Source of the DNA: an uncultured bacterium
GTDB taxonomy: Bacteria; Pseudomonadota; Gammaproteobacteria; Burkholderiales; Burkholderiaceae_C
Assembly (NCBI GenBank): GCA_903928495.1
Contig: CAIYQZ010000046.1
Coordinates: forward strand, 1-64,000
Length of the DNA: 64,000 nt
Reading direction: 5' to 3'
Below, piece by piece: positions 1 through 64,000 of the stretch. A program made the position numbers and the translations under genes. How positions within the stretch are numbered: the stretch's first letter is position 1; every line of letters starts with the position of its first letter. Under the pieces are notes generated by a model. It did no database searches. It was not told where the DNA came from and worked only from the letters and a program-made list of their open reading frames with translations.

Positions 1-29
1 TGCGTCTGCAGTCTGCCAAGGGACCCCCT

Positions 30-50
30 ACAAGGGCGAAATGCCCTTGT
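30..50. terminator. short perfect hairpin, possible terminator
   Basis: ACAAGGGC and GCCCTTGT form a perfect 8-bp stem around a 5-nt loop. There is no clear T-tract on either side, so it could be a Rho-independent terminator of a gene outside the window or only a chance palindrome. The first 228 bases show no convincing coding sequence apart from shadow ORFs. Confidence 0.3.
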
Positions 51-228
51 CTGAGACCCGAAACGCACCGAATTCTTCATCATGTGGAATTTCTCGCCTC
101 AGTGCCCAGCGTCAACCGTGTTTTGAACACCATCCCTAGCGCAATGGATTTCATGCCGGGTCTTTCTGTGTTGGGGTTGGGTGAACACACACAGGAACAC
201 TGTAGTGCACGGCCGTGGACGCTCTGTG

Positions 229-690
229 TCAGCCGGCTTGCGGTGGATCAAGGTTTGTGCTCGACCCGGAGGGGCGCTGGCTCAGCAATTCCAGCAGGGT
301 CAGGCCCCCAGCACCTGGCCTGAAGCCTTCGCGCTGCAGCTGAGCCTCGACACCGGACGCCATGCGCAAGGCGTCTTCCAGGCTGTGGGTTTGCAGCAGG
401 TGCGTCATGAGTTCGCACCGCATCAGCAGCAGGGCCCGCAGTTCCTCTGCATCGCGTGATTCGCGCAGTTCTGCAGCTTGCATCCAGCCGGCGGTGGCCA
501 ATGCCTGGTGTCGCGCAAAAAATGGCAACTCGCGGTCAAGCACCTTTTGCAGGTCGTCCCAGGTTGCCAGCGGAGCACCCAGCAGCGATGCGAGCCGAGC
601 GATGCGTTCCGTCAAGGCTGTCAGCGAAGCCTCGGCGCGCCGCAGGTCTTCCGGTTCGGTGCTGACTGACGGGGAAAAAGAATGTTGCAT
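229..690 (-). CDS. hypothetical protein, helical, 153 aa
   Basis: No family recognised. The protein is soluble, rich in Leu/Ala/Glu/Arg and predicted mostly helical, with heptad-like spacing around residues 18-60. There is no signal peptide or membrane segment. It is divergent from the YebC-like gene, with 90 bp between the two starts, and ends with a Pro/Ser/Gly-rich tail. The competing plus-strand ORFs here are shadows with skewed composition. Size and helicity would fit a small chaperone or adaptor (FlgN/FliT size class), but no motif supports that. Confidence 0.5.
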   Translation of the reverse strand: MQHSFSPSVSTEPEDLRRAEASLTALTERIARLASLLGAPLATWDDLQKVLDRELPFFARHQALATAGWMQAAELRESRDAEELRALLLMRCELMTHLLQTHSLEDALRMASGVEAQLQREGFRPGAGGLTLLELLSQRPSGSSTNLDPPQAG

Positions 691-780
691 CGCAGCATTC
701 TGACCGCTGTGGACGGAGCCGCGCTGAGTGCAAAGGCGCCAGACTAAACTGTCTCCATCTCACAACAAAGGATTCTCGCC

Positions 781-1494
781 ATGGGCGCACAGTGGAAAGC
801 CAAACACAAAGACGTGGCAGCCAACGCCAAAGGCCGCTTGTTCGGCAAACTGGCCAAAGACATCATGATTGCCGCCCGCCATGGGGCCGACCCCGCCGCC
901 AACGCCCGCCTGCGGCTGGTGGTGGAGCAGGCCCGCAAGGTGTCCATGCCCAAAGACACGTTGGAGCGCGCCATCAAAAAAGGCGCTGGCCTCACGGGTG
1001 AGGCCGTGAACTTTGAGCACGTCATTTACGAGGGCTACGCCCCCCACCGCGTGCCGGTGATGGTGGAGTGCCTGACCGACAACGTGAACCGTGCGGCGTC
1101 AGACATGCGCGTGCTGTTCCGCAAGGGGCAGCAAGGCACCTCGGGCTCGGTGTCTTGGGACTTTGACCACGTGGGCATCATCGAGGCTGAGCCCACTGCC
1201 GCCGGCGCCGATGCCGAAACCGCCGCCATCGAGGCAGGTGCCCAGGACGTGGAGCCCGCAGACGAAGAGGGCGTGGTGGTGTTTCTCACCGACTACGCTG
1301 ACCTGGACCTGGTCAGCCGTGCGCTGCCTGCACAGGGTTTCACGGTGGTGTCGGCCAAGCTGGGTTACCGGCCCAAAAACCCCATTGACCCAAGCACCCT
1401 GAGCGCCGAACAGCTGGAAGAGGTCGAAAGCTTCCTGGCCGCCATGGACGCCAACGAAGATGTGCAAAACGTGTTTGCCGGTCTGGCTGGCTGA
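781..1494 (+). CDS. YebC/PmpR (YeeN-type) family regulatory protein
   Basis: The N-terminus [20 protein letters not shown] followed by [13 protein letters not shown] and the segment around [13 protein letters not shown] are characteristic of the YebC/TACO1 family. Length, 237 aa, is typical. Proteobacteria often carry a canonical YebC (MAGHSKWANI start) and a YeeN-like paralogue; the N-terminus here is closer to the YeeN type. Family members have been described as DNA-binding regulators and, more recently, as ribosome-associated factors helping translation of proline stretches. A good ribosome-binding site (AAAGGA) precedes the ATG. It is followed 32 bp later by the MgtC-like gene on the same strand. 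Confidence 0.9.
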
Positions 1495-1526
1495 CGCGCC
1501 TTCACCCACTCAACGCAACCGCTGCC

Positions 1527-2774
1527 ATGGCCTGGACCGAAACCCTCACCAGCTTTCTGGCGGCTCTGGGCCTGGGGCTGCTGAATGGCGTGATACGCGA
1601 GCGGCGCCATGGCGATGACGGGGAGATTGCCGGCACCCGCACGCATGCATTGGTGGCCGTGCTCGGTTTCGTCACTTGGGGCATGGGGTTGCACGTTTTT
1701 CTGGTGTGCCTGGGCCTGGTCGGGGCGCTCACGGTCACTGGATACCTCAAAACCGTCGACCGCGACCGTGGCCTGACGGGCGAGGTGGCCCTGCTGGTGT
1801 CAATGGTGTTGGGTGCCCTGGCTTACCAGGACCCGCACATGGCGGTGGCCGTGGGGGTGGTGTGCGCCATTCTGTTGTATGCCAAACAACCGTTGCACCG
1901 CTTCAGCAAAGAATTGGTGAGCGAGCGGGAGCTGCAAGACGCGCTGATGCTGGCCGCTGCCGCACTGGTGGTCATGCCACTGCTACCCCAGGGCGCACTC
2001 GACCCATGGGGTGTGCTCAAACCCTACACACTGTGGCGCATCGTGGTGCTTGTGATGGCAGTAGGCATGTTGGGCCATGTCGCCATGCGTGCGGTGGGTG
2101 CGCGCTGGGGGCTGCCGATAGCGGGGTTTTTCTCCGGGTTTGCATCGTCTACCGCCACGGTGGCGGGCATGGGCCACCGCGCCCGCACCGACCCGGGCAT
2201 GGTGGCACCGGCTGCTGCTGCCGCGCTGCTGGCCAACATTGCGTCACTCTTGCTGTTTGGTGCGGTCACGGGCGCCGCCTCCCCCGAGTTGCTCAACGCG
2301 CTGAAGTGGCCTTTGCTGGCGGGCGTACTGGGGCTGGTGGTGGTGGCAGGCGCTTGCCTGTTGCGGGCTGATCTGCGTGAAGACTCAACGTCCGGCAGCG
2401 GTGGGCATGCTGAAACGACACCTGCTTTCAAACTGTCCCACGCGCTGATGCTGGCGGGGTTGATTGCCGGGGTGTCGCTGGTGGCCGCATGGCTGCGCCA
2501 GTTGTATGGTGACACCGGCGTGCTGGTGGCGGCCATTCTGGTGGCCCTGGCCGAAATCCATGCCGCTGCTGCCAGCATTGCGCAGGTGAGTGCTTCAGGA
2601 GGCATGGATCAGCGTGTGGCCATGTGGGGGCTGATCGGTGCCCTGGCAGCCAGTGTGGTGGCCAAAACGGTGCTGGCGCTGGTCAGCGGTGGCGTGCGCT
2701 ACGGCCTGCTGGTGACTGCCGGGCTGGTGGCCATGCTGCTGGCCACTGCCGGGGTCATGGCCGTGGGCGCCTGA
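1527..2774 (+). CDS. MgtC/SapB family membrane protein with DUF4010
   Basis: A 415-aa polytopic inner-membrane protein. The first ~140 residues resemble the MgtC/SapB domain: GLLNGVIRERR after the first helix, then GYLKT and a helix-rich segment. The remainder matches the DUF4010 architecture, with FFSGFASSTATVAGMG around residue 205 and several Ala/Leu/Val-rich helices. Fusion proteins of this type are widespread in proteobacteria. The substrate is unknown; a link to magnesium or virulence, known for Salmonella MgtC, cannot be assumed. No Mg-sensing leader was seen upstream, where only 32 bp separate it from the YebC-like gene. Confidence 0.85.
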   Translation: MAWTETLTSFLAALGLGLLNGVIRERRHGDDGEIAGTRTHALVAVLGFVTWGMGLHVFLVCLGLVGALTVTGYLKTVDRDRGLTGEVALLVSMVLGALAYQDPHMAVAVGVVCAILLYAKQPLHRFSKELVSERELQDALMLAAAALVVMPLLPQGALDPWGVLKPYTLWRIVVLVMAVGMLGHVAMRAVGARWGLPIAGFFSGFASSTATVAGMGHRARTDPGMVAPAAAAALLANIASLLLFGAVTGAASPELLNALKWPLLAGVLGLVVVAGACLLRADLREDSTSGSGGHAETTPAFKLSHALMLAGLIAGVSLVAAWLRQLYGDTGVLVAAILVALAEIHAAAASIAQVSASGGMDQRVAMWGLIGALAASVVAKTVLALVSGGVRYGLLVTAGLVAMLLATAGVMAVGA

Positions 2775-2840
2775 CAAGCTGCCCAAGCTGGCCTACAGTC
2801 GGCGCCTCTTCATTCACTGAACGTTTCAGTTCAACCACCC

Positions 2841-3485
2841 ATGACACACACCAATCCCCTGATCGAGCATTTGCAATGGCGCTACGCCACCAAAGCCATG
2901 GACCCCAGCCAATCGGTGCCAGCCGACGTGGTCGAACGCATCCTCGAAGCCACCCGTCTGGCCCCAACGTCCAGCGGCTTGCAGCCCTATGAAATTGTCA
3001 TGGTGACCAGCCAGGCCGTGCGCGAGCGCATCAAGCCCATCGCCTGGAACCAGGCGCAAATCACCGATGGCTCTCACCTGCTGGTGTTTGCCGCCTGGGA
3101 CAACTACACGGCCGAGCGCATCAACCACATGTTCGACCTGACCAACACCGTGCGCGGTTTCAAAAACGAGGGTTGGGAAAACTACCGCCAGATGCTGCTC
3201 TCCAGTTACCCCCAGCGCGACGCAGAGGTGAATTTTCAGCACGCCGCGCGCCAGGCCTACATTGGCCTGAGCGCAGCGCTGATGGCTGCTGCCTTCGAAG
3301 GCGTTGACAGCACGCCCATGGAGGGCTTTGACCCCAAAGCGCTCGACGACATTTTGGGCTTGCGCGCCCGGGGCCTGCGCAGTGTGGCCATCATGCCCCT
3401 GGGCTACCGGCTGGCCGACAAGGACTGGCTGGTGAACCTGCCCAAGGTGCGCCGCCCCCGCAGCGAGTTTGTGACCGAGGTGTGA
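2841..3485 (+). CDS. NAD(P)H-dependent oxidoreductase, nitroreductase family (NfnB/YfkO-like)
   Basis: A 214-aa FMN-dependent nitroreductase-fold protein. Visible features are the N-terminal WRYATKAMDP segment for FMN phosphate binding, LAPTSSGLQPYE (substrate/FMN contact), HAARQAYIGLSAALMAA in the core helix, and a C-terminal LGYRLADKD-like segment. Such enzymes reduce nitro compounds or quinones using NAD(P)H. It ends about 90 bp before the TetR regulator, so it may be controlled by the operator at 3541-3577 only if transcribed independently; its own promoter would lie in the 66 bp after the MgtC gene. Confidence 0.88.
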   Translation: MTHTNPLIEHLQWRYATKAMDPSQSVPADVVERILEATRLAPTSSGLQPYEIVMVTSQAVRERIKPIAWNQAQITDGSHLLVFAAWDNYTAERINHMFDLTNTVRGFKNEGWENYRQMLLSSYPQRDAEVNFQHAARQAYIGLSAALMAAAFEGVDSTPMEGFDPKALDDILGLRARGLRSVAIMPLGYRLADKDWLVNLPKVRRPRSEFVTEV

Positions 3486-3540
3486 AGCCAGGCGGTGGAG
3501 TGCGCCTCCACCTCTGATGCGCGAGGGCAAAGGGTTGTGA

Positions 3541-3577
3541 GTTGCAAATAGACCGACTGGTCTATAGAATTTGCAAC
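3541..3577. promoter_or_regulatory. nested palindrome, probable TetR-family operator
   Basis: ATAGACC (3548-3554) and GGTCTAT (3559-3565) form a perfect inverted repeat with a 4-nt spacer. It is nested inside a second pair, GTTGCAAAT (3541-3549) and ATTTGCAAC (3569-3577). The site ends directly before the TetR start codon. From memory, TAGACC-N4-GGTCTA is the style of operator bound by NemR/LmrA-like TetR proteins. Autorepression of the TetR-hydrolase pair is the likely role. Confidence 0.75.
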
Positions 3578-3578
3578 C

Positions 3579-4208
3579 ATGAACCCAACACTGCCACCGC
3601 CTCGCGCCACCCGCGAGCGTCTGATTGAAGCCATGCTTGATGTGTTGCCCCGCAAGGGGTACCACGGCGTGGGACTCACAGAACTGCTGACCCAGGCGCA
3701 GGCGCCCAAAGGCGTCTTGTACCACCATTTTCCAGGGGGCAAAGCCGAGCTGGCGGTTGCCGCCATCGAGGCCGTGGTGGATCAACTCACCAAAGGGCTT
3801 GGCCAACTGATGGCCAGGACGAACGATCCTGCAGACGCCCTGGCTGCATGGATGGAGGGCGCCCAGAGGCGGCTTGCCGGCAGCCAGTACGAGCGGGGTT
3901 GCCCCCTCGCGACCATTGCCCTCGAATCCACGCCCGATGACGTCGCCATTCGCCAGGCCTTGGCCAGCGGATTTGCCTCCATCAGGGCAACCCTGGCCGC
4001 CGCGCTGGCCACGGCAGGCATGGAGCCAACGCCTGCACGCGACATGGCTGCACTCATGGTGTCTGCCTACGAAGGGGCGTTGTTGCAGGCGCGCGTGGCC
4101 GGGCAATCGGACAGCATGCAGCACACCGCCCAGGCCTTGCTGCCCCTGCTGCGCCTGAGTTTGCAGGCAGCCGCACACCCAGGGCAAACCGAAAGGGATG
4201 CGCCATGA
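3579..4208 (+). CDS. TetR/AcrR family repressor, LmrA/YxaF-like
   Basis: A 209-aa protein with an N-terminal TetR HTH (residues ~8-55, including GLTELLTQAQAPKGVLYHHF) and a helical ligand domain. The CPLATIALE segment near residue 108 is typical of the YxaF/LmrA C-terminal domain. It overlaps the next gene by 4 nt (ATGA), so the two are translationally coupled. The palindrome immediately upstream is its probable operator. It likely senses a small organic or electrophilic compound handled by the hydrolase; the ligand is unknown. Confidence 0.9.
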   Translation: MNPTLPPPRATRERLIEAMLDVLPRKGYHGVGLTELLTQAQAPKGVLYHHFPGGKAELAVAAIEAVVDQLTKGLGQLMARTNDPADALAAWMEGAQRRLAGSQYERGCPLATIALESTPDDVAIRQALASGFASIRATLAAALATAGMEPTPARDMAALMVSAYEGALLQARVAGQSDSMQHTAQALLPLLRLSLQAAAHPGQTERDAP

Positions 4209-5116
4209 GCCACCCGTCCGTTCGCATGGTTGATGGCTCGGGGGCGGCCAGTGTTCATCCCCAAGCGCTCAATCTGGTGGCCAAAGACGGTTATCCGCTC
4301 TCGGCGACCCGCTACCCCGCAGTTGGGCAGGTGCGTGGTCACCTGGTCATGGCCGGTGCCACCGGGGTGCCTCAGGGGTTCTACAGACACTTTGCGTTGT
4401 TTGCGGCCGAGCGGGGTTACACCACGCTCACGCTGGACTACCGGGGCATTGGCCAGTCCAAACCCGCCAGCCTGCGCGGTTTTGACATGCAATACATGGA
4501 TTGGGCCCGCTTGGACCTGGCCGCTGCGGTGGACGCCATGGCCAGCGACGAGGTGCCGTTGTTCATGGCTGGGCACTCGTTCGGTGGCCACGCGTTTGGC
4601 CTGTTGCCCAACCACCACTCTGTGGCCCGCATGTATACCTGCGGCACGGGGGCCGGATGGCATGGCTGGATGCCACCCGCCGAGCGATTGCGTGTGCTGC
4701 TGATGTGGCGCGTGGTGGGGCCCATGCTCGTCCGCTGGAAAGGTTATCTGGCCTGGAGCCACCTGGGCATGGGCGAAGACCTTCCGCTCAATGTCTTTCG
4801 CGAGTGGCGACACTGGTGCCGTTATCCGCGCTATTTCTTTGATGATCCGGCGACAGCCGAACACATGACTGCGCAGTTTGACCGCATCACCACACCCATC
4901 GTCGCGGCCAATGCCTTGGATGACCTGTGGGCCATGCCTGCCTCTCGGGATGCCTTCATGGCCGGCTATCGCAACAGCCCCTACCGGGCGGTGGATGTCG
5001 ATGGCCCAGGCCAGGGGCTGGGCGCCGTGGGGCACATGGGTTACTTCCGTCGCCACGCTCAGCCGCTGTGGGCGGAGATGCTGGCGTGGTTTGAAGAGCA
5101 TCCGCGGCCTCAATGA
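4205..5116 (+). CDS. alpha/beta hydrolase
   Basis: A 303-aa cytoplasmic alpha/beta-hydrolase. The nucleophile elbow is GHSFGGH (Ser near residue 123). The oxyanion region follows LVMAGATGVPQGFYRHFA, LDYRGIGQSKP marks strand 4, the acid is probably in NALDDLWA near residue 239, and His is in GHMGYFR near residue 278. It resembles the YheT/predicted esterase group. Coupling to the TetR gene suggests the substrate, or a related compound, is the TetR ligand. The exact substrate cannot be read from sequence. Confidence 0.82.
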   Translation: MSHPSVRMVDGSGAASVHPQALNLVAKDGYPLSATRYPAVGQVRGHLVMAGATGVPQGFYRHFALFAAERGYTTLTLDYRGIGQSKPASLRGFDMQYMDWARLDLAAAVDAMASDEVPLFMAGHSFGGHAFGLLPNHHSVARMYTCGTGAGWHGWMPPAERLRVLLMWRVVGPMLVRWKGYLAWSHLGMGEDLPLNVFREWRHWCRYPRYFFDDPATAEHMTAQFDRITTPIVAANALDDLWAMPASRDAFMAGYRNSPYRAVDVDGPGQGLGAVGHMGYFRRHAQPLWAEMLAWFEEHPRPQ

Positions 5117-5312
5117 AGACAGTGTCATGGGGTCTGCCGTTGGGAGTGAAGGCCGCCACCGGCTTGCGCCGCGTGGTTCCCCACATCAGGCTCTGCATGG
5201 AATGAGTGCTTTCTCAGACCACAGATCGCAGGTCATAAGCTCATGACAAAACAGTCGTTGTCCCCAGTCGGCGGCATACCTACGATGCAGTTTTGCCAAC
5301 CAAACTGTTTTC

Positions 5313-6293
5313 ATGAAGCTTCGTCACATCGATTTGAATCACCTGTCGGTCAACCCGGAACGCGATGCCCTGGCCTTGCCTCCAGAGGAATACGAGGTGA
5401 CCCACGCACTTGAACATCCGGTCATGCGCCTGGTGAGTTTTGGCGTGGTGGGCGTGTTGATTGGGTTGGTGGTGTACCTGGTGTATCGCCTGTTCCATGG
5501 TGATCAGGCACAGGATGGTTTTGAGCTCATTCGGCAAACGCTGCACGACCCCATGTTCTGGACAGCGGTGGCGGTGGGCCTGGTGGCGCAGGCCATTGAC
5601 GGTGCATTGGGAATGGCCTACGGCATCACGTCCAGCAGCTTTTTGCTGGCGGTGGGGGCCCCACCTGCCATGGCCAGCGGCGCCACCCATTTGGCGGAAG
5701 TGTTCACGACCGGCATCAGCGGCGTCTCGCACCTGAAGCTGGGGAATGTGCACAAAAAGCTGTTCTTCAGCCTGTTGTTGCCCGGCATCGTGGGGGCGCT
5801 GGTGGGGGTGTACATCCTGGGCCAGTTGGACGGGGAAGCGTTGAAACCTTTTGTCAGTGCCTACCTCTTGGTGATGGGGGTGTATGTGTTTGCCAAGGCG
5901 TTCAGGCGCATTGGCGTGCGACGCAACGTGCAGCTGAGCCGGGTTGCGCCGTTGGCCTTTGTGGGTGGGCTGATGGACACCACCGGTGGTGGTGGTTGGG
6001 GGCCCATCGTGACCACATCGCTGGTCGGCGCTGGCAGCGATCCGCGCACCACCATTGGCTCGGTGAACCTGGCCGAGTTTTTTCTGACGGTCACAGTGGC
6101 TGCGTCGTTTTTGTCCATCCTGGACGAATCGGTCTGGGTACTGGTGGCGGGGTTGGCCCTTGGTGGGCTGGTGGCTGCGCCGTTTGCTGCCCTCATGACC
6201 AAGCATTTGCATGTGAAAGTGTTGCTCATGCTGGTGGGCGGGCTGATCTCGTGCATCAGCGTCTTCAACCTGTACCGGGTTTGGGCCAGTTGA
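5313..6293 (+). CDS. TSUP family transporter (TauE/SafE-like)
   Basis: A 326-aa membrane protein with about eight transmembrane segments after a ~35-residue hydrophilic N-terminus. It has the two-fold repeat of TauE/SafE proteins: GALGMAYGITSSSFLLAVGA in the first half and GGLMDTTGGGGWGPIVTTSL in the second. Family members are implicated in export of sulfite, sulfoacetate or related anions; the substrate here is unknown. It converges with the radical SAM gene (27 bp apart). The 196 bp upstream hold no recognised gene and presumably its promoter. Confidence 0.87.
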   Translation: MKLRHIDLNHLSVNPERDALALPPEEYEVTHALEHPVMRLVSFGVVGVLIGLVVYLVYRLFHGDQAQDGFELIRQTLHDPMFWTAVAVGLVAQAIDGALGMAYGITSSSFLLAVGAPPAMASGATHLAEVFTTGISGVSHLKLGNVHKKLFFSLLLPGIVGALVGVYILGQLDGEALKPFVSAYLLVMGVYVFAKAFRRIGVRRNVQLSRVAPLAFVGGLMDTTGGGGWGPIVTTSLVGAGSDPRTTIGSVNLAEFFLTVTVAASFLSILDESVWVLVAGLALGGLVAAPFAALMTKHLHVKVLLMLVGGLISCISVFNLYRVWAS

Positions 6294-6320
6294 GCGGTTG
6301 GTCTGCCGCTGTTGATTGGC

Positions 6321-8360
6321 CTAACCCAAGGCCCGTGCCACAAAGTCGCGCTTCACGCTGGGCTTGGGCACCTTCATGCTGAAAAAGCGGCGCACGTCGT
6401 CTTCCTGGCACATGCCGTGCATGTAGTTGTAAATGGCTTTTTTCAGGCCAGCACCCAGGGTGTTGTGGTCCACCCCGCTGGGGTCATTGAAGCCCACGTC
6501 GTTGCGGGCAAACGTCAGTGGCTGGCCGTTGGACCCGTTGGGCGGGGCGGGCAGGGGCTCGAGGGTGATGCCGTATTCAGCCGGGTTCAGCCCCACGGGT
6601 GAATGCACAGTGCACGTAAAGCGGTGCCAGAAGCCGCTTTGGATGCAGCCGTTTTCAAACAACTGGCGCACATACTCCAGCGCGTCCACCGTGTCTTGCA
6701 CGGTCTGGGTGGGAAAGCCGTACATCAGGTAGGCGTGCACCAGCACCCCGGCATCGGTGAAGGCGCGGGTGACGCGCGCCACCTGGGCCACGTCCACGCC
6801 CTTTTTCATGAGCTTCAGCAGCCGGTCAGATGCCACCTCGAGCCCGCCCGATATGGCGATGCAGCCGCTGTCGGCCAGCAGCTCGCAAAGCTCAGGCGTG
6901 AAGCTTTTTTCAAACCGGATGTTGCCCCACCAACTGATGCCCACGTTGCGGCGGATGAGTTCTTCGGCCAGTGCTTTCAGCACCTTGGGCGGCGCGGCTT
7001 CGTCCACAAAGTGGAAGCCGGTCTGGCCGGTTTCAGCCACGATTTTTTCAATGCGGTCCACCAGTGTGGTGGCCTCAGCGGTTTCGTAGCGGCCGATGTA
7101 GTCCAGCCCCACGTCGCAAAAGCTGCACTTCTTCCAGTAACAGCCGTGGGCCACGGTGAGTTTGTTCCAGCGGCCGTCGCTCCACAGCCGGTTCATGGGG
7201 TTGAGCATGTCGAGCAGGCTCAGGTACTTGCCCAGCGGCAGGCCGTCCCAGGTGGGGGTGCCCACCTGCTCGAACGGCACGTCGGTCTCTGTGCCGGTCA
7301 CGTAAACCACGTTGCCGTCATCGGCGCGGTAGAAAGTGCGCACCAGTTGCTCACGCCCGCGTTGCCCACCCAGATGGGCTAGCAGTGCCAGCAGGGGGCG
7401 CTCGCCGCTGTCGAGCGTGACAAAGTCGAAAAAGTCGAACACTCGGGGCTCGGCCAGTTCGCGCAGTTCGGTGTTCACATAGCCACCGCCCAGTACGGTG
7501 ACAGTGGCTGGGTTCAGCGCCTTGATGCACTGTGCAACCCGAAACGCGGCATACACCGCGCCGGGGAATGGAACCGACAGCAGCACCACAGTGGGGACAC
7601 CTGTGTTACTGGAATGTGTAGCTGAAACATCAATTCCAACAAGCGCCAGGACCTGTTTTGCTTCAGAAATCAGGATGTCGTCGATCAGGTTGGGGGCTGC
7701 TGCCAGTGCCTGGGCCAGCGGCTCAAAGCTGGCCTGGGCGGCGGCCAGCTTTTCGGCGTAGCGCACGAACTCGAAGCGCGGGTCCACCGCGTCTTTCAGC
7801 ACGTCGGCCAGGTCGTTCAGGTACAGGGTGGCCAGGTGGCGGGCGCGGTCATGCAGGCCCAGTGCACCAAAGGCCCAGCCCAGCGGGTCGCCGCTGCCGT
7901 CGTCGGGGTGCTGGTCCAGCGTGGCAAACCACTTGCCTTCGGGCAGCAGGCTGCGGTTGGCAATGCGGTGGGCCAGGGTGCTGTCGCGGCCTTGCAAAAA
8001 GGCCACCACCCGTTCCACGGTGGCGTGGTAGCCGCTGAACTCGGCCAGAAAGTGCTGCACCTGGGCGCTGCGCTTGGCTTGCGGCAAGGCATCAGCGGCG
8101 GCTTTCACCTGGGTCAGCCCGTCGGTACTCAACAGGCGCAGCACCGTGGCCAGGGCCAGGTCCACCTGGGTGGCTTGCACACCTTGCTCGCGCAGAAACC
8201 CCGTGATGTACGCGGTAGAAGGGTAGGGCGTGTTGAGCTGCGTCATCGGCGGGATGACGGACAGCACCCGGCCCGCGTAGACGGGGGGCTTGTGGATGTT
8301 GGCTGGGCGCGCTGGGGTGATGCGCAGCAGTGGAAAGGTGGCGTCAGTCATTGCCGACAT
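6321..8360 (-). CDS. B12-binding domain radical SAM protein, 679 aa
   Basis: The N-terminal half contains cobalamin-binding-like Rossmann elements: RVLSVIPPMTQLNTPYPSTA near residue 30, and VVLLSVPFPGAVYAAFRVAQ followed by VTVLGGGYVNTEL near residues 250-300. A radical SAM core follows. The cluster motif is CYWKKCSFC (residue ~406), a CX4CX2C spacing rather than the usual CX3CX2C. Other core features are FVDEAAPPKVLKALAE, ISGGLEVASDRLL and YLMYGFPTQT. The reaction is unknown. It overlaps the upstream DUF2889 gene (17 bp from the first Met, 8 bp from Met4), so the two are co-transcribed. A copy of the dispersed repeat lies in-frame inside the gene at 7619-7660. Confidence 0.88.
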   Translation of the reverse strand: MSAMTDATFPLLRITPARPANIHKPPVYAGRVLSVIPPMTQLNTPYPSTAYITGFLREQGVQATQVDLALATVLRLLSTDGLTQVKAAADALPQAKRSAQVQHFLAEFSGYHATVERVVAFLQGRDSTLAHRIANRSLLPEGKWFATLDQHPDDGSGDPLGWAFGALGLHDRARHLATLYLNDLADVLKDAVDPRFEFVRYAEKLAAAQASFEPLAQALAAAPNLIDDILISEAKQVLALVGIDVSATHSSNTGVPTVVLLSVPFPGAVYAAFRVAQCIKALNPATVTVLGGGYVNTELRELAEPRVFDFFDFVTLDSGERPLLALLAHLGGQRGREQLVRTFYRADDGNVVYVTGTETDVPFEQVGTPTWDGLPLGKYLSLLDMLNPMNRLWSDGRWNKLTVAHGCYWKKCSFCDVGLDYIGRYETAEATTLVDRIEKIVAETGQTGFHFVDEAAPPKVLKALAEELIRRNVGISWWGNIRFEKSFTPELCELLADSGCIAISGGLEVASDRLLKLMKKGVDVAQVARVTRAFTDAGVLVHAYLMYGFPTQTVQDTVDALEYVRQLFENGCIQSGFWHRFTCTVHSPVGLNPAEYGITLEPLPAPPNGSNGQPLTFARNDVGFNDPSGVDHNTLGAGLKKAIYNYMHGMCQEDDVRRFFSMKVPKPSVKRDFVARALG
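7619..7660 (+). repeat. dispersed repeat TAGCT-N17-AAGCG, copy A (inside the radical SAM gene)
   Basis: This copy begins TAGCTGAAACATCAATTCC, continues with CAAGCGCCAGG and ends CCTGTTTTG. It shares the exact TAGCT-N17-AAGCG spacing with four other copies in the window. It lies antisense and in-frame in the radical SAM ORF, encoding about AKQVLALVGIDVSA directly before the second Rossmann strand. Confidence 0.65.
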
Positions 8361-8958
8361 TGTCGGCGGGTGGTGGGGTGGGTGCGGCCTTCTCGGGCTT
8401 CACCCAGCCCACAAACTGGGGCATCAGCCGCGCCACCACGGGGCCGTTGACATCCCAGGTCATGCACTTGTTGACGAAAAACGGCGGTGTGCTGCCGCTG
8501 TGCCACGACTCGCCGCGCGCCAGGCGTTGCATTTCCTGGTGGTGCGGAATGGTCTGGAAAGCGGCGGTCGCCAGGTTGAACAGCAGCTCGCGGATGTGGG
8601 TGCACCCCGCCAGTCCGCCCACGGTTGTGTCGATGGTCCGGCGCCAGCCCGCGCCAATGGTCATGCCCACAAAGCGGTTCATGTGCTGGGTGGCCACGCC
8701 GCATTCCCCAAACGGGGTGCTGTCCATGCTGGTCGCAATGGCGTGGATGCAAAAGCGCTCGTCCAGCGTCACGCGCAGCCACAGGTGGTGCACCGCGTCA
8801 CCGGCGGGGCGTGTGCCGTTGCTGTGGGGGTGGTCGTAGTGTTTGCTGTCGCGCAGCTCGCCTTCGATGTCCCACAGCCCGTCGGCGCGGGCGTAACCCT
8901 GGTAAGTGACGGCGCGGGTGTGCAGCGGGGTGCGTTCGGTGGTGGGGGTCGGCAACAT
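8344..8958 (-). CDS. DUF2889 domain protein
   Basis: The 258-aa track ORF probably starts at the internal Met giving MLPTPTTERTPLHTRAV (204 aa), because the upstream extension overlaps the divergent zinc-ribbon gene and reads as non-coding. DUF2889 features are TYQGYARADGLWDIEGEL at the N-terminus, conserved HAIATSMDSTPFGEC, and GCTHIRELLFNLATAAFQT with a Cys/His pair. Function is unknown; the conserved Cys/His residues suggest metal or cofactor binding. It overlaps the radical SAM gene downstream, suggesting a shared process. Confidence 0.8.
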   Translation of the reverse strand: MLPTPTTERTPLHTRAVTYQGYARADGLWDIEGELRDSKHYDHPHSNGTRPAGDAVHHLWLRVTLDERFCIHAIATSMDSTPFGECGVATQHMNRFVGMTIGAGWRRTIDTTVGGLAGCTHIRELLFNLATAAFQTIPHHQEMQRLARGESWHSGSTPPFFVNKCMTWDVNGPVVARLMPQFVGWVKPEKAAPTPPPADNVGND

Positions 8959-9028
8959 GGGAGCATTGTGTGCGCAGGCGGTTAGCATGGCTGTCGCGCG
9001 CTTCACCCCAGCAACACCCATCAGTGCC

Positions 9029-9775
9029 ATGGCCCTTTCATCCGCCTGCCCCTCGTGCCGCCAGCCCATGGAGGCCCACCGCTTCACCAGCAACCAAGGC
9101 CAGTCACTCGAACTGGACATTTGTTACCCCTGCCAGGGCATGTGGTTTGACCGCTACGAAAACCTCAAGCTCACGCCCGACGCGGTGGTGGAACTGTTTC
9201 GCCTGCTGCACGAACACCGGGCAGAGCAGCACATGCCTTTGTCGTCCAAACTGGCCTGTCCGCGCTGTGTCAAGCCGCTGGACAAGGGGTTTGATCTGGT
9301 GCGCAGCGGCCGCTACATCACCTACCGCTGTGCCGGGCAACACGGGCGGTTCAGCACGTTTTCGTCGTTCATGGTGGAAAAAGGGTTTGTGCGGCACATG
9401 ACCCGCCCAGAGATAGACGACCTGGCCCAAAAGGTGGGGGCCATCTACTGCACCAGTTGTGGTGCGCCGGTGGACATCCGTAAAGACCACGCCTGCCCCT
9501 ATTGCAAGGCCGCGTTTTCGCTGATTGACCCCAACGCTGTGGCCCGTGCACTGGAGGGTTACGCCCAGGCGAGTGCCAAGGCCAAAGCGGGTGCAGCCCA
9601 TGCCTCCACCCTGGACATTGGGGATGCGTTGGTGGCGCTGGAGCGAGACCGCAGCAAGGCCGAACGGGAGCGCCAGAAATGCACTTTCAGCACCAGCGCG
9701 GATGTGTCTGACGCGCCGTTCACGGGTGACTTGCTGGTGGCGGGTGTGGCGTTGGTGTGGGGCATGCTTAACTGA
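9029..9775 (+). CDS. zinc-ribbon (zf-TFIIB-like) protein, 248 aa
   Basis: Start chosen at MALSSACPSCRQPM; the longer track ORF runs into the divergent DUF2889 gene. Three Cys clusters are visible: CPSC...CYPC near residues 7-34, CPRC near residue 75 and CTSCGAPV...CPYC near residues 140-160, i.e. successive zinc ribbons or knuckles. The first resembles zf-TFIIB (CYPCQGMWFDRYE). The C-terminal ~60 residues are Ala/Lys-rich, helical and end in a hydrophobic stretch (LLVAGVALVWGML), possibly a membrane anchor. Role unknown. Its 3' end overlaps the convergent diguanylate cyclase by 8 bp. Confidence 0.75.
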   Translation: MALSSACPSCRQPMEAHRFTSNQGQSLELDICYPCQGMWFDRYENLKLTPDAVVELFRLLHEHRAEQHMPLSSKLACPRCVKPLDKGFDLVRSGRYITYRCAGQHGRFSTFSSFMVEKGFVRHMTRPEIDDLAQKVGAIYCTSCGAPVDIRKDHACPYCKAAFSLIDPNAVARALEGYAQASAKAKAGAAHASTLDIGDALVALERDRSKAERERQKCTFSTSADVSDAPFTGDLLVAGVALVWGMLN

Positions 9776-10991
9776 CGGCTGCCAGTGGCGACACACACAC
9801 CCTGTTTCGTCCCGTGCTCTTGGCCTCGTACATGGCCACATCAGCGTGCTTCAGCACCTGCTCGGTTCGCGGTTGTCTGGGGTCGAGGGCTGCCACGCCA
9901 ACGCTGATGGTGAATGCAACCTCGGTGGCTGGGCGACCTCCGAGGGCCGCAATCACTGCAGGGCTCTCCAGTATCGCCAGGCGCAAGCGCTCGGCCAACT
10001 CTGCAGCTCCGGCCAGCGTGGTGGCAGGCAGCAGAACCGCAAATTCTTCGCCCCCCAGGCGGCCCAGGGTGTCAATGCGACGCAAGTTGCCTTGCAGCAC
10101 AGTCACCAGATGCTTGAGGACTTCATCTCCGGCGTCGTGGCCCCAGGTGTCATTGACGTGTTTGAAGTGGTCTATGTCCAGCATCAGCAGCCCGGCTTCC
10201 GAATGGGTGCGCTGCACACGCAGGTGTTCCTGTGCCATGGCATCCAGGAAGCTGCGGCGGTTGTGGGCACCCGTCAATGGGTCGTGGTAGGCCAGGGTGC
10301 GCAGTTCTTCAAGGGCGACCGCATGTGCTTCGCTCACGGCCGCCAGACGGTGTGCCATGTGGTTGAAGCTGCGTGCCGTGTCGGCCAGTTCGTCCTGGCC
10401 TTCGTCGTTCACGTGCTGTTTCAGCTGCCCTCCGGCAATGGCGCGGCTTGCAATGCTCAGGTCGTTCAACCGTTTGGTAAGCAAGGTGCCGAAGAACATC
10501 GAGAACACGGCCACGGCTGCCATCACCCCCAGCGCAATGGCAATGGTTTTGTTCTTGACCGCCGCCAGCATGGCCGTCATTTCGTCGAGTTCGATGCCAA
10601 AGCGCGCTTGACCGTAGTGCGTGCCGGCCACTTCGATCGCCACCGACCGTCCCAGCAGCTGCTCGTCTGCCTGCGCACTCCATGCGGTGTTGCCTTCAGG
10701 CTCGACGCCTGACGCGGCCATGCGGGTGCCACTCTGGTCAAGGAATTCCACGTAGGCAACTTGCCCGGAGGCCACCAGATCGGCCGCCAGATCCCTGAGC
10801 GTGGACACGTCAAAAGCCACCATCGGGTCGCGCGCAGCGGCTGACAGCAGTTGGGTTGTCACAGTGGCCCGATGCTCGATCTGCTGCCTGCAGGCCGTGC
10901 GCATCTGCGCCAGGACTGACAGCACCAGCACAGCAAGCAACACCGCTTGAATGAGGGTGACACCCAGAACCGTTTTGGTGCGGAATTTCAT
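9768..10991 (-). CDS. membrane diguanylate cyclase, periplasmic sensor-HAMP-GGDEF
   Basis: A 407-aa protein: TM1 (residues ~8-30), a ~120-residue periplasmic domain of CHASE8/YfiN style (PMVAFDVSTLRDLAADLVAS), TM2 (~150-172), HAMP, and a C-terminal GGDEF domain. The active motif is GGEEF and the inhibitory I-site RRID lies five residues before it, so it should be catalytically active and product-inhibited. It lies 24 bp downstream of the PhnD-like binding protein, which suggests the binding protein feeds its periplasmic domain, analogous to a periplasmic partner controlling YfiN. Confidence 0.92.
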   Translation of the reverse strand: MKFRTKTVLGVTLIQAVLLAVLVLSVLAQMRTACRQQIEHRATVTTQLLSAAARDPMVAFDVSTLRDLAADLVASGQVAYVEFLDQSGTRMAASGVEPEGNTAWSAQADEQLLGRSVAIEVAGTHYGQARFGIELDEMTAMLAAVKNKTIAIALGVMAAVAVFSMFFGTLLTKRLNDLSIASRAIAGGQLKQHVNDEGQDELADTARSFNHMAHRLAAVSEAHAVALEELRTLAYHDPLTGAHNRRSFLDAMAQEHLRVQRTHSEAGLLMLDIDHFKHVNDTWGHDAGDEVLKHLVTVLQGNLRRIDTLGRLGGEEFAVLLPATTLAGAAELAERLRLAILESPAVIAALGGRPATEVAFTISVGVAALDPRQPRTEQVLKHADVAMYEAKSTGRNRVCVSPLAAVS

Positions 10992-11015
10992 GAACAGACC
11001 CGTGTGTTGCGCTGC

Positions 11016-11834
11016 CTACTGCACTGACTCGATCAGCTTTTTCAGATCAAGCCGACGCACGTCGTTGTAGTCGCTGTCGATGGCAGGCTCAAAGCCCTTG
11101 AAAGCCACCGTGGCCAACAGTTTTCGTCCCACCTCGTCTTGTTGCAGGCTGCTGAAAGCCTGCTGGAGCTTGTGGACGGTGCTTGCAGGTACCCGCGGGT
11201 GTGCGCCAAAAGGATGGGAGTGATACACCGCTGTGGTGTGAAGCACGCGCAAACTGCCCCCCAACTGCGGGTCAGCGGTTTGCAGCACCTTCAGAATGGT
11301 GCCACCCACCTCGAAATGGCCACCGGCCACACTCTTCAACACCGAATCATGCGATTGCACATACTGGGCGTGAACCTGTATGCCTTGAGCGTGCAACTCG
11401 GCCTGCGTGAGCATGCTGGCTGCAAACGCTAGTTGCGTGGGGAAGCTGACTCTGGCCCCGTTGATTTCCCGCAGGTTCTTGATCTTGCTGTCTTTGCGGA
11501 CGATCAGGATGCCTTCCAGGGGTTGGTTGCGTTCCCGTGCAAAAGCCCGATACCCGGGGCTGGCGCTGACCACCTGGTAGTGGTAGGGGTTCATGTAGGC
11601 AATGTCGTATTCGCCTTTTTCCAAACGCTCACCGAAGGCCGGAATGCTGGTGGCAGTGCGAAAACGCAGTTCCACACCCGATCGCCGGGCGACTTCATCC
11701 AGCAGGGGTGTCCATTCCTCGGCCAGTTTGGCTGCCGGTTTGAGCGGGGTGATTCCCACCCACAGAGGTTGGGCATGCGCACCCAACACTCCACTTAAAA
11801 CCAGCAATAAACCCCAAAAGCCGATTCGTGTCAT
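11016..11834 (-). CDS. PhnD-like phosphate/phosphonate-type periplasmic binding protein
   Basis: Start moved to MTRIGFWGLLLVLSGVLGAH, which opens a Sec signal peptide (cleavage after HAQ), giving 272 aa. Family features are VGITPLKPAAKLAEEW, YDIAYMNPYHYQ, GILIVRKDSKIKNL, the segment with SFPTQLAFAASML, and VGGTILKVLQ. No permease or ATPase genes adjoin. The next gene, 24 bp away, is a diguanylate cyclase, so this is probably a sensory rather than transport binding protein. The ligand may be an oxyanion or phosphonate, or something different; this cannot be decided here. Confidence 0.87.
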   Translation of the reverse strand: MTRIGFWGLLLVLSGVLGAHAQPLWVGITPLKPAAKLAEEWTPLLDEVARRSGVELRFRTATSIPAFGERLEKGEYDIAYMNPYHYQVVSASPGYRAFARERNQPLEGILIVRKDSKIKNLREINGARVSFPTQLAFAASMLTQAELHAQGIQVHAQYVQSHDSVLKSVAGGHFEVGGTILKVLQTADPQLGGSLRVLHTTAVYHSHPFGAHPRVPASTVHKLQQAFSSLQQDEVGRKLLATVAFKGFEPAIDSDYNDVRRLDLKKLIESVQ

Positions 11835-11985
11835 GGCTACACCCCGTTGAACCACATGTCGCCGGATGGCGACGGCAAACACAAGGTTAGCCACCGCAAC
11901 GTTGGACGGGATGATCTGAATCAAGCGCTATTGAAACGTGCCCCACATGCGAAGCCTTCGTCCCACGCGCCAAGGCTGCGTCATT

Positions 11986-13530
11986 TCACAGCCTGAACAC
12001 CGCCACCGACCGTTTCAGCCCCTCAGAGCCTGTGCTGAGGTTGTCGGCCGCCGCGCTGGCCTGCTCGACCATGGCCGCGTTTTGCTGCGTCACGTTGTCC
12101 AGTTGCACGATGGCATTGTTGATCTGCATCAGCCCCTCGGACTGCTCACGCGTGGCGTGACGGATTTCTTCCACCACCGTGTGTGTCGCGTTGATCTCGG
12201 TCACCACATCGTCAATGGTCCCGCTGGCCTGGCCCATCTGGCCCACCGCGTTGGTGACCTGGTTGACCGAGTTCTGGATGAGATCCTTGATCTCTTTGGC
12301 CGCTGCACCGCTGCGCTGGGCCAGGCTGCGCACCTCGCCCGCCACCACCGCAAAGCCTCTGCCTTGCTCACCGGCACGGGCCGCTTCTACCGCCGCGTTC
12401 AGCGCCAGGATGTTGGTCTGGAACGCAATGCCTTCGATCACGCTGATGATTTCGCTCATCTTCTTGGACGAGCTCTCAATGCCCTTCATGGCTTCGCCCA
12501 CGGTGTGAATGGCTGTTTGCCCGTTGGCCGCGATGTGGGCGCTGCGCTGGGTCTGGTCGGCCATGGCGTTGGCGTTGTCTGAGGTGGTGCGCACCGTGGC
12601 TGCCAGCTCTTCCATGGAGGCTGCGGTTTCTTCCAGGTTGCTGGCCTGAGTTTCGGTGCGGGCAGACAGGTCCTGGCTGGCCGCTGCAATCTCTTGCGCC
12701 GCCTGGCCAAATCCGCTCACCTCGGAGCGCACATCACCGATGATGGCCTTGAGGTTGACTTGGATCTGCGACAGATTGCGCAGCAAACTGCCTGCTGGCT
12801 CGGGCGCCGATGTGTCCACGCGTGTGCTCAGATTGCAAGCGGCTACGTCACGGGCAAAGCGCTCAGCCGTTTGCAGCGGGGCCGACACGCTGGAGCGAAA
12901 CCACCACATGATGACCGCCGAGCCCAGCAGCATTCCCAGGGTCTCGATGATGAAAGCGGTCTGGCCACTCACACCCAGCACGCTGGGCCCCAGACTGACC
13001 AAGATCATGGCCAGCAGCAAGAAGCCCAGTCGGGCCTCCCCACTGCTGCGGCTCCATTTGTTGACCAGCCCCATGACACCGCCACGCACTACTTGTCCCC
13101 GGTTCAGCGACAGGCCGCTGTTGCCAGCATTCAACTTGACATGCAGCGCTTCTGCTGCCTGTACCTGTGCACGGCTGGGTTTGGTGCGCACCGACAGGTA
13201 GCCCGTGGGTTTGCCGTTGTCCATGATGGGCGTGGCGTTGGCCACCACCCAGTAGTGGTCACCGTTTTTGCGGCGGTTTTTGACCAACCCGGTCCAGGGC
13301 AGACCGCTGCCGATGGTGCGCCACATGTCGCGGTAGGCCTCGGGCGGCATGTCGGGGTGGCGAATGATGTTGTGCGGCTGACCGATGAGCTCGTCGTACT
13401 CGAAGCCACTGGCTTCCACAAACGCCCGGTTGCAGTGAATGATTTCGCCCTTGGTGTTGGTGCTGGACACCAGCATCAGGTCAGCGGGGTAGTCGTACTC
13501 GCGCTGGGTAACAGGTTGGTTGTTGCGCAT
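11986..13530 (-). CDS. Aer-like PAS methyl-accepting chemotaxis protein
   Basis: A 514-aa chemoreceptor. Its N-terminal PAS domain (residues ~18-110, with [20 protein letters not shown]) matches the FAD-binding PAS of Aer-type aerotaxis receptors. There are two short TM helices around residues 165-210, then HAMP and an MCP signalling domain, with the hairpin tip close to consensus ([37 protein letters not shown]). There is no periplasmic sensor domain and no C-terminal CheR-binding pentapeptide. It likely guides energy or oxygen taxis. An FNR-like box lies about 107 bp upstream. Confidence 0.93.
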
Positions 13531-13585
13531 GACAAGGTCTCTTGTTGGTGGCAGTTGGGTCTAAACCCTGCCGTTGCTAAGTCTG

Positions 13586-13885
13586 TTACCGAACACTCAT
13601 ATTACCCATCAGGGTATATGGGCGGGGTGTTCTGGCTTGATAAATGTCAAGGTGGTTCGGTGTGTGTGTCCTGCACCACAGGTGCCCGAACGCCTCCTCC
13701 GGCATGTCGGGGTGCCTGACCATGTTGTGCGGTTGCCCTACCAACTCGTCCAGCAGGAAACCGCTGACCGAGACAAAGTTGGGGTTGGCGTAGGTGATCC
13801 GACCCTTGACGTCGGTGATCGAAATCAGCGTCTGGTCTTCTGGAACCTTGAGCGCGGTCTGTGTGACGGGCAGGTTGCTTCTCAT
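13586..13885 (-). pseudogene. truncated Aer-like PAS domain (remnant paralogue)
   Basis: A 99-aa ORF. The first ~70 residues align without gaps to the N-terminus of the adjacent chemoreceptor: MRSNLPVTQ against MRNNQPVTQ, and DELVGQPHNMVRHPDMPEEA against [20 protein letters not shown]. Homology stops abruptly after HLW, inside the PAS core, and the remaining residues are unrelated and cover the next gene's promoter region. This looks like a duplicated chemoreceptor gene deleted for everything after half of the PAS domain. A functional stand-alone half-PAS is unlikely but cannot be excluded. Confidence 0.7.
13637..13650. promoter_or_regulatory. FNR/CRP-type box upstream of the Aer-like gene
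   Basis: On the reverse strand the site reads TTGAC-ATTT-ATCAA, a one-mismatch version of the FNR consensus TTGAT-N4-ATCAA. It lies 107-120 bp upstream of the chemoreceptor start, in DNA just beyond the point where the upstream PAS remnant loses homology. Oxygen-responsive control of an aerotaxis receptor is biologically sensible but not shown. Confidence 0.55.
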
Positions 13886-13930
13886 GGGTGCTCCGGTTTC
13901 AAAAGATTGAAGGGTTTGGTGCGCATGCGG

Positions 13931-16879
13931 TCAGTGGTCTGGCAGTTGGTCGGCAGGCACAGGGCGCCCAAACAGATAGCCCTGGAATGAGGCACACCCC
14001 TGGCCCAGCAGAAACAGCAACTGTTCGGCTGTTTCCACACCCTCGGCCACCACGTTCAGGCCCAGGCTGTCGGCCAGCGACAAGATGGTGGACGCAATGG
14101 CCGCGTCGTTAGAGTCAGTGAGCACATCGCGCACAAACGACTGGTCAATCTTCAATTGGTCGAGCGGCAAGCGCTTGAGGTAACTCAGCGACGAGTAGCC
14201 AGTGCCAAAGTCGTCCAACGAGAAGCGCACGCCCAGGGCCCGCAGCGTGGTCATTTTGTCGATGGTTTCGGGGATGTCGCTGTGCAGCATGCTTTCGGTC
14301 AGTTCCAGGCGCAGCAGGTGTGCGTTGGCCCCCGTTTCGGTCAGTGTTTGCCTGACGTCTTGCACGAAGTCGGCGTCTTTGAACTGGCGTGCACTCACAT
14401 TCACCGCCACCGACCATGTCTGCCTTATTGGGTGTGTTGCCCAGGCTGCCAATTGTTCGCAAGCGGTGTGCAGCACCCACTTGCCAATGGGCAGGATCAG
14501 CCCAGTCTGCTCTGCCAGCGGGATGAACTGGGCCGGTGATATGGGGCCTTTGGAGTGATGCGTCCATCGCAGCAGCGCCTCCACGCCCAGCACCCCGCCC
14601 CCTGCCGTGACAACAGGCTGGTAATGAACGGCCAACGCCTGGCGGCTTTGTGCCTCGCGCAGGTCGCGCAGCAGCACTGCGCGGTTGTTCACCTCGTCCT
14701 GCAAGGCAGGGTCGAAAAACGCCACGCGGTTGCGGCCCGCGGCCTTGGCACGATACAGCGCCATGTCGGCCTGCTTCAGCAGTTCCTCCACGGGCATGGC
14801 TGAGCTCAGGAACAACACCACGCCAACGCTGGCGGTTTCGTCCAGTTGCAGACCATTGAAGTGGTAGCGCATGGCCAGTGCCTCGCGAACTTTTTCGCCC
14901 AGGTCGCCCGCGCGGGCAGTGGCTTGTGCCAAGTCATCGCCCAGGCCCCCGAGCACCAGCACAAACTCGTCTCCGCCAAAGCGCGCCACGGTGTCGGTCT
15001 GGCGCACGCAATGCTGGAGGCGCAGCGAAACCTGGCGCAGCAACTCGTCGCCCTGGTAGTGGCCCAAGGTGTCGTTGACCTCTTTGAAGTGGTCCAAGTC
15101 CAGCATCACCAGGGCACCAAACTCGCCACTGCGGCCGGAGGCCAGCAGCGCCAGGTTCAGGCGCTCGGCCATCAGGCGGCGGTTGGGGAGGCCCGTGAGC
15201 GGGTCGAAGAAGGCCATGCGCTGGGCCTCTTCCTCCGCTTTCTTGCGTTCGGTGATGTCTGCGCGGATGGCGATGTATTGCACCGGCAGGCCGTCAGGCC
15301 CCACAAAAGGCACGATGGTGGTGTACACCCAGTACAGCGTGCCGTCTTTGGCACGGTTGCAAATTTCGCCGTTCCACACCTCGCCCCGGGAGATGGTGTG
15401 CCACAGCGTGTCAAAGAACGCCTTGGAGTGGTATCCGGAATTGATGACCTGGTGCGTTTTTCCGAGCAACTCACTGCGCGGGTACTTGGAAATGGTGCAG
15501 AACTTGTCGTTCACACGCGTGATGACGCCCTGTGCGTCGGTCACGGCCACGATGGCGTGGGCATCGAGTGCAGCCGTCAGATCTGAAATGTCACGCACCG
15601 AATCGAGCAGCTTTTGATGCGTGCGTTCGCGCTCTGTGATGTCGTTGACGATGGCCATCACGCCCATCACGTTGCCATGCTCGGAGCGCTGGGGCACCAC
15701 GCGGCCTTCAGCCGCGACGGGCAAGCCATTTGGACCTGTGTAGTGCACTTCGACGGACGCCGACTGTCCACCCAGGGCCTGTTGCAGTGCACGCTGTACC
15801 GCCTCCAGTGTTTCCGGTGGCAGCACAGCATCGAAGCGCTGACCCAGGATGTCTTTGACCGAGCGGCCCAAGCGCGCGGCTTGCACCGGATTCACATAGA
15901 GAAAACGCAGTTCTGTGTCCAGGTGAGACACGCCCACCGGCACGTTGTTCAGCACAGCGTCGAGCTCTTGCTTTTGCTCGCGAACACGTTGTGCCGAGGC
16001 GTGCAACGCGGAATACGGTTCCTCGACGGTGATCTGGAATGTCACCCTGTAAATCAGCCAGAAAGCAAAAATCTTGTAAACGTGACCAAACACGTTCATG
16101 AAGTCGGATGGCGATGCATACCCAATGAAGGCGATCTCGCCCACGCCCATCACGAAATACGCACTGCCCAGGCGCAGCATCTTGGCGTTGCCCGGCAGTC
16201 GGAGCCCTTGCCAAAACAGCCAGGCGGCCGCCAGGAAGTGTGCGGCGGACAGCACCAGTTCAGCACCCACCTTGAACGGGGTAAGACCTTGGCCTGGCAC
16301 AAACGTGGTGGGAAATGCAGACAGCGCGTGGCTGCTGAGCATCAGCAAGATGACCACGCAGCCTGCGCCGAGGCCCAGCCACAGGCCTTTGGTGCCGGGC
16401 AATGGCACCCGCGCTGCCACGAGCCACACCGTGATCACCTCGAAACTGCGGCCAGCCAGCCACAGGAAAATGGCTTTGGGTGTGCTTGCCTCGCTGATCA
16501 GTGAGGGCATGCCCTCGTAGGCCAGGGCATGCAGCACGTCCACACCCGCCACCACCGTGAAGCCAAACACCAGGGCCTTGACGGGCTGCGCGTATTTGGG
16601 TGATTGGTTGTGCCAAGCCAGTGACACCACCATCAGGGACACCAGCACTGACACCAGTTCCAGCAACAGGTGAACAGCAGGCCAGTCAGCCGCGCGGTGT
16701 GCAAACAACCCGTCCGGGGACATCAGTGCCGCCAACGTCATCACAGCCACGGCCAGCCCACATGTCCACGCCGTGTGGACACGCACCCGCGCCATGCTCA
16801 TGGCAGGGGTGAGGAACAACTCGGGCAATGTGGGCATGTGCAACCTGCGGTACCAGTCAATCTGTCTGCAAGCGTACAC
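13931..16879 (-). CDS. MASE3-PAS-PAS-GGDEF-EAL c-di-GMP enzyme
   Basis: A 982-aa protein from a GTG start; MPTLPELFLTP (ATG at 16837) is an equally good or better start. A MASE3-type membrane sensor (residues ~25-280, with VDVLHALAYEGMPS) is followed by two PAS domains (~300-560), GGDEF (~565-720) and EAL (~730-975). The cyclase motif GGDEF and I-site RQTD are intact. EAL features are also intact (VEALLRW, LDDFGTGYSSLSYLKRLP, VAEGVET). It could both make and degrade c-di-GMP. Its MASE3 domain is a paralogue of that in the histidine kinase encoded next, suggesting both respond to the same signal. Confidence 0.92.
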   Translation of the reverse strand: MYACRQIDWYRRLHMPTLPELFLTPAMSMARVRVHTAWTCGLAVAVMTLAALMSPDGLFAHRAADWPAVHLLLELVSVLVSLMVVSLAWHNQSPKYAQPVKALVFGFTVVAGVDVLHALAYEGMPSLISEASTPKAIFLWLAGRSFEVITVWLVAARVPLPGTKGLWLGLGAGCVVILLMLSSHALSAFPTTFVPGQGLTPFKVGAELVLSAAHFLAAAWLFWQGLRLPGNAKMLRLGSAYFVMGVGEIAFIGYASPSDFMNVFGHVYKIFAFWLIYRVTFQITVEEPYSALHASAQRVREQKQELDAVLNNVPVGVSHLDTELRFLYVNPVQAARLGRSVKDILGQRFDAVLPPETLEAVQRALQQALGGQSASVEVHYTGPNGLPVAAEGRVVPQRSEHGNVMGVMAIVNDITERERTHQKLLDSVRDISDLTAALDAHAIVAVTDAQGVITRVNDKFCTISKYPRSELLGKTHQVINSGYHSKAFFDTLWHTISRGEVWNGEICNRAKDGTLYWVYTTIVPFVGPDGLPVQYIAIRADITERKKAEEEAQRMAFFDPLTGLPNRRLMAERLNLALLASGRSGEFGALVMLDLDHFKEVNDTLGHYQGDELLRQVSLRLQHCVRQTDTVARFGGDEFVLVLGGLGDDLAQATARAGDLGEKVREALAMRYHFNGLQLDETASVGVVLFLSSAMPVEELLKQADMALYRAKAAGRNRVAFFDPALQDEVNNRAVLLRDLREAQSRQALAVHYQPVVTAGGGVLGVEALLRWTHHSKGPISPAQFIPLAEQTGLILPIGKWVLHTACEQLAAWATHPIRQTWSVAVNVSARQFKDADFVQDVRQTLTETGANAHLLRLELTESMLHSDIPETIDKMTTLRALGVRFSLDDFGTGYSSLSYLKRLPLDQLKIDQSFVRDVLTDSNDAAIASTILSLADSLGLNVVAEGVETAEQLLFLLGQGCASFQGYLFGRPVPADQLPDH

Positions 16880-16930
16880 ACGCGAAATCAGCGTTTCAAT
16901 CGATTTGATCGATTTTGATCTTGTGATCGG

Positions 16931-19726
16931 TTACGAGGGTGTGATGGGTGTGGCCTCCGGGGCCAGGGCCAATGACAACGCATGCCCCAATGCGGCGGTG
17001 TCCACGGGTTTGGCAAACACCTGTCGCACACTCACTGCACGGCTGTGAGCCAGGTCAATGCTGTCGGCCACTCCCGTGTAGAGGAACACCGGCAGCCCCG
17101 GGCGCTGTCGTTCCAGTTGGGCTGCCAATTCCAGGCCGGTCATGTCGGGCATGCTTTGGTCGGTCACCAAGGCATGCACTTCAGCCCCAGGCAACTCCAG
17201 CGCCTCGATCAGGCGCTGTGGCGTGTCAAAGGTTTGCACGCGGTAGCCCTCACCCGCCAGCCATTCGCCCACAAACCGGCCCACGGCGGGCTGATCGTCG
17301 AGCACCCACACACACTGGCCAGCACCACCGCGTGCGGCTGCAGGGGGGAGGGCTGTGGCGGGCTGAGGGTCCGGGGCAGCGTCCACCAATGGAAACAGCA
17401 ACCGAAACCGAGAGCCGGTTCCGGGCGTCGAGTCGACGGTGACAAAGCCGCCGGCCCGTCGCAAGATGCCGTGCACCATGGGCAAGCCCAGTCCCGTGCC
17501 CTGACCGACACCTTTGGTGGTGAAGAAGGGTTCAAACAAATGCGGCATGGCCAATGGGGGAATGCCACTGCCACTGTCGCTCACATCCAGTGCCACGAAA
17601 TCGCCCGCAAACGGCACGTGGCTGGCGGCGCACACGCCATGCTCGTTGGTCAGGCGGTGCAGGTGTATGTCAATCTTGCCACGCCCTTCAATGGCATCGC
17701 GCGCGTTGATGATGAGGTTGACCAGCACCTGGTTCAGCTCGCCAGGCTTGACGCGCACCTGGCCTTCGCCGCTGATGTGGGTTGTCAGCTTCACACCCGG
17801 AGGGATGGATGGGTGCAGCATGGTTGCCACTTCTTTCACGGTGTCGGCAGGGTCGATCACCGGCGCCTCTTCGTCGGCCTGTGTGCGGGCGAAGGTGAGC
17901 AACTTGCGCACAAGGTCCCGGCCGCGCTCACTCGCGCCCATAATTTCCCTGAGGTAGCGTGCCAGCTTGCTTTCTTTGTCAGGCACCAGCCGGGTCAGCG
18001 CCAGGTTGCCGTAACCGTGAACGGAGGCCAGTATGTTGTTGAAATCGTGCGCGATGCCTCCGGTGAGTTGCCCCAGGGCCTGCACCTTCTGGGCGTGCTG
18101 CAACTGCCGCTCCAGCACGCGTTGCGACACTTCGGCGTTCTGTCGCGCGGAAATGTCGCGCACAAAGGCGTAGAAGTTTTGGGTGTCGGGGTCGCGGGTG
18201 AGCGAAATTTCCACCGGGTAGTCGTGCCCGTCTTTATGGCGGTGGCGTGAAGACACCATCGCGCGGCCTGCAGCCCGCAGCTGGGTCAGCCGCCCCGCGA
18301 ACACAGCCTCTGGCGTATCGACTTCCAAGTCACGAACGGTCATGGCCAACAGCTCGTTTTGCGTGTAGCCCGACATGGCCGCCAGCGCTGCGTTCACCTC
18401 CAGCATGCGACCGCCGGGGCCCACCACGCAGAAACCGTCCAGCGCTGTCTCCAGCATGCGGGCATACCGCTGCTGCGCAATGACGTTTTGCGTCACGTCT
18501 TCTGACATCGACACAAAGCCCTGCAACGAACCATCGGCATCAAGCATGGGTGTGACCACGCGGCGCATCAGAAAGTCCTGCCCGCTGGGGCATTGGATGG
18601 GGACCAGACCCGTCCACGGTTTGCCTTGACTCAGACTCAGCTGCATGGATTGGGCAAGCTGGCCATCAGGCGTCATGGGTGAGGCGAACAGGTTCAGGTT
18701 GCCCTGCAGTGCCTGTGTGTCGTAAGGCAAAAATGCCAGCGACGCGCGGTTGCGCCACAGCACGTTGCCCATGGCGTCACCCACCACCACTGGCGTGGCG
18801 GTGGTTTCAAGGGCCAGCGCCTGTGTGCGCAGGGTGGCGTTGGCGGTTTGCAAGTCTTGTGTTTGTGCCGCCAGGGCCTCATGCGGGCGGCGCACTGTGA
18901 CCACCAGCAGTCCCCAGTACACCAGCCCGTAGGCCGCCACTTCGAACAGGTGGCCCAACATGTTTTGCACATCGTTGCTCAGGGCGTACTGGGTCAGAAA
19001 CACCTCGCAACAGGTCAAGAGGCCGGCGGCCCCGAAGAGCATGGGACTGGAGTCACGGACAGCTGTCTGCGACGCTGCGCGCGACAACCGCCACAGGCGC
19101 CAGGTGGCCAGCACCAGCACGGCGGTGATGACTTGCTCTGAAATCACTTTGACCGGTGTCAGCCCGCTGCCCGCCACCCAAAGGGTGGGCAGCGCTTGTT
19201 CGTGTGCGATGACCACCCAAGACACCAGCATGGTGAAACAGGCGCCAGCGAGCAGCCAGACCCGGCGTTCGGCGGGCCGCAGCGGCGGGCAGGCGGGCCA
19301 GATGCTGAACACCAGCAGGCTCACGGCAACCAAGCCACGTGCTGCCAGCCAGAAGGCAATGCTTTTTTGAGACGACGATGGGGTGATGAACGCTGGCATG
19401 TCGCGGAACGACAAGGTGTGCAACAGGTCCAGGCAACCCCCAATGGCCAATGCCAGGGTGAGCAGGGCGAGCGAGCCTGGCACCGTTTTGTCGGGTGTGT
19501 GCCACACCGTGGCAAACACCAGAAACGCCACGAATATGGAGGCGAACTCCATCAGCGTGTGCAGCGGCAGGTAGTGCATGCGCGGAATGACCCAGTTCCC
19601 CAGCGGTTGGGCCATGGCCCCCACCGTGACGAGGCCCATTGCCATCACCAGCGCAACCATGTGGTCGTGTCGCCCCCGGTGTCTCCAGGTGGGCCCGATG
19701 GGGGCTGTCAGGGGAGGGGTGTCCAC
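16931..19726 (-). CDS. MASE3-PAS-PAS hybrid sensor histidine kinase
   Basis: A 931-aa hybrid kinase. The order is MASE3 (residues ~25-275, with CLDLLHTLSFRDMPAFI), two PAS domains (~300-550), HisKA with GGIAHDFNNIL (phospho-His near 560), HATPase with N-box VNLIINARDAI, G-boxes SDSGSGIPP and GQGTGLGLPMVHGI, and a C-terminal receiver with phospho-acceptor in LVTDQSMPDMTG (~855). The kinase type is the NtrB-like DFNN group. It is encoded 28 bp after an HTH-REC response regulator, with which it probably forms a phosphorelay. Neighbouring GGDEF-EAL and chemoreceptor genes suggest control of motility or lifestyle. Confidence 0.92.
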   Translation of the reverse strand: MDTPPLTAPIGPTWRHRGRHDHMVALVMAMGLVTVGAMAQPLGNWVIPRMHYLPLHTLMEFASIFVAFLVFATVWHTPDKTVPGSLALLTLALAIGGCLDLLHTLSFRDMPAFITPSSSQKSIAFWLAARGLVAVSLLVFSIWPACPPLRPAERRVWLLAGACFTMLVSWVVIAHEQALPTLWVAGSGLTPVKVISEQVITAVLVLATWRLWRLSRAASQTAVRDSSPMLFGAAGLLTCCEVFLTQYALSNDVQNMLGHLFEVAAYGLVYWGLLVVTVRRPHEALAAQTQDLQTANATLRTQALALETTATPVVVGDAMGNVLWRNRASLAFLPYDTQALQGNLNLFASPMTPDGQLAQSMQLSLSQGKPWTGLVPIQCPSGQDFLMRRVVTPMLDADGSLQGFVSMSEDVTQNVIAQQRYARMLETALDGFCVVGPGGRMLEVNAALAAMSGYTQNELLAMTVRDLEVDTPEAVFAGRLTQLRAAGRAMVSSRHRHKDGHDYPVEISLTRDPDTQNFYAFVRDISARQNAEVSQRVLERQLQHAQKVQALGQLTGGIAHDFNNILASVHGYGNLALTRLVPDKESKLARYLREIMGASERGRDLVRKLLTFARTQADEEAPVIDPADTVKEVATMLHPSIPPGVKLTTHISGEGQVRVKPGELNQVLVNLIINARDAIEGRGKIDIHLHRLTNEHGVCAASHVPFAGDFVALDVSDSGSGIPPLAMPHLFEPFFTTKGVGQGTGLGLPMVHGILRRAGGFVTVDSTPGTGSRFRLLFPLVDAAPDPQPATALPPAAARGGAGQCVWVLDDQPAVGRFVGEWLAGEGYRVQTFDTPQRLIEALELPGAEVHALVTDQSMPDMTGLELAAQLERQRPGLPVFLYTGVADSIDLAHSRAVSVRQVFAKPVDTAALGHALSLALAPEATPITPS

Positions 19727-19754
19727 GCGTGTGACCCGGTTGTGGGGTCAGGAA

Positions 19755-20432
19755 TCAGGCGGCCAGCCCCAGGAGTGCCAGCAACTCGGGCACATCCAGT
19801 GGCTTGGGCAGGCAACGCTCGGCACCGGCCTCACGCATCTCTCGCTCGTTCTCCGGGCTGAGGTGGCCCGTCATGCCGATGACGCGCAAGCTGGCATGTC
19901 CGGGCATCTCGCGGATTTGGCGGCATACCTCAGGCCCCTTGATGCCCGGCATCATGAGGTCGAGCAACACCACGTCGGGCAAGAAACTGTGCACTTTCAG
20001 TCCGGCTTCGAAGCCGTCACGCGCGGTGTCCACCACGGTGTTGAATTCGTCGTCGGCCAGAAGCTCTGTCAAAAAGCCGGTGACACCCGCGTCATCGTCC
20101 ACGATGAGGATGCGCAGCGGTCCTTTGTTGCCCGACGGGTTCCACAGGCGGGCGAAGCGCTCCACCTCTTCGTGGCGAAACCGGCGGTGGCCGCGAGGGG
20201 TTACCTCGGCCTGCAACAGCCCCTTTTGCGCCCAACCGCGCACGGTGATGGGCGACACCATCATCCATTCCGCCACCTCTGTGGGGGTCAGGTACGGTTT
20301 GGTTGGGGTTGCTGAGGGCTTCACGGCTTGCTCGGGTGGAAGGGTTCGGAAAACCGATATCTCCGATGGTAGCAATGAAGTCAGGAAACCGGTTGGCTCA
20401 TGTGTTGCGCCACCGGGCCAGCCACCGCCCAC
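19755..20432 (-). CDS. response regulator with N-terminal MerR/excisionase-type HTH and C-terminal receiver
   Basis: A 225-aa track ORF; the first ~35 residues overlap eamA and are low-complexity, so a GTG at VKPSATPTKPYLTP is a plausible real start. The DNA-binding part is YLTPTEVAEWMMVSPITVRG with RGHRRFRHEEVERFA, a BldC/MerR-like winged helix. The receiver begins LRILIVDDD, with phospho-Asp in VVLLDLMMPG (~157) and Lys in LPKPLDVPE. The HTH-then-REC order is opposite to that of most response regulators. The hybrid kinase follows 28 bp downstream as the obvious partner. Confidence 0.85.
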   Translation of the reverse strand: MGGGWPGGATHEPTGFLTSLLPSEISVFRTLPPEQAVKPSATPTKPYLTPTEVAEWMMVSPITVRGWAQKGLLQAEVTPRGHRRFRHEEVERFARLWNPSGNKGPLRILIVDDDAGVTGFLTELLADDEFNTVVDTARDGFEAGLKVHSFLPDVVLLDLMMPGIKGPEVCRQIREMPGHASLRVIGMTGHLSPENEREMREAGAERCLPKPLDVPELLALLGLAA

Positions 20433-21285
20433 CCCACAAATTGACCGCCAGGCCCAGCATCAGCAGAGCGGCCCCGGCAAAGTGAACGGGTTGCAGGGCC
20501 TCGTTGTAGACAACCCAGCCGGTGGTCAGGCCCACCACCGGAACCAGCAGGCTGAACGGTGCCACCTGGTTGGCGGGGTAGCGGGTCAGCAGGCGGGTCC
20601 AGACGCTGTAGCCAAACAAGGTGGCCACACCGGCCAGGTAAGCTAGGGCGGCCATTGCTTCCCAGTCAAAGGCCTTCAATGCGGCAACCATGACCTCAGG
20701 GCCCTCGAACCAGGCCGACATCAGCAAAAACGGGATCGGGGGTACCAGGCTGCCCCACACCACCAACCCCAGTTGGTTGATGGGCCCACGCGCACTGATG
20801 ACCCGGGTGATGATGTTGCTGCTGGCCCAGCTCAATGCGGCAGCCAGCGTGAGGCCAAACCCCAGCAGTGGCATGTGTGCGCCATGCGCCGAGCCAATGA
20901 GCGCCAACCCGCCGCCTGCCAGCGCCAGCCCGCCCAACTGGTGGGCACCCCAATGCTCTTTCAGGAAAAACGCCGCCAGCACCAGCGTGAAAAACGCCTG
21001 CGATTGCAGCACCAGCGAGGCCAGCCCGGTGGGCATGCCCAGTTGCACGGCCGTGAACAGAAACGCAAACTGCCCCACCGATGCCGTGAGCCCGTAGGCC
21101 AGGTAGAACTTGAAGGGCAGGTCGGGGCGTGGCACAAACAACAGCGCCGGAAAGGCCGCCAGCATGAAACGCAGCGCACCGAGCAGCAGCGGCGGGACAT
21201 GGGTCACGCCCACCTTGACCACCACAAAGTTCACACCCCAGGCCACCAGCACGATCAGGGCCAGTGCCAGATCGCGGGGCTTCAT
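20398..21285 (-). CDS. eamA: EamA-family exporter (O-acetylserine/cysteine exporter-like)
   Basis: Start set at MKPRDLALALIVLVAWGVNF (295 aa), whose ATG overlaps the stop of the upstream gene (ATGA). The protein has ten predicted TM helices in two EamA repeats. It is strikingly like E. coli EamA: WGVNFVVVKVGV, PPLLLGALRFMLAAFPALLF, QLGMPTGLASLVLQSQAFFT and GFGLTLAAALSWASSNI. EamA exports cysteine and O-acetylserine. Function by resemblance is fairly likely, but DMT substrates drift. Its 3' end overlaps the response-regulator ORF if that uses its longest start. Confidence 0.85.
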   Translation of the reverse strand: MKPRDLALALIVLVAWGVNFVVVKVGVTHVPPLLLGALRFMLAAFPALLFVPRPDLPFKFYLAYGLTASVGQFAFLFTAVQLGMPTGLASLVLQSQAFFTLVLAAFFLKEHWGAHQLGGLALAGGGLALIGSAHGAHMPLLGFGLTLAAALSWASSNIITRVISARGPINQLGLVVWGSLVPPIPFLLMSAWFEGPEVMVAALKAFDWEAMAALAYLAGVATLFGYSVWTRLLTRYPANQVAPFSLLVPVVGLTTGWVVYNEALQPVHFAGAALLMLGLAVNLWGGRWLARWRNT

Positions 21286-22058
21286 GCGACGGGGGTCAGG
21301 ATGCCCGACTGCAAATGCCGCGCCAGGCGCATGCGGTGGTACAGGTAGCCGGTCTGGAACTCGTCGAACAGCAGGCACAGCTGCCCATCGGCGCCCAGCC
21401 ACTCCAGGTTGACCATGTAACGGCTGACCGGTGTGCGTTTGCGTTCAAACCTGTCACCCAATGCCAGCCCGCGAACGCGCTGCAGGGTGTCGGCGTCGGG
21501 CTCCTCGCCACCATGGCACACCACCTGCAGGCGCAGGTGGTCGTGGTGTGACAGCACGCGCAGCGCCTGGTCGTCCAGCTCCCGGTGCGAATGCAAGGAA
21601 AAGCCATCCACAAACGGCTCGCGGCGCGACAACAGCAGCACGGCGGTTGACCACACGTCGGTGGGGTGCGTGCCCGGGCGGTTGCCCATGCGTTCGCCCA
21701 CGCCCATGGCCAGTTCATGCAGGTTGCGGTCCTGTTCGGCGGTGGTCATCCCGAGCAAGCCAATGCCTGTGCGCAGCGGGTTGAGCAGCACGGGCAGCCT
21801 CGCTCCGAAAACGAGTTTGCGGTCGTGTTTGCGCCGCGTGCTGCCGATGCGCACCAACTCCTGCGCCGTGGCGTGCAGCGACCGGGTCACTTCGCTGTCG
21901 ACACCCAGGCGCGCCTCGGCCGTGGCCATGACCTCCACCCACACGTCCAGCAAGAAGCCTCGCACGGACTCAGGCACAGACACGTGTTTGAGGGTGCCAT
22001 TGAGTGTGATGGTGTGTTGCACCACCAGGGTCTGGTGCCGCGTTTCAAGCTCGTGCAC
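21282..22058 (-). CDS. DUF1631-like protein (short form)
   Basis: A 258-aa ORF with a GTG start; an in-frame TAA 45 nt upstream rules out a much longer form. The segment VPESVRGFLLDVWVEVMATA, then RLPVLLNPLRTGIGLLGM, resembles part of DUF1631 proteins, which are usually several hundred residues longer. The C-terminus (VSRYMVNLEWLGADGQLCLL) looks like the small beta domain that ends such proteins. It could be a natural short homologue or the remainder of a truncated gene. It is coupled to eamA by a 4-nt overlap and starts 80 bp after amiC. Function unknown. Confidence 0.6.
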   Translation of the reverse strand: MHELETRHQTLVVQHTITLNGTLKHVSVPESVRGFLLDVWVEVMATAEARLGVDSEVTRSLHATAQELVRIGSTRRKHDRKLVFGARLPVLLNPLRTGIGLLGMTTAEQDRNLHELAMGVGERMGNRPGTHPTDVWSTAVLLLSRREPFVDGFSLHSHRELDDQALRVLSHHDHLRLQVVCHGGEEPDADTLQRVRGLALGDRFERKRTPVSRYMVNLEWLGADGQLCLLFDEFQTGYLYHRMRLARHLQSGILTPVA

Positions 22059-22138
22059 ATGGGGGTCCGCGTCCTCCAGGGGCGTTGCATCGGGCGGTCC
22101 AGGTTACACGGACACAGTGAGGGAGTGGGTCATGGAGC

Positions 22139-23527
22139 TCAGGTGGCACGCCCACGGGCCAGGGGTGGGTTTTGCTGGAAGTATCGCTCTATGCCCCGCA
22201 TCAGCGCATCGGCCAACTGGTTCTGGTAAACCGGGTCATTCAGCTTGGCTTCTTCGCTGGGGTTGCTGATGAAGGCGGTCTCCACCAGCACGCTGGGAAT
22301 GTCTGGCGCTCGCAGCACGGCAAAGCCGGCTTGCTCCACCCGGGGTTTGTGCAGTTTGCCCACGCGTTTGATCTCGCCCAGCATGGCGCTGCCCAGCTTC
22401 AGGCTGTCGTTGATCTGTGCCGTGGTGCTCATGTCCAGCAGGGCGCGCTGCACGGCGGCGTCTTTGGCCTTGATGTTCAGGCCCCCCACCTGGTCGGCTG
22501 CGTTCTCTTTTTGTGCCATCCAGCGCGCGGCGGCGCTGCTCGCACCTGTTTGGCTCAGCGCAAACACGCTGGCACCCTGGGGGTCGGGGGTGAAGAACGC
22601 ATCCGCATGGATGCTGATCATCAGGTCGGCCTTCACGCGGCGGGCCTTGTCCACGCGCACGTGCAGCGGCACGAAGAAATCGGCGTCGCGTGTCAGGAAG
22701 GCGCGCATGGGGCTGCCGTTGACCTGGCTGGCATTGATGCGGTCGCGCAGCAGGTGTGCCATTTTCAGGACCACGTCTTTTTCGCGGGTGCCGCCGGGGC
22801 CAATGGCACCGGGGTCTTCGCCGCCGTGGCCGGGGTCCAGCGCCACGATGATGAGGCGGTCGGTGACCGCGGGTGCCTTCAGTTTGGAGTCTTTTGAGGC
22901 TCCACCGCTTGATGGTATTGGTTTTTCAGCTAGCTTTTCAGGTTCTTTGGGGCCAGCGTTGGGCAGGCGCTCGGCAATCAGGTCGCCCAGCGGATCGGCG
23001 CTGGGAGCTGGGGGTTTGGCGGGGCCAGGTGTTGCCACAGGCGGTGGTAAATCGGTCAGGCGCTGGGCAATCAGCTCGGCCAGTGGGTCGGGTGGGTCGG
23101 TGGGGTAGAGGTCGATCACCAGCCGGTTCTGGTATGCCGCCACAGGGGGCAGGCTGAACATCTGTGGCACAAAGGGCTTTTTCAGGTCGACCACCAGGCG
23201 CACCACGCCGGGCGCGAACTGGCCCACACGCATGCCGCTGATGTTGGGGTCGTCGCTGCGCACCTGGGCCACCAGCTCGCGCAGGGCAGGAATGAGGTTC
23301 ATGCCCTCGATGTCCACCGCCAGCCGCGGCGGTCCGGGCACCAGGTGGTGGCGCGCCTTGAGCTCGGTGTCGGACTCGATGGTCAGCCGCGTGTAGTCGG
23401 GTGCGGGCCACAGCCGCACGCCCACGATGCGCGCGCCCCACGCCAGCCCATGGGCCGCCAGTGCCACCACGGCACCCAGGCCGCGCAGCAGCATGCCTCG
23501 GCGGGTGGGGCGGGGCACGCCGTTCAT
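22139..23527 (-). CDS. amiC: N-acetylmuramoyl-L-alanine amidase AmiC
   Basis: A 462-aa periplasmic amidase: a signal with paired arginines (RRGMLLRGLGAVVALAAHG, Tat-like as in AmiC), an AMIN domain (residues ~32-140), a Pro/Ser/Lys-rich linker (~150-225), and a catalytic Amidase_3 domain with IIVALDPGHGGEDPGAIGP, an Arg/His-rich core, ISIHADAF, and VLVETAFISNPSEE. It cleaves septal peptidoglycan for daughter-cell separation. Its start overlaps the tsaE stop by 4 nt. A dispersed-repeat copy lies in the linker-coding region (22891-22932), where it encodes part of EKPIPSSGGASK. Confidence 0.95.
   Translation of the reverse strand: MNGVPRPTRRGMLLRGLGAVVALAAHGLAWGARIVGVRLWPAPDYTRLTIESDTELKARHHLVPGPPRLAVDIEGMNLIPALRELVAQVRSDDPNISGMRVGQFAPGVVRLVVDLKKPFVPQMFSLPPVAAYQNRLVIDLYPTDPPDPLAELIAQRLTDLPPPVATPGPAKPPAPSADPLGDLIAERLPNAGPKEPEKLAEKPIPSSGGASKDSKLKAPAVTDRLIIVALDPGHGGEDPGAIGPGGTREKDVVLKMAHLLRDRINASQVNGSPMRAFLTRDADFFVPLHVRVDKARRVKADLMISIHADAFFTPDPQGASVFALSQTGASSAAARWMAQKENAADQVGGLNIKAKDAAVQRALLDMSTTAQINDSLKLGSAMLGEIKRVGKLHKPRVEQAGFAVLRAPDIPSVLVETAFISNPSEEAKLNDPVYQNQLADALMRGIERYFQQNPPLARGRAT
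22891..22932 (-). repeat. dispersed repeat TAGCT-N17-AAGCG, copy B (in the amiC linker)
   Basis: On the reverse strand this copy begins TAGCTGAAAAACCAATACC, continues with TCAAGCGGTGG and ends CTCAAAAG. It has the same TAGCT-N17-AAGCG spacing and many shared bases with copies A and E. It is translated as part of the flexible linker between the AMIN and amidase domains. Confidence 0.6.
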
Positions 23528-24054
23528 GCGGTCAGCCCCTGCAGCAACAGTTGGCCATGGGGAGTGCCTGCTGACAGCGTGACTGCACGGCTGTCATCGG
23601 CCTGGGTTTGCAGCGCCAATGTGAGGTCGGGCGTGGGCAACACCGCGCGGGCGTGGTCTGCCCACTCCAGCAATTTGAGGCCCGGGCTGGCAAACAGGTC
23701 GCGAAAGCCGGCGTCTTCCCACTCGCGCGGGTCGGTGAAGCGGTAAAAATCGAAATGCCAGACCGACAGGCCTGTGCTCTGGGGGGTGGCTGGCACCTGG
23801 TGGGGTTCCACCACCGCATAGGTGGGGCTTTTGATGCGACCGCTGACCCCCAGCGCACGCAACAGGTGGCGCACAAAGGTGGTTTTGCCCGCGCCCAAAT
23901 CGCCGTGCAGTTCAACCACGGCGTTGCGCACCCCGTCCAGCGAGGCCATGCGCTGCGCAAACGCCTGGGTGTCGTCCTCGGTGGCCCAGCGCAGTTGCAA
24001 CGTGGCCAACGCAGGGCTCGGGGCGGTTTCTACAATGGGGTTGTGCTGGACCAT
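23524..24054 (-). CDS. tsaE: tRNA t6A biosynthesis ATPase TsaE
   Basis: A 176-aa protein from MVQHNPIVETAPS; the much longer track ORF is a read-through over queG antisense. Walker A is HGDLGAGKTTFVRHLLRALG, followed by IKSPTYAVVEPH, the HFDFYR segment and LLEWADHA, all diagnostic for TsaE. With TsaB/TsaD it makes N6-threonylcarbamoyladenosine in ANN-decoding tRNAs. It is coupled to amiC (ATGA overlap). Its start codon lies inside the divergent queG 5' end, or the true starts are slightly shorter; TTG codons at LATLQL are alternatives. Confidence 0.95.
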   Translation of the reverse strand: MVQHNPIVETAPSPALATLQLRWATEDDTQAFAQRMASLDGVRNAVVELHGDLGAGKTTFVRHLLRALGVSGRIKSPTYAVVEPHQVPATPQSTGLSVWHFDFYRFTDPREWEDAGFRDLFASPGLKLLEWADHARAVLPTPDLTLALQTQADDSRAVTLSAGTPHGQLLLQGLTA

Positions 24055-25125
24055 GCTGCTCAAATCGTAACCCGTGCCCAAGCTTGGGGGCGAGAGCTCG
24101 GGTTTTCCCACATCGGGGTGGCGGGCGTGGACCTCTCCAGCGCCGAGCCCGGTCTGCTGGCGTGGCTGGAACAAGGGTTTCACGGCACCATGGGCTACAT
24201 GGCGCACCACGGCCTCAAGCGTGCCCGCCCGGCCGAACTGGTGCCGGGCACGGTGAGCGTCATCACCGCCCGCATGGACTACCTGCCCAGGGCCACGCCC
24301 GAGGGCTGGCGCGACACCGAGCTGGCCCGCCCGGGGCAACCGCAGCAAGGCACCGTGTCGATCTACGCCCGGGGCCGTGATTACCACAAGGTGCTGCGCC
24401 AGCGCCTGCAGCAACTGGCCGACCGGCTGGCTGTTGATGTGGGCCCCTTTGGTCACCGCGTGTTCACCGACTCGGCCCCCGTGCTGGAAGCAGCGCTGGC
24501 CACCCACAGCGGCCAGGGCTGGCGCGGCAAACACACGCTGGTGCTGAACCGCGAAGGTGGCTCGCTGTTTTTTCTGGGTGAAATCTATGTGGACCTGGCC
24601 CTGCCGCCCACACCGCCGGTGCAGGCCCACTGCGGCGAGTGTTCGGCCTGCATGGTGGCTTGCCCTACGCAGGCCATCGTGGCCCCCTACCGGCTGGACG
24701 CGCGGCGCTGCATTTCGTACCTGACCATCGAGCACGATGGTCCCATTCCGTTGGAGTTCCGCCGCCCTATGGGCAACCGCATTTACGGCTGCGACGACTG
24801 CCAGCTGGTGTGCCCGTGGAACAAATACGCCCAACGCACCCCGCTGCCAGACTTTGACGAGCGCGCGGGCCTCAATGCCCAGCCCCTGGCGGCGCTGCTG
24901 CGCTGGAGCGAGCCCGAGTTTTTGCGCCGCACCGAGGGTGGCCCCATGCGGCGCATCGGCCACGAACGCTGGTTGCGCAACGTGGCCACCGCCGCCGGCA
25001 ACGCCTTGCAGGCTGCCGATGTGACCCCTGTCGATCGCGAAGCGCTCACCCATGCGCTGGCCGAGCGCGCCGAACACCCCAGCGAGGTGGTGCGTGAACA
25101 CGTGAACTGGGCTTTGCAGACATGA
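24043..25125 (+). CDS. queG: epoxyqueuosine reductase QueG
   Basis: A 360-aa protein from a GTG (VLDHAAQIVTRAQ); no suitable ATG exists near the expected start. Features are LGFSHIGVAGVDLS, PGTVSVITARMDYL, HTLVLNREGG, two [4Fe-4S] clusters (CGECSACMVACPTQAI, then C-DDCQLVCPWNKYA) and C-terminal HEAT-like helices. It reduces epoxyqueuosine to queuosine in tRNA wobble position 34 and is cobalamin-dependent. Overlap of 5' ends with divergent tsaE means any promoter must lie inside the partner's coding region. It overlaps the following permease gene by 4 nt. Confidence 0.93.
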   Translation: MLDHAAQIVTRAQAWGRELGFSHIGVAGVDLSSAEPGLLAWLEQGFHGTMGYMAHHGLKRARPAELVPGTVSVITARMDYLPRATPEGWRDTELARPGQPQQGTVSIYARGRDYHKVLRQRLQQLADRLAVDVGPFGHRVFTDSAPVLEAALATHSGQGWRGKHTLVLNREGGSLFFLGEIYVDLALPPTPPVQAHCGECSACMVACPTQAIVAPYRLDARRCISYLTIEHDGPIPLEFRRPMGNRIYGCDDCQLVCPWNKYAQRTPLPDFDERAGLNAQPLAALLRWSEPEFLRRTEGGPMRRIGHERWLRNVATAAGNALQAADVTPVDREALTHALAERAEHPSEVVREHVNWALQT

Positions 25126-25919
25126 CCGGTGTGACACCTTCGTTTTCACAGCGCTGGGCGCAGGCCGCGATGCGCCGCGTGCACAACGCTGCCCAGGTGA
25201 CGCGTGACACCGCGCTCTTGCTCGCGTTGGCTGTGAGCCCCGCCACCCACACCGCCGCGCGGCGCGCCCGCATTGCGCAGCACGTGGTGCACGCCACCTT
25301 GCCGCAATTGCCCTGGTTCACGGTGTTGGCAGCGCTGGCGGGCTTGGTGCTGATCCGCATCGTGGTGGTCACGGCGCAAAGCTACGGCCTGTCGCAGTTT
25401 GCGCTGGAGATGGTGGTGCGCGTGCTGGTGCTGGAGCTGCTGCCACTGTCGGCCGCGCTGTTTGTGGCGCTGCGCTGCACCCTGCCGCTGGCGTCTGACC
25501 TGCGGCGTTTGCAGGCCCGGCCTGGCCAGCCCGCACTGGCGCCCGCCGAGTGGCTGGCCGACGAGGTCATGCCCCGCGCCCTGGCTGGCATGTTTGCCGT
25601 GCTGCTGCTGGTGGCCCTGAGCGGTGTGCTGGCCCTGGTGCTGGCTTATCTAGTGGTGCACGGTCTGTCGCTTTGGGGGCTGGACGGCTACACGCGCATG
25701 GTGGGCCGGGTGTTCAGCCCCGCTGTCACGCTGGTGTTTGTGCTCAAAACCCTGGCCTGCGCACTGGCTGTGGGCGCGGTGCCGCTGGTGTCGGTGGGTG
25801 GCCCGGTGCGACCGCCGCCCAGCGGGGCCGGCACGGCAGTGGAGCTGGTGGGCCTGGTGCGCATGACCGCCGTGTTGCTGGTGGTGGAGGTGGCATCGCT
25901 CCTAGGCAACTATTATTGA
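25122..25919 (+). CDS. MlaE-like ABC permease (divergent)
   Basis: A 265-aa inner-membrane protein with about five TM helices. The middle segment VRVLVLELLPLSAALFVALR corresponds to the MlaE signature (RELGP-like), and the following MPRALAGMFAVLLL to the next helix. It departs from consensus more than usual, with a long Ala/Arg-rich N-terminus. It is probably part of an MCE phospholipid/lipid transport system with the next two genes. No MlaF-type ATPase gene is present nearby. Translationally coupled to queG. Confidence 0.78.
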   Translation: MTGVTPSFSQRWAQAAMRRVHNAAQVTRDTALLLALAVSPATHTAARRARIAQHVVHATLPQLPWFTVLAALAGLVLIRIVVVTAQSYGLSQFALEMVVRVLVLELLPLSAALFVALRCTLPLASDLRRLQARPGQPALAPAEWLADEVMPRALAGMFAVLLLVALSGVLALVLAYLVVHGLSLWGLDGYTRMVGRVFSPAVTLVFVLKTLACALAVGAVPLVSVGGPVRPPPSGAGTAVELVGLVRMTAVLLVVEVASLLGNYY

Positions 25920-25939
25920 TTCGACCCATCTCACTCCAC

Positions 25940-26938
25940 ATGACGCAGCCTGACCCCACCACCCCACCCTTGCCCCCGGCTGTGCCCGTGCCACCTGGCG
26001 TGCAGCGCCGTGCCATGGGCCTGCTCGTCCTGCTGCTGGCGCTGGTGCTGGGTTCGGCAGCGTATGTGATGTACGCCCGGGGTGTGTTCGAGGCTTCGCA
26101 GCGCCTGGTGCTGCTGGCCGACGATGCCGAAGGCGTGACCGTGGGCATGGACATCAGCTTTGCGGGTTTTCCGGTGGGTCGCGTGCAGCGCATCGAACTG
26201 GGCCCCGACGGGCTTGCCCGCCTGCTGATCGACGTGCCCCGCAAAGACGCCAAATGGCTGCGCACCAGCAGCGTGTTCACCCTGGAGCGCAGCCTGGTGG
26301 GCAGCACCAAATTGCGCGCCTTCAGCGGTGTGCTGAGCGACCCGCCACTGCCCGACGGTGCCGAGCGCAGCCTGCTCAAAGGCGACGCCCTGGCTGAGCT
26401 GCCCGCGCTCATGGATGCGGTGCGCAACCTGCTGGGCAACCTGAACCAGCTCACCGCGCCCGACGCTGCGCTGGCCCAGACATTGGGCAACGTGGCCACG
26501 GGCACCGCCCAGCTCCAAGGCCCGCACGGTGCCTTGGGTTTGCTGCTGGGCAACGAAGCCAACGTGCGCAAGGTGCTGGCTACGCTTGACCGCACGCAAA
26601 CCCTGCTGGCCCGGCTCGACGGTGTGGCGCAGCGCACCGATGGCCTGCTGGCCAGCGCCAACACACAGGTGTTTGGCCCGCAGGGCCTGACCACCGACGC
26701 CCAGCGCCTGACCCGCGAGCTGGCCGGTGCCGCCGCCGAGGCCCGCCAGACCCTGAAAAAAGTAGACGCCTTGCTGGTGGATGCACAGGCCGTGGCGGGC
26801 AACGCCCGCGAGGCCAGCACTGACCTGAATGTGCTGCGCGCCGACGTTGAGGCCAGCCTGCGCAAACTCGACGGCATGGTGAACGACATCCAGCGCAAAT
26901 GGCCTTTTGCCCAAGACCCGCAGGTGAAGCTGCCATGA
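25940..26938 (+). CDS. MCE/MlaD family lipid-binding protein
   Basis: A 332-aa protein from MTQPDPTTPPLPP; the longer track ORF is read-through over the permease. A Pro-rich cytoplasmic N-terminus is followed by a TM helix (MGLLVLLLALVLGSAAYVMY, residues ~27-46), then an MCE domain (LLADDAEGVTVGMDISFAGF, VGRVQRIELGPDG) and a long helical C-terminal region (~150-330) with repeated Ala/Leu/Gln-rich segments. It would sit in the periplasm, anchored in the inner membrane, carrying lipids between membranes. It overlaps the lipoprotein gene by 4 nt. Confidence 0.88.
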   Translation: MTQPDPTTPPLPPAVPVPPGVQRRAMGLLVLLLALVLGSAAYVMYARGVFEASQRLVLLADDAEGVTVGMDISFAGFPVGRVQRIELGPDGLARLLIDVPRKDAKWLRTSSVFTLERSLVGSTKLRAFSGVLSDPPLPDGAERSLLKGDALAELPALMDAVRNLLGNLNQLTAPDAALAQTLGNVATGTAQLQGPHGALGLLLGNEANVRKVLATLDRTQTLLARLDGVAQRTDGLLASANTQVFGPQGLTTDAQRLTRELAGAAAEARQTLKKVDALLVDAQAVAGNAREASTDLNVLRADVEASLRKLDGMVNDIQRKWPFAQDPQVKLP

Positions 26939-27627
26939 GCCACCGTTTGCTGCGCTTGTTCATGGGTGCCACCACGGTCGCCGTGTTGGCTGGGTGCGGC
27001 AGCTCCCCACCCGTGCCCGACTGGCAGATCAACGCACGCGATGCAACCCAGCGCGGCACCGTGGCCTACTTGGAGGGCCGCAGCCGGGTGGCCGATGCCG
27101 AATTTGCCCGTGCCCGGCGCGAGGCCACCCGCAGCGCCCGCGCCGACGCGGTGGCGCGTGTGGAACTGGCACGCTGCGCTGCACAGCTTGCATCGCTGGT
27201 GCTGGGACCGTGTGCGGCCGTGGCGCCCTTGCAGGCCGACATGGGTTTGCCCCAGCAGGCTTACCAGCGCTACCTGGCCGGGCAATTGCTGCCGGGTGAC
27301 GTGCCGGCCTTGCCCGAAGCTCAGCAGTCTGTGGGCCGGGCACTGCTGACACCCGCGCCCGGTGCCGACCCGGTGGGCTGGCTGCCCCAGGGCGACGCCT
27401 TGTCGCGTCTGGTGGCTGCGGCAGTGCTGGTGCAGGCGGGCCATGGCAGCCCGGCGGTGGTGGCAGCCGGTGTGTTGGCTGCGTCAGACCAGGGCTGGAC
27501 ACGGCCCCTGCTGGCCTGGCTGGGTTGGCAGTTGCGTCAGGCGAAGGCGGCGGGTGATGCTGCGCTGGCGCGGCAGGTGCAGGCCCGCATCGACTTGCTC
27601 ACCTCGTCAGAAAAACAAACAAAATAG
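26935..27627 (+). CDS. lipoprotein associated with the MCE cluster
   Basis: Start set at MSHRLLRLFMGATTVAVLAG, whose ATG overlaps the MCE stop. The lipobox is VLAGCG, with lipidated Cys at residue ~20. The mature ~210 residues are helical, Ala/Arg/Gln-rich and TPR-like in periodicity, and do not resemble PqiC/ABC-type auxiliary lipoproteins. It is probably a membrane-anchored partner of the MCE protein. The TAG stop lies within dispersed-repeat copy C. Confidence 0.75.
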   Translation: MSHRLLRLFMGATTVAVLAGCGSSPPVPDWQINARDATQRGTVAYLEGRSRVADAEFARARREATRSARADAVARVELARCAAQLASLVLGPCAAVAPLQADMGLPQQAYQRYLAGQLLPGDVPALPEAQQSVGRALLTPAPGADPVGWLPQGDALSRLVAAAVLVQAGHGSPAVVAAGVLAASDQGWTRPLLAWLGWQLRQAKAAGDAALARQVQARIDLLTSSEKQTK

Positions 27628-27662
27628 ACCGTTAGCGCTTTATTGGTGAGTCTTTGAAGCTA
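27620..27662 (-). repeat. dispersed repeat TAGCT-N17-AAGCG, copy C
   Basis: On the reverse strand this copy begins TAGCTTCAAAGACTCACC, continues with AATAAAGCGCTAACGG and ends TCTATTTTG. It fills the entire 32-bp gap between the convergent lipoprotein and AEC transporter genes and contributes the TAG stop codon of each. Confidence 0.7.
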
Positions 27663-28595
27663 CCAATGGAGGAGTATGCCCAGCGCAAACGGCAAACTCG
27701 CCATGCCCAGCAGGGTGGACAGCGTGACCAGCCCGGCCACATAAGCGCCATTGAAGCCCATGCGGGCTGCCAGCACATAACAGCTTGAAGCGGTGGGCAG
27801 GGCTGAAAACATCAGCAGCACGGCTGTTTGAGCGGGGTTCAGCCCGAACAGCTTGGCCAGCCCCCAGGCCATCAGCGGCATGGCCAGGTGTTTGATGCTC
27901 AGCAGCGCCACCCCCATGCGCTTGGCCACGGCCAGGCTTCCCAGTTGCATACCGGCACCAGCGGCCATCAGCCCCAACGCCAGCGAGGCACCGCCAATGC
28001 GCGTGACCGTGGGCTCCAGCCACTGGGGAATGTGCAGCCCAACCACATTGGCCAGCAGGCCCCCGGCGGTGGCCAGAATCAGCGGGTTGCGCACCAGCTC
28101 GGTGGCAAAACCCTTGCGCTGGGCATGCGCGTCGCGCAATGCGTTCTGGCGGTACATGGGCCACACCGCACCCACGTTGAACATGGGCACACACATACCA
28201 ATCAGCACGGCCACCATCTGCAGGCCTTGTGGCCCGGCCACGCGCTCGGCCAGCGCCAGCGCAATGAATGAGTTGAAGCGGAAGCCCACCTGTGCGCTGG
28301 CCGCATGCAGCCGCCGGTCCATGCCCTGCCGGAGGCCGGGCCACCACGGCATTGAATAGTTCAGCGCAATGGCCAACACCGCCAGCGAAAACCCGGCCGC
28401 TGCCAGGCTGGAGGCCGCGCCCAGATCGAGCGGTGTGCGCACGATGGAGTGGAACAGCAGTACCGGAAACAGAAAGTAATACACCAGCCCCTCCACCGGC
28501 TCCCACACCTTGCGGTTGAGCGCAGTGAATCGGCACAGCAGGTAGCCGCACAGAATCAACGAAAAGTCAGGGAACAGGAGTTGCGCAAAATTCAT
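27660..28595 (-). CDS. AEC family transporter
   Basis: Start set at MNFAQLLFPDFSLILCGYLL (311 aa); the longer form adds a hydrophilic, non-conserved leader. About ten TM helices in two halves. The N-terminal CRFTALNRKVWEPVEGLVYY and the central discontinuous-helix region (NPLILATAGGLLANVVGL) are typical of auxin-efflux-carrier-like transporters. The substrate is unknown, probably a carboxylate. The first ~30 residues have a decayed duplicate at 31640-31733. The gene ends at the TAG inside dispersed repeat C. Confidence 0.88.
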   Translation of the reverse strand: MNFAQLLFPDFSLILCGYLLCRFTALNRKVWEPVEGLVYYFLFPVLLFHSIVRTPLDLGAASSLAAAGFSLAVLAIALNYSMPWWPGLRQGMDRRLHAASAQVGFRFNSFIALALAERVAGPQGLQMVAVLIGMCVPMFNVGAVWPMYRQNALRDAHAQRKGFATELVRNPLILATAGGLLANVVGLHIPQWLEPTVTRIGGASLALGLMAAGAGMQLGSLAVAKRMGVALLSIKHLAMPLMAWGLAKLFGLNPAQTAVLLMFSALPTASSCYVLAARMGFNGAYVAGLVTLSTLLGMASLPFALGILLHW

Positions 28596-28741
28596 GGGGC
28601 ATGAGGGTAACGCGCCCAGCGGGTCTCCGTGCTCGATATGCCAACTGCCACTAGTCAGCAATCATTCGATGGTTTTGATGCGTCAGGCATCGATGTAGGC
28701 ACGATTTTGCATTAAAAACTTATTTCTAAAGTTTTAAAAAT

Positions 28742-28756
28742 TACTGTAAAACAGTA
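28742..28756. promoter_or_regulatory. palindrome TACTGT-AAA-ACAGTA, candidate operator
   Basis: A perfect 6+6 inverted repeat with a 3-nt spacer lies in an AT-rich stretch 38 bp before the DUF2975 start. A possible -10 (TATCAAT, 28760-28766) follows immediately. This fits a repressor site for the small XRE protein encoded by the second gene of the operon, or for another regulator. Confidence 0.55.
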
Positions 28757-28793
28757 CACTATCAATCCATTGCAATTACGCTTGGAGACATAA

Positions 28794-29372
28794 ATGCAAT
28801 TGCCTGAGCCTGAAAACGACATCCCTGACCTGGGTGAAATGCACCCGGCATTGCGCAAACTGATGCGCCTGGCCCATTTGATGCGTGCACTCAGCGCCGG
28901 TTACGCCGCTTGGGTGCTTTGGCAAATCCTGAGTTGGTGGACCGATACTGACAAGGTACTGACTCAGTTCGGCAAGTACGTAAACCGCGACTTGGGCGCC
29001 GCGTCCCAATGGCAGTTGATGGTGTCGCTGGCGTTGGACATGGCAGCTTGGCTGCTTCTGCTGACGGCGGTGGTGCAGTGCTGGAAGTTTTTGCAGGGGG
29101 TCAGTCAAGCGCCTGCGCTTCTCGGTTTGGCGGCCAGTCACCTGACTCTTTGTGCTTGGTACGCCATAGGGTGTCAAGCCATCACCTCTGCAACACGGCC
29201 ACTGCAAAGCTATTTGCTCACGCATCACCTGCCTTCTGACGAACAGGTTTGGAAGTGGGCTTTTGGGTCCAACGATTTGTTGGCCACCCTGCTTTGTGTG
29301 GCCCTGTTGATGTTTGCCTACGTCTTTGCCTGGACCGTGGAAGTGGCCGAAGAAAACCGCAGGTTTGTCTGA
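28794..29372 (+). CDS. DUF2975-like membrane protein
   Basis: A 192-aa protein with four predicted TM helices (around residues 30-48, 80-102, 108-125 and 162-182) and the DUF2975 layout, ending in an AEENRRFV-like cytoplasmic tail. It overlaps the following XRE gene (TGATG). DUF2975 genes followed by a short Cro/C1-type regulator form a recurrent bacterial pair (YoaS/YozG in Bacillus) of unknown function. Here a secreted peptidase gene is added as the third coupled gene. Composition is less GC-rich than the surrounding genes. Confidence 0.75.
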   Translation: MQLPEPENDIPDLGEMHPALRKLMRLAHLMRALSAGYAAWVLWQILSWWTDTDKVLTQFGKYVNRDLGAASQWQLMVSLALDMAAWLLLLTAVVQCWKFLQGVSQAPALLGLAASHLTLCAWYAIGCQAITSATRPLQSYLLTHHLPSDEQVWKWAFGSNDLLATLLCVALLMFAYVFAWTVEVAEENRRFV

Positions 29373-29620
29373 TGCCCATTGTGGTCAATCTGGACGTGAT
29401 GCTGGCCAAACGCAAGATGCGCTCGCGCGACTTGGCGCCGCTGGTGGGCATTACCGAACAAAACATTTCACTGCTCAAGTCCGGCAAGGTCAAGGGCGTG
29501 CGCTTTGACACGCTGGAGCGCATTTGTGCCGTTCTCAAGTGCCAGCCGGGGGACATTCTGGAATACGTGCCAGACGATGCTCCTTCCCCTCCTCACACAA
29601 CCATTGCCTCTCCGCCATGA
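29372..29620 (+). CDS. small XRE/Cro-C1 family regulator (YozG-like)
   Basis: An 82-aa protein from MPIVVNLDVMLAKRKMRSRD. The HTH spans residues ~8-60 (LAPLVGITEQNISLLKSGKV, FDTLERICAVLKCQPGDILE), leaving a short Pro/Ser/His-rich tail. This is the single-domain type paired with DUF2975. Start (TGATG) and stop (ATGA) both overlap neighbouring genes, so all three are one operon. It probably binds the palindrome at 28742-28756. Confidence 0.88.
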   Translation: MPIVVNLDVMLAKRKMRSRDLAPLVGITEQNISLLKSGKVKGVRFDTLERICAVLKCQPGDILEYVPDDAPSPPHTTIASPP

Positions 29621-31626
29621 AGACTTCCATCTGTCTACTGATCTTGTCAGCGCTGCTCAGCGCCTGCGCCACTGCACCCACCCACCCGAGCCTGAACGCG
29701 GGTTTGTTGTCCGCTTCAGCAACTGCACTGCGCGCCACGCCGCAACTGCCACCCCTGCCACCCCTGCCACCTGCAAGGATGTATACGGCAGATTGGGACG
29801 GCAACGGTGCCCATCAAATTTCGCCAGACGGCACACGCTTGATGTGGGCTGCTCGCAAAGGTTTGAACCAAGGCCTGTTTGTCAAGGACCTGGCAACAGG
29901 TGCTGTGCACAGCTACGCCATTCCCGTTGTTGGCCAATGGGCTGAAGACAGCAAGCATGTGATATTGCACCTGCACACTGGGAATGAAAACACGCAGGTC
30001 AGCCTGCTGGATGTGACAGCCCCGGACACCAAACCCCGTGTCATCACTCCGCATGTTGGGTCGCGCTCTTTCTTTCATGCCCACATCGTGGGCAGCAACG
30101 ACTTGCTGATCGAAAGCAACCAACGGGATGTCCGGGTGTTTGACCTGTACCGATACAGCGCACAGGACGGCGCGCTGGCCATGCAGGCGCAAAACCCCGG
30201 CAACGTGGGGCTGTGGCTGACCGACCGGCACGGCAAACTCATGGGCAGAGCCGCACAAACCGACAACCAGTGGGTGTACGAATGGTTTGACACCAGTGAG
30301 TCAGACCAGGGCGTGTGGCGAGCGGCTTTTTCTGTCCAGCTCAATGACACCGTTAAGCCGCTGCGGGTCTCTGAAGACCACCGCTTTGTGTGGGCGCTGT
30401 CAAACCGCAACCGAGACAAGACAGCGCTGGTGAAGCTGGATTTGAAAACGGGGGAGGAGTCGGTTTATTTTTCTGATCCTCGGGTGGATGTGAGCCAGGC
30501 GTTCATCAGCAACACAACGGGCATGCCCCTGGCGGCCGCCACCGACCCTGGCCAGCAGGAATGGACGTTTTTTGACACCCAACTGTCTGTGCTGGCGCAC
30601 AAGATTTTTGGTGACTCGATGCGCCAAGCGCACATCACCAGCATGGACCGCGATCAAAAGTGGATAACAGTCACGGTGCAACACGACACCGGCGGTCAGC
30701 ACCTTCTGGTCCGTCTGTCGGACGGTCAAAGCACGGTTCTGGGCCAAATGACGGAGAGCCGCATCCACGCGCAAAGCCCGCTGCCTGAGCGACGTGCCAT
30801 TGCGTTTGATGCACGCGACGGCCTGCGGTTACACGGCTACCTGACGCTGCCACGTGATGCGGATGGACGTGTGCTGCAAAACGTCCCCGCTGTGGTGCTG
30901 GTGCACGGCGGACCGTGGGCAAGGGACTTTTGGGGCGACCGGAACATGCCGCTTTTTCTGGCCAGCCGGGGATACGCGGTGTTGCAAGTCAACTACCGGG
31001 GGTCCACAGGTTACGGAAGGGCATTTGAGGAAGCAGCCATGGGCGAGTTTGCTGGCAAGATGCACACCGACCTGCTGGACGGTGTGGCGTACATCAGCAG
31101 CCAAGGCGTTGCAGACCCCAGCAAGGTGGCCATCATGGGGGGCAGCTACGGTGGTTATGCCGCCCTGGTTGGCATGACCCACTCGCCGGGGAATTTTGCT
31201 TGCGCGGTGGATTTGTTCGGGGTGTCGGACTGGAGCAGCCTCATTGCCGACGCGCCACCTTACTGGTCATTGGGCCTTTTCAAATGGCACCAATATGTCG
31301 GCAACCCCAACAACGCGCAAGACCTGCAGGGCATGCGAGAACGCTCGCCGCTCTACCACGCAGACAAGGTGCAAGGCCCCATCCTGATTCTGCAGGGGGT
31401 GCGCGATGCCCGCGTACAGCGGGACCAGTCCACCCGCATGGTCGAAGCACTGCGCAAGGCCGGAAAAGAGGTGGAGTATGTCGAGTTTGCACACGCAGGC
31501 CACGGGCTGGACCGTTGGACCGATCAACTGCGCTACCACCGCAAGACCGAGGACTTTCTGGCCAAGTGCCTTGGGGGGCGCAGCAGAGGGTGGGACTTTT
31601 TCGAATTGGGTGGGTTGATTTTTTAG
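29617..31626 (+). CDS. S9 family prolyl-oligopeptidase-like lipoprotein
   Basis: Start set at MKTSICLLILSALLSACATA (669 aa), a signal with lipobox LLSACA. A short tandem Pro-rich tract (PPLPPLPPLPP) follows, then a beta-propeller (residues ~60-400) and a C-terminal alpha/beta-hydrolase domain. The triad is Ser in GGSYGGYA (~510), Asp in GVRDARVQ (~597) and His in AGHGLD (~629). It would be an outer-membrane or periplasmic aminopeptidase/oligopeptidase. The last ~15 residues (RSRGWDFFELGGLIF) look extra, and abut a decayed AEC fragment, so the C-terminus may have been altered by rearrangement. Confidence 0.9.
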   Translation: MKTSICLLILSALLSACATAPTHPSLNAGLLSASATALRATPQLPPLPPLPPARMYTADWDGNGAHQISPDGTRLMWAARKGLNQGLFVKDLATGAVHSYAIPVVGQWAEDSKHVILHLHTGNENTQVSLLDVTAPDTKPRVITPHVGSRSFFHAHIVGSNDLLIESNQRDVRVFDLYRYSAQDGALAMQAQNPGNVGLWLTDRHGKLMGRAAQTDNQWVYEWFDTSESDQGVWRAAFSVQLNDTVKPLRVSEDHRFVWALSNRNRDKTALVKLDLKTGEESVYFSDPRVDVSQAFISNTTGMPLAAATDPGQQEWTFFDTQLSVLAHKIFGDSMRQAHITSMDRDQKWITVTVQHDTGGQHLLVRLSDGQSTVLGQMTESRIHAQSPLPERRAIAFDARDGLRLHGYLTLPRDADGRVLQNVPAVVLVHGGPWARDFWGDRNMPLFLASRGYAVLQVNYRGSTGYGRAFEEAAMGEFAGKMHTDLLDGVAYISSQGVADPSKVAIMGGSYGGYAALVGMTHSPGNFACAVDLFGVSDWSSLIADAPPYWSLGLFKWHQYVGNPNNAQDLQGMRERSPLYHADKVQGPILILQGVRDARVQRDQSTRMVEALRKAGKEVEYVEFAHAGHGLDRWTDQLRYHRKTEDFLAKCLGGRSRGWDFFELGGLIF

Positions 31627-31639
31627 GTCTTCACCCGTC

Positions 31640-31733
31640 TCTCTCACCTTGCGGCTGAGCGCGGTGAACCGACACCGCATGTCGCCGCACAGCATGAACG
31701 AAGCATCGGCAAGCAGCATTGGGCGACATTCAA
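31640..31733 (-). pseudogene. decayed duplicate of the AEC transporter 5' end
   Basis: Reverse-strand translation gives LCGDMRCRFTALSRKVRE, aligned without gaps to LCGYLLCRFTALNRKVWE of the AEC transporter at 27660-28595. DNA similarity begins around CACCTTGCGG and runs to the position of the AEC start codon, which here is TTG rather than ATG. About 94 bp remain; the rest of the gene is absent. The 236 bp between the S9 peptidase and the TctC gene hold this remnant and the TctC promoter region. Confidence 0.75.
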
Positions 31734-31862
31734 CTGGCCTGAACGACAGGCCGCCGCAGCGCCCATGCTGGGGTAATTACTTATGGGGTTTCCACAGCGT
31801 CGCCAGAGCGACCGGGGGCTACCATGGGGTCTGTTGTTCAACCAATCGTTTGGAGTGTGTTC

Positions 31863-32840
31863 ATGCTGTCTCGTCGTCAAGTGTGTGCGTTGGGTCTGGT
31901 GGCTGCATCCGTGGGTGCCAGCGGTGGTGCGTTTGCCCAGGCCTACCCGGCCAAGCCCGTCAAGCTGCAGGTGCCGTTTGCTCCGGGGGGCACCACAGAC
32001 ATCGTGGCTCGGGTGATGTCAGAGCCGCTCGGCCGCATCCTGGGTCAGTCGGTCATCATCGAGAACAAGGCCGGTGGCGGCGGCGTGGTGGGCGCACTGG
32101 AAACCAGCCGTGCAGCACCAGATGGTTATTCGTTGGGCATGGCCACGGTGTCCACCACGGCGGCCAACCCCGCCATCAACCCCAAGAACCCCTACAACCC
32201 TCTGACCGATTTCACCCCCATCATCAACATTGCGGCCACGCCCAATGTGATCGCGGTGCACCCCAGCTTCCCAGCCAAAGACTTCAAGGGTTTTGTGGCG
32301 GAGCTGAAGAAAAACCCCGGCAAATACTCCTATTCCTCGTCGGGCACGGGTGGCATTGGCCACCTGCAAACCGAGCTGTTCAAGAGCCTGGCGGGTGTGT
32401 TCATCACCCACATCCCGTACCGTGGTGCCGGCCCCGCGCTGAACGACACCGTGGGTGGTCAGGTGCCCATCATTTTTGACAACATGCCGTCCGCCCTGCC
32501 ATTCATCCAGTCGGGGCGTCTGATACCGATCGTGGTTGCTGCGCCAGAACGGCTGGCCGTGTTGCCCAACGTGCCCACCTTCAAGGAAGTGGGCATGGAG
32601 CCCGTGAACCGCATGGCTTACTACGGCATCCTGGGCCCCAAGGGTTTGCCAGCTGAGGTGGTGACCAAGATCAGCGAAGCCACCAAAAAGGCCTTGGCCG
32701 AGCCAGCCGTGCGCAAGCGCATTGAAGACACGGGCTCACTCATCATCGGCAACACGCCCGAGCAGTTCGCGGCCCAGATCAAGGCCGAGTTCGAGGTGTA
32801 CAAAGAAGTGGTGACCAAGCAAAAGCTGTCGCTGAACTGA
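31863..32840 (+). CDS. TctC/Bug family periplasmic binding protein
   Basis: Start set at MLSRRQVCALGLVAASVGAS, a signal peptide with paired Arg and cleavage after AFAQ; 325 aa. Bug family features are YPAKPVKLQVPFAPGGTTDI, VIIENKAGGGGVVG, PDGYSLGMATVST, a SSGTGGIGHLQTELF segment, HIPYRGAGPALNDTVGGQVP and FDNMPSALPFIQSGRLIPI. Such proteins bind carboxylates for TctAB transporters or act as orphan sensors; no tctAB genes are nearby. The next gene, xerD, starts within its stop codon (TGATG). Confidence 0.93.
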   Translation: MLSRRQVCALGLVAASVGASGGAFAQAYPAKPVKLQVPFAPGGTTDIVARVMSEPLGRILGQSVIIENKAGGGGVVGALETSRAAPDGYSLGMATVSTTAANPAINPKNPYNPLTDFTPIINIAATPNVIAVHPSFPAKDFKGFVAELKKNPGKYSYSSSGTGGIGHLQTELFKSLAGVFITHIPYRGAGPALNDTVGGQVPIIFDNMPSALPFIQSGRLIPIVVAAPERLAVLPNVPTFKEVGMEPVNRMAYYGILGPKGLPAEVVTKISEATKKALAEPAVRKRIEDTGSLIIGNTPEQFAAQIKAEFEVYKEVVTKQKLSLN

Positions 32841-33799
32841 TGCCCAGTCGGGCCGCCGATGTGGCCCGGCTGCAGGCCTGGCTGGCCACGCTGCCGCCAG
32901 TGCCTGCGGCGAGCCAGGCATCCATTGACGCGTTTGCCGATGGCCTGTGGCTTGAGGCAGGGCTGGGCCGCCTGACCCTGGAGGCCTACCGTCGGGACCT
33001 GACGGTTTACGCGCGATGGCTCTCGGGCACCCAAGGTGGGCTGGCGTTGGATGACACCGCTGAACACCACCTCTCCAGCTATTTTTTGCTGCGCCACGGC
33101 CAGACCAAGGCCACCACCGCCAACCGGCGGCTCACGGTGTTCAAGCGTTACTTTCGCTGGGCGCTGCGGGAAGGCCGCATTGGCCACGACCCCACGCTGA
33201 AGCTCCTATCGGCTAAACAGCCGCTGCGGGTGCCCAAGAGCCTGACCGAATTTCAGGTGGAAGCCTTGCTGGCCGCGCCGGAGGTGGGCACGCCGCTGGG
33301 TCAGCGCGACCGCGCCATGCTGGAGCTGATGTACGCCAGCGGCCTGCGCGTGAGCGAACTGGTGGGCCTGAAAACCTTTCAGGTCAGCCTGAATGACCAC
33401 GTGCTGCGCACCTTTGGCAAAGGCAGCAAAGAGCGGCTGGTGCCCTTTGGGCAGGAGGCGGCGGTGTGGATCGAGCGCTATGTGGCCGAGGCCCGACCAG
33501 CCATCTTGGCGGGCCAGCAAACAGATGACCTGTTTGTGACCAGCCGGGGCCAGGGCATGACGCGCGTGGCCTTCTGGATGATTGTGAAAAAGCACGCCCA
33601 ATCGGCGGGCATTGTCAGCGCGTTGTCGCCGCACACGCTGCGCCACGCCTTTGCGACCCATTTGCTGAACCATGGGGCTGATTTGCGGGCTGTCCAACTG
33701 CTGCTGGGCCACGTCGACATTTCCACCACCACCATTTACACGCACGTGGCGCGGGAACGGTTGAAAACGCTGCATGCGCAGCACCACCCCAGGGGCTGA
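32840..33799 (+). CDS. xerD: site-specific tyrosine recombinase XerD
   Basis: A 319-aa tyrosine recombinase with SAM-like core-binding domain (residues ~25-110) and catalytic domain (~125-315). Active-site residues are Arg in YASGLRVSELVGL, Lys in GKGSKERLVP, His-X-X-Arg in SPHTLRHAFATH, His in LLGHVDIST and Tyr in TTTIYTHV. With XerC it resolves chromosome dimers at dif. No dif site was recognised here. Translational coupling to an unrelated tctC gene is a little unusual but seen in this lineage. Confidence 0.94.
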   Translation: MPSRAADVARLQAWLATLPPVPAASQASIDAFADGLWLEAGLGRLTLEAYRRDLTVYARWLSGTQGGLALDDTAEHHLSSYFLLRHGQTKATTANRRLTVFKRYFRWALREGRIGHDPTLKLLSAKQPLRVPKSLTEFQVEALLAAPEVGTPLGQRDRAMLELMYASGLRVSELVGLKTFQVSLNDHVLRTFGKGSKERLVPFGQEAAVWIERYVAEARPAILAGQQTDDLFVTSRGQGMTRVAFWMIVKKHAQSAGIVSALSPHTLRHAFATHLLNHGADLRAVQLLLGHVDISTTTIYTHVARERLKTLHAQHHPRG

Positions 33800-33821
33800 G
33801 GCTGCTCAACACGCCATGTGT

Positions 33822-36257
33822 CTAGCGGGGGTAGGCAGATTCAAACTGTGCCACGGACAGCGGACGGGAAAACAAGTAGCCCTGCCCATAGTCACACCCA
33901 GCCGCTGCCAGCAACGCCCGCTGCTCTTCGGTTTCGATGCCTTCGGCAACCACCTGTATGCCCAGTTCGTGGGCCATCACGATGATGGCTTTGCACAGTG
34001 CCAGGTCTGTGCAACCCGGGGTCAGGTTGCGCACAAAGGCTCGGTCAATCTTGATGAAGTCGATGGAAAAGCGTTGCAGGTAAAACAGCGATGAGTAGCC
34101 CGTGCCAAAGTCGTCCAGCGAGATCTGCAGGCCTGCTTGCTCCAGCTCCAGCAGTTTGGCAGACGTGACATCGGACGCCTTCAGCAACAAACCCTCTGTG
34201 ATTTCCACACTGATGCATCGGCCGGGCAGGCCCATGTGTTGGAGCGTTTCCCCCCAGGGTTTGAGCTGCGTGTCCTGAAACTGAACCGGTGACTTGTTGA
34301 CACTCAACTGAAATTCGGGGTGCAGGGTGGTGCGCCACTGCTTGACCTGATGCGCCGCTTGTCTGAACACCCAGTCGCCAATGTCCACGATCATGCCGTT
34401 GGACTCGGCGATGGGGATGAACCTGTCGGGTGGCACCATGCCGCGCTCGGGATGGTGCCACCGCAGCAGTGCCTCCGCCTTGTGAATGGCGCCAGTGCCC
34501 AGGTTGACAATGGGTTGGTAGAACACTTCGAACTGGGATGACGCCAGTGCCACTCGCATGTCGGCCGTGAGGCGCAGCCGCTCCTGGGCTTCCTCCTGAA
34601 GCTTCAAGGTGAAAAAGCTGTATCGGTTGCGCCCTGTGTTCTTGGCTTCGTACAACGCCTGATCGGCGTGCTTGAGCAAGCTGGTGACCTCGGTGGCGTC
34701 CTGTGGGTACAGCGCGACGCCAAGGCTCGCAGCCACATAGACTTTTTCATTGCCCAACTGGTAGCCTGAAGCCAAGGTTTGAAGCAGTTGGTCGAGCAGG
34801 GCTTCCAAATCCGGTCTTGGGGGTACGGTGTTGAGAAGCACCGTGAATTCGTCGCCGCCCATGCGTGCGACTGTGTCCTGCGGCCCCAGGCACGACTGAA
34901 TCCGCAGAGCTGCTTCCTTCAGCAACTGGTCACCACTGTCGTGCCCCAGGGTGTCGTTGACCTCTTTGAAGTGGTCCAGGTCAATGAAAATCAGTGCCCG
35001 GGGTGGTGGTGGGTGGTGCAAGCCGCTGATGGCTGCCTGCAAGCGGCTTTGCAGCGTTCGACGGTTGGGCAACCCGGTGAGCGCGTCGAAATGGGCCTGC
35101 TGCCACACCGTGGCTTCCGCTGCTTTGCGGTCTGAGATGTCGGTGTGTGTGCCAATCATGCGCACGGGCTTGCCCTGTGCATCCCATTCGATGACCATGC
35201 CGCGTGTCAGCACCCATTTCCAGCTGCCATCTGCACAGCGCACGCGGTGCTCGTTGCTGTAGGTGGGCGTTTCCCGGTTGAAGTAGGCCTGTTGGTCGCG
35301 CTGCAGTTGGGCCTGGTCGTCGGGGTGGACGATGTCGGTGTAACCATCCGATGGTTGCCACACCTTGTCGTTGCTGTAGCCGTACATTTCCTTGTAGCGT
35401 TGGGAGTAGTACTCTCGTCCAGCCTGAATGTGCCAGTCCCACACCCCATCGCCGGTGCTGTCAAATGCCAGTTTCCAGCGGGCCTCGGACTCGTCGGCTT
35501 CGGCCTGAGCCAGTTTGCGCGCCGTCACATCCAGCATGATGCCGTTGCGTATCTGGCCCCACTCGTCTTCCCCGGCGAAATTCGAGGTCATGTGCACCCA
35601 CTTTTGCGTGCCATCCCGCAGGTTGATGCGGAACTCCACGTTCAAAGGGCCCCTCTGTTGCACGGCCGTCGTCACCGCTTGCTGCACGTGCAACCGGTCA
35701 TCGGGGTGCCTCATGTCACGCAACAGCGCGCCATTGGCCAACACGTCTGCAGGCGCTACGCCGTACAACTCGCGCGCCCCCGTGCTGACAAACAGGTATT
35801 CGCTGGTGCCCGACCTTGGAAAGCGGATGCGGTACAACATGCCGGGCACCTGGTCCGCCAGTTCTCGCAGCAGGCGCTCACTGCGCGCCAGCGCGTTTTG
35901 CGCCTGGTACTGTGCCGATATGTCTTCGACCGTGCCTTCGAAGTACAGCACCTGCCCCTGGTCGTCTTTCACCACGTGTGCTGTTTCCCGAATCCACGCC
36001 CGCTTGCGCGACTTGTGCCAGTAGATTTCGGACACAAAATCGGTCACGCCACCGTCTCGCTTCATCAACGCAATGAATTCGGCGCGCCGACCCGGCTGCA
36101 CATACCACTCACGGGCAATGTCATTCACCCCGGCGATGTGTTCGGCCTCTGTTTCGTATCCATTCAGCCGCACAAGCACCCGGTTGGAGCGCAGCATCCG
36201 CCCATCTTCAGAAGATCGATAGGCGCCGATCGGTAGCAGGTCAAACAGCGTGTTCAT
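33822..36257 (-). CDS. multi-PAS GGDEF-EAL protein, cytoplasmic
   Basis: An 811-aa soluble protein: three PAS/PAC domains (residues ~1-120, 125-250, 258-385), GGDEF (~390-545) and EAL (~560-805). The cyclase motif MGGDEF is intact, but the usual RxxD inhibitory site is GPQD, so Arg is lost and product inhibition is unlikely. EAL motifs are conserved (KAEALLRWHHPERG, LDDFGTGYSSLFYL, VVAEGIETEEQ). PAS1 includes WYVQPGRRAEFIALMKRDGG. It converges with xerD and is encoded just downstream of another EAL protein. Confidence 0.92.
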   Translation of the reverse strand: MNTLFDLLPIGAYRSSEDGRMLRSNRVLVRLNGYETEAEHIAGVNDIAREWYVQPGRRAEFIALMKRDGGVTDFVSEIYWHKSRKRAWIRETAHVVKDDQGQVLYFEGTVEDISAQYQAQNALARSERLLRELADQVPGMLYRIRFPRSGTSEYLFVSTGARELYGVAPADVLANGALLRDMRHPDDRLHVQQAVTTAVQQRGPLNVEFRINLRDGTQKWVHMTSNFAGEDEWGQIRNGIMLDVTARKLAQAEADESEARWKLAFDSTGDGVWDWHIQAGREYYSQRYKEMYGYSNDKVWQPSDGYTDIVHPDDQAQLQRDQQAYFNRETPTYSNEHRVRCADGSWKWVLTRGMVIEWDAQGKPVRMIGTHTDISDRKAAEATVWQQAHFDALTGLPNRRTLQSRLQAAISGLHHPPPPRALIFIDLDHFKEVNDTLGHDSGDQLLKEAALRIQSCLGPQDTVARMGGDEFTVLLNTVPPRPDLEALLDQLLQTLASGYQLGNEKVYVAASLGVALYPQDATEVTSLLKHADQALYEAKNTGRNRYSFFTLKLQEEAQERLRLTADMRVALASSQFEVFYQPIVNLGTGAIHKAEALLRWHHPERGMVPPDRFIPIAESNGMIVDIGDWVFRQAAHQVKQWRTTLHPEFQLSVNKSPVQFQDTQLKPWGETLQHMGLPGRCISVEITEGLLLKASDVTSAKLLELEQAGLQISLDDFGTGYSSLFYLQRFSIDFIKIDRAFVRNLTPGCTDLALCKAIIVMAHELGIQVVAEGIETEEQRALLAAAGCDYGQGYLFSRPLSVAQFESAYPR

Positions 36258-36308
36258 TTGTGAGCCACTCTATCAGCGCTGCCGTCGGTGGGGTTGACTG
36301 TGTGGATC

Positions 36309-38651
36309 TCAGAGGCAGTCGTGTTTGCCCTGCAGCCAGTCGGCCAAGGGCACCGGTTCACTGATGGCATAACCCTGGCTTTCTTCGATGCCGAGCGCTG
36401 TGACCTCAACCCTCAGTGCGGGCGAGCTGACGTATTCAGCTACCGTGGTCATGCCCAGGCTGTGAGCCACTTTGACCATCGACTCGACGATGACCCGATC
36501 CACACCCCCGCCCTGCACCAGCGGCTGGATGAAGCTTCCATCAATTTTGACGCTGTCCACCGGAAACCGCTTCAGGTAATCAAACGTGGCGATGCCTGTT
36601 CCGAAGTCGTCAATGGCCACCTGGCAACCCAGCTTGCGCAGGGCCGTGAGTGTTTGGGCCGCTGAGTCCAGGTCTGTCATGGCCATGCTTTCGGTCACTT
36701 CGAAAACGAGGCGCTCGGCGCTGATGGCGTACCGCTGTAGCAGGTTTGCCACCCAGCTCACCAGCTGATCGTCCATGACGGTCGGACCACTCAGGTTGAT
36801 GGCACATCGTGCACCCGGTCTGGATGTGGGTGATGCCATGGCCTGCAAGGTCATTTCAAGTACGGCCCTGTCGAGTTGCGGCATGAGGCCGGTCCGCATG
36901 GCGGGCGCCATGAACACGGCGGGCGTCAGCAGTGCACCGTCACCATCCCGCAACCGCACGAGTATTTCGGCTTTTGGCTGCGCAGGTGTCGGGGCGTGGC
37001 AATCGTTCGATACGATGGGTTGCGCCATCAGGACCAGGGAATGGCCTTCAATGGCTCGGCGGACTTTCTCTGCCAGGACCGACTCGTTGCGCAGTGCTTC
37101 CACCGCTGCTGCGGATATCTCCACCACCTCCAAACGGCGGAACTGCTGGGCACGGAACTCCGCTTGCACCAACAGCCCCAGTTGCATTTGTGCCGAACAG
37201 GCTTGCGCCAACGGGTAGTGAGCCAACGCCCCTGACACGACCCACGGGCTTGACCCCTCTGTGGTGTGGGCTCCGGCGCACACCCCGCTGATGCCGTCCA
37301 GCAGCGCCGATTGCTGGTGTGCCGCGCCCAACCACAATCCCCTGAACACCCCCAGGCCAGTGCGACTCCACCACACGTTGTGAGGCAGGGTGCGAAGCCG
37401 GTCCGACATGTCAAGGTCACGCGTGTAGAGGTCATTGAATCCGCTGCTCAGGTGCCTTTGCCTGGACGGCCCGGAACACACACTGACCAGCAGTCTGACC
37501 TGCCCCCCGGGCTGTCCCTCGTCCATGGGCGCGTCGAGTTTTTTGAACAATGCCGCTTCGTTTCCCAGCCCTGTCAAGGGGTCGATCAGCGCTGCGCTGG
37601 CCAGACGCTGCTCGGAGCGGCGGCGTTCAGCCATGGATGCAGCCACCACCAGCAACACACCGGAGCCTGCCAGCAGGTAGAGGATGAGGGTCAGTGGCAA
37701 GGTGTCGTCGCCTGACCATTCAGGTTGCCGCTTCAGGTAGGCCAGCGTGAACAGCACCAGCGCTGCGGCACCCATGAGCATCGTGTGGATGAGGAAGGGT
37801 GGCGCACGCAGTGCAAGCAACACCAGCAAGGGCATCAGCCCATACAGTGCGGCTTGTGCCAGGTCTGGCCGATCTGCCAACAACATGCTGACCACGGCCA
37901 CCGTCAGCAACAGGGTGAAGAAAATCCCCACGCGGTGCGTCAGGGCTGCCTGCAGCAGTTGCTTCGGGCGATCGACATGCTTGCCGTCGCGCTGCCGCAT
38001 GGTCAGCCATGAGGCCACCGGCGCAAACAGCCAGGCACCGCTTGTTTCCAGCAACCAGTAGGTGCTCAGTACCCACACCACGGGCAGGTTGGCGGGCCAA
38101 TGACCCGTCCACCACAGGCCTGCCGTTCCCACCAACGCTGCCAGCACCGACCCGCCGGCCGCCTGCGCCCTCAATATGGCCAGCAGACTTGGCAAGCTGG
38201 CAAATGGCTGCGAGCCATCGGCCCACAGGCCCGGCGTGCGCCAGCGCACCCATGCCGGGCCACACATGGCCGCAACGGCAGTCCACAGCGCTGCAGACAG
38301 TGACCAGTCTCGAAACAACATGGCCCACAGGCCCACCCCCAAACCAGTGGCTGCCAGACCGGCCAGGGCGTATCGGACAGCCAGCGCCAGCCCGATGCCC
38401 GCCGACGGCCAGAACAATGCAAAACCTGCCTCATCAGGGCGCTGTACGTACGACACAGCGGTCAGGCCGGCCAGGCCCAAGGCCACCCATGACAGGCGAA
38501 GCCAGTCTTTCGCTGTGAGTGGTTCTGTGTGTGGATGCACTGCCGTGGACAGCGTTGGAAAAAAGGGCCGATGGGTTGAGGTTGAGCGGAAAAGGAAATC
38601 AGTCTTCCAGCACGCGCACCTTAACGCTTTTGCCTTTGATGCGCCCGGCAT
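36309..38651 (-). CDS. membrane EAL phosphodiesterase with degenerate GGDEF
   Basis: A 780-aa track ORF starting inside dbpA; a GTG at 38540 (VHPHTEPLTAKDWLRLSW) is a plausible later start. A MASE1-like membrane domain of about eight helices is followed by a degenerate GGDEF. It keeps IDPLTGLGNEAALFKKL, but TGLGVF stands where GGDEF is expected. A C-terminal EAL domain (~530-775) follows. The EAL motif is EILVR and catalytic DDFGTG is present, so phosphodiesterase activity is plausible. The degenerate GGDEF may serve as a GTP-sensing or structural module. Confidence 0.87.
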   Translation of the reverse strand: MPGASKAKALRCACWKTDFLFRSTSTHRPFFPTLSTAVHPHTEPLTAKDWLRLSWVALGLAGLTAVSYVQRPDEAGFALFWPSAGIGLALAVRYALAGLAATGLGVGLWAMLFRDWSLSAALWTAVAAMCGPAWVRWRTPGLWADGSQPFASLPSLLAILRAQAAGGSVLAALVGTAGLWWTGHWPANLPVVWVLSTYWLLETSGAWLFAPVASWLTMRQRDGKHVDRPKQLLQAALTHRVGIFFTLLLTVAVVSMLLADRPDLAQAALYGLMPLLVLLALRAPPFLIHTMLMGAAALVLFTLAYLKRQPEWSGDDTLPLTLILYLLAGSGVLLVVAASMAERRRSEQRLASAALIDPLTGLGNEAALFKKLDAPMDEGQPGGQVRLLVSVCSGPSRQRHLSSGFNDLYTRDLDMSDRLRTLPHNVWWSRTGLGVFRGLWLGAAHQQSALLDGISGVCAGAHTTEGSSPWVVSGALAHYPLAQACSAQMQLGLLVQAEFRAQQFRRLEVVEISAAAVEALRNESVLAEKVRRAIEGHSLVLMAQPIVSNDCHAPTPAQPKAEILVRLRDGDGALLTPAVFMAPAMRTGLMPQLDRAVLEMTLQAMASPTSRPGARCAINLSGPTVMDDQLVSWVANLLQRYAISAERLVFEVTESMAMTDLDSAAQTLTALRKLGCQVAIDDFGTGIATFDYLKRFPVDSVKIDGSFIQPLVQGGGVDRVIVESMVKVAHSLGMTTVAEYVSSPALRVEVTALGIEESQGYAISEPVPLADWLQGKHDCL

Positions 38652-39996
38652 TCAACCGGCTGGCCACTTGGGCTGCAATGCTTCTGTCCACCGCCACGTA
38701 GGTGGACCACTCGTTCACATTAATTTTGCCCACCTGCTCGCGGGTGTAGCCCAGGTCTGCGGTCAGTGCGCCCAGCACGTCGCCGGGGCGGATTTTTTCT
38801 TTGCGGCCACCCTGGATGTGCAGCGTGACCATGGGCGGCATCAGCGGGCCTTGGCCGGTGGGGGTGAGTTCGGCCAGTGGGCTCCACACGGTTTCCTTCT
38901 TCTGCAGCACCTCGATCTTGCCCACGTTGCCCATCTCGTTCATGCTGGCCAGGTTGAGCGCCAGCCCGGTTTCACCCGCCCGGCCGGTGCGGCCGATGCG
39001 GTGGATGTGCACTTCGGAATCAGGCGTCACGTCTACGTTGATGACGCAGGCCAAGGATGCAATGTCCAGACCGCGCGCGGCCACGTCGGTGGCCACCAGC
39101 ACAGAGCAGCTTTTGTTGGCAAAACGCACCAGCACCTGGTCGCGCTCGCGCTGTTCCAGTTCGCCAAACAGGGCCAGGGCGCTGTGGCCTTCGGCGCGCA
39201 GCACGTCCACCAGGTCGCGGCACTGGGCCTTGGTGTTGCAAAACGCCAGCGTGCTGGCGGGGCGAAAGTGCGCCAGCAACTGGCCCACGGTGTGCAGGCG
39301 CTGGCTGTCTTTCACTTCGTACCAGCGTTGCTCGATCTGGTTGCCGGTGTGCTGGGCTTCCACCTTCACGGTGACGGGGTCGCGCATGAACTGGGCGCTC
39401 AGCTTGGCAATGCCTTCGGGGTAGGTGGCCGAAAACAGCAGGGTCTGGCGGGTTTTGGGGCACTGTTTGGCCACTTTCACGATGTCGTCGAAAAAGCCCA
39501 TGTCCAGCATGCGGTCGGCTTCGTCCAGCACCAGGGTGTTGAGGGCCTCCAGGTCCAGGCTGCCGCGCTCCAGGTGGTCTATCACACGGCCGGGCGTGCC
39601 CACCACGATGTGTGCGCCGTGTTCCAGGCTGGCGATTTGCCCACGAAGGGGCACGCCACCGCACAACGTCACGACCTTGATGTTGTCTTCAGACCGCGCC
39701 AGGCGGCGGATTTCGGTGGTGACCTGGTCGGCCAGTTCGCGCGTGGGGCACAGCACCAGCGTTTGCACGGCAAAGCGGCGGGGGTTCAGGTTGGCCAGCA
39801 GCGTGAGCGCGAAGGCAGCGGTTTTGCCGCTGCCGGTTTTGGCTTGGGCAATGATGTCTTTGCCCAGCAGCGCCGCAGGCAGGCTGGCCGCCTGGATGGG
39901 CGTCATGGCGGTGTAGCCCAGGGCCGTGAGGTTGGCCAGCGTAGCGGGGGTGAGGGGGAGGGTGCTGAAGTCAGCGGAACCGGCAGGAGAGGTCAT
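38599..39996 (-). CDS. dbpA: ATP-dependent RNA helicase DbpA
   Basis: A 465-aa DEAD-box protein: Q-motif MTPIQAASLPAAL, Walker A AQAKTGSGKT, PTRELA, VGTPGR, VLDEADRML, FSATYP, ARGLDI and HRIGRTGRAG. The C-terminal RNA-binding domain (KEKIRPGDVLGALTADLGYT, VNEWSTYVAVDRSIA) is that of DbpA, which targets hairpin 92 of 23S rRNA during large-subunit assembly. The 198 bp between it and the sulfatase gene hold no recognised gene, only a short CAGCT-TCGG-AGCTG hairpin near 40032-40045. Confidence 0.95.
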   Translation of the reverse strand: MTSPAGSADFSTLPLTPATLANLTALGYTAMTPIQAASLPAALLGKDIIAQAKTGSGKTAAFALTLLANLNPRRFAVQTLVLCPTRELADQVTTEIRRLARSEDNIKVVTLCGGVPLRGQIASLEHGAHIVVGTPGRVIDHLERGSLDLEALNTLVLDEADRMLDMGFFDDIVKVAKQCPKTRQTLLFSATYPEGIAKLSAQFMRDPVTVKVEAQHTGNQIEQRWYEVKDSQRLHTVGQLLAHFRPASTLAFCNTKAQCRDLVDVLRAEGHSALALFGELEQRERDQVLVRFANKSCSVLVATDVAARGLDIASLACVINVDVTPDSEVHIHRIGRTGRAGETGLALNLASMNEMGNVGKIEVLQKKETVWSPLAELTPTGQGPLMPPMVTLHIQGGRKEKIRPGDVLGALTADLGYTREQVGKINVNEWSTYVAVDRSIAAQVASRLNAGRIKGKSVKVRVLED

Positions 39997-40194
39997 GCAG
40001 GATTATCGGTGGTGGGTGTGTCAGGCCCTCCCCAGCTTCGGAGCTGTTCAATTTGGTCTGTCGTGCGTTCACGAGACCATCAGTCTTCGTCGGCATCAGG
40101 CACAACGCGGGACTTGCAATCACTCTTTGAAAAAATGGCAGATGTGCTCCCGACGCATGGGCGCACGCATATACCGAAGGCGCATTTTAGAGCA

Positions 40195-41634
40195 CTAGTG
40201 CCCAGGTACCGGGCTCGCTCCCGCAGGGCCTTTTTGCAAAGCGGCCTCGCGGCCACCAAACCGTGCAATGAGCGCGTCTTGATCTGCCTTGGCCCGTTGG
40301 TCAACGGCTTTCGGATCCAGCATCTGCGTCAGAAGTGTCTCCATCTGCTCGCACACAGAACGATGTTCCTCTTTCATTGCGAGGTTTGAACATTGTCCGG
40401 GATCGACGGCAATATCAAACAGCTCGGGCTCGAACCCCACGTAGTGGTGATAAGTCCAACGACCTTGCCGCACCAGATAGGCCGCGCTTGGCGACCCGAC
40501 CGCGTGATATTCACTGAAACCCACACGTTGTGCGTCGTCGGCCTCATTCGCAATGGCGATCAGCGAACGGCCAGGCAACGAGCTGTCTGCTGGGAGACTG
40601 GCGCCATCAAGCAGCGTCGGCCCGATGTCGATCAGGTTGGTATTGGTGTTGCAAACCTTACCTTCTGGAATCCCAGGGCCCGCCAAGATCAATGGAACGT
40701 TGGTGGCTTCGCGATACAGCGTCGATTTATTCCACATGCCGCGAACACCTTGGTTGTCGCCGTGATCGCTGCTCATGATCACGCGTGTTTGCCCTTGTAA
40801 TCCGGACTGCTGGAGTGCACCAAGTACTTTGCCGATTTGCTCATCTATGAAGATCGTCAAGGCGTAATAGCAAGCCAATGCCAATCGGCGGCGTTCAGGA
40901 GTGCCCAATTCAGAATCGGCATTTGAGAAGTCTGCATGCCGCTGCACCCACGGATGACGCCGGTAACCATCCTGCGGATGCAGCCTGGGGGCAGGAATGG
41001 CACTCACGTCAATGAGATCAAGGTATCGCTGTGGCACGACCAGTGGGAAATGCGGAGCCACGAAGCCGACAAACAGCGTCCATGGGGCAGCATCTTTCTC
41101 GGCTGCGCGATCTTGTAGCCACTGCGCGGCATGATCGGCTGACTGCATGTCATAGCGGTTATAGCTTGACTCGCCGGCGCCAAGTTCGTCGAACAAGTGA
41201 GAGGTGCGAGGCTCGATCGGAAGCGGGTTGCGCACCGAGCCCCAAACCTGCCCAATGCCGTGTGCCAGATGCAAAGGATCGTGTTGCACGGAAAAACCGG
41301 TGGGTGCGGTCGCGCTTACAAAATGGAGCTTGCCTACGGACTCCACCCGATGTCCTGCCTTTTGCAGTGCGTGCCCCCAAGATGGAACTCGGCCATCGTA
41401 GCCCATGGCATTGTCCCAATAGCCAATGTTGTGGACCCACCGCCCCGTTGCCAAGGCCGCGCGGGCTGGCACGCAAATAGGAGATGGCGTCAGGGCCTGA
41501 GTGAATCGCGTGCCACGCGCAGCCAGCGCATCCAAATGCGGCGTTTTGACGAAGGGATGCCCTGCGCAGCCCATGGCATGCGCGTCTTGTTCGTCAGTCA
41601 GCAAGATGAGTGTGTTGTAGTGTTGGTGCGTCAT
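40195..41634 (-). CDS. type I sulfatase, cytoplasmic
   Basis: A 479-aa sulfatase/alkaline-phosphatase-fold enzyme. The metal site begins ILLTDEQDAHAMGC. The formylglycine Cys is in SPICVPARAALATG (CxPxR). Other features are GYWDNAMGYDG, VESVGKLHFV, FVGFVAPHFPLVVP and a second metal site SSDHGDNQGVRGMWNKSTLY. No signal peptide, so it would act on an imported sulfate ester. Resemblance to choline-sulfatase/arylsulfatase-like enzymes is general; the substrate is unknown. It is the distal gene of the reverse-strand island. No formylglycine-generating enzyme is in the window. Confidence 0.88.
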   Translation of the reverse strand: MTHQHYNTLILLTDEQDAHAMGCAGHPFVKTPHLDALAARGTRFTQALTPSPICVPARAALATGRWVHNIGYWDNAMGYDGRVPSWGHALQKAGHRVESVGKLHFVSATAPTGFSVQHDPLHLAHGIGQVWGSVRNPLPIEPRTSHLFDELGAGESSYNRYDMQSADHAAQWLQDRAAEKDAAPWTLFVGFVAPHFPLVVPQRYLDLIDVSAIPAPRLHPQDGYRRHPWVQRHADFSNADSELGTPERRRLALACYYALTIFIDEQIGKVLGALQQSGLQGQTRVIMSSDHGDNQGVRGMWNKSTLYREATNVPLILAGPGIPEGKVCNTNTNLIDIGPTLLDGASLPADSSLPGRSLIAIANEADDAQRVGFSEYHAVGSPSAAYLVRQGRWTYHHYVGFEPELFDIAVDPGQCSNLAMKEEHRSVCEQMETLLTQMLDPKAVDQRAKADQDALIARFGGREAALQKGPAGASPVPGH

Positions 41635-41717
41635 GAACTAAGGCCTTTGGAGCATCCATCTGACGGCGATGCAATAAAGGCAATCCTTTGTGTAACCCAG
41701 GCGAGAGCCATCAGCGA

Positions 41718-41892
41718 CTAAACAAATCGCTGCGGATCGATCGGCATGACATCGTGATGCCCCTCGACTTGAGCGTGTTTGAAGCGACGGTCTTTTTGAG
41801 TGCCGGTAGAGACGCTGCCACCCTGAGCTGCCTTGTATGACAAATGAAGCGCCTGCGACACCAAGCAGGGCAGCACGACGTCCCAAGTTCAT
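41718..41892 (-). pseudogene. frameshifted small Tat-signal ORF between the sulfatases
   Basis: Starting 20 bp after the upstream sulfatase, frame 1 reads MNLGRRAALLGVAGASFVIQ, a convincing Tat-type signal, then deteriorates. Another frame of the same DNA reads KAAQGGSVSTGTQKDRRF and then KHAQVEGHHDVMPIDPQRFV before a TAG, with protein-like composition. Joining them needs a single frameshift and would give a ~58-residue exported protein. It may be a broken gene, a sequencing error or coincidence. No family recognised. Confidence 0.35.
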
Positions 41893-41912
41893 AGTGAGGC
41901 TTTATCGAAAAA

Positions 41913-43484
41913 TCAAGCCGGGCCAACCGCCTCAGGCAATGGGTTTCGGATGTCATTGGGGCGGCTCATCAGCCGCTGCATCAACTCGTCACGCAAACCA
42001 CGGTGGTTTGGATCGTCAAAACGGTTGATGCATTCGCAGGGATCGTTGTCCAAGTCATACATCTCACCTACGCCACTGCCCAGCTCAAGGGTGAGCTTGG
42101 CGGTGCGCGTTCGCACTGTGCGCAGATCCAAAGCCACGCCGCAGCGCGATGGCCCCAGTCGCCACTCGTTGTAGGCATGATCGCGTGGTGCATCGTGCAT
42201 ACCCTCAAGGAGGCTGCGCAGGCTTGTGCTGTGAATGGCAGAGCGCACTGGTGTCGATGCGTAGTCGCCAAACGTGGCCGCCAAATCGAGTGTGGAGACT
42301 GGATCAGTGATCACACGGTCGACTGCAACACCCGGTCCTCGCATGATCATGCCAACGCGCAACAGGCCTTCATAGTGCATCGGGCCCTTGAGCATCAGGC
42401 CATGGTCGCCGAGCAATTCACCGTGGTCAGACGTGAAAACCACCAAGGTGTTGTCCGCCAAGCCGGCGTCTTGAAGCGCATTGAGCATGCGCCCAACCTG
42501 ATGATCAACCAAAGAAATCATGCCGTAATAGTTGGCAATGATCTCTCGCAACTGCCCGTCGGTTTGGACCGGCATGCGCGAATATTCCTCACGAACTTTT
42601 CGACTCTCGGGCGTTCCACCCGGTGTGTTTTCCAGCGCTGCGCGGTGCCACCATGGCCGGCGCTCCAGATCACGGCTGCGATGCTCCGGAAGGTCCACGT
42701 CCTCTGGTCGATGCATCCAGCACCAAGGCGCAGGGGCATCGAAAGGATGATGGGGATCTGCCATGGACACCCAGGCACAAAACGGCTGAACCGGCGCTCC
42801 AGCGTGCTTGGCGTTGCGTTGGTGGCGGCCTTGCTCGCTCAGGTACGCAACTGTTCGATCGCCAACCCAGGTGCTGTTGTGCCACGCTGTTGGCAAGGCG
42901 CTGTTGTGGGTTTGGGCGGCAGTGGTGTTGGGCGCAAACCTCTTTGCATACATCGCGTCCTTCACGTCGCCCAGTCCATCTGCGTGGTACCAGCGTTCGT
43001 AATGCAAGCCACCAGGGCTTCGCTCAGGCAGCCAGTAGTTGTGCCCCAATTGCATCAGCTCGACGTTTTCAAAGCCCATGTATGGACCTTGCCAATCATC
43101 AGCAAACAGATGGGAGCTTGGAATGTTTTCGCAACGCCCGGTCGGTCGGTTGCCGTATGAGTGATTGCTGGAGAAATGTGCCTTGCCAATGAATCGGGTG
43201 TCGTAGCCCGCTTTGGCCAGCGATCCTGCAAAGCCTTGTGCAGCGATGCTTTCTTCCAGATCGATGCCGTTGTCACACACCCCGCTGGTGAGCGGCAGCA
43301 TGCCCGTGAGCACGGCGCTCCTGGCGGGCATGCACACAACATTCGGAGTGATGCAGTTGGAAAATCGCGTGCCTTGCCGCGACAGCAGGTCCAGATGCGG
43401 CGTTTGGACGCGTCGCCCCTCAAAGCCAAAGCAATCGCCTCGGTGCTGATCGCTCATGATGAGCAAAATGTTGGGAGCTGTCAT
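41913..43484 (-). CDS. type I sulfatase, cytoplasmic (second)
   Basis: Start set at MTAPNILLIMSDQHRGDCFG (523 aa). The metal/active-site motifs are MSDQHRGD and the formylglycine Cys in NVVCMPARSAVLTG. Others are RFIGKAHFSSNH, WVSMADPHHPFDAPAPWC, FTSDHGELLGDHGLMLKGPM, and a C-terminal YDLDNDPCECINRFDDP typical of arylsulfatases. No signal peptide. It is only distantly like the neighbouring sulfatase, so this is a pairing rather than a recent duplication. It follows the TctC gene by 24 bp and is presumably co-transcribed. Confidence 0.9.
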   Translation of the reverse strand: MTAPNILLIMSDQHRGDCFGFEGRRVQTPHLDLLSRQGTRFSNCITPNVVCMPARSAVLTGMLPLTSGVCDNGIDLEESIAAQGFAGSLAKAGYDTRFIGKAHFSSNHSYGNRPTGRCENIPSSHLFADDWQGPYMGFENVELMQLGHNYWLPERSPGGLHYERWYHADGLGDVKDAMYAKRFAPNTTAAQTHNSALPTAWHNSTWVGDRTVAYLSEQGRHQRNAKHAGAPVQPFCAWVSMADPHHPFDAPAPWCWMHRPEDVDLPEHRSRDLERRPWWHRAALENTPGGTPESRKVREEYSRMPVQTDGQLREIIANYYGMISLVDHQVGRMLNALQDAGLADNTLVVFTSDHGELLGDHGLMLKGPMHYEGLLRVGMIMRGPGVAVDRVITDPVSTLDLAATFGDYASTPVRSAIHSTSLRSLLEGMHDAPRDHAYNEWRLGPSRCGVALDLRTVRTRTAKLTLELGSGVGEMYDLDNDPCECINRFDDPNHRGLRDELMQRLMSRPNDIRNPLPEAVGPA

Positions 43485-43508
43485 GGCGACCCTGTGCTGC
43501 ACGGTGGA

Positions 43509-44465
43509 TCAATCTTCAGACTTGTATCCCGTCGCTTTGACCACTGGGCCCCAGCGGTCAAAGTCCGCTTTCAGGTGGAGCGCCAAATCGGCTGAGGATG
43601 TCACGTCAGAGTTGAATTCCAGCTTCTCGATCGCAGCGATCAGGCGCGGCTGCCTGGCAGCCGTCATCAGTGCTTTCTCAAGTTCAGCAAGCGTGGCTTT
43701 CGGCGTTTTGCTTGACGCAAACATGCCAAAGATCTCGGTCAACTGCAGTTCGGGGTAACCTTGTTCCTTGAAGGTTTGTACGCCCGGCAAGCTTGGCAAT
43801 GCCTTATCACCGGTAAACCCCAAGATCCGCAATTTGCCGGATTTGTGATGTGTGATCAAGTTGGGCAAGGTCGTGGCCAGGGCCGGAATGGTGCCGCCCA
43901 ACACATCAGTCATGGCGAGCGCGCCACCGCGATAAGGCACATGCTGAAAATCAATGCCTGCCATCCGCCCAAACATCACACCCATGAAATGCATGGCCGT
44001 CCCTGCGCCGGGTGTGCCGTAGCTGGCTTTGCCAGGATTGGCCTTTGCCCAATCCACAAACTCTTTCAAGTTTTTGGCTGGCGTGGCCGGCCCCACGGCA
44101 AGGCCGAATTGGAACGAGCACACACCCGTCAGCGGCGCCAAGTCACTCAATGCATAGCGCAGTTTGGGGTAAACGTGCGGAAAGATCGTTGCATTGCCGC
44201 CTGGCATCAGGACGACAGTGCTCCCATCGGCCGGCGCAGCCAGCATCGCTTCCGTTGCAAGCTGGCCGGCAGCACCTGTGCGATTCTCGACAATCGCGTT
44301 GTAGCCCAGCGAGCGGAGTTCTTCACTGACGTGGCGGGCCACGACATCCACAGCACCGCCGGCTGGGTAGCCAACCAGGATCTTGAGTGGCTTACCTTGG
44401 CCAAAAGCCACACTGGGCAGTGCGGCAGCGCCGAGATACATCAGGGATTGCCGGCGTGTAAACAT
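43509..44465 (-). CDS. TctC/Bug family binding protein of the sulfatase island
   Basis: Start set at MFTRRQSLMYLGAAALPSVA, preceded by AAAGG at good spacing (318 aa). The signal carries RR and is Tat-like. Bug features are LKILVGYPAGGAVDVVAR, AIVENRTGAAGQLATEAM, ADGSTVVLMPGG, GTPGAGTAMHFMGVMF and HVPYRGGALAMTDVLGGTI. It probably captures the sulfated substrate, or its organic part, in the periplasm. No tctA/tctB permease genes are present here. It is first in the reverse-strand operon and is divergent from the Crp/Fnr regulator. Confidence 0.92.
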   Translation of the reverse strand: MFTRRQSLMYLGAAALPSVAFGQGKPLKILVGYPAGGAVDVVARHVSEELRSLGYNAIVENRTGAAGQLATEAMLAAPADGSTVVLMPGGNATIFPHVYPKLRYALSDLAPLTGVCSFQFGLAVGPATPAKNLKEFVDWAKANPGKASYGTPGAGTAMHFMGVMFGRMAGIDFQHVPYRGGALAMTDVLGGTIPALATTLPNLITHHKSGKLRILGFTGDKALPSLPGVQTFKEQGYPELQLTEIFGMFASSKTPKATLAELEKALMTAARQPRLIAAIEKLEFNSDVTSSADLALHLKADFDRWGPVVKATGYKSED

Positions 44466-44550
44466 GATCAGCCTTTCATTCGGGGGTAACTGAACTGGGT
44501 ACCCAGAGGGTGCGTGGATGGCGATCGTCATCGAATGCCATGCCGCTTAC

Positions 44551-44566
44551 TGTTACCGCGGTAACA
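44551..44566. promoter_or_regulatory. perfect palindrome TGTTACCGCGGTAACA
   Basis: A 16-bp perfect palindrome lies in the divergent region between the TctC gene (86 bp from its start) and the Crp/Fnr gene (8 bp from its ATG). The TGTTA-N6-TAACA geometry equals the CRP-type TGTGA-N6-TCACA layout with one changed base per half. It is the natural candidate operator for the adjacent regulator, probably with autoregulation. A LacI-type (GntR-like) operator is the alternative, but no such regulator is nearby. Confidence 0.7.
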
Positions 44567-44574
44567 ATATCGGG

Positions 44575-45294
44575 ATGACCCCTAGTGCTTCCATCAGCTT
44601 GCCAAGCGTTGGCCACGAGTTGCTCGTGAGCCGGAGCATGAGCAGGCAGCTTGCGCAGGCGCTTGCAGCACCGCTTGCGTTGGGCAGTCGAGTGCTTCAT
44701 CGCTTCGAAGTGGGCGCCACGCTCTGCAAGTCGGGAGATCACATCACCCAATTGCCTTTTGTCATCAGTGGTCGGCTTGATGCAATCGTTCATGTCCCAG
44801 GCGCGCAAGGGGGGCAAATTGTCCCGATCGCATTTGGAGCAGGCGAAGTAGCGTTTCTGTCGTATTTGTTCAATCAGTTGCCCAGTGGTGTTGACCTTGT
44901 GGCCGGTGAGCTCACTGCCATCAAATGGGTACCGGTGGCTGAAATCGAATCGGCTTTGCTCAAGGATCCAGCGTTGTTGATCATGTTGGTTCGTTTCCTG
45001 GGGCAGCGCTTGCGCGAGGTGCAGGCGCGAGAGCGTGCATGGGCTTCGCGTGGCGTGCAACATCGTTTGTGTGCAGGCTTGGCGCGACTGCTGGTGGATT
45101 TGCCCAGGCGCAAGGATAAGGATGGTCGCTTGATTGTCGAATTGACACACGAACAGTTGGCTGCCCGATGCGGCATCAGCCGGCCGAAAGCATCCATCGC
45201 GCTTAAACATTTGGAGCGGTCCGGACTCGTGGTTTTAGGGCATCGGTCGATTGAAGTACTTGACCCGATTGCTCTGACAAAGCTGACGTCCTGA
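44575..45294 (+). CDS. Crp/Fnr family transcriptional regulator
   Basis: Start set at MTPSASISLPSVGHELLVSR (239 aa), because the track start would put the palindrome inside the coding region. It has a cyclic-nucleotide-like domain (residues ~30-150, with LPFVISGRLDAIVHVPGAQG) and a C-terminal winged helix: LTHEQLAARCGISRPKASIA, LKHLERSGLVVLG. There is no N-terminal Cys cluster of FNR type, so oxygen sensing through an iron-sulfur cluster is unlikely. It probably controls the divergent TctC-sulfatase genes. Confidence 0.87.
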   Translation: MTPSASISLPSVGHELLVSRSMSRQLAQALAAPLALGSRVLHRFEVGATLCKSGDHITQLPFVISGRLDAIVHVPGAQGGQIVPIAFGAGEVAFLSYLFNQLPSGVDLVAGELTAIKWVPVAEIESALLKDPALLIMLVRFLGQRLREVQARERAWASRGVQHRLCAGLARLLVDLPRRKDKDGRLIVELTHEQLAARCGISRPKASIALKHLERSGLVVLGHRSIEVLDPIALTKLTS

Positions 45295-45399
45295 GCATCT
45301 GCCAGGCCCGAAGGGGTTCTTGCGAGGCCGACCAACTTGGAACGTGCTCGCACAACTGAGATGTCTCAGGTGGTCTTCGCTTTGATGTGAAAAATAAAT

Positions 45400-45441
45400 A
45401 AAAATAAGCTCTTACGCTTATCCAGTAAGCTCTGATAGCTA
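45400..45441 (-). repeat. dispersed repeat TAGCT-N17-AAGCG, copy D
   Basis: On the reverse strand this copy begins TAGCTATCAGAGCTTAC, continues with TGGATAAGCGTAAG and ends TTATTTTT. It is intergenic, between the convergent Crp/Fnr and exonuclease genes, at the right edge of the low-GC island. The remaining ~190 bp of this gap show no gene. Confidence 0.65.
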
Positions 45442-45529
45442 CGAATTATGCTTCCCTTACGGGGCGCCCGTTGGACGCTTTGGTTGCCCCCAACCATCCA
45501 CCAACCCACCCACGTGGCTTCCCGACTAC

Positions 45530-46150
45530 TCACCGCCCCAGCAAAGCCCGCAGCTTGATGAACGCCAGCGCCGCCATGGTGGCGTCGTTCACGGGGTTGT
45601 GGGCTTTGCGCTCGGGCAGACCCAGGTCGGCCATCAGGGTGGCCAGACGCAGGTCGATGTGGGCGTTGGGGTTTTGCTTGTACTTGTGGTCGTAGTACAG
45701 ACCCGACACCTCGATTTGCTCGTTGGGCAGCGGTATGCCGATGACCGGCTGTACCAGTCGGTTGAGCAGGGCCACATCAAATTCCAGGTAGTAGCCCACC
45801 AGCGGGCGCGAGCCAATGAAATCCAGCACGCGTTGCGCCACTTCCTGCGGCGGCAGCCCGTGGTCGGCCAGGTCGCTTTCGCGCACCTGGTGGATGCGCA
45901 CACTCTCGGCGCCCATGGGGCTGCGGTCTGCGTCGGGCCGCACCAGCAGTTCCAGCCGCTGGCTGGTCAACACGCGTTGGCCACTGATGCGCACCGCGCC
46001 CACGCTGATGATGTGGTCGCGTTCGCGGTCGAGGCCGGTGGTTTCGCAGTCGATGCTGACCCACTCACCGGGCGGCGGTGGGTCAAACAGACCGGCATAT
46101 TGGGGGTTGGTCAGGCGGTGGCGGTACCACGCGCGCTGCAGGCGGTTCAC
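45530..46150 (-). CDS. 3'-5' exonuclease, DnaQ/DEDDh type
   Basis: A 206-aa protein from a GTG start that overlaps the upstream gene's stop (GTGA). The DEDDh motifs are visible: SIDCETTGLDRERDHIISVG (ExoI), GYYLEFDVALLNRLV (ExoII) and KAHNPVNDATMAALAFIKLR (ExoIII). It resembles stand-alone DnaQ-like exonucleases that accompany cNMP/CBS/DUF294 proteins in many proteobacteria. The nucleic-acid substrate is unknown; a role in repair or nucleotide metabolism is inferred. Confidence 0.9.
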   Translation of the reverse strand: MNRLQRAWYRHRLTNPQYAGLFDPPPPGEWVSIDCETTGLDRERDHIISVGAVRISGQRVLTSQRLELLVRPDADRSPMGAESVRIHQVRESDLADHGLPPQEVAQRVLDFIGSRPLVGYYLEFDVALLNRLVQPVIGIPLPNEQIEVSGLYYDHKYKQNPNAHIDLRLATLMADLGLPERKAHNPVNDATMAALAFIKLRALLGR

Positions 46151-47973
46151 AGCGCCTCCAGCTTGAAGTGGATGTGCAGGTGCTGTTTGAAGCGCTTGAT
46201 GATGGCCAGCGAGTCTTTCAGCAGGTCGCGTTCCAGTGTGCCCAGTTCAGACAGTTTGACCAGGTTATGGGGCGTGGTACCCATCTGACGCTGGCGCAGG
46301 TTGTTTTTGAGTTTGAGGCCCATCAGGAACTGCAGGGCATCCACCAGGTCGCGCGCCAGCGCGGCGTCCAGGTGTTCCTTGGTGGCCAGCAGGTGTATGC
46401 GTTCGGTGGTGCGCAGGGCATCGAGTTGGTGTTCGAGTGCCAGGGCGCGTATGCCGTGGACGATGGGGAAGGTGCCCAGCTTTTTCAGGTCGAAGCTTTG
46501 TTCATCTCGCCCCCGCAGGGTGGTCAGGCGGTCCCACCAGGTGCCGGGTTCGCTGAACTGTTCCACGGCGCCGGCAAAGCGGGCCAGCAGGGCATCGCTG
46601 CCGCCAAACAGCCCACGCAGGTGGTTGTGTGCCTGGCGCAGCAGGTCTGTGTCACCGGCCACTGCGCGTGCGTCCATGAAGATGGCCAGGTGCATGGGCC
46701 CGTCTGGGTGTGAGCCCAGCAGCCAGTCGGCAATGGTTGTTTTGTAGCCTGCCAGCGGCTGGCGCCACAGCGGGTTGGTCAGCATGATGTGTCCGGGGCA
46801 GGGCGGGTAGCCAAACGTGGCCAATGCCTCGTTGAAGCGTTGGGCCAAGGCTTCCAGTTCAGGGAACTCGAAGCCATCGCGCAGGATGAGTGCGTTGTCC
46901 TGATCGGTCTTCAGAATCTGCTCGCCCCGCCCCTCGCTGCCCATCACCATCAGGCAGCTGTTGGCAGCGAGTTCTGGCGGGGCCAGCATTCCCCACAGCC
47001 GGGCAAAAATCTGGCTGTTCAGTTCGCTGACCAGTGTTGAAATCACTTCTATCTTCACGCCGCCGTTGTGCAGCAGGGCAATCAACCCGTCCATTTGCTG
47101 GGCGGCGGCTTGCAGCTCGTCCACCGTGTTTGCCTGCTGTACCTGCAGCGCAATGATGTGCGAGTGGTTGGAAATGAAGCTCATCAGGTCCAGCTGCGTC
47201 AGCACACCCAGAATGGCGTCGCCCTCGCGCACCAGCACGCGGTGCACCCTGTGGCGGATCATCACCAGCAAGGCGTCAAACAGCTCGGTATCGGGCGTGA
47301 CGGCTATCAGGTCAAAGCGGGCCACATCGCGCACGGGCAGCGCGTTGGGTGGGGTGGGGCGCAGCAGGGCGTCGCGCAGGTCGGTGGTGGTGAACATGCC
47401 CACGCGGGGTTGGCCGTTGGCATCGTTGTCGTTCACCAGGGCGTTGGTCAGGCCACGTTCGGACAGCTGTGCGCACAGGCTGACCAGATCGGTGTTGCCA
47501 TCCACGAAGAATGGTTTGCGGATGAAAGCGTCGCGCACCTTCACCATCATCAGCGACAAAAACTCGCGGCTCTTGTTGCCCTCTGACACAGCGGACAGCC
47601 GACGCGACATGTCGGCAAACAGCAAGGCGCTGAAACGGCTGTTGCTGGCGACCAGATCGCGCAGGGTGGCTTGTGGCAGCTGGTAAGTGATGACTTCGTC
47701 CAGCGCGGTCAGCACGCTGGTGGTGCGCCCGGCCATGGCGGCACGGGCGGCAAAAAAGTCTTCAGGCCCATAGACGGACACCACCTCGCCCGCTTCCATG
47801 TGCTGCACATGCCCCTTGATGACCACATGCACGTGTGTGGCGGGCATGTCGGGGTTCAGGATGACGGCGTCTTTGGGGTAGTACGCAATGTCCACCGTGT
47901 CTTGCACCAGCTTCCGTTCTTTGGGGCTGAGGCAGTCGAACGGCGGGTGGTTGAAATTGAATGAACTGGGCAT
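46147..47973 (-). CDS. cNMP-binding/CBS/DUF294 nucleotidyltransferase protein
   Basis: Start set at MPSSFNFNHPPFDCLSPKER (608 aa); the N-terminal track extension overlaps the actP terminator. Domains are cyclic-nucleotide-binding-like (residues ~10-120, VVIKGHVQHMEAGEVVSVYG), two CBS motifs (~150-275), a DUF294 nucleotidyltransferase (~320-420) with GSEGRGEQILKTDQDNALIL, and a helical DUF294_C domain. The GS-X-GR-X-E and D-X-D pattern is intact, so nucleotidyl transfer is plausible, possibly to the partner exonuclease or another protein (GlnD-like chemistry). It lies downstream of actP-yjcH, separated by a terminator, and is coupled to the exonuclease. Confidence 0.88.
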   Translation of the reverse strand: MPSSFNFNHPPFDCLSPKERKLVQDTVDIAYYPKDAVILNPDMPATHVHVVIKGHVQHMEAGEVVSVYGPEDFFAARAAMAGRTTSVLTALDEVITYQLPQATLRDLVASNSRFSALLFADMSRRLSAVSEGNKSREFLSLMMVKVRDAFIRKPFFVDGNTDLVSLCAQLSERGLTNALVNDNDANGQPRVGMFTTTDLRDALLRPTPPNALPVRDVARFDLIAVTPDTELFDALLVMIRHRVHRVLVREGDAILGVLTQLDLMSFISNHSHIIALQVQQANTVDELQAAAQQMDGLIALLHNGGVKIEVISTLVSELNSQIFARLWGMLAPPELAANSCLMVMGSEGRGEQILKTDQDNALILRDGFEFPELEALAQRFNEALATFGYPPCPGHIMLTNPLWRQPLAGYKTTIADWLLGSHPDGPMHLAIFMDARAVAGDTDLLRQAHNHLRGLFGGSDALLARFAGAVEQFSEPGTWWDRLTTLRGRDEQSFDLKKLGTFPIVHGIRALALEHQLDALRTTERIHLLATKEHLDAALARDLVDALQFLMGLKLKNNLRQRQMGTTPHNLVKLSELGTLERDLLKDSLAIIKRFKQHLHIHFKLEAL

Positions 47974-48002
47974 GGGTGCTGAATGGGTGCGGGGGCAAAG
48001 AA

Positions 48003-48036
48003 AAAAGCCGCTGGCACCGAAGTGGCAGCGGCTTTT
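48003..48036 (-). terminator. Rho-independent terminator after actP
   Basis: On the reverse strand GCCGCTGCCAC, a TTCG loop and GTGCCAGCGGC form an 11-bp stem with one mismatch, followed by six T residues. It lies 20 bp after the actP stop and separates actP from the nucleotidyltransferase gene. Confidence 0.88.
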
Positions 48037-48055
48037 CAACCCTGTGAGAACGTGC

Positions 48056-49774
48056 TCAGTGGCCGGAAGCGCCCGATGCGCCAATGCCGGTTTCAGAGCG
48101 AACCTGCTGGGCCAGGAAGCCCGCACGGTCAACCTTGGCACGCTCGCTGTTGTCCAGAATGGAGAACAGCCAGATGCCCACAAAACCGATGGTCATCGAG
48201 AACAAGGCGGGTGACGTGTAGGGGAATGGAGCGCTGCCTTTGGCGTTGCCCAGCACGGCTTCCCACACAGAGGCGGACAGCACGGTCAGGACCACGGAAG
48301 AAATCAGGCCCAGGAAGCCGCCGATCACGGCACCACGCGTGGTGCAGTTTTTCCACAGCACCGACATGAACAGCACCGGGAAGTTGGCGGACGCCGCAAT
48401 GGCGAAGGCCAGAGACACCATGAACGCGATGTTTTGCTTCTCAAAGGCAATGCCCAGTGTCACGGCGATGATGCCAAGTGCAATGGTGGTGGCGCGTGAA
48501 ACCTTCAGTTCAGACACGCTGTCGGCCTTGCCCTTTTTGATCACAGTGGCGTAAATGTCGTGAGACACGGCAGATGCGCCAGAGAGTGTCAGGCCAGCCA
48601 CCACAGCCAGGATGGTGGCAAACGCCACGGCCGAGATGAAGCCCAGGAACACGTTGCCGCCCATGGCGTTGGCCAGGTGAATGGCCGCCATGTTGCCGCC
48701 GCCCTTCAAGGCGCCCTTGGCGTCCAGGAATTCAGGGTTGGTCAACACAAAGGCAATGGCACCGAAACCGATGATGAAGGTCAGCACGTAGAAGTAGCCG
48801 ATCCAGGTGGTGGCCCACAGCACGGATTTGCGGGCTTCTTTGGCGTTGGGCACCGTGAAGAAGCGCATCAGGATGTGGGGCAAACCAGCGGTACCGAACA
48901 TCAGGGCCATGCCGAAAGAGATGGCGCTGATGGGGTCTTTCACAAACGAGCCGGGGCCCATGATGGAAAAGCCCGCCACTGCGGCTTCTTCAGGCGTTTT
49001 GCCTGCGGTCACGGCCAAGCCGGTCTTGATTTCAACGGCCTTGGCAAACATGGCTTCGGGGCTGAAACCAAAGTTCCACAGCACCATGAAAGCCATGAAC
49101 GACGCACCGGCCAGCAACAGACAGGCCTTGATGATCTGCACCCAGGTGGTGGCGGTCATGCCGCCGAACAGCACGTACACCATCATCAGCGCGCCCACGA
49201 TCACCACAGCGATGTAGTACTCCAGGCCGAACAGCAGCTTGATCAGCTGGCCTGCACCCACCATCTGGGCAATCAGGTAGAAGGCCACCACCACGAGCGT
49301 GCCGGAAGCGGCAAACACGCGGATGGGAGTTTGGGCAAAGCGGAAGGCAGCCACGTCGGCAAAGGTGAACTTGCCCAGGTTGCGCAGGCGCTCGGCCATC
49401 AGGAAGGTGACCACAGGCCAGCCCACCAGGAAGCCGATGGAGTAGATCAGGCCGTCAAAGCCGCTGGCCATCACGGCAGCGGAAATACCCAGGAACGAAG
49501 CGGCAGACATGTAGTCGCCCGCAATGGCCAAACCGTTCTGAAAACCGGTGATGCCGCCACCGCCGGTGTAGAAGTCGGCGGCCGACTTGGTTTTGGCCGC
49601 TGCCCACTTGGTGATGAACATCGTGCCGGCCACAAACGCGCCGAACATGATGATGGCCGTCCAGTTGGTGGCCTGCTTTTCAGCCTGGCCCAGGTCGGCA
49701 CCGGCCGCAATGGCACCGGTACAGGCCATCAGCAGGGCCCACAAGACCATGTTGGAGTAGGGTTTGGTTTTCAT
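48056..49774 (-). CDS. actP: cation/acetate symporter ActP
   Basis: A 572-aa sodium:solute symporter family protein with a cleavable-looking N-terminal helix ([20 protein letters not shown]) and about 13 further TM helices. ActP features are [20 protein letters not shown] near residue 90, [18 protein letters not shown], and [20 protein letters not shown]. It takes up acetate and other short monocarboxylates. It overlaps the DUF485 gene upstream by 4 nt in the standard yjcH-actP order. The partner acs gene is not in the window. Confidence 0.96.
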
Positions 49775-50082
49775 TTCGACACTGCCTTTTTGATTTCTTC
49801 GGTCAGGTCGTCGAATTCGCTGTTGGCGCGACGCACGTAGAAGCCGGTGATGACGATGGTGAACACAATCACGCCCAGGCCAATGGGCATGCCCACGGTC
49901 ATGACGCCTGCGCCCATTTTTTGGGACAGGAATTCCTTGTTGAAGGCCACCAGCAAGATGAAGCCGTAATACACGACCATCATCAGCGCCGTCAGCAGCC
50001 AGCCAAAGCTGGAGCGCTTGGCCTTGAGTTCTTGGTATTTCGGATGGTTTGCAATCCGGTTTGCCAGGTCCATTTCCATGGA
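49771..50082 (-). CDS. yjcH: DUF485 membrane protein YjcH
   Basis: Start set at [20 protein letters not shown] because AAAGGGA lies six bases upstream; the longer track start lacks a ribosome-binding site. 103 aa, equal to the usual family length. Two TM helices (residues ~25-48 and 62-84) are followed by a charged tail ([18 protein letters not shown]). DUF485 proteins are encoded directly before actP and may help its assembly or function. Coupled to actP by an ATGA overlap. Confidence 0.93.
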
Positions 50083-50266
50083 ATCCCTTTCAGTGAGTTG
50101 ACTTTCATCCAAGGTCACGGCTTGCATACCAAGCAGTGTTTTTCCTGATTCGCGAAAGTTGAAAAGGATGCTATGCCCCTGGTATTACCAAGGTCTTACT
50201 GAATCTGCTGATATCCGTGGAAACGAGTAGGGGTTTACCCTTGTTTCGGGTTGATGTGCTGTGTCT
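50083..50266. promoter_or_regulatory. upstream region of yjcH-actP with two palindromic motifs
   Basis: This 184-bp gap must hold the yjcH-actP promoter. TGGTATTACCA (50180-50190) is an odd-length perfect palindrome inside CC..GG. GGGT-TT-ACCC (50231-50240) is a second inverted repeat. Acetate genes in related bacteria are controlled by LuxR-type response regulators and carbon-status regulators, for which these are candidate sites. No gene is seen here. Confidence 0.4.
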
Positions 50267-51109
50267 TTACCCAGCAGACAGCAGGTAAGCCAATTCGTCC
50301 TCGGTGAAGCCAGCCTGTTTTCGGGCTTCGTCATTGAACGGCGGCCTCAGTCGTGGGGCAGCATGCTCGCGGGCCAGCACCCGGTAGTGCGCCACCGGGT
50401 CCAGCCCCTGCTGGGCACACAGCCATGCGTACCAGCGGTTGCCAATGGCCACGTGGCCAATTTCATCGCGCAGGATGATGTCCAGTGCGTCGCACATGGC
50501 CAGGGCGTCGGGCGTGCCCACTTTGCGCAATTTGGCTTGTATGAGCGGTGTGGCGTCCAGCCCTCTGGCTTCAAGTGTGCGTGGCACCAGTGCCATGCGT
50601 GCGGTCACATCCAGCGCGGTTTTTTCGCACATGGCCCACAGCCCATCGTGCGCAGGAAAGCTGCCGTAGTGCCAGCGTTCCCCTGCGGGCCCTTGCAGGC
50701 CCAGCAGCAGCTCATGCAGCAAGCCGAAGTGGTAGGCCTCTTCGGCGGCCACTTGCAGCCAGTCCCAGTAATAGTCATCGGGCATGTCCGGGAACCGCCA
50801 CACGGCGTCCAGCGCCAGGTTGATGGCATTGAACTCAATGTGGCAAATCGCGTGCAGCAGGGCTGCCCGCCCCTCCTGTGTGAAAGGAGAGCGTGTGGGT
50901 ACGTCCGAGGGGTCGATCAGGACCGGCTTGCCGGGCCTGCCGGGTACCGCGGGCCCGGCCGCGCCATCGAGCCGCGCGGATGCATCCAGCTGCACGCGCC
51001 CCTGCGCGACGGCTGCAGTCAAGGCTTGAACGAGTCGGACCTTCTCTGCGATGTCGGGTTCGGCGAGGATGGCCAACGCACGCGGCCGCAATTGCACAAA
51101 GGAGTCCAT
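50267..51109 (-). CDS. DUF455 ferritin-like protein
   Basis: Start set at [20 protein letters not shown] (280 aa). The ferritin-like four-helix pattern is clear: [35 protein letters not shown] and [16 protein letters not shown] supply Glu/His ligands of the two-metal type. Length is typical. Function is not established; relatives of the MiaE-like group act as di-iron oxygenases. The start codon is inside a palindrome shared with the divergent carbonic anhydrase gene (16 bp between the two start codons), and no Shine-Dalgarno sequence fits. Confidence 0.87.
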
Positions 51110-51128
51110 CCCTACAATTCTAGGGATG
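51107..51128. promoter_or_regulatory. palindrome containing both divergent start codons, overlapping -10 elements
   Basis: CATCCCTA, six bases, then TAGGGATG. The outer bases are the start codons of DUF455 (reverse) and the gamma-carbonic anhydrase (forward). TACAAT (51113-51118) is a good forward -10 and TAGAAT (51122-51117, reverse) a good reverse -10. In each direction transcription would begin at or next to the ATG, which implies leaderless mRNAs. TTGCAC (51092-51097) is a possible forward -35 at a short 15-bp spacing. Confidence 0.6.
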
Positions 51129-51650
51129 AGCATTTACCAACTTGACGATCAAACCCCCAGCGTGCACCCCTCGGCCTGGGTGGCAGACAGTGCCCAGGTG
51201 ATGGGCAACGTCAGCCTGGCGGCCGACACCAGCATCTGGTTTGGCGCCGTTATCCGGGGTGACAACGAGCCCATCGCCATTGGCGAAGGCACCAACATTC
51301 AGGACGGCAGCGTGCTGCACAGCGACAACGGCAAACCGCTGACCGTTGGCAAACACGTGACCGTGGGCCACCAGGTCATGCTGCACGGCTGCACCATCGG
51401 TGACGAATCGCTGATTGGCATCGGTGCCATCGTGCTCAACGGGGCAAAAATCGGCAAACACTGCCTGGTGGGTGCCGGTTCACTGGTGACCGAGGGCAAA
51501 GAGTTTCCCGACGGTTCCATGATCATGGGCAGCCCCGCCAAGGTGGTGCGCCAGCTCAGCCCTGAGCAGCAAGAGGGCCTGCGTCAAAGTGCGAAGTACT
51601 ACATCGACAATGCCCGCCGCTTTCAAACCGGCCTGAAGAAAATTGCCTGA
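51126..51650 (+). CDS. gamma-carbonic anhydrase family protein (YrdA-like)
   Basis: Start set at [20 protein letters not shown] (174 aa). A left-handed beta-helix of hexapeptide repeats runs from residue ~10 to ~140. The YrdA/CaiE signature is present: [53 protein letters not shown] (two His zinc ligands, the third in VLHSD). C-terminal helices contain [12 protein letters not shown]. Whether it is an active carbonic anhydrase is unproved for this group. Confidence 0.93.
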
Positions 51651-51660
51651 AAGCCGCACC

Positions 51661-52677
51661 ATGTCTGAACTTCACAAATTTCTGTTCGACGGTTTGCCCG
51701 TGCGCGGCATGCTGGTGCGCCTGACCGACGCCTGGCAAGACATGCTGGCCCGCCGCCAGCAAGCCGGCGGTTACCCCCAGGCCGTGACCGAGTTGCTGGG
51801 CGAGATGACGGCCGCTGCCACGCTGATGCAGGCCAACATCAAGTTCAACGGTGCCCTCATCCTGCAAATCATGGGCGATGGCCCGGTCAAGTTGGCCGTG
51901 GCCGAAGTTCAGCCCGACCTCAGCCTGCGCGCCACGGCCACTGTGGTGGGCGAGGTGGCCGACGCGTCTGCTGGCGTTGTGAAACTGAGCGACATGGTCA
52001 ATGTGAACAACCAGGGCCGCTGCGCCATCACCCTGGACCCGAAAGACCGCCAGCCCGGCCAGCAGCCCTACCAGGGTGTGGTGCCTCTGTTCGGCGACCG
52101 CCACGAAAAGCTGGAAAAACTCAGCGAGGTGATCGAGCATTACATGCTGCAAAGCGAGCAGTTGGACACCCGCTTGGTGCTGGCCGCCAACGACAAGGTG
52201 GCTGCAGGTCTGCTGATTCAGCGTCTGCCCGTCAAGGGCGAGAACAATCTGGAGGGCAACCAGGCTGGCCAGTCCCGTGCCGATGCCGTGCGCAGCGCCG
52301 ACGAAGACCAGATTGGTGTGAACGAAGACTACAACCGCATTTCCATTCTGGCCGCCAGCCTGAAGCGCGAAGAGCTGCTGGAGCTGGACGTGGACACCAT
52401 CCTGCGCCGCCTGTTCTGGGAAGAGCCACACACCCGCTTTGAGCCCCTGACCGGGGACACCGGCCCCCGCTTTGCCTGCACCTGCTCGCGCGATCGGGTG
52501 GGCAGCATGCTGCGCAGCCTGGGTGTGGCCGAAGTGGATTCCATCATTGCCGAGCAAGGCCAGGTGGAGGTGGGCTGTGAGTTTTGCGGCACCCAGTACC
52601 GCTACGACCCTGTGGATGCCGCCCACCTGTTTGTGCCCCCCACAGCCAGTGCACCGGGAACCGAAAAGCTGCACTGA
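51661..52677 (+). CDS. hslO: redox-regulated chaperone Hsp33
   Basis: Start set at MSELHKFLFDGLPVRGMLVR (338 aa). Core features are GGYPQAVTELLGEMTAAATL, LILQIMGDGPVKLAVAEV, and a linker region. The C-terminal zinc/redox switch has Cys in ACTCS and CEFCG, the CXC and CXXC pair whose oxidation activates holdase function. It begins 10 bp after the carbonic anhydrase gene and is probably co-transcribed. Confidence 0.96.
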   Translation: MSELHKFLFDGLPVRGMLVRLTDAWQDMLARRQQAGGYPQAVTELLGEMTAAATLMQANIKFNGALILQIMGDGPVKLAVAEVQPDLSLRATATVVGEVADASAGVVKLSDMVNVNNQGRCAITLDPKDRQPGQQPYQGVVPLFGDRHEKLEKLSEVIEHYMLQSEQLDTRLVLAANDKVAAGLLIQRLPVKGENNLEGNQAGQSRADAVRSADEDQIGVNEDYNRISILAASLKREELLELDVDTILRRLFWEEPHTRFEPLTGDTGPRFACTCSRDRVGSMLRSLGVAEVDSIIAEQGQVEVGCEFCGTQYRYDPVDAAHLFVPPTASAPGTEKLH

Positions 52678-52693
52678 GGCAATGATGATTCGA

Positions 52694-52735
52694 TAGCTGA
52701 CTATTGAATACAGTCAAGCGGTAGGGCGTTTTTTC
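52694..52735 (+). repeat. dispersed repeat TAGCT-N17-AAGCG, copy E
   Basis: This copy begins TAGCTGACTATTGAATAC, continues with AGTCAAGCGGTAGGG and ends CGTTTTTTC. It fills the gap between the convergent hslO and AGE-family genes, and its end overlaps the AGE stop codon. The T-rich end and convergent position suit a terminator-like role. Confidence 0.68.
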
Positions 52736-53987
52736 ATTGTGAAAATGTCACCGGTGCGCCCTGGCCCAGTGTGTCCAGCACATCGTGGCAGGCGCCCATG
52801 GTGTGGTAGTCCACTTTGCCGGCCGGGCTTTTGTCATCGCTGAGCTTGCGGTTGTCGGCGCTCAGGATGCGCCACCACGCGCCGTGCTCATGGTCCACAA
52901 AATGGGTCCAGGCGTAGGCCCACAGGCGGTCGTATGTGGCCCAGCACCGGGTAGCGGTGTCGGGCTGCCCGGCCGATTGGTGCGCCACCGCCAGGCGCGC
53001 GGCCGCTGCAATGGTTTCAGCCTGAACCCAGAAGTATTTGTGCGCATCGCAAATGCTGCCGTCCGGGGCAAAGCCGTAGAACAGCCCACCGTGGGGGGTG
53101 TCCCATGCCTTGTCCAGCGCCGTGTCGAAAAACAGCTGGGCCAGTGGCAGGCGGTCGGCGCGCGGGCGGCGCTGGTCCAGCAGCAGGAGCAACTTGGTCC
53201 ATTCGGTCAGGTGCCCGGGCTGAAAGCCCCAGGGCCGGAAGATGTTGCTGCTGTCGTGGCGGTTGTAGTCCCAGTCCACCTGCCAGTTGTCGTGGTAATG
53301 CTCCCACACCAGGCCACCTGCCAGCGCAGCCTGGCGGATGCAGATGTGGTCGGCCAGTTGTTCTGCACGGTCCAGATAGCGGGCTTCACCGGTGGCATCG
53401 AACGCGGCCAGCAGGGCTTCGCACAGGTGCATGTTGGCGTTCTGCCCCCGGTAGGGTTTGAGCGTCCAGTCCGGCGTGGCTTCGTCGGCATACAGGCCGT
53501 GGTGGGGCTCCCAGAAATGCTGTTCCAGCAGGTCGAAAGTGTCGGCAATGCCCGCATGTGCCTCCGGCAGACCGGCCATGTGGGCGTGTGCATGGGCCAG
53601 TAACACGAATGCGAGTCCGTAGGCGTGGCAGGTGTCGTCCAGCACTTGCGCCCGGCCGTTGCGCCATTCCAGCAGCCAGGCATACCCACCCGTGGCTGGG
53701 TTGCGGTGGGCTTGCTTCAGGAAATCAAAGGCTTGTTTCAGCCCGGCGCGGTAGGTGTCTGTGCCCCATGTGCGCGAGGCCATGGCATAGGTGTACACAA
53801 ACCGGGTGCTGCTGACCAGATGCCGGGTGTACGGGTCGTACACGTCGCCGTTGTCTTTGAAGAAGTGAAACAAACCACCCGACGGGTCCAACGCCCTGGG
53901 GTGATAAAAGTCCATGGTGTGTCGGGCGTGCGAGCGCAGAAACTCGGGCGAACGGAAGTCCGGGGTCACTCGGTTGGTCCTGGTCAT
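52734..53987 (-). CDS. N-acylglucosamine 2-epimerase (AGE) family sugar isomerase
   Basis: A 417-aa (alpha/alpha)6-barrel enzyme. AGE-family features are FHFFKDNGDVYDPYTRHLVS near residue 40, the FVYTYAMA segment, LDDTCHAYGLAFVLLAHAHA, WEPHHGLYADEATPDWTLKP, GQNANMHLCEALLAAF, and HYHDNWQVDWDYNRHDSSNI. The conserved His/Glu/Arg pattern suggests an aldose-ketose isomerase (mannose isomerase/YihS-like) rather than a GlcNAc epimerase. It overlaps the ATPase gene by 4 nt and is the last gene of the pyrG-led run. Confidence 0.87.
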   Translation of the reverse strand: MTRTNRVTPDFRSPEFLRSHARHTMDFYHPRALDPSGGLFHFFKDNGDVYDPYTRHLVSSTRFVYTYAMASRTWGTDTYRAGLKQAFDFLKQAHRNPATGGYAWLLEWRNGRAQVLDDTCHAYGLAFVLLAHAHAHMAGLPEAHAGIADTFDLLEQHFWEPHHGLYADEATPDWTLKPYRGQNANMHLCEALLAAFDATGEARYLDRAEQLADHICIRQAALAGGLVWEHYHDNWQVDWDYNRHDSSNIFRPWGFQPGHLTEWTKLLLLLDQRRPRADRLPLAQLFFDTALDKAWDTPHGGLFYGFAPDGSICDAHKYFWVQAETIAAAARLAVAHQSAGQPDTATRCWATYDRLWAYAWTHFVDHEHGAWWRILSADNRKLSDDKSPAGKVDYHTMGACHDVLDTLGQGAPVTFSQ

Positions 53988-54667
53988 GGTGCGTCCTTCT
54001 GGGGTGGTGAGCGGTCAATGCTCAACAAGCGCGAAAACAACTGCCGTTCTGCCCATGCGTCGCCGCATTGTGCGCAGGCTGAGCTGCCATGCAAACGGTC
54101 ATGGACCGGACAGGCCCAACCCGTTGCGGGGGGCGCGTGTGCCAGCGCAGCCAGCGCGTTGGTCAGCCGGGCCGCACCGGCGCCGTAGACCACCTGGTAG
54201 GGAACCTCCGCCAAGGTCAGGTGGTGGCGCAGCAATGCATCTACGGCTTGGCGGGCAAGGGGTCCGTCGCGCTGTACACCATCTGCTTGCCAGGGCAGGT
54301 CCAGTCCCATCAGCAAGGTGTGGTCAAAAGCCCGCTGATCTGCCAGCGCGGTGCTCAGCAAGGTGTCGTCTTGAAAGTAGTGAATGCTGTAGACGGCTGT
54401 CATCAGCGCAGTGGTGTCGGCCACCACCACGCCGCCGGGGCCCACGGCTGCTGTTGCGTCGGCAATGGCCTGCGATTGCCGTTGTGCAATGCCCGCCTGT
54501 TCGTGGGCCAGCGGGGTTCTGCCCATGTGGTCGCACCACTGGCGCAAGTGTTCAGGAACGGGGAGAGACCGTGTGTGCGGGGCCGTTGTGCTGTTGAAAC
54601 GCGCCACCAGTGCTTGCACCAACGCGCTTTTGCCGGTGCACTCTGCCCCCAGCACCGCGATCTTCAA
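53984..54667 (-). CDS. NadR/Ttd14-like P-loop ATPase with C-terminal Cys/His tail
   Basis: A 227-aa protein. Walker A is AVLGAECTGKSALVQALVAR; a Walker B-like VVVADTTALMTAVYSIHYF and an LLMGLDLPWQADGVQRDGP segment are as in the NadR ribosylnicotinamide-kinase-like AAA group. The C-terminus has CPVHDRLHGSSACAQCGD, a likely zinc knuckle that NadR lacks. It starts inside ftsB's stop and ends inside the AGE start (both ATGA). Biochemical function is unknown; a nucleoside or sugar kinase is possible given the AGE neighbour. Confidence 0.78.
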   Translation of the reverse strand: MKIAVLGAECTGKSALVQALVARFNSTTAPHTRSLPVPEHLRQWCDHMGRTPLAHEQAGIAQRQSQAIADATAAVGPGGVVVADTTALMTAVYSIHYFQDDTLLSTALADQRAFDHTLLMGLDLPWQADGVQRDGPLARQAVDALLRHHLTLAEVPYQVVYGAGAARLTNALAALAHAPPATGWACPVHDRLHGSSACAQCGDAWAERQLFSRLLSIDRSPPQKDAP

Positions 54668-54948
54668 CGGCTGCCCTGCGCGATTTGCACCAGAATTTCA
54701 TTGGGCTTGACCATTCCCAACTCCATCCTGGCTTTTTCTTCGATGATTTCCAGGCCCTCGCGCAGGTCGCGCACTTCATTGGCCAACTGCTGGTTGCGCC
54801 ACTCGGCCTGCTGGTTGCTTGCCTGAACGGTGGCCAGTTGCTCGCGCATCTGCGCCACCTTGGGCACGCTGCCACGCCCCAGCCACAACTGGGCATGCAG
54901 CATGCCCAGCAGTGCCAGCAGCAAAACGGACACCAAGCGAGCAGCCAT
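54664..54948 (-). CDS. ftsB: cell-division protein FtsB
   Basis: Start set at MAARLVSVLLLALLGMLHAQ (94 aa). A single N-terminal TM helix (residues ~4-22) is followed by a periplasmic coiled coil (~30-70, QREQLA-like and NQQLANEVRDLREG). A conserved C-terminal EEKARMELGMVKPNEILVQI follows. FtsB forms the FtsQLB divisome complex. It lies 9 bp after eno, the classical eno-ftsB arrangement. Confidence 0.95.
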   Translation of the reverse strand: MAARLVSVLLLALLGMLHAQLWLGRGSVPKVAQMREQLATVQASNQQAEWRNQQLANEVRDLREGLEIIEEKARMELGMVKPNEILVQIAQGSR

Positions 54949-54957
54949 GGCCAAGCG

Positions 54958-56277
<1,320 letters not shown>

Positions 56278-56288
56278 TCACAGGCTGC

Positions 56289-56579
56289 TCAAAGGCCTTC
56301 CACACACACCATCCGCATGATGGCTGCACCCTCGCGGGCTGCTCTGGCTTTGCGGTATTCGGCGCTGTCGTAAAAGGCTTGGGCAGCTTCAAAGCTGGGG
56401 AACTTCAGGATGACTGTACGCCCTGGGTTCCAGTCGCCCTCCAGCACCTTCACCTGGCCACCACGCACACACACCTCGGCGTTGTGCGCCTGCATGGCCG
56501 CAGTGCTCCATTTGCGGTATTCCTCGTACTGCTCGGGGTTGGTGACTGTGACGGACGCGATGATGTAGCCAGATGCCAT
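56289..56579 (-). CDS. DUF1330 family protein
   Basis: A 96-aa dimeric alpha/beta-barrel (ferredoxin-like) protein: GYIIASVTVTNPEQYEEYRK at the N-terminus, VRGGQVKVLEGDWNPGRTVI in the middle and EAAQAFYDSAEYRKARAARE at the end. Function unknown. It sits between kdsA (19 bp) and eno (47 bp) in the same run. Confidence 0.92.
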   Translation of the reverse strand: MASGYIIASVTVTNPEQYEEYRKWSTAAMQAHNAEVCVRGGQVKVLEGDWNPGRTVILKFPSFEAAQAFYDSAEYRKARAAREGAAIMRMVCVEGL

Positions 56580-56598
56580 GGTGTGTGTGCTCGCAAAG

Positions 56599-59153
<2,555 letters not shown>

Positions 59154-59176
59154 TTATAAGTGGGGGGTGAACGCCA

Positions 59177-62021
<2,845 letters not shown>

Positions 62022-62072
62022 GGCTTGCCTGAGTCTGGTGTGTGGGCTGGGGCGTGACGCTGCAAAGGGTCC

Positions 62073-63728
62073 TCAGAGAGACGCCACCCAGCCTCCCCAC
62101 GGTTGCAGCACCAGATGCTGGTCTTGAACGGTGGCGCTGGCCAGACCCAGGTTGTGCGCTGATGCTTGGACCCAACCTGTGGGCATTGGCCAGGTGGCTG
62201 GTTGCGCACTGAAGTTGAAAACGCAGGCAAGGCGCTGGGTGTGCCCGCCGATGGTGTGGCTTCGCTCGTAAGCGAGCACCTGGGGATGGCTGGTTTGCAG
62301 TGTCATGTCTCCATGAAGAAGGGCGTGTTGGTCACGTCGCCAGTGCAGAAGTTGCGTGTAGAACGCGAGCAGCGAGTCGGGCGCGGCCTGTTGCAGGTCC
62401 ACCGCCAGCGGCACATGTGCAGGCGACACCGGCAGCCAGGGTTTGGCGGGGCCAAAACCAGCGTGGGGTTCCGCCTGGGACCAGGGCATGGGCGTGCGGC
62501 ATCCGTCGCGCCCTTTGAAGCTGGGCCACATGGTGATGCCATATGGGTCTTGAAGGTCTTCGAACGCCACGTCTGCTTCGGGCAGACCCAGTTCATCACC
62601 CTGATAGATGCAGGGCGTGCCACGCAGGGTCATCTGCATGGCTGCCGCCAACCGCAACAGGCGGCCGTCGGGATCTGTGCCTCCCCAGCGCGTTGCCAGG
62701 CGCGCGCAGTCGTGGTTGGACAGCGCCCAGCAGGGCCAGCCGTCGCCCACCACGCTCAGAAAGCGGCTGAACAGCGCGTGCAGAAAGGTCGCGTCTTTCT
62801 TGGTGCCCAGAAGGTCGAAGCAATACGCCATGTGCAGCATGGGCTGGTTGTCCGGACCCAAGCCGGTGTACTCGGCCATGCGGGCCAGGCCATCGTCGTC
62901 GCCGATTTCGCCCACCATGGCGGTGTTCGGGTATTCGTCCAGCAATGCGCGCAGGCGCTGCAAAAACACCAGGTTTTCGGGTTGGCTCTTGTCGTAAAGG
63001 TGGCGTTGCCAGCCGTAGGGGTTGGTGGCGTTCACGGCGGGGTCTTCGCCATCAGGCTGGCCACGGCCTGGGTTGCTGCGCAACTGCCGGTCGTGACAGT
63101 AGAAGTTGGCGGTGTCCAGTCGATACCCGTCCACACCCAGCTCCAGCCAGAAACGAACGTCATCCAGCACCGCTTGCTGCACTTCTGGGTTGTGAAAGTT
63201 CAGGTCGGGCTGGCTCGTGAGAAAGTTGTGCATGTAGTACTGCAAGCGCCCCGTGTCCCATTGCCAGGCGCTGCCACCGAAAATGGACAGCCAGTTGTTG
63301 GGCGGGTTGCCGTCGTCTTTGGCGTCGGCCCACACGTACCAATCGGCTTTGGGGTTGGTGCGGCTGCTGCGGCTTTCCACAAACCAGGGGTGCTGGTCTG
63401 CCGTGTGCGACAGCACCTGGTCGATCATGACCCGCAGCCCCAAAGAGTGGGCGCGGGCCACCAGGGTTTTGAAGTCGTTCAGCGTGCCAAACATGGGGTC
63501 CACGTCGCGGTAGTCGCTCACGTCGTAGCCAAAGTCCTTCATCGGGCTTTTGAAGAAGGGCGACAGCCAGATGCCGTCTGCCCCCAGGGCGGCGATGTGG
63601 TCCAGCCGCTGGGTGATGCCGGGCAAGTCGCCAATGCCGTCGGCGTTGGTGTCCTGGTAGCTGCGGGGGTAGATCTGGTAGATCACGCCGCCACGCCACC
63701 AACCGTTGTTCGGAGCTTTTATTGCCAT
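62073..63728 (-). CDS. aglA: GH13 alpha-glucosidase
   Basis: A 551-aa GH13 enzyme. Conserved regions are VIYQIYPRSYQDTNADGIGD at the N-terminus, VMIDQVLSHTADQHPWFVES (region I), GVDGYRLDTANFYC (nucleophile Asp), AMVGEIGDDDG (acid/base Glu) and WALSNHDCARLATRW (third Asp). It lacks a signal peptide, so it hydrolyses imported alpha-glucosides such as maltose, trehalose or sucrose analogues in the cytoplasm. Glucose released would feed glycolysis, and the neighbouring pgm handles glucose-1-phosphate. Confidence 0.95.
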   Translation of the reverse strand: MAIKAPNNGWWRGGVIYQIYPRSYQDTNADGIGDLPGITQRLDHIAALGADGIWLSPFFKSPMKDFGYDVSDYRDVDPMFGTLNDFKTLVARAHSLGLRVMIDQVLSHTADQHPWFVESRSSRTNPKADWYVWADAKDDGNPPNNWLSIFGGSAWQWDTGRLQYYMHNFLTSQPDLNFHNPEVQQAVLDDVRFWLELGVDGYRLDTANFYCHDRQLRSNPGRGQPDGEDPAVNATNPYGWQRHLYDKSQPENLVFLQRLRALLDEYPNTAMVGEIGDDDGLARMAEYTGLGPDNQPMLHMAYCFDLLGTKKDATFLHALFSRFLSVVGDGWPCWALSNHDCARLATRWGGTDPDGRLLRLAAAMQMTLRGTPCIYQGDELGLPEADVAFEDLQDPYGITMWPSFKGRDGCRTPMPWSQAEPHAGFGPAKPWLPVSPAHVPLAVDLQQAAPDSLLAFYTQLLHWRRDQHALLHGDMTLQTSHPQVLAYERSHTIGGHTQRLACVFNFSAQPATWPMPTGWVQASAHNLGLASATVQDQHLVLQPWGGWVASL

Positions 63729-63753
63729 GAAACGTTTGATAAAAATTAGAGCA

Positions 63754-64000
63754 TTAACCCTTCACCGCACCTGCGGTAAGGCCTGAAACGATCTTTTTTT
63801 GGAAAACAAGAACCAAACCAATGAGCGGCAGCGTCACCAGGACGGATGCGGCCATGATCTTTCCCCACGGGATTTCGTATTTGCTGGCGCCGCTGATGAG
63901 AGAGATGGACACGGGCACCGTGCGTTCGTTGTTGTCCAGCACAAAGGTCAGGGCAAACAGAAACTCGTTCCACGCCGCAATGAACGCCAGCAGGCCGGTG
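63754..64000 (-). CDS. aglG: sugar ABC permease (AglG/MalG-type), 3' part only
   Basis: Only the last ~81 residues are in the window; the gene continues past 64000. The sequence after the cut has [18 protein letters not shown], the loop before the last helices of MalG-type permeases, then [20 protein letters not shown] and the terminal [15 protein letters not shown]. It is the inner-membrane permease partner of aglK. It lies 25 bp before aglA, in the same operon. Confidence 0.92.

Follow-up and report, generated by a model that had tools for sequence, protein, structure and literature searches.

The window analysed here is a 64-kb stretch of DNA (positions 1 to 64,000 of contig CAIYQZ010000046.1) from an uncultured bacterium of the Burkholderiaceae_C, and at 40195–45294 it contains an island encoding two cytoplasmic sulfatases, an exported binding protein and a regulator. 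This arrangement raises the question of what substrate such enzymes would receive, how it would reach them and whether the genes came to this genome as a unit. The analysis identifies a real, acquired and recurrent organosulfate cassette, which is built of known families and is short of at least one gene here. Judged from its sequence, it is likely an accessory cassette through which carboxylated sulfate esters would be scavenged: imported first and then desulfated inside the cell.

Genes of the island

All four open reading frames described in an earlier note on this DNA are present and their Pfam families agree with its assignments. SulA (40195–41634, minus strand, 479 aa) and SulB (41913–43502, minus strand, 529 aa as called) both belong to the PF00884 family and contain the expected CxPxR cysteine, Cys54 in a CVPAR motif and Cys57 in a CMPAR motif, respectively. 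Neither has a signal peptide; the N-terminus of each opens straight into the catalytic domain. TctC1 (43509–44531, minus strand, PF03401) is an exported receptor of the tripartite tricarboxylate transporter (TTT) family. With the sulfatases intracellular and the receptor exported, import of the substrate would be needed, as had been proposed. The Crp/Fnr-type regulator (44518–45294, plus strand, 258 aa as called) is divergent from the operon and matches HTH_Crp_2 (PF13545). Some starts are likely to lie downstream of those called: SulB probably begins at 43484, judging from an invariant methionine (M7), TctC1 probably at 44465 and the regulator possibly at 44575. The island is bordered on the left by the dbpA RNA helicase gene (38599–39996, minus strand), which is conserved in the genus, and on the right by a 3'-5' exonuclease gene (45530–46150, minus strand), which is conserved in most genus mates. 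Neither a permease nor a formylglycine-generating enzyme (FGE) is encoded next to the island genes, in line with the first description.

Composition and acquisition

Acquisition had been argued from the G+C content of single 60-nt lines. The hand counts, three low lines and one of 72%, are correct and prove little: 10% of the 60-nt lines in the window have a G+C content of 53.4% or less and 39% have 60% or less. Because lines of this length vary too much, they were replaced by a control sampled across 217 kb of the genome. The 5.1-kb island has a G+C content of 0.579, compared with 0.631 ± 0.020 in windows of the same size, and none of the 540 windows outside the island was as low. The four genes also lie in the low tail of codon usage; of 168 sampled genes, no more than 8 match host usage as badly as any island gene, and no more than 5 have a GC3 as low as any of the four. 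A similar G+C content of 0.57–0.58 was found in several of the nearest cassettes, from Limnohabitans and Variovorax.

The distribution of the genes points the same way. None of the seven other genomes of the genus has SulB, and across the family it occurs in 11 of 401 sampled genomes, a count that includes the genome of the window. Other genes occupy the same interval in these relatives. Neither even composition nor genus-wide conservation at this locus, the outcomes that the earlier note had set against an acquired island, was observed, and horizontal acquisition of the cassette by this bacterium is well supported. No tRNA gene was found in the 64-kb window and no pair of direct repeats flanks the island, so this signature of mobility is missing.

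The interval between dbpA and the exonuclease gene (39997–45529) differs in gene content from one examined genus mate to the next, as if it had undergone repeated insertion and replacement. G006 has another Crp-type regulator there, G001 a zinc carboxypeptidase together with an HDOD protein, and G003 genes of the LysR, glyoxalase-fold and methyltransferase types. In G005 the interval is a short stretch, and the exonuclease gene is missing as well. In G004, the closest relative, a PLP decarboxylase gene adjoins the exonuclease gene and the contigs break within the interval.

A recurrent cassette and the scar of a fifth gene

A search for the gene set by synteny, in which the neighbourhoods of SulB relatives were read and those with at least 64% SulB identity kept, recovered 26 loci in Burkholderiales. 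The unit is therefore not confined to this genome, and the window copy is a reduced version of a larger recurrent cassette. Its gene order is Crp (divergent), TctC1, SulB, ABH1, TctC2, ABH2, SulA, in which ABH1 and the TctC2–ABH2 pair are optional. TctC1 lies immediately 5' of SulB in 24 of the 26 loci, a SulA-type sulfatase is present in 23 and the divergent Crp-type regulator in 22. Of these loci, ten include the TctC2–ABH2 pair and ten join SulB straight to SulA without ABH1. ABH1 and ABH2 are alpha/beta hydrolases, closest in sequence to the plant methylesterase/hydroxynitrile-lyase group. Three loci (L025, L029 and L035) have a different SulA (47–51% identical) and another gene order. In both the SulB tree and the SulA tree, the window is the sister of a clade rich in Limnohabitans; this agreement suggests that the two genes have moved together. 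The isolate Limnohabitans parvus II-B4 has two copies of the cassette.

The island had been described as self-contained, which does not hold, as the 278 nt separating SulB from SulA (41635–41912, minus strand) contain the scar of an ABH1 gene. About 59 nt of the gene's start and about 82–87 nt of its end are kept, about 620 nt are missing, and the frame is broken with an early stop. The scar matches ABH1 residues 228–268 with 63% identity in tblastn. Alignments of the scar with ABH1 of L046 and L013 beat all shuffles, and so does that of the 5' piece with L024. The remnants of both ends show that the window copy once had ABH1; it formerly carried at least this one further, esterase-like gene. 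The 88-nt tail of the scar gave nothing above shuffles against TctC2 or ABH2, and a past presence of that pair here is not supported.

Two further observations were made at these loci. L022 (CALQKH020000003.1) is labelled Akkermansia muciniphila; its cassette and gene order fit those of the Comamonadaceae loci L020 and L015, and the record looks misassigned. In several Limnohabitans-like genomes, a second cluster consisting of a TctC, a type I sulfatase and a SulP-type sulfate permease adjoins the cassette (L015, 495–4547, and also upstream of the cassette in L020 and L022).

A candidate operator

A perfect palindrome of 16 bp, TGTTACCGCGGTAACA, occupies positions 44551–44566 between the regulator and the receptor. 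It contains the dyad GTTAC-N4-GTAAC. With up to two mismatches, this dyad occurs in 20 of 27 cassette regions, which are not fully independent because some loci are closely related, compared with 1.7 expected and a maximum of 6 in 300 shuffles. The exact dyad is found once in the 3.79-Mb genome, where a control pattern has 9 copies; a single exact site suggests a regulator dedicated to this locus. The Crp-type protein has the C-terminal Crp-type helix-turn-helix, and Pfam recognises no cyclic-nucleotide-binding domain in it, the helix-turn-helix profiles being the only ones to match. A scan for sigma-70 promoters gave matches no commoner than in shuffles. The conservation of the site suggests that the divergent regulator acts at this palindrome to control the operon and probably also its own gene.

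Import and the marine relatives

The lack of a permease had been pointed out in the earlier note. None adjoins the unit, and neither TctA nor TctB is encoded within the cassette. This is ordinary for receptors of the family, since the genome has 18 TctC and 3 TctA genes, the latter all elsewhere. Most reported TTT receptors are likewise not encoded beside their permease (PMC8556258; PMC5812351).

More distant relatives of SulB show what an adjacent importer looks like. On seven marine Rhodobacterales plasmids, SulB (52–55% identical) comes after a complete TctC-TctB-TctA set, the middle gene of which is annotated as hypothetical in most. A SulA homologue lies within 10 kb of SulB on five of the seven. 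FGE is encoded near SulB on five as well, with the cysteine pair confirmed in four and the fifth cut at the end of the stretch. An FMN-dependent alpha-hydroxy-acid oxidase gene begins 3–12 nt 3' of SulB on five of these plasmids, and a GlcD-type oxidase gene lies near SulB on two of the plasmids and at the Rubrivivax locus L027. Elsewhere, Achromobacter and Pigmentiphaga have a LysR-TctC-SulB arrangement, and a Rhodospirillaceae relative of SulB adjoins a TAXI-TRAP importer. Taken together, these gene neighbourhoods favour a predicted pathway of import followed by intracellular desulfation. The Rhodobacterales TctC proteins bear a weak likeness to TctC1 of the window (24–40% over 60–187 residues), so the ligand may differ. 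Two of the marine plasmids also have a further sulfatase-like hydrolase beside FGE (L202, 7649–10119; L205, 10664–13263).

By analogy with the oxidases that follow SulB in the marine relatives, the released product might tentatively be taken to be a 2-hydroxy acid. The cassettes of Burkholderiales do not include the alpha-hydroxy-acid oxidase, and the suggestion for the product therefore rests on SulB relatives that are about 52–55% identical. In the proposed mechanism, TctC1, as other members of its family, would capture the anion in the periplasm, and a TctAB-type permease from another locus (the genome has three TctA genes) would import it. SulA and SulB, which have the fold and the full sets of catalytic residues, would then cleave the sulfate ester in the cytoplasm, and the freed hydroxy acid and sulfate would enter metabolism.

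Maturation of the sulfatases

FGE proteins carry the motif GGS-x2-C-x4-C-x-R, which contains the active-site cysteine pair. A PF03781 search of the whole host genome found no protein with this pair, and the lack of an adjoining FGE gene is more notable than first described. The host PF03781 proteins are SenA, EgtB and one secreted protein without the cysteine pair. The best host score for the radical-SAM maturase (TIGR03942) was 21.6 bits, against a cut-off of 349. With both maturases absent, SulA and SulB may have little or no activity. The secreted protein, encoded on contig C16, was considered as the missing FGE and rejected, since it lacks the cysteine pair and genus mates that have no SulB encode PF03781 proteins with comparable scores. 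This protein (G000:C16:436-1317, L001) has GGSWWY in place of the FGE cysteines, and the same form recurs in Comamonadaceae (L131, L132, L134 and L135).

The same lack is seen well beyond this host. The cysteine-pair motif is missing from 19 of 23 genomes with SulB homologs, the host among them, and was found in four, in a PF03781 survey that includes several MAGs and in which weaker matches were followed to the locus in part. The isolates Limnohabitans parvus II-B4, Variovorax sp. PCZ-1 and Limnohabitans Bal53 are among those without it. The radical-SAM maturase is missing from 10 of the 11 SulB genomes searched for it, with one positive. In E. coli, a Cys-type sulfatase is reported to be activated without a known maturase (Benjdia et al., 2007, as cited in PMC6189696), and unmodified choline sulfatase and phosphonate monoester hydrolase (PMH) have low but real turnover (PMC6189696). 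A bolder and rather doubtful proposal is that the Cys-type sulfatases of the cassette work without FGE or the radical-SAM enzyme, through a third maturation system or an unmodified cysteine nucleophile, and serve an undescribed route for 2-hydroxy-acid sulfate esters.

Identity of the sulfatases and alternative readings

Both enzymes have the PF00884 domain and the C/S-x-P/A-x-R motif that define type I (S1) sulfatases. The ten catalytic residues of the choline sulfatase/PMH branch, which bind the metal or the sulfate or serve as nucleophile (D14, C54, R58, N75, K102, H104, H201, D296, H297 and K309 in choline sulfatase numbering; roles from PMC5870055), are invariant in 20 SulA and 26 SulB proteins. 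The nearest solved relative of SulA, both in sequence and in predicted fold, is choline sulfatase (TM 0.85). The predicted fold of SulB is nearest to those of carrageenan sulfatase, aryl sulfatases and PMHs (TM 0.68–0.75). This proximity, and an active site common to aryl sulfatases and PMHs, would suit a reading of SulA and SulB as choline-O-sulfatases or general arylsulfatases that scavenge sulfur from no particular carboxylated substrate. However, Glu386, which recognises the quaternary ammonium group and is reported to be fully conserved in choline sulfatases (PMC5870055), is replaced in each of the 20 SulA proteins (by Val, Ala or Leu) and is absent from all SulB proteins. The two enzymes score 248 and 192 bits against the choline sulfatase model TIGR03417, far under its cut-off of 433. 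From these two results, neither is a choline sulfatase; SulA is on the same branch, minus the choline-recognition Glu. Furthermore, no bet genes adjoin the cassette and its receptor belongs to the TctC type, which makes the choline or general aryl role improbable. Still less probable is that the pair are phosphonate or phosphate mono- or diester hydrolases feeding phosphorus metabolism. The D-Q/E ... D-H metal site is common to PMHs and the fold matches are strong, but the top matches in both sequence and fold are sulfatases, the model for PehA-type hydrolases scores far under its cut-off, no phosphorus gene adjoins the cassette, and the marine relatives adjoin FGE and other sulfatases.

The scavenging of carboxylated sulfate esters, preferred here, presupposes a working copy. 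The loss of ABH1 may be a sign of decay in this copy, and the scar, together with a host that has no cysteine-pair FGE and no radical-SAM maturase over the cut-off, is what would be expected of a non-functional copy that cannot be matured and whose operon is already shedding genes. Against this stand four remaining genes that are intact, with invariant catalytic residues, and an operator-like site that is still a perfect palindrome. Intact cassettes persist in many hosts without FGE, and ABH1 appears dispensable, given the ten cassettes that do without it. A decaying copy is accordingly considered unlikely.

Relation to known systems

The island had been suggested to be an undescribed organosulfate utilisation unit. 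No dedicated import-and-desulfation unit of this composition was found in the papers searched, nor anything relevant on the pairing of TctC with sulfatases, on Limnohabitans sulfatases or on glycolic and lactic acid sulfates; as to the unit itself, it is neither unique to this genome nor complete in it. To our knowledge, the SlcHFG sulfolactate system, one of the nearest parallels by description, has no sulfatases. It appears in the TTT systems listed in PMC5812351 as an importer for a sulfur-bearing carboxylic acid, and differs from the island in that its substrate is a sulfonate (C–S bond) rather than a sulfate ester. The receptor is best compared with TphC, which works with TpiBA in terephthalate uptake by Comamonas (PMC8556258). 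Terephthalate-binding proteins of this family are the closest solved relatives of TctC1, and there too a TctC receptor is encoded in a catabolic operon with the permease genes elsewhere, although the catabolic genes are dioxygenases and not sulfatases.

Among sulfatases, BetC of Sinorhizobium/Ensifer meliloti (6FNY, 6G5Z; PMC5870055, PMC6189696) resembles SulA in its fold, in the lack of a signal peptide, and in the Cys/fGly site and all catalytic residues, with 26% identity over nearly the full length of the SulA model. In contrast to the BetC system, the window has neither Glu386 nor bet genes, and has two sulfatases and a TctC receptor instead. The best match of SulB among solved structures, in sequence (24% identity) and in fold, is the exo-2S-iota-carrageenan sulfatase PsS1_NC (6PT4). 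Its substrate is a polysaccharide, whereas no glycan-degrading genes adjoin the window cassette. The formylglycine-dependent acesulfame sulfatase of Shinella (PMC11500405) is likewise an acquired type I sulfatase, distantly related to choline sulfatase and encoded beside a second hydrolase and a regulator. It differs in having an amidase as partner, no described TctC receptor and a host with two FGEs.

Carboxylated organosulfates could plausibly make up a pool of dissolved sulfur and carbon, and for their use the cassette supplies a list of parts, a candidate operator from which a regulon could be studied and a testable guess at the substrate. The regulator–operator pair, the marine version with its full set of parts and the lack of a known maturase set it above the routine. 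It also provides a natural setting in which to ask how Cys-type sulfatases become active without a known maturase; Limnohabitans parvus II-B4, with its two copies and no cysteine-pair FGE, is a suitable host for that question. A distant TctC–sulfatase pair on a plasmid of Polaromonas sp. P1-6 (L203, 32% identical to SulB) lies after an annotated L-rhamnonate dehydratase gene, an order that hints at sugar-acid substrates for that branch.
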